From Gammaproteobacteria bacterium (GTDB lineage: Bacteria; Pseudomonadota; Gammaproteobacteria; JAADHQ01): a stretch of 39,813 nucleotides of DNA. A program made the position numbers and the translations under genes. The notes beneath the pieces were generated by a model. The model ran no database searches. It had not been told where the DNA came from and saw only the letters and a list, made by a program, of their open reading frames with translations. The DNA lies in the NCBI GenBank assembly GCA_011052215.1, contig DRJK01000078.1, positions 1 through 39,813 of the forward strand, in the 5' to 3' direction. Shown here one piece after another: positions 1 to 39,813 of the stretch. Positions within the stretch are counted from its first letter, which is position 1. Every line of letters starts with the position of its first letter.

Positions 1-1
1 A

Positions 2-322
2 TATAAGGTCATCTGGTCAATGATTGCCGAAGGAGACTTGATTTCAATCATCAAGTACATTCATTCCAATAATCCAGTCGCAGCGAAGAACAGTCTAAAA
101 AAGATAAAATCCAAAGCATCAAATCTAAATAGTTTTCCTCAGCGGGGGCGCATTGTTCCAGAGCTTAAAGAAAACGGCATTCTTCAGTATCGAGAGCTTA
201 TAGTTGCTCCTTGGAGAATAATCTATCGAATCTCAGACTCCAATGTATATGTACTGTCGGTCATTGACTCACGACGGAATGTTGAAGATATCCTGCTTCA
301 CCGACTTGTGAGAGTAAAATAA
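2..322 (+). CDS. RelE/ParE-family toxin, 5' end outside the window
   Basis: The reading frame is open from base 2, and the residues before the first internal Met read Y-K-V-I-W-S, which is how ParE-type toxins usually begin. The true start is therefore probably a codon or so outside the window, not the ATG at 20. The protein has the family hallmarks: an N-terminal helical hairpin, a central FPQRGR stretch, then YRELIVAPWRIIYRI and VLSVIDSRR near the C-terminus. These toxins either cleave ribosome-bound mRNA (RelE) or poison gyrase (ParE), and the sequence does not show which. The antitoxin should lie just upstream, outside the window. The stop codon is directly followed by an attC-like hairpin, as expected for an integron gene cassette. 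Family call is secure; target is not. Confidence 0.85.
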   Translation, partial: YKVIWSMIAEGDLISIIKYIHSNNPVAAKNSLKKIKSKASNLNSFPQRGRIVPELKENGILQYRELIVAPWRIIYRISDSNVYVLSVIDSRRNVEDILLHRLVRVK

Positions 323-439
323 TGCTAACAAAAAGTTCAACCTGACATGTTTTACAACACGCCTTTTTGTGGTTCGCTCCGCTCAGTATTCCACAAAAAC
401 ACACGTTGTAGAACATGCAGGTTAACTAATCGTTAGGGC
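323..439 (+). repeat. Integron attC-like recombination site
   Basis: A long imperfect inverted repeat starts one base after the ParE stop codon. Outer core boxes are TGCTAAC (323-329) and GTTAGGG (432-438). The next inner pair is AACCTG (339-344) with CAGGTT (418-423). A stretch around ACATGTTTTACAAC pairs with GTTGTAGAACATG with unpaired bases, and a perfect 9-bp inner stem (364-372 with 391-399) closes an 18-nt loop. This nested, bulged layout with a terminal GTTRRRY-like box is typical of attC sites in chromosomal integrons. The left core box deviates from RYYYAAC, so the call rests on overall architecture. Confidence 0.72.
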
Positions 440-442
440 GGT

Positions 443-850
443 CTATAGCTGAGAGAGGTAATCTGATACGGATATGGCAGTAGATGGGAATACGCGCAAT
501 ATTGTTTTATCTTGAGTCACTAATTTTGTATCAAAATGATGAGCAAGTGCAACAAACTCACAGTCGTATGATGAACAGTTACTTTCATCTATGAGTGTGA
601 GTATCTGTGATGATGAAACGTCATATTCATTTTGAATTATAATTGACTCAGCGGTATCTTGAATCTGCATTGCTTTTTCCAGGCTGATAATCTTCTTTCT
701 AAGGTAAAGCGCCATGACGTTACGAAATTCACTTTTCCAAAGTATGGGGGCTGCCCAATCAGGATCAATTTTATAAAGGCTTTCAACTGAATCTGTATAT
801 GAAGTCGGGAGTAGAAGATAAGAAATAATATTAGTATCAGCAATAATCAT
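443..850 (-). CDS. PIN-domain VapC-type toxin
   Basis: A 135-residue PIN-domain protein, predicted to be a metal-dependent ribonuclease toxin of the VapC type. The acidic PIN residues are visible: Asp5 in the opening IIADTN motif, Glu41 in KSEFRN, Asp96 in SSYDCEFVALA and Asp114 in VTQDK. It overlaps the antitoxin gene upstream by 4 bp (ATGA), so the pair is translationally coupled. It is transcribed opposite to the neighbouring ParE gene and, if the attC-like site is real, lies inverted inside its cassette. That is known for toxin-antitoxin cassettes with their own promoter. Lower GC than the flagellar block supports separate origin. VapC enzymes usually cut tRNA or rRNA; the target here is unknown. 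Confidence 0.87.
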   Translation of the reverse strand: MIIADTNIISYLLLPTSYTDSVESLYKIDPDWAAPILWKSEFRNVMALYLRKKIISLEKAMQIQDTAESIIIQNEYDVSSSQILTLIDESNCSSYDCEFVALAHHFDTKLVTQDKTILRVFPSTAISVSDYLSQL

Positions 851-1089
851 GGCCTTCCTTCATTTATGGCTTGGTCAATATCTTCTGCTGTAATGGTGTT
901 AGGTTTAATCTGAGAGCGAATAGCTCGAATTGTGCTAAGTCGTTCATCCGGGCTGATTCGCTTAGGAAGTAGAGAACGTTTCAGGCACACGATGACCTCA
1001 CTATTAATGCTTCTATGATGTTGTTTTGCAATGTTTTTTAGCTCATCGTAGAGATCGTCAGGGATATTCTTTATGGTCAAGGCAGGCAT
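847..1089 (-). CDS. Ribbon-helix-helix antitoxin, VapB/FitA-like
   Basis: About 80 residues starting MPALTIKNIPDDLYDEL, an Arc/FitA-type ribbon-helix-helix DNA-binding domain, followed by a C-terminal segment ending in a helix (ITAEDIDQAINEGRP) of the kind that wraps and blocks a PIN toxin. An upstream ATG at 1104 is in frame, but the bases around it (ATGGAGAAC) form a good ribosome binding site GGAGA for the ATG at 1089, so 1089 is preferred. It is the first gene of the antitoxin-toxin operon, and is probably autoregulated through the palindrome in its promoter. Confidence 0.85.
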   Translation of the reverse strand: MPALTIKNIPDDLYDELKNIAKQHHRSINSEVIVCLKRSLLPKRISPDERLSTIRAIRSQIKPNTITAEDIDQAINEGRP

Positions 1090-1125
1090 AGTACAGTTCT
1101 CCATTAATCAATTACGCATGGTTGC

Positions 1126-1154
1126 ATTATGGTTGCGAAACGCAACTTAGTCAA
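1126..1154 (-). promoter_or_regulatory. Promoter and operator of the vapBC-like operon
   Basis: On the minus strand TTGACT (1149-1154) and CATAAT (1126-1131) are separated by exactly 17 bp, a good sigma-70 promoter about 37 bp ahead of the antitoxin start. The spacer holds a perfect 15-nt palindrome, GTTGCG-AAA-CGCAAC (1132-1146), placed where a bound ribbon-helix-helix antitoxin would block RNA polymerase. Assignment as the antitoxin operator is inference from position. Confidence 0.7.
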
Positions 1155-1171
1155 GTGGCTGTGGCAAATAT

Positions 1172-1195
1172 GCCCTAACAAATGCATCCAAGGGT
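1172..1195 (+). repeat. Half attC-like site, right half missing
   Basis: GCCCTAAC (1172-1179) is the exact reverse complement of GTTAGGGC (432-439) at the other end of the vapBC segment. That is the relation expected between the two ends of one integron cassette. The bases after it (AAATGCATCCAAGG) look like the left arm of an attC, but no complementary right arm or GTTAGGC-like box follows before the inverted-repeat element at 1226. The site therefore looks truncated. Confidence 0.45.
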
Positions 1196-1225
1196 CTTTC
1201 AAACCTGTCGGGGCTTTTGCAAAAA

Positions 1226-1346
1226 GTAAAAGGGGACGTAACTATTTTATAGGGTGTGGAATAGCCGTTGAATATATATTATGACAGGGAAGCTTTATGC
1301 CAAGGAAATCACGCATACTGGAATAAAATAGTTACGTCCCCTTTAC
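1226..1346. mobile_element. 121-bp inverted-repeat (MITE-like) element with transposase-start remnant
   Basis: Nearly perfect 24-25 bp terminal inverted repeats, 1226-1250 and 1323-1346, differ by one base in an A/T run; the shared core is GGGGACGTAACTATTTTAT. Between them an ATG at 1297 opens a nine-codon frame, MPRKSRILE, that stops inside the right repeat. MPRKSRI closely resembles the first residues of REP-associated Y1 tyrosine transposases (IS200-like TnpA_REP). I infer an internally deleted, non-autonomous derivative. No obvious target duplication is seen. Confidence 0.6.
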
Positions 1347-1377
1347 CTGTTCTGGATTGCAGGAAGGAAAAAGAAAT

Positions 1378-2049
1378 ATGAAAAGAAAAACGCTTATGTC
1401 CTGGAGTAGTGGAAAAGACAGCGCGTGGGCGTTACATAAATTACAGCAAAATCCGGAGATTGATTTGGTTGGTCTCTTCTGTACGGTTAATAAAAAATTT
1501 GATCGTATAGCCATGCACGGCGTAAGGGTTGAGCTTTTGCAAAAACAGGCAAGGAGTATTGGCCTCCCTCTGGATATTATCGAAATACCCTATCCATGCA
1601 GTAATGCCGAATACGAAAAAATAATGGGCCAATTCGTTAAAACAGCGATAAACAACAATATTGAGCATTTTGCGTTTGGTGATTTATTTCTTGAAGATGT
1701 GCGTAGCTATAGGGAAGAAAAATTAAAAGGTTCTGGAATAAAACCTGTTTTCCCTGTCTGGGGTATACCGACAGACAAGTTATTAAGAGAAATGATTAGC
1801 GGTGGTTTAAGAACAGTGATTACCTGCATCGACCCCAGACAAATTTCGGAAGAATTTGTTGGCAGGGAGCTCGATGAAAATTTCTTGTGCTCCTTGCCAA
1901 AAGAAGTGGACCCCTGTGGTGAAAATGGGGAATTCCATAGTTTTGTTTTTGATGGCCCAATGTTTAAAGAGAAAATAGACATTTTTGTAGGTGATGTTGT
2001 TCATCGTGATGATTTTATATTTGCTGATATTTTATCCAAAAACATATAG
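1378..2049 (+). CDS. ATP-pyrophosphatase-like protein, DUF71/Dph6-like
   Basis: A 223-residue protein of the PP-loop adenine nucleotide alpha-hydrolase fold. The N-terminal motif SWSSGKDSAW (residues 8-17) is the SGGxDS-type pyrophosphate loop. The C-terminal DPCGENGEFHSFVFDGP is the hallmark of the DUF71 family, which includes eukaryotic and archaeal diphthine-ammonia ligase. Bacteria lack diphthamide, so this copy probably adenylates and modifies some other substrate; some bacterial DUF71 genes are linked to cobalamin salvage, but nothing here supports that. The ATG at 1378 follows AGGAAGG at good spacing; an in-frame TTG at 1357 lies upstream of that binding site and is unlikely. It is the only plus-strand gene beside the flagellar block and converges with it. 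Confidence 0.85.
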   Translation: MKRKTLMSWSSGKDSAWALHKLQQNPEIDLVGLFCTVNKKFDRIAMHGVRVELLQKQARSIGLPLDIIEIPYPCSNAEYEKIMGQFVKTAINNNIEHFAFGDLFLEDVRSYREEKLKGSGIKPVFPVWGIPTDKLLREMISGGLRTVITCIDPRQISEEFVGRELDENFLCSLPKEVDPCGENGEFHSFVFDGPMFKEKIDIFVGDVVHRDDFIFADILSKNI

Positions 2050-2141
2050 CACATAGAGGGTTCCGGCATGTAAATTAAAAACATGGTGGTATGTTGCAGC
2101 AATCGCGCTCTGATCCACTACAGAATATGCCCGCATTCTCC

Positions 2142-2169
2142 GGAAAAAAAGAAGGGGCCCGAAGGCCCC
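2142..2169 (-). terminator. Rho-independent terminator of the chemotaxis operon
   Basis: On the minus strand GGGGCC-TTCG-GGCCCC (2154-2169) forms a GC-rich stem with a stable UUCG tetraloop, followed by TTCTTTTTTTCC. It lies about 70 bp after the DUF2802 stop codon and marks the end of the flagellar/chemotaxis block. There is no T-run on the plus-strand side, so it is not an efficient terminator for the convergent ATPase-like gene. Confidence 0.9.
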
Positions 2170-2237
2170 AAAGGAGGATGGTACTACTAACTTGCTACTG
2201 CTTACATCCACGGAGAGTGAATTTGCTACTAAATTTA

Positions 2238-2654
2238 TTAATGTATCTTTCTGTTCGGCTGTTCGGCTGTTTTCTGTGAACCATGAATCATCATAATCAG
2301 ATTTGCCTCACCCTTACTCAGATTGCAGATGGAGATAAGGTCGTCAATACTGGAACCCTTTTGCACCATGCGGATTGCCTGTTCATATGGACGCTCGCCA
2401 TTACTGTTGTTTTCCAGCTGTTCCTGTCTTTCAATAATTCTTCGGGTACGGGTTTCCAGTTTATATATTCGCGAATCACCACCCACTGCACCGGAAAACA
2501 GTGCGCTCACATCATTTTTTAATGCCTCGGTGATAGTGATTTGCGTTGCTAATGTTCGACGCAACTGCGCAAACTTGACCAGCCCAATGACAATCAGTAA
2601 TGGCATTAATGCCAGGGCAGTTGTCATTCCCGCCAACACTATTTCTTCAGACAT
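2238..2654 (-). CDS. DUF2802 family membrane protein
   Basis: A 138-residue protein with one N-terminal membrane segment (about residues 5-26), a helical, probably coiled-coil middle, and a C-terminal block RPYEQAIRMVQKGSSIDDL...LSKGEANLI that is the DUF2802 signature. Members of this family commonly sit after cheW at the end of polar-flagellum clusters in gammaproteobacteria; their role is unknown. An ATG at 2678 is in frame, but it lies inside the small ORF that ends at 2665. GAAGGTG, just upstream of 2654, is a better ribosome binding site, so 2654 is preferred. Last gene before the terminator. Confidence 0.8.
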   Translation of the reverse strand: MSEEIVLAGMTTALALMPLLIVIGLVKFAQLRRTLATQITITEALKNDVSALFSGAVGGDSRIYKLETRTRRIIERQEQLENNSNGERPYEQAIRMVQKGSSIDDLISICNLSKGEANLIMMIHGSQKTAEQPNRKIH

Positions 2655-2664
2655 AAACACACCT

Positions 2665-2838
2665 TCAAACATACTCATCTATTTCGCCGTCATGGTCACT
2701 TTGTGGCTGTTTTTTCTGGTCGATCCCGGCTTGCTCTTGTTCACTATCGGTTTCCCGATTACGTTGTTTCGGGTTTTTTTCGTCCGGTCTTTTATGCCAT
2801 GTAGGTCTAACCGGGTTTATATTCGGTAGATCATCCAT
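2665..2838 (-). CDS. Small conserved-looking ORF between cheW and DUF2802 gene
   Basis: A 57-residue reading frame with AAGGAA just upstream of its ATG, starting 15 bp after the cheW stop and ending 10 bp before the preferred DUF2802 start. It therefore fills the gap in the operon almost exactly. The product starts MDDLPNINPVRPTWHKRP, is very rich in charged and polar residues (K, E, D, Q, R), has no hydrophobic segment, and ends GEIDEYV. From memory, short proline- and charge-rich ORFs with an IDEY-like end occur at this place in related flagellar clusters, but I cannot verify that here. Function unknown. It is likely intrinsically disordered and might act with CheW or the DUF2802 protein. 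Confidence 0.65.
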   Translation of the reverse strand: MDDLPNINPVRPTWHKRPDEKNPKQRNRETDSEQEQAGIDQKKQPQSDHDGEIDEYV

Positions 2839-2853
2839 AATTCCTTTGATGTA

Positions 2854-3330
2854 TCAAAAACTGTCAAGTTCATTCCATTCTTCGTCGGTTAACAGTTTAT
2901 TGATGTCGATCAGGATCAACAGGTTGCCATCCAGTGTCGCGACCCCTTCTATATATTTGGAGCTGTCATCATTTCCGACGTTGGGCGAGGTCTCTATCTG
3001 GTCTGCCTTCAGGTCTACGACCTCGGCTACACTGTCTACCAGGATACCAACGACATTGTTATCTGATTCAAGGATAACAATACGTGTTGAGTCACTATTC
3101 TCGGCCTGTGGCAGTCCGAACCGCGAACGGGTATTGATAACGGTGACAACATTGCCGCGCAGGTTAATAATGCCCATGACATAGTGCGGTGCGCCGGGAA
3201 CCGGGGCAATTTCTGTAACCCGCAGTACTTCCTGTACCTGCATGACACGTATCCCATAGGTCTCATTATCGAGTTTATATGTAACCCATTGAATTACTGG
3301 ATCATATTCGCTATCTACGGCCTGGCTCAT
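2854..3330 (-). CDS. cheW: Chemotaxis coupling protein CheW
   Basis: A 158-residue single-domain CheW protein, the usual length. It links receptors to the P5 domain of CheA in the chemosensory array. Visible family features are the opening strand QWVTYKLDNETYGIRV, the VPGAPHYVMGIINLRG motif (about residues 43-58) and the SRFGLP and VGILVDSVAEVV segments. The start is supported by AGGA a few bases upstream. A 161-bp gap separates it from parP, and a weak sigma-54-like box lies there, so cheW may be partly independent of the long upstream operon. Confidence 0.95.
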   Translation of the reverse strand: MSQAVDSEYDPVIQWVTYKLDNETYGIRVMQVQEVLRVTEIAPVPGAPHYVMGIINLRGNVVTVINTRSRFGLPQAENSDSTRIVILESDNNVVGILVDSVAEVVDLKADQIETSPNVGNDDSSKYIEGVATLDGNLLILIDINKLLTDEEWNELDSF

Positions 3331-3432
3331 GTTCCTGCTCCATTGATTTTTCAGTTTTATGGTGCTTTACGAACGGGTTTCGTGAACGCCGTTGTCAATA
3401 TATGGTCACCATTCGTTATTGATATAAAATAA

Positions 3433-3448
3433 AGCATAATTCATGCCA
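3433..3448 (-). promoter_or_regulatory. Possible sigma-54 promoter upstream of cheW
   Basis: TGGCAT-N5-ATGCT on the minus strand keeps the invariant GG and GC with the correct 10-bp separation (consensus TGGCAC-N5-TTGCW). It lies about 100 bp ahead of cheW, in the largest gap within this part of the cluster. Two mismatches make it weaker than the fliK or fliL sites. Confidence 0.42.
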
Positions 3449-3491
3449 TTTAATATATTTTGTGGCCTGCCTATGCACCCTTTAATGATAA

Positions 3492-4214
3492 TCAGCCTGG
3501 TTCACCTTCAACCAGCATCTCTGCCAGGGCATCGGTATCCAGTAATGCGCACAACCGTTCGGAGACTGTCCCGGCCAGCCAGCATCGCCTGCCTTCAGCA
3601 GTGCGCCAGCGAACATCCTTTTGCTTAAGGGTGATCACCTCTCCAATCTCATCACAGGCCAGCCCCCAGCGACCTTCATCCATCAACAGGATCTTCTCAA
3701 CTCTCTTCTCTGCGGCAGGTGCATTTGCTCGCTGGGCAGGCGGCAGAATAACCTGCGCGGTATCCATCACCTGGACATTTTTATCAAGGTGACGAAGCAG
3801 CCCCAGAAATGCAAGGGAGTGTCCCGGCATCGGTGTGAGTTCATGGCTCCACGGTATCACCCCGTTCAAATTCACCAGGGGTACGGCCAGGGTTACACCG
3901 GCGACATTGAACAACAGACACTGAAACTCATGTTCTGCCCAGACCGGAATTTGCGGAACTGCGCTCTCATTCTCTGCTTTTTCCCCGGTAACTTCTGCGA
4001 CTTCACTTTGCATTTCCCCGGCCAGGGGGTCTTCTACCTGTGCTTCCTCTACTGGCTGAGGTAATTCAACTGTTTCCTGATGACATGGAAAGGCTTCAAC
4101 AATGTTTGAAGGCTTTTCTTCGGCCAGCGTATCGGGCACTTCACTCAACAGGTCTTCAAGATAGGCCATGACGGCCATCTGTTGTTCCATCAATACGGGT
4201 TTACGGTTACTCAT
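3492..4214 (-). CDS. parP: CheW-domain array-localization protein ParP-like
   Basis: A 240-residue protein. The N-terminal half (to about 120) is acidic and low-complexity with many E, P and V; the C-terminal half (about 130-238) is a divergent CheW-like domain beginning FQCLLFNVAGVTLAVPL. This layout, and its place directly after a ParA-like ATPase gene with a 4-bp ATGA overlap, matches Vibrio ParP and Pseudomonas PA1463. In Vibrio, ParP joins the CheA array through its CheW-like (AIF) domain and tethers it to the ParC pole marker. It lacks the strict VPxxPxxxxGxxNLRG motif of true CheW. Name assigned from context and architecture. Confidence 0.78.
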   Translation of the reverse strand: MSNRKPVLMEQQMAVMAYLEDLLSEVPDTLAEEKPSNIVEAFPCHQETVELPQPVEEAQVEDPLAGEMQSEVAEVTGEKAENESAVPQIPVWAEHEFQCLLFNVAGVTLAVPLVNLNGVIPWSHELTPMPGHSLAFLGLLRHLDKNVQVMDTAQVILPPAQRANAPAAEKRVEKILLMDEGRWGLACDEIGEVITLKQKDVRWRTAEGRRCWLAGTVSERLCALLDTDALAEMLVEGEPG

Positions 4215-5005
4215 ACGGCTACCACCTGCGGGTTACCCGACTTTCCCTTGATCATATCCTCCAGCAAGGAAGAGTAGGCCCTGGCACCTCGAGTGCTGAC
4301 GCGAAAATGGCTGATTGGAAGGCCGTTGCTACTGCACTCCCTGAAGAGGGTATCGATCGGGATGACAGACCGCCACAAATGTTCAGTGTAATGCTCACGT
4401 AAATATTCGAGGCTGTCTGTTGATGCCCGGGTACGACGATCAAACATGGTCGGAACGATGGTGTAGTTAATGTGGATGGATTTTGCTTTTTCAATCATCT
4501 GTATGGTGTTAAGCATCCGCTCCAGACCTTTCATCGCCAGGAACTCCGTCTGCACCGGGATAACCAGATGATCACAGGCGGCCAGTGCATTAACCATCAA
4601 TACACCCAGCATCGGCGGACAATCAATAAAGACATGTTCGTATTGTTCTGTGATCTGCCTGATTGCATTAATAACCACGAGCCCCATTCCGCTCTTTGTC
4701 CCCAACTGTTTATCGAGGGTCGCTATGGCCGTTGATGCCGGTATCAGATCAAGACCTGCCAGTGATGTTTTGTGTATCAGTGAACGGGTAAAACCATGAC
4801 CGATCTGATCCGCCTGAAAGAGATCATAAAGACTTGGCTGCACACTTTCCGGGTCATAACCAAAATAGGATGTCATTGAACCATGCGGGTCCATGTCAAT
4901 CAGTAAAGTCCTGGAACCGTGAAGCACACACATTCCTGCCAGTGAAACGGCGGTGGTTGTTTTACCCACCCCTCCCTTCTGGTTTGCGATGCTCCATACT
5001 TTCAT
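4211..5005 (-). CDS. parC: ParA-like ATPase ParC, polar positioning of chemotaxis arrays
   Basis: A 264-residue ParA/MinD-family ATPase. It begins MKVWSIANQKGGVGKTT, the deviant Walker A motif of this family, followed by LLIDMDPHGSMTSYFG (Walker A' region) and HVFIDCPPMLGVL (Walker B). Its position between motD and a CheW-like gene matches Vibrio parC and Pseudomonas PA1462, which recruit chemotaxis arrays to the old pole. Its start overlaps the motD stop by 4 bp and its stop overlaps the parP start by 4 bp, so the three are translationally coupled. A plasmid or chromosome partition role is unlikely because no parB or parS-like context is present. Confidence 0.86.
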   Translation of the reverse strand: MKVWSIANQKGGVGKTTTAVSLAGMCVLHGSRTLLIDMDPHGSMTSYFGYDPESVQPSLYDLFQADQIGHGFTRSLIHKTSLAGLDLIPASTAIATLDKQLGTKSGMGLVVINAIRQITEQYEHVFIDCPPMLGVLMVNALAACDHLVIPVQTEFLAMKGLERMLNTIQMIEKAKSIHINYTIVPTMFDRRTRASTDSLEYLREHYTEHLWRSVIPIDTLFRECSSNGLPISHFRVSTRGARAYSSLLEDMIKGKSGNPQVVAV

Positions 5006-6141
5006 GGTTGACGCCTTGCCGGTACAGGTGTCGTACCTGCCGGTTGCCCTGCAATATCCGGCTTAGCCGATTTTATTTTTTTATCTCCCGCAATACTATT
5101 GCGCACCGATTGATCACTTGATGTCGGTGATGACCTCACCGTTTTCTGTTTGACTTCCTTTCTGGTTGAAAGCGGTGACACCGGATTGGAAAACCTGGAT
5201 TCACCCACGGGTGAGTCTACCATCCCGGGCACAGACTTTTTGAAGTTGCTGCGGAACCCTTCACGGGCATCTCGCCCTGCCGGTCTGTCGAATGTAATGC
5301 CCTTGTCCATCCTTTTGCCAAGCCGATCAATTGCATCCAGCACACGCGCCTTGTCCCTGAATACCGGGATAAAAATGACAACACGCCGATTCTGCTGCCT
5401 TCCTTTTTCTGTTGTATTATCCGCCAGCGGACGAAACTCACCAAAACCGGTCGCCGACAAACGGCTGGATTGTATCCCCAGCCTTGCAAATAATTGCACG
5501 ACACTGGCTGCTCTGGCTGCTGACAGCTCCCAGTTTGAAGGATAGATATTACTCTGGATCGGGATATTGTCTGTGTATCCCTGCACATTGACATCATGCG
5601 GAAAAGGTTTCAGAACCCGTGCCAGATTCTCCAGTATGGGTATGGCCTGTTTAGATAACCTTGTTCGCCCACTGTTGAACAGGACACTGGTACTGATTTC
5701 TATCTCGACCCCGTATTCGTTGCTCTTGACCTTGATCAACCCTTTATCTGTCAACTCTGCTACCGAGGTACGCATGGCATCAAACAAAATCTTTAAGGGT
5801 TTGTCTCCGGCATCCTTGACCTCGCCGCTTCTTGGCTTGATCACGGGACGTGGGATGTCCGAGCGATCAACAACAACAGGGCGCTTGATCAGTTTGTAGT
5901 CTTTCGGGTCACCGCTTTTGACAACCTGACCAATCTGAATTGGCTCCAGTGCCCGGGCATGCACACTGAATGCATTGGTCAGGGACTCGGACAGAACCCG
6001 GTATTTACCTTCGTTAACAGATGAAACCGCATACATCACGACAAAAAAAGCAAACAACAAGGTAATAAAATCTGCATAGGACACAAGCCATCTGTCATTA
6101 TTGTTGTGTTCAATATTTTGTTTTCGTTGCTTACGTGACAT
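5002..6141 (-). CDS. motD: Flagellar stator protein MotD (MotB family)
   Basis: A 379-residue MotB-type stator subunit that anchors the motor to peptidoglycan. A short basic N-terminus is followed by one membrane segment holding the proton-channel aspartate (Asp24 in SYADFITLLFAFF), then a plug/linker and an OmpA-like peptidoglycan-binding domain (YTDNIPI, LSAARAASVV, GFGEFRPLADN). The ORF is open further upstream to 6246, but that extension overlaps motC and lacks family similarity, so the Met at 6141 is used. After the OmpA domain there is an unusual basic, Ser/Pro/Lys-rich tail of about 110 residues not typical of MotD. Pairs with MotC upstream. Confidence 0.9.
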   Translation of the reverse strand: MSRKQRKQNIEHNNNDRWLVSYADFITLLFAFFVVMYAVSSVNEGKYRVLSESLTNAFSVHARALEPIQIGQVVKSGDPKDYKLIKRPVVVDRSDIPRPVIKPRSGEVKDAGDKPLKILFDAMRTSVAELTDKGLIKVKSNEYGVEIEISTSVLFNSGRTRLSKQAIPILENLARVLKPFPHDVNVQGYTDNIPIQSNIYPSNWELSAARAASVVQLFARLGIQSSRLSATGFGEFRPLADNTTEKGRQQNRRVVIFIPVFRDKARVLDAIDRLGKRMDKGITFDRPAGRDAREGFRSNFKKSVPGMVDSPVGESRFSNPVSPLSTRKEVKQKTVRSSPTSSDQSVRNSIAGDKKIKSAKPDIAGQPAGTTPVPARRQP

Positions 6142-6172
6142 TTTTTGAATACCCGAACAGACGCACCAGACG

Positions 6173-6925
6173 TTACAACAAATACCCCTGTAACTTGATT
6201 TCAATATTGCGCGGATTTTCACCTTCGGCGATAGAGCTGATGCCATCCATTACCATTTCATAAAATCTGATCTGATTATTGACCAGTGACTTCAGTTTAT
6301 TTGCGACTGGCAGGAAAAAAAGATTTGCCAGGCCGACACCGTAGATTGTTGCAACAAAGGCGACTGCAATGCCCGCACCCAGGGCACCGGGGTCTGCCAG
6401 GTTATTCATGACATGAATCAGGCCCATAACGGCGCCGATAATTCCTATCGTCGGTGAGTAACCACCCATGGCCTCATACACCCTGGCTGCATCAAGTTGT
6501 GTATCTTCCTTGCTGTTAATCTCTATTTCGAGGATATTACGAATAGTCGACGGTTCACTGCCATCGACCAGTAACTGCAATGCCTTTTTCGAAAACTCGT
6601 CTTTCTCATCATCTACAATGGGCTCAAGCCCCAGTAAACCATCACGGCGCGCCATCTGGCTCCAGCCGACAATTTTTTTAATCATTTTATCAGCATTGAC
6701 CCGGGGTGGTGAAAAAACCCAGGGAAACATACGCATCGCCATCAGGAATGTAGCCTTCCTTGTCTGAACCAGGATGGCCCCGATGGTTCCTCCGGCAACA
6801 ATAACAAATGCCGTCAACTGAACCAGTGTTTGTGTTTTACCTCCCTCGAGCCAGTTACCACCAAGAATTGCTGCAACTGCAATCAGCAACCCAAGCATGG
6901 TTAAAATGTCGAGCGACTTATACAT
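6173..6925 (-). CDS. motC: Flagellar stator protein MotC (MotA family)
   Basis: A 250-residue MotA-family proton-channel subunit with the expected four membrane segments: LDILTMLGLLIAVAAILGG, then LVQLTAFVIVAGGTIGAI near residues 32-53, and two after residue 150, including MGGYSPTIGIIGAVMGLIHV. The cytoplasmic loop between segments 2 and 3 should contact FliG. Length and sequence style match Pseudomonas MotC, not MotA, and the location beside cheB is the MotCD location. It overlaps the cheB stop by 8 bp and is followed by motD after 31 bp. Ion specificity is inferred as proton from the MotD partner. Confidence 0.9.
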   Translation of the reverse strand: MYKSLDILTMLGLLIAVAAILGGNWLEGGKTQTLVQLTAFVIVAGGTIGAILVQTRKATFLMAMRMFPWVFSPPRVNADKMIKKIVGWSQMARRDGLLGLEPIVDDEKDEFSKKALQLLVDGSEPSTIRNILEIEINSKEDTQLDAARVYEAMGGYSPTIGIIGAVMGLIHVMNNLADPGALGAGIAVAFVATIYGVGLANLFFLPVANKLKSLVNNQIRFYEMVMDGISSIAEGENPRNIEIKLQGYLL

Positions 6926-8027
6926 GACTCACTATTTGCGAACCAATAGTCTGTAGTGGCAAAATCTTGTCAGCCACCCCTGCCTCTGCTACAGCCATGG
7001 GCATACCATAGATAACACAGGTCTTCTCATCCTGGGCCCAGATTGTGGAACCACCCCGATTAAGGAGCTTTGCACCTTCCCGTCCGTCTGCACCCATACC
7101 CGTCAATATAACCGCCAGGGTATTTGCAGGCATTACTTTTGCTATGGAACTGAAGGTTGTATCAACACAGGGTTTGTAATTTTGCCCGGGTTCACTTTCA
7201 TGGATGTGAATACGAAGATTGCCTTCCCTTCCTTCAACACTCATTTGCATGCCACCGGGGGCAAGTAGTGCCAGCCCGGGCTTCAGAAGATCGCCATCTT
7301 TTGCTTCCCTGATTTCTATTTTGGACAACTGATTCAGTCTTTTGGCAAATGCTTCTGTGAATGATGCCGGCATATGCTGCACAAGAATGATGGGTAGTGG
7401 AAAATTGCCTGGTAACTTTGTTAAAACCTCCTGCAATGCAACCGGCCCACCAGTCGAGGCGCCAATGGCCAACAACTTGTATTTACCTGGCCCCGGTGCC
7501 CTTGGGGCTGGGGCTGGGGCTGGGGCTGGCCTGACTATAGTTGCAGCTGGTTTGGTTGATGCTAAGCTCGGCTGTTTTAGTACAGGTGATTTTGCCGGTA
7601 TGGTAACTGCTTTTTTCTTCAGGGAAGCTTTTTGAGAACCAATGGCCCAAACTTGAGAGCAAAGTATTTTTGCCACCTCTTCCCGTTTGTTTGATAACTC
7701 GTCAAAATTTTTGGGGAGGTAATCCACGGCGCCGGCATCAAGGGCATCAAAGGTTGACTGTGCCCCTTCGTGAGTAAGTGAGGAAAACATCATAATGGGT
7801 GTTGGCTGAATAGCCATGATTCGTCGTACTGCGGTAATGCCATCCATAACTGGCATTTCAATATCCATGGTAATAACGTCGGGCTTCAGCTCCTGTGTTT
7901 TCTGGATCGCCTCTTTACCATTTGCTGCATCACCGACAATTTCTATCCGGGCATCGGTCTGAAGCATCTCCTTGACGCGCCTCCGAAAAAACCCCGAATC
8001 GTCTACAACTAGTACCTTTACAGTCAT
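6918..8027 (-). CDS. cheB: Protein-glutamate methylesterase CheB
   Basis: A 369-residue CheB that removes methyl groups from chemoreceptors during adaptation. The N-terminal receiver domain has the phospho-acceptor Asp55 in VITMDIEMP. The C-terminal esterase domain has the catalytic triad Ser191 (GASTGG), His218 (VQHMP) and Asp314 (TGMGADG). The inter-domain linker (about 140-182) is unusually rich in Pro and Ala and includes an APAPAPAP run encoded by four tandem GGGGCT-type hexamers near 7505-7530. It starts 29 bp after cheA. The partner methyltransferase gene cheR is not in this window. Confidence 0.96.
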   Translation of the reverse strand: MTVKVLVVDDSGFFRRRVKEMLQTDARIEIVGDAANGKEAIQKTQELKPDVITMDIEMPVMDGITAVRRIMAIQPTPIMMFSSLTHEGAQSTFDALDAGAVDYLPKNFDELSNKREEVAKILCSQVWAIGSQKASLKKKAVTIPAKSPVLKQPSLASTKPAATIVRPAPAPAPAPRAPGPGKYKLLAIGASTGGPVALQEVLTKLPGNFPLPIILVQHMPASFTEAFAKRLNQLSKIEIREAKDGDLLKPGLALLAPGGMQMSVEGREGNLRIHIHESEPGQNYKPCVDTTFSSIAKVMPANTLAVILTGMGADGREGAKLLNRGGSTIWAQDEKTCVIYGMPMAVAEAGVADKILPLQTIGSQIVSHV

Positions 8028-8056
8028 TCATTTTTATCCTGGTCATTATCTTTATA

Positions 8057-10195
8057 TTACAGATGTGATCTCATCAATCCTGGCACATCAAGAATCAATG
8101 CTATGCGTCCATCGCCTGTAATAGTCGCACCTGCAAAACCTGCCAGACCATGCAGCAAATGCCCCAAAGGTTTTATTACAACTTCTTCCTGGCCCAAAAC
8201 CTGTGTCACGACAAACCCGATCCGCTGACTACCGAGGTGTGTTACCACTACCTGCTCTTCTTTATTCTCGTCAGGAACCTGATCATCCATAGCCGTTACC
8301 AGCCACTTTTCCATATAGAAGAGAGGCATCGCCTTTTCCCTGACCATAACTGTCAGCTGGCCATCAACCATATTGGTCTTGAAATCCTCCAGATGAAATA
8401 TTTCATTTACACTGGATAAGGGTAACGCAAAATTACGTGATCCTACTTTTACCATCAGTGTTGGCAGGATCGCCAGTGTCAGTGGCAACTGGATGCTCAA
8501 GGATGTTCCCTTACCCTGTTGTGAACTAATTTCTATATGACCGTTCAGCTGCGCTATTCTTGTTTTGACGACATCCATACCCACGCCACGCCCGGACACA
8601 TCTGAAATTTCTGTTTTTGTCGAGAATCCAGGGTGAAAAATCAGCTCATAACATTCCTTGTCATCAAGGCGCGCAGCACTTTCGGTATCCATAACACCTT
8701 TTTCAACGGCCTTGCTCCTTAATAACTCCGGATCCATCCCCGCACCATCATCCGTAATCCTTAGCAGGATATGATCTCCTTCCTGTGCCGCCGATAATAC
8801 AACCTTGCCGATTCGTGGCTTGCCGCTTTTTTCCCTGGCATCCGGCATCTCGATTCCGTGATCAACCGAATTGCGCACCAGATGGACCAGCGGATCTGCC
8901 AACGCTTCAACCAGGTTTTTGTCCAGATCGGTTTCCTCACCAACCAGTTCAAGATTGACTTCTTTTTTAAGACTGCGGGCCAGGTCACGCACAACACGCG
9001 GGAAGCGCCCGAATACTTTTTTGATTGGCTGCATCCTGGTTTTCATGACTGCTGATTGCAAGTCAGATGTTACGATGTCCAGGTTGGACACGGCCTTTGT
9101 TATCTGTTCATCGTTCACGGCCTCTTTAAGGGTATGCAACCTGTTTCGCACAAGCACCAGCTCACCGACCATGTTCATAATATCGTCAAGTCGTTTTGTA
9201 TCGACGCGCACTGTTGTTTCTGCTGCGGGTTTGGCCGGGGCCTTTGCAGCCGGCGCGGTCTTTCCCTTCACTTCTGAATGGGTCGTAACCTTTTTGACAT
9301 CCGATGTGCTGTCAGTGTCCGGGGTCTTCTTTTGTTCCGGTTTGGCCACAGGTTCAACCGAAGCCTTTACCGGCCCCTTGCCTTCACCATGCATTTCATC
9401 GAGCAGTGTCTCGAACTCCTGATCGGTGATTTTATCTGATCCCGCCTTATTCTCTGGTGCCGGTTCAGTATTGGCCGATTTGCTGTTGTCTTCCGATACT
9501 GTTGGCCCCTTGCCTTCACCATGGATCTGGTCAAGCAGGTTATCAAATTCCTCATCGGTAATCTCATCGGGTGCAGCACTAGCAGATTTATCACTATCAG
9601 CAGTTTTTTCTGCGGCCGTACCTTTTTGTGGAGATTGACCACTTGCCGCAAGCGTATCCAGCAAGGCATCAAATTCTTCGTCGGTTATATCGCCCTGTGG
9701 GCCTTCTGCTGTTACCTCGGCAGGTTGATCGTCTGCTACGGTTTCTTCAACAACCGGCACCTCTGGCTCACTGGCTTCACCAGTAGAATCCACCTGTTCA
9801 CCTGGTCCTTCGGTGGTCATATTTTCCAACTCGGCCAACAGTTCCGGAGATGCAGGCGTCAGCGGCTCGCCTTCCGAGACCTGTGAAAACTGGTCATTAA
9901 GAATATCAAGTACGGCAAGAAAATGATCCATCATGGTAGCGTCCAGGATTTTGTCACCCTGGCGAAGAACGTTGAAGACATCTTCTGACCGGTGGCAGAC
10001 TGCTACCATGTTCTCCAGTGCCAGGAACCCCGCACCGCCCTTGATGGTATGAAAACCCCTGAAGATGGCGTTGAGCATATCCAGATCTTCCGGATTTTGC
10101 TCCAGCTCAACCAGTTGTTCGTTGAGTTGCTCGAGAATTTCTCCTGCTTCTACAAGAAAATCCTGAAGTATTTCATCATCCGCTTCAATTTCCAC
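8057..10195 (-). CDS. cheA: Chemotaxis histidine kinase CheA, P2-less with three acidic repeats
   Basis: A 712-residue CheA that autophosphorylates and passes phosphate to CheY and CheB. The P1 domain (1-105) carries His49 in FHTIKGGAG. P3 dimerization starts near 328. The P4 kinase has N-box HLVRNSVDHGIE (438-449), G1 DDGAGMD (482-488) and G2 GRGVGMD (535-541). P5, the CheW-like part, covers about 575-712. Residues 106-327 show no recognisable P2 domain. Instead there is a low-complexity acidic linker with three copies of ITDEEFDxLLD at about 171-182, 212-231 and 256-275; the last two continue HGEGKGP. Start is GTG at 10195 with AGGGGA upstream; an ATG is absent at a sensible distance. It follows cheZ by 11 bp. 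Confidence 0.96.
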   Translation of the reverse strand: MEIEADDEILQDFLVEAGEILEQLNEQLVELEQNPEDLDMLNAIFRGFHTIKGGAGFLALENMVAVCHRSEDVFNVLRQGDKILDATMMDHFLAVLDILNDQFSQVSEGEPLTPASPELLAELENMTTEGPGEQVDSTGEASEPEVPVVEETVADDQPAEVTAEGPQGDITDEEFDALLDTLAASGQSPQKGTAAEKTADSDKSASAAPDEITDEEFDNLLDQIHGEGKGPTVSEDNSKSANTEPAPENKAGSDKITDQEFETLLDEMHGEGKGPVKASVEPVAKPEQKKTPDTDSTSDVKKVTTHSEVKGKTAPAAKAPAKPAAETTVRVDTKRLDDIMNMVGELVLVRNRLHTLKEAVNDEQITKAVSNLDIVTSDLQSAVMKTRMQPIKKVFGRFPRVVRDLARSLKKEVNLELVGEETDLDKNLVEALADPLVHLVRNSVDHGIEMPDAREKSGKPRIGKVVLSAAQEGDHILLRITDDGAGMDPELLRSKAVEKGVMDTESAARLDDKECYELIFHPGFSTKTEISDVSGRGVGMDVVKTRIAQLNGHIEISSQQGKGTSLSIQLPLTLAILPTLMVKVGSRNFALPLSSVNEIFHLEDFKTNMVDGQLTVMVREKAMPLFYMEKWLVTAMDDQVPDENKEEQVVVTHLGSQRIGFVVTQVLGQEEVVIKPLGHLLHGLAGFAGATITGDGRIALILDVPGLMRSHL

Positions 10196-10206
10196 TGCTT
10201 ATCCCC

Positions 10207-10977
10207 TTAAAAACCCAGGCTCGACAAAAGATCGTCCACATCATCCTGGCCATTTACTGTCTCACTTGAATGATCTACCCCTGGCACGACCGGGCCTTCA
10301 GCCTCAATATCTCTTGCTCCAGCTCCTTTTTTATTTTCTTCTTCGATCGGTGGGCCTGACATCTTGATGAGTGCGACCAGGCCTTCCTCGACATCATGCA
10401 CAAGATTGATAACCCGCCTTATAATTTGACCCGTCAGATCCTGAAATCCCTGCGCCATCAGTATTTCATTAAGATTCTTATTTAACAAAACCGTACCAGA
10501 CGATATTTTTGGAAAGAATTCATCCAGATCCCTGGACAGTTCACGAAATTCATCTGCGCTGAGCTTCCTGTCCTTGAACTTGTCCCAACGTGACTGGAGT
10601 TCAAGTGAACAGGCTTTAATGTCATCCGATAATGGCAACGCTTCCTCGACAGCAGTGAGCGTTTTATCGGCTGCCTCTTCTGTCATGCTAATAACGTGAT
10701 TCAAACGTTCCTTGGCATCCGGAATTTCTGACTCTGCCAGGCCGGCCAGCTTGGTATCCAGTTTAAAACTGGAAAGTGAATCATGAAGCTGTCGGGTCAG
10801 TTTGCCCATTTCCTTGAACAGATCCACCTCACGCAGGCTGGATATTTCATCCATAATAACCCGGGCATGTCCGGCATTTCCGGATTCAATGCTTTCAACC
10901 AGCTGGCGTGCATGGCCAAGCGCGGTTTCATCAAGTATGGAATCTGTTCCTGCCGCTACTGTATTCTGCTTACTCAT
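10207..10977 (-). CDS. cheZ: CheY-P phosphatase CheZ
   Basis: A 256-residue CheZ that dephosphorylates CheY-P. The catalytic motif QGFQDLTGQII includes Asp180 and Gln184 (counting from the Met at 10977), equivalent to E. coli Asp143 and Gln147. The last residues DDVDDLLSSLGF form the C-terminal CheY-binding helix. The frame is open to 11019, but AAGGAGA lies 4-5 bp ahead of the ATG at 10977, and the longer version would overlap cheY, so 10977 is preferred. Located between cheY and cheA in the chemotaxis operon. Confidence 0.95.
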   Translation of the reverse strand: MSKQNTVAAGTDSILDETALGHARQLVESIESGNAGHARVIMDEISSLREVDLFKEMGKLTRQLHDSLSSFKLDTKLAGLAESEIPDAKERLNHVISMTEEAADKTLTAVEEALPLSDDIKACSLELQSRWDKFKDRKLSADEFRELSRDLDEFFPKISSGTVLLNKNLNEILMAQGFQDLTGQIIRRVINLVHDVEEGLVALIKMSGPPIEEENKKGAGARDIEAEGPVVPGVDHSSETVNGQDDVDDLLSSLGF

Positions 10978-10996
10978 CTCTTCTCCTTTTTGAGAT

Positions 10997-11386
10997 TCAT
11001 GCGCTTTCGAGCCGCTCAAATATCTTGTCCAGTTTTTCTTTCAGCGTGCCAGCAGTAAAGGGTTTTACGATATACCCGTTTACTCCAGCCTGCGCAGCTT
11101 CCACTATCTGGTCACGCTTCTGCTCGGCTGTTACCATTAATACAGGCATTGATGCCAGGTCTTTGTCGGCCCTGACAGCCTTGAGTAATTCAATGCCCGT
11201 CATGCCCGGCATGTTCCAGTCTGTAACCAGAAAGTCATACCCGCCTGCCTGCAGCATGGGTAGTGCCGTCTTGCCATCATCCGCTTCGGCGGTATTATTA
11301 AACCCGAGATCACGTAACAAGTTTTTTATAATGCGTCGCATTGTAGAAAAATCATCAACGACCAGGATTTTCATATTGGTATCCAA
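10997..11386 (-). CDS. cheY: Chemotaxis response regulator CheY
   Basis: A 129-residue single-domain receiver that binds FliM when phosphorylated and changes motor direction. The acid pocket Asp11-Asp12, phospho-acceptor Asp56 (LVTDWNMPG), Thr86 (MVTAE) and Lys108 (IVKPF) are all present. The start is probably the TTG at 11386: AAGGAGG sits about 5 bp before it, while the first ATG at 11374 would be some 17 bp from that binding site. The resulting N-terminus ([13 protein letters not shown]) also resembles Vibrio CheY. It is 60 bp from fliA, with no clear promoter seen in that gap. Confidence 0.96.
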
Positions 11387-11446
11387 AACAACCTCCTTGA
11401 CTATCCGTTACACCCTTCGTGCAACAAAAGTAAAATAAATAAATTG

Positions 11447-12193
11447 CTATTCCTTTATTTTAGGAAAAAACTCCGTCATCCTTGCGCGTAATCGAATCAG
11501 TGCTTGCCCATGAATCTGACATACCCTCGATTCACTCACTCCTAAAACCTCTCCAATCTCTCTTAAATTCAGCTCTTCGTCATAATAAAGTGACATGACC
11601 AGGCGTTCGCGTTCTGGCAGACCTGAAATTGAATCCGATAATTCCCGCTGAAAATCCTCGTTCTGCAACATTTCGACCGGGCCCTGCTGCTTGCCTTCTG
11701 TGACCGCCTCACCACCAACACCATCCTCACCAAAAAATCCCGGGTCTTCAAAACTGAGTACCCGACTACCGGCAGCATCCTGCAGGATCTGGTGATAATC
11801 ATTGATATCCATTTCAAGCAATTCAGCGACCTCGTGGTCACGGGCATCCCGCCCCATATCATTTTCGATTCGCCTGACGGCATCGGCAACCATCCTGACC
11901 TTTCGATGAACCGATCTCGGTGTCCAGTCTGAACGTCTGATCTCATCCAGCATGGATCCACGTACACGAATGCCGGCATAGGTCTCGAAACTGGCCCCCT
12001 GTTGAGGGTTATAATTTCTGGATGCCTCCAGCAGTCCAATCATCCCGGCCTGGATCAGGTCCTCCACCTGGACGCTGGCTGGCAGCCGGCTCACCAGATG
12101 ATAGGCAATACGCTTGACCAACCCGGCATGCTTTTCTACCAGATTATGCTGCTCTGTTGGGTCCTTTGTTACAAACATAGCGTATCCATTCAT
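11447..12193 (-). CDS. fliA: Flagellar sigma factor FliA (sigma-28)
   Basis: A 248-residue sigma factor of the FliA type that directs late flagellar and chemotaxis transcription. Region 2 is visible in ASVQVEDLIQAGMIGLLEA and TYAGIRVRGSMLDEIR, region 3 in VRRIENDMGRDARDHEVAELL, and the region 4 helix-turn-helix in LNLREIGEVLGVSESRVCQ. Its ATG overlaps the flhG stop codon by 4 bp. A sigma-28-like promoter inside the end of flhG could allow self-activation. The anti-sigma factor FlgM is not encoded in this window. Confidence 0.97.
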   Translation of the reverse strand: MNGYAMFVTKDPTEQHNLVEKHAGLVKRIAYHLVSRLPASVQVEDLIQAGMIGLLEASRNYNPQQGASFETYAGIRVRGSMLDEIRRSDWTPRSVHRKVRMVADAVRRIENDMGRDARDHEVAELLEMDINDYHQILQDAAGSRVLSFEDPGFFGEDGVGGEAVTEGKQQGPVEMLQNEDFQRELSDSISGLPERERLVMSLYYDEELNLREIGEVLGVSESRVCQIHGQALIRLRARMTEFFPKIKE

Positions 12194-13077
12194 ATCCTTG
12201 ACTCCGATTGACCCTGCTGGGAACGAATGAGTCGCTCCAGAAAAAACTCCAGATGTCCTGCTGCTGCATCGGGTCTAGGCCACTTATCGGCCTTTTGTGC
12301 CAAATTCTTGAATGCCATGGCTGATCTACTCCTCGGGTAAGCATCTACGACCGACCTTTGTTTTTTTATGGCCTTCCGCAAGTAGTCATCGTAGGGTACG
12401 GTGCCCATGTTTATTAAAGTTGCGTCCAGATAACGGTCTGCTACCGATACAAGCTTGTTGTACAACTCCCTGGCCTCCTGGGCTGTGTGGGTCATATTGC
12501 TTAATATCCTGAATTTTTGTACGTTATATTCACTGTTTAACACCTTTATAAGTGCATAGGCATCGGTCAGTGAGGCCGGTTCGTCACAGACAACCACAAC
12601 AACCTCCTGGGATGCCCTGGCGAAGGCAATAACAGAATCAGAGATTCCAGCCGCGGTATCGACAATCAACACGTCGACATCCTGGCTTAATTCACTGAAT
12701 GCCCGGATAACACCGGCATTTTCCATCGGTGACAATTCTGCCATCTGTTTTACTCCCGAGGACGCTGGAATAACCTTGATTCCTCCCGGGCCATCAATGA
12801 TGACTTCCTCAAGAGTGCGTTCGCCATTCAGTACATGGGAAAGGTTATATTTCGGTCTCAGGCCCAACATAATATCGACATTGGCCAGACCCAGATCGGC
12901 ATCCATCAGCAACACATTCTTGCCGGTGGCAGCAATGGCCAGGGCCATGTTAACCGAGACATTGGTTTTACCCACCCCACCCTTTCCACTTGATACGGCA
13001 ATGACCCTCACCGGTTTTGGATTAGCCATTCTTCGCAGTCCCAGCGCCTGGTCAACCACCTTTTCAGCCATGAGCAT
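12190..13077 (-). CDS. flhG: Flagellar number regulator FlhG (FleN), MinD-like ATPase
   Basis: A 295-residue MinD/ParA-family ATPase that limits the number of polar flagella by acting on FlhF and FleQ. The N-terminal DQALGLR (9-15) is the FlhF-GTPase-activating motif. The deviant Walker A is GKGGVGKT (31-38), and LLMDADLGLANVD (57-69) is the A' segment. The ATG at 13077 has GGAAG at a suitable distance and overlaps the end of flhF by 14 bp. A sigma-28 promoter candidate lies in its last 40 codons. Confidence 0.96.
   Translation of the reverse strand: MLMAEKVVDQALGLRRMANPKPVRVIAVSSGKGGVGKTNVSVNMALAIAATGKNVLLMDADLGLANVDIMLGLRPKYNLSHVLNGERTLEEVIIDGPGGIKVIPASSGVKQMAELSPMENAGVIRAFSELSQDVDVLIVDTAAGISDSVIAFARASQEVVVVVCDEPASLTDAYALIKVLNSEYNVQKFRILSNMTHTAQEARELYNKLVSVADRYLDATLINMGTVPYDDYLRKAIKKQRSVVDAYPRSRSAMAFKNLAQKADKWPRPDAAAGHLEFFLERLIRSQQGQSESRI
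12284..12311 (-). promoter_or_regulatory. Candidate internal sigma-28 promoter ahead of fliA-cheY
   Basis: On the minus strand TCAAGAAT (12304-12311) and a perfect -10 element GCCGATAA (12284-12291) are separated by 12 bp (consensus TAAAGTTT/TCAAG-type, 11 bp, GCCGATAA). It lies within the flhG coding sequence, about 90 bp before fliA. Because it is within codons (AFKNLAQKADK) the match could be chance, but the -10 is exact. Confidence 0.45.
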
Positions 13078-14305
13078 TTGCCATCTTCCTGTTTAAATTC
13101 ATTTTATTTGGATATTTTCCTGCGATTCCTTCCTGCTGTTGCATCAATGTCACTGCCTTGCTCACCAGGGTGTGTGAGCGCGCAGGATACAGATCCTCCG
13201 GCACCCTCTGTCCATCGCTGATATAGGCAAGCGGTAACTGGTAACGGAGAATGGTTGAAATTGCACCGCCCAGGCTGGTGGTCTCGTCCAGCTTGCTCAG
13301 AATGCATCCTTTAAGGTTGGATTTTCTGAAGGATCGTATGACTTCGTTTAATGTGCTGGTTTGTGTGTTTGCCGACATCACCAGGTAGGTCTTGATCAGG
13401 GATGAACACGCATCCAGGGTCTGCAATTGCTCGGTTAAACGCATATCCCGCTGGCTCATACCCGCGGTATCAATCAGAACCAGTCGCTTGTCGTGCAAAT
13501 CCTGTAACCGGTCTGATAACTCGCAGGCGTTATTAACTGAATAGGTCGGGACATCAAGGATCCTGCCAAAATTTTGCAACTGTTCCTGCGCACCAATGCG
13601 ATAACTGTCTGCCGAAATCAGGGCAACCTGACGATTGCCATGACGCAGGCTGAACCGCGCTGCAAGTTTGGCTATGGTGGTTGTCTTGCCAACGCCGGTC
13701 GGTCCGACCAATGCAACAACACCACCACGTGACAGAATATCATCACTGGTGACCTGCAATTGATGTGATATGTATCCCAGTGACTGACGCCAGCTGCTTT
13801 CCAGGTCCAGCCCGGGATCCAGTTGTGAAATAAATTCATGTGCCAGGTCAACTTCAATCCCCAGTTTTTCCAGACGTCTGAATACTGCGGCATGTTCCGG
13901 GTCCCGTCTTTGGGCATCTGACTGGCTCAGGTGGGACAATTGGCTTTCCAGAACATCACGAAGTGTTTTCAGTTCCCCGCTCATCTGTACAAGCATGGGG
14001 TCTTCCATCCACTCTACCTGCCTACTCTTTTTACCCGGCCGGGCTGTTTCTGATACTTCTGCATCAGGGTTGGTAAAATTGACCGACTCCGCTTCACTAT
14101 CCTGAATGTTTCGTCCGGGTTCACGACCGGGGCTGGACCCTGTCATATCGGTAAAGAGTGCCTCATCGTAATCAACAGCAGATACAATTTCGATTCCACC
14201 CTCGACCTTTCGATTGGATAATATAACTGCATCGGAACCCAACTCCTCCCGGATGTTCCTGATCGCCTGTCGCATGTCCCTGGCAAAAAAACGCTTTATT
14301 TTCAT
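13064..14305 (-). CDS. flhF: Flagellar placement GTPase FlhF
   Basis: A 413-residue SRP-type GTPase that marks the pole where the flagellum is built. An N-terminal basic segment (MKIKRFFARDMRQAIRNI) and acidic B region are followed by the NG domains. The P-loop GPTGVGKT is at 201-208, and DTAGMSQRD and SKLDETTSLGG mark the later G motifs. The frame is open to 14335, but MKIKRFF is the conserved start and AAAGG lies just upstream. It sits 68 bp after flhA and overlaps flhG, the order found in polar-flagellated gammaproteobacteria. Confidence 0.96.
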   Translation of the reverse strand: MKIKRFFARDMRQAIRNIREELGSDAVILSNRKVEGGIEIVSAVDYDEALFTDMTGSSPGREPGRNIQDSEAESVNFTNPDAEVSETARPGKKSRQVEWMEDPMLVQMSGELKTLRDVLESQLSHLSQSDAQRRDPEHAAVFRRLEKLGIEVDLAHEFISQLDPGLDLESSWRQSLGYISHQLQVTSDDILSRGGVVALVGPTGVGKTTTIAKLAARFSLRHGNRQVALISADSYRIGAQEQLQNFGRILDVPTYSVNNACELSDRLQDLHDKRLVLIDTAGMSQRDMRLTEQLQTLDACSSLIKTYLVMSANTQTSTLNEVIRSFRKSNLKGCILSKLDETTSLGGAISTILRYQLPLAYISDGQRVPEDLYPARSHTLVSKAVTLMQQQEGIAGKYPNKMNLNRKMANAHG

Positions 14306-14373
14306 ACGACCTTTAACCTCTGTCTGGTAGGGCAAATCAATGCCTGTTATATGATAACGACCACAATTACTGG

Positions 14374-16470
14374 CTAAGCCGCAGACAAGGCTCCACCCAC
14401 TGTCGCTATCACTTTAATTTGTTTATCGTCCGGCACTTCGTTATATGAAAGTACATGTAATCCCGGTGTCGAGTACCTGACCATTCTTGCCAGCCAGGGC
14501 CGTAACGGGGGGGCAATAATCAACACGGCTGGTTGCCCGGCTATTTCGCGTTGCTGAACATTGTCTTTCAGCGATTGAAACAGCTTCTCTGCCAGGCCGG
14601 GTTCAATACCGGCTTCACCATCTTCGGTTCCCTGTATACTTTGTAGCAATAACTGTTCCAGCTCGGGATCCAGTGTCATCACCTGCAATTCCGACTCCAG
14701 GCCATTGATATTTTGGACAATTGACTGTTTCAAGGCCGCACGTACATATGCGCTCAACACGACGGGGTCTTGACTCCTGTGTGCATTCGCCGCCAGGGTC
14801 TCGACGACCGTACGAATATCCCTTATCGGCACCTTGTCTTCCAGCAGGTTCTGCAAGACCTTTAAAATCACACTCAGGGAGAGTCTGTCGGGGACAAGAT
14901 CCTCGACCAGCTTGGGTGCTGTTCGTGACAGGCCGTCCATCATCTTCTCGACCTCTTCATGGCCCAGCAACTGGTGGGCCTGGTTCTGGATTATCTGACT
15001 CAGGTGTGTTGCCACAACCGTGCTGGGATCGACTACCGTATAACCCAATGTTTGCGCCTGCTCGCGATGGTTGGCATCAATCCAGACTGCCTCCAGCCCA
15101 AAGGCAGGATCAACGGTCTTCATTCCTTCAATATCCCCGTAGACTTGTCCCGGGTTGATCGCCATAAACAGGTCCGGGTGTATATCTGCCTCACCCGCTG
15201 TCACACCGTTAATCGATATTCGATAAATGTTTGGACTCAAATCCAGGTTGTCCCTGATATGCACGGGTTGCACCAGAAAACCCAACTCTTGCGAAAGCTT
15301 TCGCCTGACCCCCTTGATTCTGCCCATCAGCTCACCGTTCTGGTTTCGATCAACCAGTGGTATCAGCCGGTAACCGACTTCCAGCCCGATTACGTCTACC
15401 GGTTTAACATCGTCCCAGGTGAGATCACGCAGTTCGGCAGGTTGCTCCTCTTCCACAGGGGCTTCCTCCTGCTCAACGACCGGCTGCTGCTTTTCCTGCA
15501 TCTGGAAATAAGCCACCCCGGCTATAATGGCCGCAAGACTCAGAAAGGCAACATTCGGCATGCCCGGGATGATGCCCATTGAACCGAGGATGCCACTGGT
15601 AAGAAACAGGATTCTCGGTGTACCGAACAGTTGCTTGAGGACCTGTTTGCCTACATCCTGTGTACTGGAAACACGTGTAACAATAATGGCTGCGGCCGAT
15701 GAAATCAGCAATGATGGAATCTGGGCAACCAGCCCGTCACCAATGGTCAGCAAGGTATAATTCTTGACTGCCTGTTCGAACGGCAACCCATGTTGCACCA
15801 TGCCGATGCCCAGGCCACCCAGTATATTGATAAATAATATAAGGATGCCCGCTATCGCATCACCACGAACAAACTTGCTGGCACCATCCATGGAACCATA
15901 GAAGTCTGCCTCGCTGCGTATTTCTGTACGTCGAATACTGGCCTCTTCCTGCGTAATGGTGCCTGCATTCACATCGGCATCAATCGCCATTTGCTTGCCG
16001 GGCAGGGCATCGAGAGTGAAGCGTGCCGTGACTTCCGCTATACGGCCAGCACCCTTTGTGACAACAACAAAGTTGATAATGACGAGGATGGAAAAAACCA
16101 CCAGGCCCACCGCGTAATTACCACCAATAACAAATTCACCAAAGGACTCAATGACCTTTCCTGCCGCACCTGTACCGGTGTGGCCTTCCAGTAAAACAAC
16201 CCGGGTTGAGGCGACATTCAGTGCCAGTCGAAACAGCGTTGTGACCAGCAGAACCGACGGAAAAATAGCAAAATCAAGCGGTCGCATAACATACACGGCG
16301 ACCAGCAAAACAATAAGGGACAATGAAATACTGAAGGTGAAGAAAATATCCAGTGCGATGGGCGGCAGCGGTATGATCATCATGGACAGCAGCACCATGA
16401 GCATAACAGGTGCGCCTATCGCTTTTTTACCCGAACCCTGAAGACCAACACTGGTGTCTGCTGCTTCCAT
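14374..16470 (-). CDS. flhA: Flagellar type III export gate protein FlhA
   Basis: A 698-residue export-gate protein, the usual length. The N-terminal half holds eight or so membrane segments and the conserved loop with RIAEVTARFTLDALPGKQMA (the FHIPEP region of the family, about residues 143-162). The C-terminal half is the cytoplasmic ring that receives chaperone-substrate complexes. It is the first gene after a 221-bp gap containing a sigma-54-like promoter, and appears to lead the flhA-flhF-flhG-fliA-che transcript. Confidence 0.97.
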   Translation of the reverse strand: MEAADTSVGLQGSGKKAIGAPVMLMVLLSMMIIPLPPIALDIFFTFSISLSLIVLLVAVYVMRPLDFAIFPSVLLVTTLFRLALNVASTRVVLLEGHTGTGAAGKVIESFGEFVIGGNYAVGLVVFSILVIINFVVVTKGAGRIAEVTARFTLDALPGKQMAIDADVNAGTITQEEASIRRTEIRSEADFYGSMDGASKFVRGDAIAGILILFINILGGLGIGMVQHGLPFEQAVKNYTLLTIGDGLVAQIPSLLISSAAAIIVTRVSSTQDVGKQVLKQLFGTPRILFLTSGILGSMGIIPGMPNVAFLSLAAIIAGVAYFQMQEKQQPVVEQEEAPVEEEQPAELRDLTWDDVKPVDVIGLEVGYRLIPLVDRNQNGELMGRIKGVRRKLSQELGFLVQPVHIRDNLDLSPNIYRISINGVTAGEADIHPDLFMAINPGQVYGDIEGMKTVDPAFGLEAVWIDANHREQAQTLGYTVVDPSTVVATHLSQIIQNQAHQLLGHEEVEKMMDGLSRTAPKLVEDLVPDRLSLSVILKVLQNLLEDKVPIRDIRTVVETLAANAHRSQDPVVLSAYVRAALKQSIVQNINGLESELQVMTLDPELEQLLLQSIQGTEDGEAGIEPGLAEKLFQSLKDNVQQREIAGQPAVLIIAPPLRPWLARMVRYSTPGLHVLSYNEVPDDKQIKVIATVGGALSAA

Positions 16471-16547
16471 TATTTTCCCTTTTAATCAAGTTATAAAAAT
16501 CATGGGTTTATTGACTGTGATAACAATGATGACGGTTTTTTGTCATA

Positions 16548-16575
16548 TTTTGCACCTTACAGGGGAGGTGCAAAA
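16548..16575. promoter_or_regulatory. 9-bp inverted repeat overlapping the flhA promoter
   Basis: TTTTGCACC (16548-16556) and GGTGCAAAA (16567-16575) form a perfect inverted repeat with a 10-bp spacer. The right arm overlaps the -12 element of the sigma-54-like flhA promoter and the left arm covers the predicted start region. It could be an operator or an early mRNA hairpin; no protein is known to me for this exact site. Confidence 0.55.
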
Positions 16576-16584
16576 ACTGTACCC
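16569..16584 (-). promoter_or_regulatory. Sigma-54-like promoter of flhA
   Basis: GGGTAC-N5-TTGCA on the minus strand keeps GG and GC with 10 bp between them and a perfect -12 element. The predicted start is about 85-90 bp ahead of flhA. Sigma-54 control of flhA is established in Vibrio and Pseudomonas, which supports the call. Confidence 0.6.
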
Positions 16585-16691
16585 GATATCATGGAAAATC
16601 ACTGACGGATGGAAACTAATTATGTGATCTGGCGCATGGGCACTGACCGGTCATGAAAACATCTGTCCAGGGGAATTCCCGGGCAAAGGTC

Positions 16692-17858
16692 TTATGTAGC
16701 TGGATTGTCTTTTTTATCCGGACCTCTTCCCTTCCACATTTCATCCGGCACATCAAGGTCCTTTGGAAATTCCGGTTTTTTATACCCTCGTTTGGTTGCC
16801 TTCCTTAACTGGTAGACATAGGCCAGCACCTGGGCCACTGCGAGGTACAATCTGGCCGGTATTTCATCTTCCAGTTCGGTGGTGTAAAAAATGGCCCGCG
16901 CCAACGGCGGGGCTTCAACCAATGGCACATTGTTATCGGCTGCTATTTCACGAATGCGTGCTGCGACAAGCTCGGCACCTTTGGCGACCAGCCTGGGAGC
17001 ACCCATCTTTCCATCATCATATTTCAGGGCAACGGCAAAGTGTGTCGGGTTTGTAATGACCACATCTGCCTTTGGAACCTCTTCCATCATATGACGCATG
17101 GCAGCCTCCATCTGTAATGATCGTATTTTCCCTTTGATCTCGGCATTACCTTCCATATTTTTGCGCTCTTCCTTGACTTCCTGCTTGGTCATTCGCAATT
17201 GCTTTTTGTGTTGCCATAGCTGATATGGCGCGTCAATAACAGCTATCAAAATTACAGTTGAACAAACGGCCAGAAGGAACCAGCCCAAAAGACTGCTGGC
17301 GCTTACATAGGCTGTTGCAAAATCATAATGCGCAATGCGCATGACATCATCAAACGATGCAATGATAAGTGCGGCGCCTGTACCCCCGACCAGAATAACT
17401 TTCAGTATTGATTTGACCAGTTCCATCAGGCCCTGGGTACCGAAAAGTTTTTTTATACCCTTGAGCGGACTCATATTTGAAGGCTTTGGCTTCATCTTGC
17501 TGAATGAAAAGGTAAAACCGCCCATCACGATGGGACTGATAAACACGGAAGCCAGTAAAATAATCATGAAGGGAATTAATGTAGAAAATGCATCGGATAT
17601 AATGCCAACTGCTGATTTTACCATGACAAGCGGTTCGAACATTAATTGTCTTTCAATCGTTAGTGATGACCGAATCAGATCAGCGAGATCGCTACCTATC
17701 TTGCTACCCAGCATTAACAGACCCAGTGATCCCGCCAACAAGACCATGGTGGTATTCAACTCACGGGATCGTGGAACCTCTCCCTTCTTTTTAGCGTCCG
17801 CAATTTTTTTCGCGGTGGGTTCTTCGGTTTTTTCCGTTCCGTCCTGGTTCTCGGCCAT
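16692..17858 (-). CDS. flhB: Flagellar type III export switch protein FlhB
   Basis: A 388-residue export-apparatus protein that changes substrate specificity from hook to filament. The acidic/basic N-terminus (GTEKTEEPTAKKIADAKKKG) is followed by four membrane segments and a cytoplasmic domain with the autocleavage motif NPTH in VVITNPTHFAVALKY. It ends with a basic tail. It follows fliR by 1 bp and is last in the fliL-flhB operon; a 221-bp gap then precedes flhA. Confidence 0.97.
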   Translation of the reverse strand: MAENQDGTEKTEEPTAKKIADAKKKGEVPRSRELNTTMVLLAGSLGLLMLGSKIGSDLADLIRSSLTIERQLMFEPLVMVKSAVGIISDAFSTLIPFMIILLASVFISPIVMGGFTFSFSKMKPKPSNMSPLKGIKKLFGTQGLMELVKSILKVILVGGTGAALIIASFDDVMRIAHYDFATAYVSASSLLGWFLLAVCSTVILIAVIDAPYQLWQHKKQLRMTKQEVKEERKNMEGNAEIKGKIRSLQMEAAMRHMMEEVPKADVVITNPTHFAVALKYDDGKMGAPRLVAKGAELVAARIREIAADNNVPLVEAPPLARAIFYTTELEDEIPARLYLAVAQVLAYVYQLRKATKRGYKKPEFPKDLDVPDEMWKGRGPDKKDNPAT

Positions 17859-17859
17859 A

Positions 17860-18639
17860 TCAGGCTCCAGCCATTATTTTATGGATCGTATCAAAGGCTT
17901 CATACACGATTGTGGTAAATTTTGGTAACAGATTAGGCAGGGTCAGAAAGATAACAAGAAAACCTGCCGCCATGGTAGTTGGAAAGCCTACTGCAAAAAT
18001 ATTCAATTGGGGTGCAGCCCGTGTCATCACACCGAATGTAAGATTGATTAATGTCAGAATAATTATCGCCGGAAGTGCGATCAGGACACCGCCAACGTAC
18101 ATCCTTCCTCCCCACAGTGCCACCTCAAATAAACCGTTTTTCGAAATGCCGATCGGGGCTATGGGTAAACTGGTAAAACTGTCATACAAAACCTGGATCA
18201 GGACAAGATGTGCATTGATTGCAAGAAACAACAAGGTTCCCAAAATCGTGAACAGGGAGCTGACAACCGGTACCTGGGTTCCATTCTGAGGGTCAACGAT
18301 ATTGGCGAAACCCAGGCCCATGGGCATGGATATAACCGCACCACTCAACATCAAGGATGCAAACGCTACACGCATAACCAGACCCATCGCCAGGCCCAGT
18401 AATAACTGTTGTACGATTACCAGAACACCCATGGCGCTGAAAGGATCAATGAATGCCACCGGTGGAAGCATCGGGGCTATAACACCTGTCACAGCCATGG
18501 ATAACATGAGCCTGACTTTTTTGGGGATTAGTGCCACCGTACCAAAGAAGGGCGCAACCATAAACAATGTTGTTATTCTGACAAATGGCCAGAAATAGCT
18601 GCTTATAAACTGTATCAGCTCGTTACTGGTAAATGACAT
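17860..18639 (-). CDS. fliR: Flagellar export gate protein FliR
   Basis: A 259-residue, highly hydrophobic protein with about six membrane segments. Typical FliR stretches are FWPFVRITTLFMVAPFFG near the start and MRVAFASLMLSGAVISMPMG mid-protein. It joins FliP and FliQ to form the core of the export channel. It lies between fliQ (14 bp upstream) and flhB (1 bp downstream), the standard order. Confidence 0.96.
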   Translation of the reverse strand: MSFTSNELIQFISSYFWPFVRITTLFMVAPFFGTVALIPKKVRLMLSMAVTGVIAPMLPPVAFIDPFSAMGVLVIVQQLLLGLAMGLVMRVAFASLMLSGAVISMPMGLGFANIVDPQNGTQVPVVSSLFTILGTLLFLAINAHLVLIQVLYDSFTSLPIAPIGISKNGLFEVALWGGRMYVGGVLIALPAIIILTLINLTFGVMTRAAPQLNIFAVGFPTTMAAGFLVIFLTLPNLLPKFTTIVYEAFDTIHKIMAGA

Positions 18640-18653
18640 CTTATCTGCCCCGA

Positions 18654-18923
18654 TTATCCGATCAGGTCGGGGATGCTTTCGAAAAGTTCGAGTGTAAAGT
18701 CGGTTATAATGTTAAGCATCCAGGGGCCCAACATTCCCAGCACCAGCGCCAGTATAATTAATTTCGGGATAAAACTTAATGTCATTTCCTGTATGGATGT
18801 AACAGTCTGGAACATACCAACAAGCAAGCCGACAATCAGAACAGATATCAGCATGGGGCCCGCAAGGAGTGCTGTCACCTTGAGTGCCTGCTGACCAATT
18901 TCCAGAACAGTATCGGGTGTCAT
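18654..18923 (-). CDS. fliQ: Flagellar export gate protein FliQ
   Basis: An 89-residue protein of two membrane helices, the normal FliQ size. Recognisable segments are the first helix ending ISVLIVGLLVGMFQ, the loop TVTSIQEMTLSFIPK and the second helix LIILALVLGMLGPWML. Four copies surround the FliP-FliR channel core. It is placed 12 bp after fliP and 14 bp before fliR. Confidence 0.97.
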   Translation of the reverse strand: MTPDTVLEIGQQALKVTALLAGPMLISVLIVGLLVGMFQTVTSIQEMTLSFIPKLIILALVLGMLGPWMLNIITDFTLELFESIPDLIG

Positions 18924-18935
18924 TTTATATTATTC

Positions 18936-19676
18936 CTATAGTGCAAAACTGGAAGCCAGCGTACCCATGATCAATGTCCAGCCATCAACCAGTACGAACA
19001 ACATCAATTTAAATGGAAGTGAGATCAGCATGGGTGACAACATCATCATGCCCATGGACATCAGGACACTCGCAACCACCAGATCGATTACAACAAAGGG
19101 TACGAATATAAGAAAACCGATCTGAAATGCTGTTTTCAGCTCACTGGTAATAAAGGCCGGTACCAGAATGGAAAATGGTACGTCTTCCGGTTTTTCAAAA
19201 CTGCCTTTGTTGGCAAGGCCGCTAAACAGGGCGAGATCATTTTCCCGCGTTTGTTTCATCATGAAACCCCTAATGGGAATTTCCGCTTTTTTTATAGCAA
19301 CATCTCCTGATATTTTTTCATCAATATAGGGGGCAACTGCATCAGTGTAGGTTTTCTCAAGAACAGGCGACATAATAAACAAACTCAGAAACAGCGACAG
19401 CCCAACAATAATCTGCCCGGAGGGAACCTGTTGTGTGCCCAACGCCTGTTTCAGAATAGTCAGCACTATCAATACCCGTGTAAAAGAGGTCATCATCATG
19501 ACTGCGGCGGGCAGAAAAGTCAGTGCCGTCATAAAAAGCAGGATCTTGATGGTAACTGAATATTCCTGACCACCCCCTGCCGCGGGTGACGAGGTGACCA
19601 GCGTTATCCCCCCTTCCGCCATTACGTTATTACTGAACAGCAATATAAATATTACAAACAGCAGAAAACGCATCAT
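18936..19676 (-). CDS. fliP: Flagellar export gate protein FliP
   Basis: A 246-residue protein with a cleavable-looking signal peptide ([20 protein letters not shown]), as usual for FliP, followed by four membrane segments. The family motifs [19 protein letters not shown] and [18 protein letters not shown] are present. The frame continues upstream to 19754, but that part overlaps fliO and is not FliP-like. ATGATG at 19676-19671 overlaps the fliO stop, so translational coupling fixes the start there. FliP is the main channel-forming gate subunit. Confidence 0.96.
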
Positions 19677-20179
19677 TCCATACGACCCTTTTTCTGGATA
19701 ATAAATTTCAGCTTGTCTGCAAATCCCTCTGTTGAGGTCTCTGCAGAATTGCATCCCTGTATTGGTTTGTTGAGGACATGTAACGATTGTATACGCCCCG
19801 GGGCCACTCCGAGTAATAACTGTTCATCACCCACCTGGATCAGGACGATTCTTTCACGCGCACCCATCGACAACCCGCCGATTACTTTTAGTTCTGAATT
19901 GGCCTTGAATGCTGCACCACCCAGCCGCCTCACACTCCATGCCATAAGAAATATGACTGCAATGATCAGGGCAAGCGCCAATGCAACCTCTGTCACACTC
20001 TGGCCTCCCTCGATAGCTGACCTTGATGATGCGATTACCTTTTTTGTTTTCTCTTCAGCAGCAAATGCCACAGACATTGTCAGATTAAATAAAACCAGTC
20101 CTTTTATACTTGTGACAAAAAAAGATCTGGATAAATTTACAAGGCATGAAAATAATTTACGCATTATTGATGTCTTCAT
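19673..20179 (-). CDS. fliO: Flagellar biosynthesis protein FliO
   Basis: A 168-residue FliO that helps assemble the FliP ring. It has a long hydrophobic signal-like N-terminus ending near AFAAEE (about residue 42), a membrane segment [17 protein letters not shown] (about 66-82), and the compact cytoplasmic domain with [29 protein letters not shown], the conserved FliO block. Its ATG overlaps the fliN stop as TAATG and its stop overlaps the fliP start. FliO is poorly conserved in general, but context makes this certain. Confidence 0.93.
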
Positions 20180-20622
20180 TAACGTAATTTTTTAACGCGT
20201 TCCTGAGGGCTGATGATATCAGTCAATCGTATGCCGAATTTTTCGTTTACGACAACGACTTCACCATGAGCCACCAACGTTCCGTTCACCATCACATCCA
20301 TTGGCTCACCTGCAAGCCGGTCGAGTTCGACAACCGAACCCTGATTCAACTGTAAAAGATTTCTTATACTGATTTCCGTGCGGCCGATCTCCATTGACAG
20401 GGTTACCGGGATCTCCATGATGACATCAAGGTTAACGTCATCGGGAGAAGTAACTTCATCTTCAAGTAATGTCTGGATTTCTGCAGCCTCATAATCGTCT
20501 GCACTCTTGCCCTCTGCATCTGCCTGTTCGTCCAGGGCTGCTCCCCAGTCATCGGCAGTTGCCTCGTCATTGGTTTCTGCTTCTGTGTTTTCTGTTGCTG
20601 TGTTTTCGTTTTCGTCGCTCAT
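20179..20622 (-). CDS. fliN: Flagellar motor switch protein FliN
   Basis: A 147-residue C-ring protein. The first 55 or so residues are an acidic, low-complexity extension rich in E, T, A and D. The C-terminal SpoA domain begins near VNLDVIMEIPVTLSMEIGRT and ends in KFGIRLTDIISPQERVKKL, which is standard FliN. It forms the base of the switch with FliM and also docks FliH. It follows fliM by 21 bp. Confidence 0.97.
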   Translation of the reverse strand: MSDENENTATENTEAETNDEATADDWGAALDEQADAEGKSADDYEAAEIQTLLEDEVTSPDDVNLDVIMEIPVTLSMEIGRTEISIRNLLQLNQGSVVELDRLAGEPMDVMVNGTLVAHGEVVVVNEKFGIRLTDIISPQERVKKLR

Positions 20623-20643
20623 TACTTATCTCCAGAATGCGTA

Positions 20644-21618
20644 TTATTCATGCAATACCAGTTTCTCATCGATTTTTATTGCATTATTCCCGCGGGAAAC
20701 ACCAAACTTTCCCCTGAATACCGACAGATTTTCTACACAAAGCACAACCTTTTCAGGCATATCGATAGGAATAATATCTCCCTCCTTGAAATCAAGTACC
20801 TGCTGAAGTGACAGTTGTGTCTCGATAAAATTGGATGAGAGTTCTACATACGCCTCTTTCATTTCTTCCTTTAGCGAGTGTGACCAGCGCTCGTCGATAT
20901 CAGAACGGTCACTCTGCACACCGGCATCCAGCTGCTCCCGAATGGGTTCAATCATTGAATACGGGAAGGCGACATGCAGTTCACCACCTCCGCCTTCCAG
21001 CTCCATCTGAAAAGTCGTTACGACAACGACTTCCGTCGGGCTGACAATGTTGGCAAACTGTGGATTGACTTCTGAAGTCTGGTATTCGAAATCCACTGGC
21101 ATAACGGGTTTCCATGCTTCCTGAAAATCACTAAATGCCTGCTTCAGCAACATCATGATGACCCTGTTCTCGGTAGGCGTGAAATCCCGCCCTTCAATCT
21201 TGGTGTGTCGCCCTGAACCACCAAAAAAATTATCCACCAGAATAAAAACAAGTTTCGGGTCGATAACAAAAAGTGCTGTACCGCGTAAGGGGTTGACCTT
21301 GACAAGATTCAGGCTGGTTGGCACAAACAGACTATGGATATATTCACCAAATTTCATCATCTGCACGCCACCGACGGCAATTTCCACTGTTCTCCTGAGC
21401 ATGTTGAACAGACTAATCCTGAAATGGCGCGCAAAGCGTTCATTTATCATTTCCAGTGTCGGCAGGCGTCCCCGGACTATCCTGTCCTGGCTATTAAAAT
21501 CATATGATGCCGCCGAACCATCATCCGGGATTTCGGACTCGGTTTCGATATCACCATCACCGACACCATGCAGTAATGCGTCTATCTCGTCCTGTGATAA
21601 TAAATCCGATGATGCCAT
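20644..21618 (-). CDS. fliM: Flagellar motor switch protein FliM
   Basis: A 324-residue switch protein. The N-terminal CheY-P-binding peptide LLSQDEIDALLHG is at residues 6-18. The middle domain includes VDNFFGGSGRHTK, the GGxG FliG-binding loop. The C-terminal SpoA domain follows (FKEGDIIPIDMPEKV). It starts 3 bp after fliL. The N-terminal peptide is strikingly similar to three repeats inside this cluster's CheA. Confidence 0.98.
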   Translation of the reverse strand: MASSDLLSQDEIDALLHGVGDGDIETESEIPDDGSAASYDFNSQDRIVRGRLPTLEMINERFARHFRISLFNMLRRTVEIAVGGVQMMKFGEYIHSLFVPTSLNLVKVNPLRGTALFVIDPKLVFILVDNFFGGSGRHTKIEGRDFTPTENRVIMMLLKQAFSDFQEAWKPVMPVDFEYQTSEVNPQFANIVSPTEVVVVTTFQMELEGGGGELHVAFPYSMIEPIREQLDAGVQSDRSDIDERWSHSLKEEMKEAYVELSSNFIETQLSLQQVLDFKEGDIIPIDMPEKVVLCVENLSVFRGKFGVSRGNNAIKIDEKLVLHE

Positions 21619-21621
21619 CTG

Positions 21622-22197
21622 TTACTGGCCTACAAGACTGTTAAAATACACTGCTTCTACCACCGTCTTGCCCGTTGCTTTCTTAAGGGCGCCTTGTATC
21701 ACTTTAAGGGCATTGTCTGCCAGTTTTTCCTTTCCTTCACGACTGCGGATATCGTTAAAATCGAGATCACCAAACAATAAATTCAGATTATGTCGTATGA
21801 CTGGCATGTGTCTTTTCAGAACTTCCAGATCTGTCTCGGCGGCGACCCTGACACTGACCGAAACCTGCAGAAAACGAATATCACTGGTTTCACTACCCTC
21901 CAGGTTTACAACAAAGGCAGGCGTCAGATCCAGATAGGCCGATGATTCAGTCGTACCACCTGAAGCCCCGCCCTTTTTATCATGTGCCTGCTCCGTTTTT
22001 TCTGCCGAATGTTCGGTTGTATGCCCTTCCGCTGCCGGTGCTGCCTTGTCACCACCCAGTAAAAGCAGGGTAACGGTTACACTCAACCCGATCAGTAAAA
22101 CCACGATCAATGAGATCACGATGATCATTTTTACATTACTGCCACCCTTCTTCTTGCCGCCCTCTACGTCAAGTTCCAGATCTTCTTCATTAGCCAC
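21622..22197 (-). CDS. fliL: Flagellar basal body protein FliL
   Basis: A 191-residue inner-membrane protein that surrounds the stators. A short charged cytoplasmic part (with a KKKGGSNVK stretch) is followed by one membrane segment (MIIVISLIVVLLIGLSVTVT, about 24-43), a His/Glu-rich linker and a stomatin-like periplasmic domain ending in VEAVYFNSLVGQ. The start codon is GTG at 22197 with AAGGGG upstream; the nearby ATG is out of frame. It leads the fliL-flhB operon and has its own sigma-54-like promoter. Confidence 0.95.
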   Translation of the reverse strand: MANEEDLELDVEGGKKKGGSNVKMIIVISLIVVLLIGLSVTVTLLLLGGDKAAPAAEGHTTEHSAEKTEQAHDKKGGASGGTTESSAYLDLTPAFVVNLEGSETSDIRFLQVSVSVRVAAETDLEVLKRHMPVIRHNLNLLFGDLDFNDIRSREGKEKLADNALKVIQGALKKATGKTVVEAVYFNSLVGQ

Positions 22198-22245
22198 GAT
22201 TCATCCCCTTCTTTTAAATCCAAGTCTTCATTACCCAATGGATTT

Positions 22246-22261
22246 AGCAAGAGCTATGCCA
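22246..22261 (-). promoter_or_regulatory. Sigma-54 promoter of fliL operon
   Basis: TGGCAT-N5-TTGCT on the minus strand differs from the sigma-54 consensus TGGCAC-N5-TTGCW at one position and has the exact GG-N10-GC spacing. It is about 50 bp ahead of the fliL GTG and would give a leader of about 35-40 bases. It suggests that fliL-flhB can be transcribed separately from fliK. Confidence 0.75.
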
Positions 22262-22427
22262 TGATTGATTGATTAGTTATTCTCTTTATTTACAAATAGT
22301 TATAGATGCGTTTTCAGATAATGACAGAGGTTTGACTCTGACCGGATGTCTTCTGCGACGGATTATTGTCGAATATGACCGTGGGCTTACAGGGCCGAGC
22401 TGTTGATAATCATCATTGAGAATGTAA

Positions 22428-23798
22428 TCAGGCGTAAAAATCCACGCCCTGAAGACCTGGCAGAGAGGGTTGATACGAGGAGACAGGTATCCCGACCTGA
22501 ATATCGTCATCTTGCGTGTGATAAAAAGGATGATCGCGATCATTTCTTTTTGCCATATCATTGGCACCATACCCCGAACCTTGATCGCGGGAGTTATCCG
22601 AAACACTGGCATTTTCCAGCTTGACCCCGGAATCCTGCATCATATCGCGCAACCTGGGCAGTGTTGCGTCGATCATATCCTTAACGGCACCTTGATGTGT
22701 TGTGAAGGTGATATTTGCATGGTCATTCTGGATGCTGATTTTTACTTCTATGCTGCCAAGGTTTGCAGGGTTCAACCTCAGCGTGGCAGACTGTACCCCG
22801 TCACGGGTCATCATCATCATCCTTTCACCAAATTCCTGTTTCCAGCCAGGCTGACTTACATGCTGTTTTAACTGAAATGATTCGGCCGTTTGTTTCAATG
22901 AGTCGATACTGCCCCTGACTGCTGAATCCGGGACTTGATGCACCTGACCGGGTACAGACCCCTTGCCAGCGTGAATCACACCTTTGTCAAGCAAGGAGCT
23001 GAAATCCGCATTTTTATCGATAACACCGCCAGGTTGTTCACCATTGAACAGGTTGCCGCCGCCCTGGTTATTAAACAGGCTTGATTCCGAACCTGATTTA
23101 ATCGACAGATTCTCCTGATTACCCTGCAATGCCTGCAGTTGAGCCGAAGACGTCACTGACGTTTTGATCTGGCCGTTATCGGCCCGGTTTTCCCTGACGG
23201 CCTGCTGCCCCTGTATGTCTGTGCGAACAGAATCCGTAAACAGGGCCGATGTACGGGCGGGGTCTGTCAGCAGGCCGGGTGAGCGGACAGGGTCCGTAAG
23301 CAAGTCTGGCGAGGCCGTTAGCAACGCATCTGCTTCTGATTGCTGTTTTTCTGAATCCCCGACGGCATCGTGTGATTCCTGCTGTGCCAGTAAGCCGTCC
23401 AGGTCGGAAGTTTCATCCGATAGCGGTTCTTCTCCTGTTCCATCCGCCTGCCCCCGGGATTGCAGATCATATTCCGACAAGATCGATTGAATACTGCGGG
23501 CGGCCTGATTTTCTGAATCTGCCTGTGATTGTGTTGATGTCCTCAAACTGCCGCCCGGAGGCAATTCTTGCCTCATATTTACCAGCGGTGAAACGGGTGG
23601 AATTTCCGGTTCGGGCGTCTGTGATTGTCCGACCCCTGAGGGAGGACCCTGGGCAGAAGTAAGATCACTCACAGATTGATTAATAATCTCTGTAAATTCA
23701 GATGGTTGTGAGTTTTCCGATGTGCTGGCAGAAGGGTCGGTTGTGACCTGACCAGGCATTGTGACCGTCGGCAGCGTTTGTAATGGCGATTGATTCAT
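22428..23798 (-). CDS. fliK: Flagellar hook-length control protein FliK
   Basis: A 456-residue FliK. The N-terminal three-quarters is low-complexity, rich in S, Q, P, D and T, as is normal for the ruler part. It includes three degenerate copies of a ten-residue unit (like LLTDPVRSPG) encoded by 30-bp repeats at 23224-23313. The conserved C-terminal domain that contacts FlhB includes LRLNPANLGSIEVKISI and the segment around KDMIDATLPRLRDMM. The frame is open up to a TTG at 23855, but that codon lies in the -24 element of a near-perfect sigma-54 promoter, so the ATG at 23798 is the start. Confidence 0.92.
   Translation of the reverse strand: MNQSPLQTLPTVTMPGQVTTDPSASTSENSQPSEFTEIINQSVSDLTSAQGPPSGVGQSQTPEPEIPPVSPLVNMRQELPPGGSLRTSTQSQADSENQAARSIQSILSEYDLQSRGQADGTGEEPLSDETSDLDGLLAQQESHDAVGDSEKQQSEADALLTASPDLLTDPVRSPGLLTDPARTSALFTDSVRTDIQGQQAVRENRADNGQIKTSVTSSAQLQALQGNQENLSIKSGSESSLFNNQGGGNLFNGEQPGGVIDKNADFSSLLDKGVIHAGKGSVPGQVHQVPDSAVRGSIDSLKQTAESFQLKQHVSQPGWKQEFGERMMMMTRDGVQSATLRLNPANLGSIEVKISIQNDHANITFTTHQGAVKDMIDATLPRLRDMMQDSGVKLENASVSDNSRDQGSGYGANDMAKRNDRDHPFYHTQDDDIQVGIPVSSYQPSLPGLQGVDFYA
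23224..23313. repeat. Three degenerate 30-bp tandem repeats in fliK
   Basis: Units 23224-23253, 23254-23283 and 23284-23313 share a pattern like CGGACAGGGTCCGTAAGCAG with substitutions. Each unit adds ten residues to the ruler region of FliK without breaking the frame. Confidence 0.7.
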
Positions 23799-23838
23799 GA
23801 ATACCCGGGTTATTGAAAATGCATTACCTGGTATAGAA

Positions 23839-23854
23839 AGCAAGGCCTGTGCCA
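23839..23854 (-). promoter_or_regulatory. Sigma-54 promoter of fliK
   Basis: TGGCAC-N5-TTGCT on the minus strand is a full match to the sigma-54 consensus. The predicted transcription start is near 23827, about 29 bases before the fliK ATG at 23798. It is the best sigma-54 site in the window and decides the fliK start codon. Confidence 0.85.
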
Positions 23855-23879
23855 AACCGGCTTAAACTACAGTAGCGCC

Positions 23880-23914
23880 CCCATGACCGCGAAAACTCCT
23901 TGATCGCGCATGGG
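23880..23914. other. Inverted repeat between fliJ and fliK
   Basis: CCCATG-AC-CGCG (23880-23891) pairs with CGCG-CATGGG (23905-23914), a 10-bp stem with a 2-base bulge and 13-base loop. There is no T-run after it on the minus strand, so it is not a classic terminator. It lies 26 bp upstream of the fliK -24 element and could be an mRNA 3' hairpin of fliJ or an activator site for FleR; neither is proven. Confidence 0.4.
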
Positions 23915-23925
23915 ACCGTTATTTT

Positions 23926-24375
23926 TCAGCTATCCTTGAATGATGATAGCCCGAGCCGTGCTGCACTCTCGTCCAGCTCTTTTTGCTCCTTTCTCTCCCG
24001 AATTTTTATTTCATGGTTCCGGTACTTTTCGACAACCTTGTCGAGTGCCTGCGTGTGGACACGACTGTCCAGCCACTTTTGCTTGAAAAGCTGGCAATCA
24101 TCGATTGCCAGATCAATATGCTCTCGCTGCTGTACGATGGCCATGTTCAGTTTAATCAGGAAATGCCGGTATTCATTAAGTTGCGGAATAGTCAGGCCCT
24201 GATGACCGGTATTTTGAAATTTCTTGGCGTATTCCTCACGATACATCATTAATTCTGCCAGCCGCTGTTTTTGCTGTTCAAGGAATTTGCGTCTCTCCCC
24301 TAACAATCTGGCTGCATTGTCTTCCCTGTTTTTGGCCAGCCCAGCAACAGATTGCATTCTTTTTGATCGGGTCAT
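23926..24375 (-). CDS. fliJ: Flagellar export chaperone FliJ
   Basis: A 149-residue, highly charged, all-helical protein with long coiled-coil heptads (RRKFLEQQKQRLAELM, and the C-terminal IKIRERKEQKELDESAARL), as expected for FliJ, the central stalk of the export ATPase. It follows fliI. The frame begins at a GTG at 24390, but the GGAAAG there is more likely the ribosome binding site for the ATG at 24375 (MTRSKRMQ). Sequence conservation is low in this family; context is decisive. Confidence 0.92.
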   Translation of the reverse strand: MTRSKRMQSVAGLAKNREDNAARLLGERRKFLEQQKQRLAELMMYREEYAKKFQNTGHQGLTIPQLNEYRHFLIKLNMAIVQQREHIDLAIDDCQLFKQKWLDSRVHTQALDKVVEKYRNHEIKIRERKEQKELDESAARLGLSSFKDS

Positions 24376-24391
24376 TTGTGTTCTTTCCACG

Positions 24392-25753
24392 TTACGACTG
24401 AGGCATCAGGCCCAGCAACTGGTCCCGACTGTCTTGCAAGCTGATCGGTTGCTGCATATCCTGTTGCAGAAATTCCATCAGCTCGGGGTTCATGCGTACC
24501 GCTTCATCTATTCCGGGATCACTGCCTTCCTGATATGCACCGACACTGACAAGATCCTTGTTTTGCTGGAATACAGAATAAATTTTCTTGAAACGTTGTG
24601 CTGTTTTTTGCTGGCTTTCTTCTGTTATTGCCGTCATCACACGACTGATCGATGCCTCGATATCAATCGCGGGGTAATGGCCCGCATCGGACAGGTCACG
24701 TGACAAGACTATGTGACCGTCAAGAATGGCCCTGGCGGCATCTGCAATGGGGTCATTATGATCATCCCCTTCTACGAGAACCGTATAAAAAGCCGTTATC
24801 GAGCCCCCGCCTTTGTCGCCATTACCGGCACGCTCAACCAACTGCGGTATCTTTGCAAAAACCGAGGGCGGGTAGCCCTTGGTGGCAGGTGGCTCGCCAA
24901 TGGCCAGTGCAATCTCGCGCTGTGCCTGCGCAAACCGTGTAAGGGAGTCCATCAGTAACAGAACCTGCTTGCCCTGATCCCTGAAATGCTCTGCGATACT
25001 GGTCGCCATCATGGCTCCGTGCAATCTTAGCAGTGGTGGGGTATCCGCAGGTGTTGCCACGACAACGGCTCGCTCCATACCCTGCTCACCAAGTATATTT
25101 TCGACAAATTCCTTCACCTCACGACCACGTTCACCGATCATCCCGACCACGATGACATCGGCTGTCGTGAAACGGGTCATCATGCCGAGCAAGACGCTTT
25201 TTCCCACACCACTGCCTGCAAACAAGCCCATGCGCTGACCACGGCCAACAGTCAAGAGTGAATTGATGGCGCGCACGCCGACATCAAGCGGTTCATGAAT
25301 GGGGTGTCTTTGCAGGGGATTAATCGGACTACCCGTTAACGGTGCCAACGCTGCCGTCTCAAGCGGCCCTTTACCATCAAGGGGCTTGCCTGCACCATCA
25401 ATCACCCTGCCCAGCAGACCTTCTCCAACCGGTGCATAACTGACGGTATCAACCGGTATAACCCTGGCATTGGGTACGAGCCCGTGGATATTACCCGTTG
25501 GCATCAGGTACAACCTTTCACCTGCAAAGCCTACAACCTCGGCTTCGACATTATTGTTATCTGGCCCCGTAATGATGCAGCGCGCACCGATGGCTGCCTG
25601 ACAACCTACGGCCTCCAGTGTCAGCCCTACCATGCGAGTCAGCTTTCCCTGAACCAGGTGAAGAGGCTTTTGAGTAATTTTATTTTTATATGCCTGGAGT
25701 TTGCTAACCCAGGCATCTGATCTTTCTGACTGTGATGTATCAGTGGTATTCAT
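24392..25753 (-). CDS. fliI: Flagellar export ATPase FliI
   Basis: A 453-residue F1-like ATPase, normal length, that powers loading of substrates into the export gate. Walker A is [11 protein letters not shown], preceded by the conserved [15 protein letters not shown] and the [13 protein letters not shown] segment. Walker B lies in [20 protein letters not shown], and [18 protein letters not shown] is also diagnostic. It follows fliH by 12 bp and ends just before fliJ. Confidence 0.98.
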
Positions 25754-25765
25754 GAATATTTCATA

Positions 25766-26401
25766 TCAGAACTTATTTACATCCTGTTCTGAATCCTGTT
25801 GTCTTTCACCGAATACTTCTGCAAAAAGCTGGTTTAATCTTGTTTCCAGAGTAGCATCGACCTGCGACACCGATGTGATAATCTTGCAACCACCTCTGCT
25901 GATCAACGGGTCTTCCACTATATCCCATGCCTGCGCCTCTTCGCTGATCTTGTAGAGTTTTTGCACCAGGGCCGCATCCTCTGGATGAAAGCGGAGTTGC
26001 AGATCTCTGGATGCAACCGGCAGAGATTCAATGGCCTCACGGACAACAGCCATAATCTGGCCAGGGTCAGACTTTATTTCCCGCCGCACCATTTGCTTGA
26101 CCAGTGCGATGACCAGGGTCACCAGTTCCTCATCAACCTGCTTGTCCAGGTCCTTGAACGGGGCAGACAGGCCTGTGACAATTGAATTGAACCTTTGTAT
26201 CTCCTGCTGAATCTCCACTTTTGCAGACTGAAGACCTTCTGCATAGGCCTCTTCATAGGCCTGTTTCTGTAATTCTTCCAGTTGCCTGGCGGTCAGGTTC
26301 CCTGCTGGCGGCGCAGAATTACCACTGGCAGCATGTCCCACCGCCGGTAATACCCAGGACTGGCATTCACCTGTTTCTTCTTTTGATAAAATTTTTGTCA
26401 T
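25766..26401 (-). CDS. fliH: Flagellar export ATPase regulator FliH
   Basis: A 211-residue stator-like regulator that holds FliI at the export gate and C-ring. After a loosely structured N-terminus there is a long helical segment (LEELQKQAYEEAYAEGLQSA, with the AxxEGxxxG-type spacing of FliH) and a C-terminal domain with LVTLVIALVKQMVRREIKSDP and LRFHPEDAALV. Located between fliG (15 bp) and fliI (12 bp). Confidence 0.95.
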   Translation of the reverse strand: MTKILSKEETGECQSWVLPAVGHAASGNSAPPAGNLTARQLEELQKQAYEEAYAEGLQSAKVEIQQEIQRFNSIVTGLSAPFKDLDKQVDEELVTLVIALVKQMVRREIKSDPGQIMAVVREAIESLPVASRDLQLRFHPEDAALVQKLYKISEEAQAWDIVEDPLISRGGCKIITSVSQVDATLETRLNQLFAEVFGERQQDSEQDVNKF

Positions 26402-26416
26402 CGATTAAATAATGAT

Positions 26417-27427
26417 CTAGATATATTGCTCGGTGCCGCTGCCACCCAGCACAATATCACCACTGTCCGCAAGCTTGCGGGCCACGGCCAGTATTTCTTT
26501 CTGTGCCGCTTCAACGTCACTTAACTTGACCGGACCACGCGATTCCAGATCATCACGTAACATCTCGGCGGCACGCTTGGACATATTAGAGAATATTTTT
26601 TCCTTGATGGTATCATCCGTACCTTTCAATGCCAGCACCAGTGACTCGGATGATACTTCACGCAACAGGGACTGAATGCCGGCGTTATCCACATCTGCGA
26701 GGTTATCAAACACAAACATCAGATCCTGAATCTCATCACCCAGTTCATTGTCTGCCTCACGAATACTTTCCATCAGACTGGCCTCAACGGATGAGTCCAT
26801 GAAATTAAGAATATCCGCAGTCGATTTCAGGCCGCCCACCGATGATGACTGCAGGTTGGTATTACCAGAAAATTGTTTTTCCATGATTTCATCCAGTTCC
26901 TTTAATGCCTGTGGCTGGATGCCATCCAGTTGTGCTATGCGCATCAGGATGTCTGCCTGTGTCCTTTCGGGTAAAACTGTCAGAATATCAGCGGCCTGGT
27001 CCGAGTCCAGATAGGCCAGCACGATGGCAATAATTTGCGGGTGCTCCAGCTTTATAATTTCGGCCACGGCCTTGGGATCCATCCACTTCAATGCCTCCAG
27101 CCCCTTTGAACTCCTGCCGGTAAACACACGGTCATACATGCTCATTGCCTTGTCTTCACCCAGCGCCGAAACCAGCATACTCTTGATGTATTTCTCACTG
27201 CCTATTCCAAGAGCGGTCTGATCATTGACGGAACTCATGAAATCATCCATGACCTCGGTAACCTGCTGCCGGCTCACATTGGACAGTGTCGCCATGACGG
27301 TTCCGATTTTTTGCACTTCCTTCGGCCCCATCAGTTTGAGAACTTCTGCGGCCTCGGACTCGCCGAGACTCATTAATAAAATAGCGGCGCGATCCGCACC
27401 TGACATACTGCTGGTACCTTCAGCCAT
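26417..27427 (-). CDS. fliG: Flagellar motor switch protein FliG
   Basis: A 336-residue switch protein that contacts the stators and creates torque. The N-terminal domain has GADRAAILLMSLGE; the middle domain has the EHPQ motif in IKLEHPQIIAIVLAYLDSD. The C-terminal domain includes the charged ridge near LMFVFDNLADVDNAGIQSLL and KRAAEMLRDDLESRGPV. The start overlaps the fliF stop as TAATG. Confidence 0.98.
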   Translation of the reverse strand: MAEGTSSMSGADRAAILLMSLGESEAAEVLKLMGPKEVQKIGTVMATLSNVSRQQVTEVMDDFMSSVNDQTALGIGSEKYIKSMLVSALGEDKAMSMYDRVFTGRSSKGLEALKWMDPKAVAEIIKLEHPQIIAIVLAYLDSDQAADILTVLPERTQADILMRIAQLDGIQPQALKELDEIMEKQFSGNTNLQSSSVGGLKSTADILNFMDSSVEASLMESIREADNELGDEIQDLMFVFDNLADVDNAGIQSLLREVSSESLVLALKGTDDTIKEKIFSNMSKRAAEMLRDDLESRGPVKLSDVEAAQKEILAVARKLADSGDIVLGGSGTEQYI

Positions 27428-29070
27428 TACTCATTTCCCACCCACGTTTTTACCACCTGCGCAACCCGGGCGGGATCTTCTGCTGCCATGCCCTTGGCGG
27501 CTGTAATCTGTTGATCAACCTGGCCGGCATGAGGAAGTTGTGCGATGGCTCCACCCTCTCCCGACGCGCCCGACAAGTGCAGGCTATCCTCGGCCATTCC
27601 TTCATGTGACGGATTCACCATCTGCATGCTCTTGATTATTTCCCCCTTTTCAGCAAGGCCTCGCAAGACAGGTCGCAAGACACCAAATATCATGAGAATA
27701 ACGATAAGAACACCTACGCCCTGTTTGATCAGATCCATGACCCATGCCTGTTCAAACAGACCCGGCTCGGGCAGCGCCTCCGGCTTTTCGGGTACATAAA
27801 AAGAGGCATTGATCACATTGACACTGTCACCTCGACTCGCGTCAAAGCCTACCGTTTCCTTCACCAGGGTGACCAGACGGGTAATGGCAGCCTCTTTGAG
27901 CGGGGAACGGGTGATGGTTCCGTCATCTTCAACTTTTTTCAGATCATCAACCAGTACAGCAACCGACAGATGGCGGATCATGCCCGCGGGTGAACGTGTA
28001 TGACTGATCGTTTTATCCAGCTCGTAGTTACGTGTAACCTTGCTGTTGCTGATTTTGGGTGTGGCCTTTTCTGTAGCACCCTCACTGCCGGTAGCACCCC
28101 CACTGGTTTGTTCGGTTGTACCGCCGGTGGGTGGCTGGTTACTGAGGGCACCCGGGGTTCCTGATGCACCCATGCCGGCATTACTGGTTTCAGTCATGGT
28201 CTGCTCACTGCGCAAGGCCGGCATATCGGGGTTAAAGCTTTCCCTGGTTTTTTCTGTCGAAGTAAAATCAATATCCGCCATAACCTGTGCCCTGACACGG
28301 CCCGGGCCGATAATGGGTGAAAGTAAATCTTCTATGCGTTTTTTATAAACACCCTCCAGTTGACGTGTGAACTCAAACTGCCCGGACGTTGCGGACAACA
28401 GGTCATTTTGCCTGACCCTGGACAACAAATTACCGGCCTGATCGACAACCGTTATATGCTCGGGTTTCAGGCCTGGCACACTGGATGCAACCATGTTTAC
28501 AATCGATCCGGTCTGCCCCGCATCAATATTATGACCGGCAAACAAGTCCAGGACCACCGAGGCTGTGGGGTATTCCTTTTTGCGTATAAATACAGATTTT
28601 TTGGGTATGGCCAAATGAACGCGGGCTGTCCTGACACTGCGCATGGTCATAATAGACCGGGCCAGCTCTATCTCGATGGCATGCTGATAGCGGGCCTGCT
28701 CGATAAATTTGCTTGTACCCATGTCCTGTTCTTTATTAAACAATTCGAACCCGACGCCGTTACCCCTGGGCAGTCCCTCCGATGCCAGCTTCAATCGCGC
28801 CTTATGCACCTGATCACTCTGTACCATGATGGCACCACTGGAATCATCAACCTTGTAGGGAATATTGGATTTTTGCAATGAATCCAGAACCTGGCTGGAA
28901 TCCATTCCTGACAAGTTTCCATACAGTAATGTATAGGATGGTTCCTGTGACCAAAGGACCACGGCAACACCCAGGGCGACACTGCCTGCCAGGCCAATCA
29001 TGAGCCCTAACTGTCTGAGTACAGGGAGTCCTGAAAAACCATATGCTGATTCCGCTTTTATCAATGCCAT
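27427..29070 (-). CDS. fliF: Flagellar MS-ring protein FliF
   Basis: A 547-residue MS-ring protein with two membrane segments, one near residues 20-43 (LGLMIGLAGSVALGVAVVLW) and one near 440-460 (GVGVLIVILMIFGVLRPVL). The periplasmic part holds the ring-building motifs including ALEGELARSI-like IEIELARSIMTMRSVRTARV and a Gly/Thr-rich loop near residues 295-340. The C-terminal tail (after 465) binds FliG. Start to fliE gap is 56 bp. Confidence 0.97.
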   Translation of the reverse strand: MALIKAESAYGFSGLPVLRQLGLMIGLAGSVALGVAVVLWSQEPSYTLLYGNLSGMDSSQVLDSLQKSNIPYKVDDSSGAIMVQSDQVHKARLKLASEGLPRGNGVGFELFNKEQDMGTSKFIEQARYQHAIEIELARSIMTMRSVRTARVHLAIPKKSVFIRKKEYPTASVVLDLFAGHNIDAGQTGSIVNMVASSVPGLKPEHITVVDQAGNLLSRVRQNDLLSATSGQFEFTRQLEGVYKKRIEDLLSPIIGPGRVRAQVMADIDFTSTEKTRESFNPDMPALRSEQTMTETSNAGMGASGTPGALSNQPPTGGTTEQTSGGATGSEGATEKATPKISNSKVTRNYELDKTISHTRSPAGMIRHLSVAVLVDDLKKVEDDGTITRSPLKEAAITRLVTLVKETVGFDASRGDSVNVINASFYVPEKPEALPEPGLFEQAWVMDLIKQGVGVLIVILMIFGVLRPVLRGLAEKGEIIKSMQMVNPSHEGMAEDSLHLSGASGEGGAIAQLPHAGQVDQQITAAKGMAAEDPARVAQVVKTWVGNE

Positions 29071-29126
29071 TTGTCATTTTCCTGATTAATATTATTCAAA
29101 ACACTGTTTATTAATTATTTAAAGAA

Positions 29127-29447
29127 CTAAACGCTCATGCGCATGATTTCCTGGTAGGCATCAACCAGCTTGTTCCTGACCTGCTTCATTGCCTCGAATG
29201 ACACACTGGCCTTTTGCAGGGAGACCATGACCTGGGCTATATCCACATCTGGATTACCGACCTGAAAGGCCTCGGTCAGCTTGCCTGCGCTCATCTGGGT
29301 TTTACTGACAGACTCGACCGATGTCTTGAGGATATTTGCAAAATCAACCCCTTCAGTTGACTGCGTTTCCACCTTGGGTACGCCCTGTGCCTGGACTGCC
29401 ATGGCACGCATCTGGTTTAATACCTGCGAAATATCTACTTCACTCAT
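29127..29447 (-). CDS. fliE: Flagellar hook-basal body protein FliE
   Basis: A 106-residue protein of the FliE family that joins the MS-ring to the rod. The C-terminal block VDIAQVMVSLQKASVSFEAM and VRNKLVDAYQEIMRMSV is strongly conserved. It leads fliEFGHIJ, beginning 69 bp after fleR. A sigma-54-like box overlaps the fleR stop codon. Confidence 0.97.
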   Translation of the reverse strand: MSEVDISQVLNQMRAMAVQAQGVPKVETQSTEGVDFANILKTSVESVSKTQMSAGKLTEAFQVGNPDVDIAQVMVSLQKASVSFEAMKQVRNKLVDAYQEIMRMSV

Positions 29448-29508
29448 ATCGCCTCCGAAACTCTGTCATTTTGAATTTATCCATGTGGATGGTAACTAAT
29501 AAAAACCA

Positions 29509-29524
29509 TGCATTATTCACGCCG
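29509..29524 (-). promoter_or_regulatory. Weak sigma-54-like promoter of fliE operon
   Basis: CGGCGT-N5-ATGCA on the minus strand keeps GG-N10-GC, with several mismatches elsewhere. It overlaps the end of fleR and is about 60 bp before fliE. Sigma-54 control of fliEFGHIJ is known in Pseudomonas and Vibrio, which raises a modest sequence match. Confidence 0.42.
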
Positions 29525-30866
29525 GTACTTCTATGCCCATTTCGCGCAAACGGGCCAGCTTGTACCGTAATGTCCTTGGGCTGATACCCAGTTTCTCTGC
29601 CGCCGCCTTGCGACTTCCCTTGACTGACTCCAGCACCTCGACAATAACCCTTTGTTCCCTGCTTTTGAGGTCATCACATAACAGTGATGAGTCGTTTTCA
29701 GTCCGGAAATCTGTCAGGGGCTCATGATGGTTTACGTTGGGTATTTCTGTCTCGAAACAGATATTCTCTTCATTGATTATGTCGCCTGGCATCAGAATCA
29801 AGGCACGCTGGATAACATTATCGAGTTCACGAACATTGCCCGGCCATGCATAGCCCAGCAGTTTATCCCTGGCCTGTTCAGATAAAACCGGAACAGGCTT
29901 GCGCCCACGTGACCCTCGCAGGATCAATCTTTCTGCTATGGGAATAATGTCTTCCTTTCTTGCACACAATGGTGATAAATGTAACGGGAAAACACATAGA
30001 CGATAAAACAGGTCTTCACGAAAACGATTATTCATCACTTCTTCACGCAGGTTACGATTTGATGTTGCCAGAACACGCACATCCAGCTGAATCACTTTTT
30101 TACCACCCAGTCGTTCCACTTCCCTTTCCTGCAGGACACGCAATAGTTTTGCCTGAAGTGACAAGCTCATTTCCGATATCTCATCGAGCAATAATGTGCC
30201 GCCATTGGCCTGTTCAAATTTACCCGGACTGGCGCTATAGGCGCCGGTAAAGGCACCTTTTTCATAACCAAAAATTATTGCCTCGAGCATATTTTCCGGG
30301 ATGGCCGCACAATTTATTGCAATAAATGGTCCGGCATTTCTGTCTGATTTTTCATGTATAAAACGGGCAAAAACCTCCTTGCCACTGCCACTCTCTCCGG
30401 TAATCATGACAGTTGCATCACTACCGGCCACTTTTCGGGCCAGCTCAACCAGTCGACGTGTTTGCGGGTCTTGTGCTATCAATTGTGAATCGTCATTGGT
30501 ACTCGTTGCGGAAAAGTGGTTTACCAGATTAACCAGTGCATCTGATTCAAAGGGTTTCACCAGATAATCGGAGGCACCTTCGCGCATTGCCTGAACCGCT
30601 TTCTCGATTGTCCCGTAGGCCGTCATCAATACGACGGGTAAATCCGGATGACTGGATTTCAGTTTTTTCAACAAACTGAAGCCATCCATGGGTTCCATTT
30701 GCACATCACTTACAACCAGACTGATTTCACTGCTGTCAAGCAGTGAAAGTGCGGCATTTCCGTCTGTCGCTGATACAACCGGATACCCGGCCAGTTTCAG
30801 GGTGTCGCACAATGCCTCACGCAGAGACATATCATCTTCGACTACCAGAACAGAACCTTGTGACAT
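29517..30866 (-). CDS. fleR: Flagellar sigma-54 response regulator FleR/FlrC
   Basis: A 449-residue NtrC-type activator of middle flagellar genes. The receiver domain has Asp11, Asp12 and phospho-acceptor Asp54 (VVSDVQMEP). The AAA+ domain has Walker A GESGSGKE (157-164) and the sigma-54-contact loop GAFTGA (204-209). A Fis-type helix-turn-helix ends the protein (GSRKAAAEKLGISPRTLRYKL). It follows the sensor gene fleS by 13 bp and should be phosphorylated by it. Confidence 0.95.
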   Translation of the reverse strand: MSQGSVLVVEDDMSLREALCDTLKLAGYPVVSATDGNAALSLLDSSEISLVVSDVQMEPMDGFSLLKKLKSSHPDLPVVLMTAYGTIEKAVQAMREGASDYLVKPFESDALVNLVNHFSATSTNDDSQLIAQDPQTRRLVELARKVAGSDATVMITGESGSGKEVFARFIHEKSDRNAGPFIAINCAAIPENMLEAIIFGYEKGAFTGAYSASPGKFEQANGGTLLLDEISEMSLSLQAKLLRVLQEREVERLGGKKVIQLDVRVLATSNRNLREEVMNNRFREDLFYRLCVFPLHLSPLCARKEDIIPIAERLILRGSRGRKPVPVLSEQARDKLLGYAWPGNVRELDNVIQRALILMPGDIINEENICFETEIPNVNHHEPLTDFRTENDSSLLCDDLKSREQRVIVEVLESVKGSRKAAAEKLGISPRTLRYKLARLREMGIEVPA

Positions 30867-30879
30867 ATATTATTTCCTC

Positions 30880-32109
30880 TCACACAATGACTGTGTGTGT
30901 TTGCTTGTTTTCATAATTTTCCGACTTCCCCATGCCACTCGTCAGGACAGGGCCAGGCCCTGTCAAAGGAAGGGTGATTTCAAACACCGCTCCACCATCA
31001 CTGCTGTTTAATAATTTAATCTCGCCCCTGTTTGCGATAATGCTTGACTGGACTATGGCCAGTCCCAGACCTGTTCCTTCAGGGCGGGTTGTGAAAAACG
31101 GCGAGAAAATTCTGCCTCTGATTTCTTTATTAATTCCCTGACCATTGTCACTGAACAGAATCCGGACAAAGCCATTACTGACCTGGATTAATTCGAGAAT
31201 TATGTGACTATGTTGGCCCGACGACTGAATGGCATTACTGGCCAGATTCAAAAAGGCTCCCAGCAAGTCTTTCCGGTCTCCCTGGATTTGTATATCCTCT
31301 ATTATTGAAGGCAATATCAATGATCCATCCAGCTCAAACAGCTGTGGCTCAATAACCTGTCTGAATTCCTCCAGCAAATCCTTAAGCGCAAATGTTTCTG
31401 TGGTCGACTTGCCACCACGGGTAAACCTGAGCATGTCATTGACCATTTGTTCCAGATGTTTGAGACATTCAAGAACCTTTCCTGCCATACGCTGTCGTTC
31501 GGCAGGCAAGACTTTTTCATTATTAAAACTGGTTACATAAAGCATCGCCGTTGCCAGCGGGGTACGTATCTGGTGTGCCAGACTGGCGGACATCTCCCCC
31601 ATCTCTGCCAGACGGTCCTGGCGGTTCAATAATTCCTTAAGCTCATGCTCATCACTGACATCCATCAGCAATACGACCTGGCCAGGCTCGGCACCCGGAT
31701 CACTCATTGAAATACTGACGTGCCGGCCACTGATCAGGGTCACCTCACCACGCTCACCAAAGTCCGGATTGAAGTGATCTTTCATGACATCAAACCATTG
31801 TTTTCCTTCAAGACCCGGTTCCAGTAACTCTTCCGCCATGGGATTGACCTGGGTAATGCATCCCTCACCATCCAGCACCAGTACGGCCCCCGGCAGCAAT
31901 TCAAGCAGACGCCCGAGACGGATGGCCAGGATCTCTTTTTCGGCAAGGGTTTTTAGTCGTTCACTGCGTGAGGCCGCCAGCTCGCGATTCAGGACCGACA
32001 TCTGGTTTTCGAGATCACGGTAGGAGGATTCCAGTTGTACCGACATGCGGTTAAAGACACCGAACGCCTCTTCCAGGTATTGCGCCTGCTCCGCTTGTTT
32101 GACCGGCAT
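30880..32109 (-). CDS. fleS: Flagellar sensor histidine kinase FleS/FlrB
   Basis: A 409-residue soluble kinase with no membrane segment. An N-terminal coiled coil (about 10-65) is followed by a PAS-like domain (about 66-155, LLPGAVLVLDGEGCITQVNP). The histidine box SASLAHQIRTPLA has His179. The ATP-binding domain has an N-box (NLASNAIQSS), DNGQGI and GTGLGLAI. It is the partner of FleR. A sigma-54-like promoter lies about 45-55 bp upstream, matching the known FleQ-dependent control of fleSR. Confidence 0.95.
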   Translation of the reverse strand: MPVKQAEQAQYLEEAFGVFNRMSVQLESSYRDLENQMSVLNRELAASRSERLKTLAEKEILAIRLGRLLELLPGAVLVLDGEGCITQVNPMAEELLEPGLEGKQWFDVMKDHFNPDFGERGEVTLISGRHVSISMSDPGAEPGQVVLLMDVSDEHELKELLNRQDRLAEMGEMSASLAHQIRTPLATAMLYVTSFNNEKVLPAERQRMAGKVLECLKHLEQMVNDMLRFTRGGKSTTETFALKDLLEEFRQVIEPQLFELDGSLILPSIIEDIQIQGDRKDLLGAFLNLASNAIQSSGQHSHIILELIQVSNGFVRILFSDNGQGINKEIRGRIFSPFFTTRPEGTGLGLAIVQSSIIANRGEIKLLNSSDGGAVFEITLPLTGPGPVLTSGMGKSENYENKQTHTVIV

Positions 32110-32150
32110 TGTTTTCCCCTGACAAAATAAAATAGCACTGCCAGATAAAT

Positions 32151-32166
32151 AGCAAAAACTATGCCT
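32151..32166 (-). promoter_or_regulatory. Sigma-54-like promoter of fleSR
   Basis: AGGCAT-N5-TTGCT on the minus strand has the exact GG-N10-GC spacing and a full -12 element. Its inner part AGTTTTTGC is identical to that of the flhA promoter. It is 42 bp before the fleS ATG. Confidence 0.65.
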
Positions 32167-32224
32167 GAAATTGAACCCTAATGATTACAACAAGATAGAA
32201 AACTGAATTATTGAAAAGTCAATA

Positions 32225-33655
32225 TTACGACGCATCAAGCGTACGATTAAGCCCGTGTTTGCGTAATTTTTCGACGAGCGTGGTACGTCTCATGTTCAAC
32301 AGCTTGGCTGCATGCGCCACAACCCCGTCGGCCTCTGTCAGGGCCTGCCTGATCAGGCTGACCTCGAGACTGTTCAGATGCTCCTTAAGATCCAGTCCAT
32401 CACGAGGCAAACGTGCATCATGGGAAGCGGCTTCCTGAATGTCGGGCATAACCGGAACTGAATCGGCATAGACGGGATGTGCCGTCCGGCCTTTCTCCGA
32501 TTGATATTTCTCGGGCAAGTCGTGGGCATCCACCAGACCAAACGGATGCAGTATGGCCAGACGTTCAATCAGGTTGGCAAGCTCCCTGACATTACCTGCC
32601 CACTGATACTGGCACAGGGCCATCACCGATGCCGTGGTCAATCGCACTGAACCTCTTTTCTCATGTTCAATCCGGGAAATCAGTTCATTGATCAGTAGCG
32701 GGATGTCCTCAACGCGTGCGTGCAGTGGCGGCATTTCGATTGGAAAGACATTCAACCGATAATACAGATCTTCACGAAACTTGTTTTCCCTGATATGCTC
32801 TTCAAGATTGCGATGTGTTGCGGCGACGACACGCACATCGATTTTCATGCTTTTACTGCTCCCCACCCGCTCGATAACACGTTCCTGCAATACCCTGAGC
32901 AGTTTCACCTGCATCGGCAATGGCATGTCACCGATTTCATCAAGGAATAAAGTGCCACCTTCGGCCATTTCAAAGCGACCCTGGCGTGCCGTAATGGCAC
33001 CGGTAAATGCACCCTTCTCATGACCAAAAAGCTCACTTTCCAACAGATCCGGGGGTATGGCACCGCAATTAATGGGGACAAAGGGCTTGTCTCTTCGTTT
33101 CGAGTAATAATGGATATTGCGTGCAACCACTTCCTTGCCGGTACCGGACTCGCCCAGTATCAGAACAGTGGCTTCAGAAGGGGAAACCTGTTCTACCAGT
33201 TTACGTACCTCATTGATTTTTCTGCTACTTCCGATCAGGCTACGAAACAGCTCAACCGGGCGCCGGTTCCCTGGTTTTTCCTTGCTTTCACGAAATACCT
33301 GGGCCTTGTGCAACGCGATATTGATGTTCGTGTGTTTGAAGGGTTGGCTGATAACGCCAATAACTGATTGTTCATCCATCTGCTCCGCTGCTTCACTGGC
33401 AGAATCAGATAGAATAAATATGGGCAGTGATCCATCTATTTTATTGATTTCACTGATTATTTTTATTCTATCCTCGGAAGAGCCAAACTGGCCAAGCATC
33501 AGCGTATCGATAGGCTGAAGTTGTTTAAGCTTCTCCTGCGAATAATCTTCACTGGATAATACACTTGTTTCATAATCAATAAATGACAGGACATCTTTCA
33601 GTTGCCTGGCCCTGTCAAGATTCGAATCAATCACCAAAACCTTATTATTCTGCAT
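32225..33655 (-). CDS. fleQ: Flagellar master regulator FleQ/FlrA
   Basis: A 476-residue sigma-54 activator at the top of the flagellar hierarchy. The N-terminal receiver-like domain is degenerate: at the usual phospho-acceptor place the sequence is TLMLGQFG, with no Asp. This is normal for Fle[12 protein letters not shown] (134-144) matches the region that binds cyclic-di-GMP in FleQ. Walker A GESGTGKE is at 168-175, GAFTGA at 215-220, and the C-terminal Fis-type helix-turn-helix is [20 protein letters not shown]. It probably has its own promoter, and lies between fliT and fleS. Confidence 0.95.
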
Positions 33656-33743
33656 ATGCCTTTATCCAACTCTTTTAAAAACCGGAATTATTTCTATAAC
33701 TATCTGTTTTTATAAATTAATACAGAAAACAGCACATAGTTTA

Positions 33744-33772
33744 AGTAAAACACTACTTTGGCAATATGTCAA
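33744..33772 (-). promoter_or_regulatory. Sigma-70-like promoter of fleQ
   Basis: A perfect TTGACA (33767-33772) and TTTACT (33744-33749) are spaced 17 bp apart on the minus strand, about 90 bp ahead of the fleQ start, in a 178-bp A/T-rich gap. No sigma-54 box is seen there, which fits a class I gene. Confidence 0.5.
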
Positions 33773-33833
33773 AATTTTGTCGTTATTTTTTCAGTCGATT
33801 TCAGGAAATGAATAAAAAATAAGGGTTGGTTGC

Positions 33834-34181
33834 TTAAGGCTTGTTTGATGAATAAATACTGACAGCCTTCGAGCCTGTCCTGATGGTGGAAAGCCGACTG
33901 GATAAACCTTTCATGCGTTGCTTGCCAAGCGAAAAGATTTCCTTGTCAATTTCCAGTATTTCATGGATCCCGTTCGCAATATCCTGACTTTCTTCATGGG
34001 ACAGTGGCTTGCTGAAGAAGGCTAACAGTATCTGCTGGCGCTCCGACTCTCTTTCCATTACCTTCTGCCACTCCCCCAACCGCGCCTCTTGCCGCATGCT
34101 GCGTGCCAGATGAAGAATAGACAACCATTGCCCATCACGGGGTAATGCACACGATTGCGCCGTTGATGCGGTAGAAATCAC
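33834..34181 (-). CDS. fliT: Flagellar protein FliT-like
   Basis: A 115-residue, mostly helical protein directly after fliS. Segments such as EWQKVMERESERQQILLAFF and IHEILEIDKEIFSLGKQRM resemble the helical chaperone FliT/FleP that binds the cap protein FliD and the export system. The start is GTG at 34181 with GTAGGT upstream, overlapping nothing and 8 bp after the fliS stop. Sequence conservation in this family is low, so the name depends mainly on position and helical pattern. Confidence 0.68.
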   Translation of the reverse strand: MISTASTAQSCALPRDGQWLSILHLARSMRQEARLGEWQKVMERESERQQILLAFFSKPLSHEESQDIANGIHEILEIDKEIFSLGKQRMKGLSSRLSTIRTGSKAVSIYSSNKP

Positions 34182-34189
34182 AGATATAC

Positions 34190-34621
34190 CTACGCAGGCC
34201 GTTGATCCATGGGCGGACGTATATTTTTAGCGCTCTCCGGAATCTGGTCCCAGGCACCCTTGATTTCCAGCATCAGCGAAGTTATTTCATCCAGAATAGT
34301 CACATCATTGCTTACATTTGCCTGCATAAGACGACGGCTCATATAATCGTACAATGCTTCCAGATTCTGGGCTATATCACCACCTGCTTCCTTGTCCAGA
34401 CTGATACGCAAGCCATCAATGATTGAAATGGCCCATGTCAGGTTCTGTGCCTTTTTACCGAGATTGCCTTCCGTCATATGGGCCTTGGCAATGGCTATTT
34501 TCCCCAATGCGCCGTCCATCAGCATCTGAATTAATCTATGTGGACTGGCTGATTCAATTTCAGTCGAAATCCCCATTTTTTTGTATTGCTGAACGGCATT
34601 TATGGCGCCTGCGTGATTCAT
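34190..34621 (-). CDS. fliS: Flagellin export chaperone FliS
   Basis: A 143-residue four-helix chaperone that stops early flagellin polymerization. Family blocks include AVQQYKKMGISTEIESASPHR, LIQMLMDGALGKIAIAKAHM and LEALYDYMSRRLMQANVSND. AGAGGT lies upstream of the ATG. It is 160 bp after fliD. A weak sigma-28-like pair (TAAA and GACGATAT, 34690-34717) lies in that gap. Confidence 0.95.
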   Translation of the reverse strand: MNHAGAINAVQQYKKMGISTEIESASPHRLIQMLMDGALGKIAIAKAHMTEGNLGKKAQNLTWAISIIDGLRISLDKEAGGDIAQNLEALYDYMSRRLMQANVSNDVTILDEITSLMLEIKGAWDQIPESAKNIRPPMDQRPA

Positions 34622-34689
34622 GGTTATACCTCTTTATAGTTTACCCGGGGTAATGAAACATTATTGCTGCATCACCATTGTCTATTAAT

Positions 34690-34717
34690 ATATCGTCCGT
34701 ATTGACAGAAATATTTA
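34690..34717 (-). promoter_or_regulatory. Weak sigma-28-like box upstream of fliS
   Basis: TAAA (34714-34717) and GACGATAT (34690-34697) on the minus strand, 16 bp apart, resemble the sigma-28 pattern TAAA-N15-GCCGATAA with two -10 mismatches and one extra spacer base. The gap is A/T-rich, so chance matches are likely. Confidence 0.22.
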
Positions 34718-34782
34718 ATCTTTTTTCTCAACCATTTTGCTTTAATAATTGTTTGACAATTCAAAATTATTGTAAATTACCT

Positions 34783-36828
34783 TTATCTTCTGCTGGATCT
34801 AACCGAGATTTTTGGCAGATTGGCCAGTTGCTGTGTCAGGAAACTACTGGTTGTCTGTAACTGCGCGACCAACTGATCCATTGCAATAAACTGTGAGCGG
34901 ATTCTCTGTTCAATGCTTGCCATCCGGATATCCAGATTTTCACGATCCACTCCAATCCTTTTTACCTCAGACTCGGCACCTTTTATTTTACCGTCAATAC
35001 TGCCCTTGCTATCCAGATAATTGCCCAGAAAACTGTGAATTCGATCCGCTACACCACGTGTAAAATTAATAGTGCCATGATCCCCTGTGCTGCTATCCAG
35101 TATTTTAACGGCCAGATCGGCAGTTGTTGCACTGCCTGTCAGCACCTGGCCGGAACCCGTTGCAAACTGCCCGCCAATTGTGCCCGCTACGTTCAGTCCT
35201 GTAGTTGCAGTAGTGCCAATCAAACCAAAATTATTGCCTGCACTCGACGTCACTATAACCTTGGACGCATCACCATAACGTGCTGAAGTAATGATGAAGT
35301 GCTCATTGCTGGTACTGGTTTCATCGAAAGTAACCGTTACAGAAACGCCCTGACTGCTTAAGGCAGAGGAGCCATTGATCCGTGTTTGTAATTCGACGGC
35401 CAGTTGCGCGCCTGTATAATTGGCCTTCGTTAGAGTCAAGGTACCTGTATCAACCCCGTCCACCTTGAACGCCAGGCTCTTGTTTGTATCATCAATCGTG
35501 ATCGGGGTGGCCGAATCATAGCCGAAGTCGATGCCGGTCAAATCACCCTGTGTCGCGGCCTGGGTAATGTCTATCTTGTAGTCGCCTGGCTGTGAATTAT
35601 TACCTGATGATACAAATTCAACCTGAGTACTGCTTACCTTGCCTGCCGCTGCAAACAGGAAGGATATAGAACCCGGATTATTTTTTATGGCCGTGTCCAG
35701 TTTGCCGTCATCGACCTTCAGGGTTCCATCCCTCTCCGTTACCACGCCAATTTCAGCAAGACTGGTGAGTGACCCTGTCAGGCCAACCGTCTTGTCATTC
35801 AGGACCTTTCTTAACTGGCTGACTATGTTGCGCACTGTGCTGTCGCTCGTCAGGATACTCCCCTTCTGTGTACCTGTATTGTAGGCCGATAATTCATTTA
35901 TGGTTGTCAATAAGGCATTGTAGTCCTGGACAAAATTACGAACTACATTTGCGGTTGTGTCGACATCATTGGCCACAGTCAGTTTTACGGTCTGGGTTGC
36001 ATCGGCCTTGATCAAGTCCAGTGTGACACCGGTCAGGGCATCACTGAACTTGTTCGTTTTGCTGGTAACGGCCAAACCATTAATGGTCAGGCTGGCATCT
36101 GCTGCTACCACCGTCTGGGTCAGATTAACCGCAGAGGCATTAAAGGCCAGTTGCGATAAACCGCTGGTATCCGTGTCACTGGCATCAGATAAGTCAGCCA
36201 CTGTTATTTCAAGACTGTTGGCCGCCCCCGATTCCCCCGACGAAAAGACCAGCTGATTGGTTGTGCCATTATTAATAATGCTGGCAGTAACACCAATATT
36301 GGCCGTATTTACCGCGTTCCGTATCCCTTCCAGGGTGTTATTGGTTGAATCAATTGTGACAGTTTGTGTCGCCTTGTTGGCATTCTGTACGAAGCCGGTA
36401 TAAGTGAACGGGCCGGTTGTAAAAGAGGTTGTACCAAATTTGAATGTCAGGGTACCCACACCGACCACATCGGTTGTATTGGTAAATCCGGTTGATGCCA
36501 CTGAATGGGCGTCCGCCAGGCTGGAGACGACGATATTATAGACCCCGTCTACGGCCTTCGAATTTGCAGTTGCCGTGAGTATAGTGGTATCACTGGATGT
36601 CGCATTGACGGCCTGGAAGGTACTTTGTAGTGATTGTAAAACCAGTGCGCTGGAAAAAGTCGAGATGGCACTTTTTAATGTACCGTAAGCCGATATCTCG
36701 GCCTGGGCTGTTGCCTCCTTGAAATTCAGGAGATTTTCCTTTGGCCCTCTTTCGGCGGCAACCAGTTGGGAAACCAGACTATTGATGTCCAGCCCTGATC
36801 CGATGCCCGGTGATGTAATAGCTGCCAT
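34783..36828 (-). CDS. fliD: Flagellar filament cap protein FliD
   Basis: A 681-residue cap protein, larger than the usual 450-500. The N-terminus SPGIGSGLDINSLVSQLVAAE and the C-terminal helix region (ENLDIRMASIEQRIRSQFIAMDQL followed by LQTTSSFLTQQ) are conserved; the frame between them is rich in T, S, A, N and D. An insertion of about 180 residues (roughly 395-580), beginning near VEFVSSGNNSQPGDYKIDI, accounts for the length and probably forms an extra exposed domain on the cap. Start is supported by GAGAGAC upstream. A sigma-54-like promoter precedes it. Confidence 0.95.
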   Translation of the reverse strand: MAAITSPGIGSGLDINSLVSQLVAAERGPKENLLNFKEATAQAEISAYGTLKSAISTFSSALVLQSLQSTFQAVNATSSDTTILTATANSKAVDGVYNIVVSSLADAHSVASTGFTNTTDVVGVGTLTFKFGTTSFTTGPFTYTGFVQNANKATQTVTIDSTNNTLEGIRNAVNTANIGVTASIINNGTTNQLVFSSGESGAANSLEITVADLSDASDTDTSGLSQLAFNASAVNLTQTVVAADASLTINGLAVTSKTNKFSDALTGVTLDLIKADATQTVKLTVANDVDTTANVVRNFVQDYNALLTTINELSAYNTGTQKGSILTSDSTVRNIVSQLRKVLNDKTVGLTGSLTSLAEIGVVTERDGTLKVDDGKLDTAIKNNPGSISFLFAAAGKVSSTQVEFVSSGNNSQPGDYKIDITQAATQGDLTGIDFGYDSATPITIDDTNKSLAFKVDGVDTGTLTLTKANYTGAQLAVELQTRINGSSALSSQGVSVTVTFDETSTSNEHFIITSARYGDASKVIVTSSAGNNFGLIGTTATTGLNVAGTIGGQFATGSGQVLTGSATTADLAVKILDSSTGDHGTINFTRGVADRIHSFLGNYLDSKGSIDGKIKGAESEVKRIGVDRENLDIRMASIEQRIRSQFIAMDQLVAQLQTTSSFLTQQLANLPKISVRSSRR

Positions 36829-36900
36829 AGTGTCTCTCTGTATTCAGAATACCTGACAACAAATCCAGTATTTGCTACTCAGGGTCTCGTATTGATATAA

Positions 36901-36916
36901 AGCAAAATACAGGCCA
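36901..36916 (-). promoter_or_regulatory. Sigma-54 promoter of fliD
   Basis: TGGCCT-N5-TTGCT on the minus strand matches the sigma-54 consensus at the key TGGC and TTGCW positions with exact spacing. It lies in the flaG-fliD gap, 73 bp before the fliD ATG, and would allow cap synthesis before flagellin. Confidence 0.7.
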
Positions 36917-36924
36917 ACTCTTGT

Positions 36925-37347
36925 TTAAGCCTCATCCTGAATAAGTAAACCACCGCCTATAACTTCTTGCTGATTCTTTATCGCCCGGGCGATTGCGATC
37001 ACCTCTTCGGAGGGTATTTGACGTATAACTTCTTCCGTTTCACGGTCAATCACCTTGATTATGGTCTGACCCAGGTCATCATCCTGGGTGAATTCCAGCT
37101 CCCTGTTTACGGTCTGAACGTAATCATTAATAGAGGCAACTGCCTGGGATACGACCTCTTTCTTTGGTTGTTCGGAAGCCTTTTTGCCTTCTTCCTGCGG
37201 CACTGTATTGCCGGAGGTGACAGCAATTTGCCGATTATCCTGTGGTTCGGTGGTGGGCGCCGGGGATACAACAGCAAGCTTTTTAACAGACGCCTGACCC
37301 GTTCTGTCGATTACCGGCTGAACCGGGCTATTTGTATCGATAAGCAT
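36925..37347 (-). CDS. flaG: FlaG family protein
   Basis: A 140-residue FlaG protein, linked to filament length control in polar flagellates. The N-terminal half is Pro/Thr/Gln-rich and variable; the C-terminal block ASINDYVQTVNRELEFTQDDD and TIIKVIDRETEEVIRQIPSE is the FlaG domain. It lies between flagellin and cap genes, 75 bp after fliC. Confidence 0.93.
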   Translation of the reverse strand: MLIDTNSPVQPVIDRTGQASVKKLAVVSPAPTTEPQDNRQIAVTSGNTVPQEEGKKASEQPKKEVVSQAVASINDYVQTVNRELEFTQDDDLGQTIIKVIDRETEEVIRQIPSEEVIAIARAIKNQQEVIGGGLLIQDEA

Positions 37348-37380
37348 AATAACTACCTCTACTAAAGATTTTCAGGATTT

Positions 37381-37406
37381 GCGCCTGGAGAAACTCCCCC
37401 AGGCGC
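37381..37406 (-). terminator. GC-rich hairpin after flagellin gene
   Basis: GCGCCTGG (37381-37388) pairs with CCAGGCGC (37399-37406), with a partly paired inner AG/CT. It begins about 17 bp past the fliC stop codon. The sequence after it on the minus strand is only moderately T-rich, so it may be a leaky terminator or a 3' stabilizer that lowers flaG expression relative to flagellin. Confidence 0.5.
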
Positions 37407-37422
37407 ATTCCCGAACCTTTTA

Positions 37423-39531
37423 CTACTGTAGTAACGATAATGCCAGTTGTGGCAGTGAGTTTGCCTGTGAAAGAATCGCAACACCTGCTTGCTGCAGTAT
37501 TTGCGCCCGGGTCAGTTTGGCGGTTTCTGCCGCATAGTCTGCGTCCAGGATTCGTGAACGTGCAGCCGTCAGATTCTCTGCTGTCGAGGTGTTACTGGTA
37601 ACCGTAGATTCAAAACGGTTGGCCACCGCACCCAGATCCGCACGGATACTGTTCACCTGGTCCAACGCACCATCAAGACGTGCAATCGCGGCATTCGCAC
37701 CTGCAACGGTGGAAATATTGACATTATTAATCGTTTGCTGAGTTGCCGTAGCTGAACCCAGGCCGGCCTTCGCTGCATTGTTACCCGTAATAATAAAGGT
37801 AGTCGATGAACTCAGCTCGATTGTTCCCGCATTCTTGTTGCCGCCGGAGGTGTAGGTACCATTGGCGCCGTTCGTGCCCTGGGCACCTGTAATACCTGCG
37901 GTCGGTAATGTGCTGTCCAGCACATCGGCATCACCGGTGTCACCATAATTTTCAGCCGTTAACAACACCCTGCCTGCGTTGCTATTCGTTGCCACTACAT
38001 TGGTAGCGACCGCAGTATAGCGACCCGTAATTGCGGTGAAGAGCGATGTTGCCTGAATTGTTGCACTGGCACCCAGGTCCACCTGGGTATTGCCTGTAGT
38101 AGCGGTTCCACCTGAGAATGTAAACTCATAAGACACACCGCCTACAGTCAGGGTATCACCCACGGCCAGGCCGGTGCCTGTTGTGGAATAGGTGCTGGTT
38201 GCCGTACCACCTGAAATGGTGGCATCCGTATGAGTAACCGTACTTGATAATACAGATGATGTTATACGAATTTTTGTATTGCTCGTAGAGGAAGCGGTTA
38301 CATTTGCAGAACCACTTGAGATAGCTGCCGCCGCATTAGTGGTGGTTACCGTAGTAGTACCACCAATCGTAATTTTGGTGTTACCCGAACCTGTTACGGC
38401 TGTAGCAGTGATCTGAAACTCATACGTTACACCCCCTACAACAATGGTATCTCCAGCCAGGGCGGCTGTGTCACCTCCATTCAGGCCTATATCGTTCACG
38501 CCAGCCACACCGCCAAAGGTGTAGTCATAAGTACCTTTTGTCTGACCAGTTGATATCTCGATACCGGCCGCATTTTCCAGTCGGGCCGCACCGGCATCAC
38601 TATTGGTTGTTGTGATGTTAATGTCCTTACCGGTAGCAGACGACAATGTCAGCGCACCCGTTGACAGGTCAGATGTTGCAGTTATGCCTGTGCTGCTAGT
38701 GACATTATTGACCGCGGCAGCGAGACTGGCACCTTGTGTGGCAATATTGTTATTGCCTGCGACAGCACCGACATTCACGCCGTTGAGCACAAGATCACCC
38801 GACTGCAGGGTCTGGTTACGGCTCAGTGTGATCGTACTTGTATAGGAAGTACTGGCCGTTGCAGTCACGCCGGTTGTAGATTTGACACTGTTGATAGCAG
38901 CGGTCTTGGCTTCAGCAGAAGATGAGGTAGTTGAACCCACATCTACACTGTTTATCAGTAGATCGCCACCAGCCAGGTTGGCTGTTGTCACGGCACTGGC
39001 AGATGAACCCACCTGGTATGCACCCAGGGCCTCTGTTGATGCATTACCAATGTTAACCGTAATAATCTGGTTGGCGTTTGCACCTACCTGGAACTGTGCC
39101 CCGGTGAAAGTACCATCGATGATGTTCTGTCCGTTAAACTGTGTGGTTGCTGAAACACGCGACAACTCTGACAGTAGCTGTGAGGCCTCACTGTTCAGTG
39201 CGGTACGGTCTGAGGAAGAGTTGGTACTGTTCGCAGACTGCAGGGCCAACTCACGAATACGTTGCAGGATGTTTCCGTACTCACTCAGTGCGCCTTCAGC
39301 CGTCTGTGACAGTGAAATCGCGTCATTCGCGTTTCGTGATGCCTGGTTCAAACCACGAATCTGTGCTGTAAAACGTTCAGAAATCGCCAGACCCGCAGCA
39401 TCATCTTTTGCAGAGTTGATACGCAAACCGGAAGACAAACGTTGCAGGGATGTCGCTAATGCACTTTGAGATTTACTGAGGTTACGCTGCGCATTCAACG
39501 ACGCAATGTTACTATTAATGGATAAAGCCAT
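37423..39531 (-). CDS. fliC: Flagellin FliC with enlarged variable region
   Basis: A 702-residue flagellin, much longer than Pseudomonas (about 400) or E. coli (498). The N-terminal D0/D1 ([18 protein letters not shown] and [19 protein letters not shown]) and the C-terminal D0 ([28 protein letters not shown]) are canonical. The centre, about residues 165-580, is Thr/Ser/Gly/Ala-rich and contains internal duplications: [12 protein letters not shown] and [12 protein letters not shown] (about 188 and 244), and [13 protein letters not shown] and [13 protein letters not shown] (about 360 and 458). The Met at 39531 is used because MALSIN is the universal start; an upstream in-frame codon at 39546 is not. 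It has a sigma-28 promoter. Confidence 0.97.
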
Positions 39532-39644
39532 GATTTTTCTCTCCATATCTCCCGCGTTATCAATAAGATAGAGGCAAGAGTCTGGTTAAACCTTAACGGA
39601 TATACTTCATCAGTTTGCGAAGTATTTACCGTTCCCGATCCAAT

Positions 39645-39671
39645 ATATCGGCCGCTGAAAATGGATCTTGA
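39645..39671 (-). promoter_or_regulatory. Sigma-28 promoter of flagellin gene
   Basis: TCAAGATC (39664-39671), 11-bp spacer and GCCGATAT (39645-39652) on the minus strand match the sigma-28 pattern (about TAAAGTTT-N11-GCCGATAA) with correct spacing. The start site would be some 105 bases ahead of the fliC ATG. The remaining 39672-39813 holds no gene that I can support. Confidence 0.8.
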
Positions 39672-39813
39672 ATGTTATTGCAATAAAATAATTATGTTAT
39701 GTTCGTATATTAACTATTTTATTAGGGCTATTACGTTGATAGCGTAGATTAGACTGAACACCCTTTGTGAAGCCCGACAGAGTCCCGGGCCAGGTCAACA
39801 CTAAAGTCAATGC

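Follow-up and report, generated by a model that had tools for sequence, protein, structure and literature searches.

The window, by which we mean the whole stretch of 39,813 nucleotides that was analysed, carries the gene order cheY-cheZ-cheA-cheB-mot-parC-parP-cheW with flagellar genes adjoining, which is that of the F6-type chemotaxis loci of Gammaproteobacteria; assignment to the F6 class is based on gene order and the literature, not on class profiles. The features on which the analysis draws are the following.

8057..10195, minus strand: cheA, 712 amino acids, GTG start (ORF, Pfam, AlphaFold2), with P1/Hpt (residues 8-97), linker (about 131-329), P3 (327-386), P4 (434-573) and P5/CheW-like (580-710) segments and no P2
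9209..9805, minus strand: CheA linker, residues 131-329, predicted by AlphaFold2 to be disordered save for three short helices
9656..9688, minus strand: repeat 1, residues 170-180, ITDEEFDALLD, without an HG tail
9503..9562, minus strand: repeat 2, residues 212-231, ITDEEFDNLLDQIHGEGKGP
9371..9430, minus strand: repeat 3, residues 256-275, ITDQEFETLLDEMHGEGKGP
10210..10245, minus strand: C-terminal tail of CheZ, DDVDDLLSSLGF, CheY-binding by homology (sequence)
10997..11386, minus strand: cheY (aligned to the E. coli protein and to 101 relatives)
6918..8027, minus strand: cheB, whose receiver domain may also be a client of the repeats (Pfam Response_reg and CheB_methylest)
21565..21600, minus strand: FliM residues 7-18, LSQDEIDALLHG, CheY-binding peptide by homology (PSSM score 13.4)
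4211..5005, minus strand: parC, ParA/MinD-like ATPase (Pfam AAA_31)
3492..4214, minus strand: parP, N-terminal extension and CheW-like (AIF) domain (Pfam CheW, alignment)

Elsewhere in the window there are a putative RelE/ParE-like toxin ORF (20-322, plus strand) and a putative PIN-domain (VapC-like) ORF (443-850, minus strand), both at the window edge, as well as a large flagellin-like protein of 707 amino acids with an expanded Thr/Ala/Gly-rich central region (37423-39546).

The original prediction held that residues 106-327 of this CheA contain no folded P2 domain. A profile search for a true P2 in this interval found none, and neither profile matches nor the predicted fold revealed a folded domain between P1 and P3. 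The Pfam matches above cut-off were Hpt, H-kinase_dim, HATPase_c and CheW, at the limits listed for P1, P3, P4 and P5, respectively, with no match above cut-off between the first two, and no P2 or CheY-binding model was among the 25 Pfam families listed for 87 homologous linkers. Comparison of a profile of the repeat-class CheA linker with the P2-like domains of CheA paralogues likewise gave no match. We had considered HMM matching as decisive proof of P2 absence and dropped it, as the P2-like domain of control CheAs from other classes escapes Pfam too, in agreement with a survey in which P2 was found in fewer than 20% of CheAs by HMMER and in about half by profile-profile search (PMC10542144). 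Because profile scans alone are weak evidence, we used AlphaFold2, with a model built on a 63-sequence homologue alignment. The pLDDT of this model is below 50 over most of residues 131-329, where the only structures are isolated helices at 172-183, 214-225 and 258-269, which coincide with the three repeats; the disordered-looking linker of the original prediction is thus also that of the model. Foldseek with the model retrieved known CheA P3-P5 structures, and PDB sequence searches with the linker returned chance matches only. The evidence that P2 is absent from the window CheA, and that the repeats are a conserved feature of its class, is strong.

The three motifs of the ITDEEFDxLLD type are all present and in frame with CheA, the cores of the second and third being ITDEEFDNLLD (residues 212-222, nucleotides 9562-9530) and ITDQEFETLLD (residues 256-266, nucleotides 9430-9398). 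The tail HGEGKGP, expected on two copies, follows the second (QIHGEGKGP) and the third (EMHGEGKGP) and is missing from the first. Over 11 codons, the pairwise comparisons give 6 synonymous differences and 1 replacement, 6 and 3, and 5 and 3. Since these differences are mostly synonymous, the repeats are old copies kept at the protein level and not a recent DNA duplication. Each is predicted to form an isolated amphipathic helix within disordered linker, as expected of a CheY-binding peptide of the FliM/CheZ type.

Relatives of this CheA were drawn from a genome-wide relatives search and from 84,980 species genomes that were scanned, and they include proteins of Vibrio, Photobacterium, Aliivibrio, Shewanella, Pseudomonas, Stutzerimonas, Marinobacter, Pseudoalteromonas, Alteromonas and Methylomonas, as well as of many uncultured lineages. 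The motif occurs in nearly all relatives found, mostly in three copies. Counted with one matrix, it is present in all 145 CheAs parsed (79 from named loci, 44 from genomes with ParP in an evenly drawn class sample, and 22 from genomes picked for weak or absent ParP), in one to four copies and usually three. One of these (G028) lies barely above the matrix threshold; left out of the set were a CheA that a frame change in the assembly splits in two (G161, L191/L299) and a named locus on which the linker parser failed (L091). Among 302 repeat copies position 4 is Glu in 300, position 5 is Phe in 301 and position 9 is Leu in 296, and the core E-F-[ED]-x-L-L-D is near-invariant; the consensus of the class is SDEITDDEFEALLDELHGKG. 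The linker outside the repeats is of low complexity and cannot be aligned, leaving the repeats as its sole conserved element. One relative (L031, G036) is a CheA in which the core pattern is matched as many as eight times and whose linker has a long KPAAAPA repeat. The poor conservation of the surrounding linker is compatible with the repeats being conserved spacers or solubility elements between P1 and P3, with no specific partner, but the near-invariant core, the synonymous divergence between copies and the helix predicted for each copy demand a binding constraint, and we consider this explanation very improbable.

A scan of the phylum with a stricter pattern found the motif in 31 of 219 genomes, all of them Gammaproteobacteria, and other genomic matches to the pattern were, where inspected, unrelated proteins or chance reading frames. 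The repeat matrix separates the classes of CheA as well: 15 CheAs of other classes score at most 11.0, and true repeats at least 24.5. The other-class CheAs, from the same and from other genomes, bear no repeat and have instead a conserved block with the predicted order beta-alpha-beta-beta-alpha-beta, which we call P2-like on the basis of its position and secondary-structure order only. Foldseek with this control block retrieved generic ferredoxin-like and RRM folds, with no CheA P2 among the best 50, and E. coli P2 gave no alignment with the P2-like domains. The second CheA of the source genome (L241, G000:C83) has a P2-like domain and no repeats. In CheAs of the repeat class, the repeats and their disordered linker replace P2 rather than supplement it, and the repeat is the rule for this gammaproteobacterial class, not a peculiarity of the source genome.

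The repeats had been proposed to resemble the N-terminus of FliM and, less closely, the tail of CheZ, whose sequences in the window are as originally quoted. A smoothed matrix made from 308 repeats was run over 2,994 ORFs. The FliM peptide LSQDEIDALLH is its highest-scoring match outside CheA in the window (13.4, the next being 7.8), and windows scoring at least as high as the FliM N-terminus number 6 of 618,844 peptide windows. The FliM N-terminus keeps the pattern L-S/N-Q-D/E-E-I/V-D-A/T-L-L in 28 of 29 genomes fetched, the remaining one not having been parsed; the CheZ tails of relatives are SQDDVDDLLSSLGF and similar, near E. coli SQDQVDDLLDSLGF. The FliM residues reported to contact CheY are L6, Q8, I11, D12 and L14, and in V. 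cholerae also L15, H16 and D4, the last reaching a CheY arginine (PMC3774744). Aligned with the repeat, L6, Q8, I11, D12, L14, L15 and position 16 fall on I, D/E, F, E/D, L, L and D, and D4 falls on an acidic residue two positions before the repeat Ile (D in 283 of 415 copies, 68%; E in 43 of 415). Each CheY-contacting residue of FliM is thus matched chemically by a residue of the CheA repeat.

The FliM peptide with its EIDALL motif, the C-terminal helix of CheZ and the CheA repeat have in common the pattern Hydrophobic-Ser/Thr-x-Asp/Glu-Glu-hydrophobic-acid-x-Leu-Leu. They differ in that the key hydrophobic residue is nearly always Phe in the CheA repeats and Ile or Val in FliM and CheZ, that the CheA repeats are internal and repeated whereas the other peptides are terminal and single, and that the repeats bear an extended LHGxG tail; they are also part of the kinase, while the FliM peptide belongs to the motor and the CheZ helix to the phosphatase. 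FliM and the repeats are modestly alike, and the likeness appears to be in part that of any N-capped amphipathic helix, since 79 of 87 linkers match SHOCT models and the C-termini of CheW and N-termini of ParP also score. The C-terminus of the window CheW (2854-3330), LTDEEWNELDSF, contains LTDEEWNELD, which resembles the repeat, and CheW tails of several relatives score on the repeat matrix, as does the N-terminal helix of Vibrio ParP.

A rival reading is that the repeats are a helical motif binding a partner other than CheY or ParP, for example FlhG, CheW/P5, or the repeats themselves through SHOCT-like self-association. In polar flagellates the N-terminus of FliM is a binding site for FlhG (PMC12826062), which the window encodes at 12190-13077, and the weak SHOCT matches also favour this reading; SHOCT (PF09851) shares with the repeats a short N-capped helix. 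It is, however, a short C-terminal domain and the repeats are internal and repeated, and its score in the window CheA is below the Pfam gathering cut-off (18.1 bits for the protein and 23.3 for the linker alone, against 27). Contact between FlhG and CheA is without direct evidence, and the repeats match all of the CheY contact positions, so that we judge another partner unlikely.

On the side of CheY, the window protein has the residues of the FliM-binding face, namely K91, R92, I95, A99, Y106, V108, K119 and K122 in E. coli numbering; I95, A99, Y106 and K119 are found in all 102 CheYs aligned and K122 in 96 of them. The face that would receive a FliM-like peptide is intact in the window CheY, judged by its sequence. 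The CheY residues facing P2 (92, 94 and 103) have been reported to change upon recruitment of an F6 CheY to an F7 CheA, which bears P2 (PMC7184735). The window CheY is in the F6 state at these positions (R92, Q94, V103), where F6 CheYs differ from that of E. coli, and this fits an F6 CheA without P2.

The original prediction offered as an alternative that the repeats bind the CheW-like domain of ParP, as the localization motif (LID) of Vibrio CheA does. The AIF domain of ParP is known to bind the CheA-LID, which is said to occur only with ParC/ParP and before P3 (PMC5706961, PMC7534058). The repeats, too, precede P3 within the linker of a CheA of this class, encoded here with both ParP and ParC. 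Since the LID must lie in the CheA linker and nothing else is conserved there, we infer that it overlaps the repeats. ParP in turn consists of a conserved N-terminal helix (AxxxYLxxLLxE), a variable acidic linker and the CheW-like domain; both candidate tryptophans of ParP, Trp203 and Trp212, are invariant in the ParP alignment.

In a class sample of 232 genomes, the majority of those with a repeat-class CheA have ParP. Of 23 loci fetched because they lacked a strong ParP match, 9 had a weaker or positional candidate, 13 had none and 1 was the split CheA; the first threshold, 1e-15, had been too strict, and the nine genomes with candidates were no longer counted as ParP-less. For the other 13 genomes, from 11 families, there was no ParP at the cheA locus, and genome-wide searches at E 0.001 gave no match or weak CheW-sized matches. 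All 13 keep the CheA repeats, in one to four copies, and several also lack ParC in the locus. Four loci (L177 and L183-L185, in G146, G179, G102 and G059) have ParC adjoining cheA/cheW and no detectable ParP, so that either ParP is unrecognisable there or ParC acts without it. In the ParP-less L188 (G178), a longer unit, GVDPDGEITDDEFEALLNQRD, occurs three times in CheA, with the core ITDDEFEALLN kept and the LHGxG tail lost.

Copy number varies with ParP: the 36 families with ParP have a mean of 2.8 copies and no single-copy member, and the 11 without have a mean of 2.1, three of them being single-copy (Fisher p 0.010; Mann-Whitney p 0.013, with families collapsed, phylogeny otherwise uncorrected, and the two groups of genomes differing in other ways). 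That ParP-less genomes keep the repeats means that ParP binding cannot be the sole reason for their conservation, and that genomes with ParP never have fewer than two copies suggests that ParP may use a copy too. The idea that the repeats are only a ParP-binding LID, holding CheA in polar arrays without docking CheY, accounts for the published AIF binding, for the restriction of linker conservation to the repeats, for the presence of ParP and ParC in the window and the invariant tryptophans, and for the two or more copies in every family with ParP. A motif serving ParP alone should decay without it, though, and this idea is improbable in our view. The LID as described also lies after a P2 and only where ParP/ParC occur, unlike the repeats, which occur without ParP and without P2. 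The alternative is thus weakened as the only function and stays plausible as a second role.

We propose for F6-type gammaproteobacterial CheAs that a disordered linker with one to several, usually three, helical peptides has taken the place of a folded P2. Each repeat would bind the alpha4-beta5-alpha5 face of CheY, and perhaps of CheB, in the manner of the N-terminal peptide of FliM and the C-terminal one of CheZ, and docking would keep the substrate near P1. Where ParC/ParP exists, at least one of the repeats is probably bound by the CheW-like domain of ParP as the published LID, and the repeats would then serve substrate docking and array anchoring alike. P2 (PF07194, PF09078) likewise lies between P1 and P3, with the same proposed role in docking CheY and CheB; it differs in being folded, some 70-90 residues long and usually single-copy, whereas the repeats are isolated helices of about 12 residues. 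The original prediction of a P2 substitute gains from the absence of P2, the nature of the linker, the likeness to FliM with its contact map, the intact CheY face and the persistence of the motif beyond ParP. It is weakened by the finding that a CheA lacking P2 still passes phosphate to E. coli CheY, and that more than half of CheAs have no P2 (PMC10542144, PMC10782961), because the absence of P2 then needs no substitute. We infer CheY binding, ParP binding and the sharing of copies from these comparisons. CheY docking is the best-supported role of the repeats, with about an even chance of being correct, and sharing with ParP is plausible; that the repeats are an ancestral array of CheY-docking motifs in P2's stead, with ParP probably sharing copies, we hold to be evenly balanced between true and false. 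More tentative, and rather doubtful, is the fuller version in which a multivalent array mimicking the motor is both the dock for CheY, instead of P2, and the site for ParP, loading and tethering compete for or share the helices, and copy number changed in evolution along with the two roles.

The loss of P2 in CheA and the LID have already been published. We found no paper describing the repeat motifs in the open literature, nor did searching texts for the motif string itself yield one, with the LID-defining paper outside this comparison. The absence of P2 questions the textbook five-domain drawing of repeat-class CheAs, as in a P. putida study that took CheA as five-domain and deleted its 'YB/P2' segment (PMC11978298) and in a Vibrio review that places the LID after P2 (PMC7534058). 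Given that more than half of CheAs are without P2, the repeats are a specific, class-wide conserved candidate for CheY docking in a class that spans the well-studied Vibrio, Pseudomonas and Shewanella, and they suggest a possible answer to how P2-less kinases hold both CheY and the polar anchor protein. Should ParP and CheY bind to the same helices, a mechanical link would join polar anchoring to phosphotransfer.
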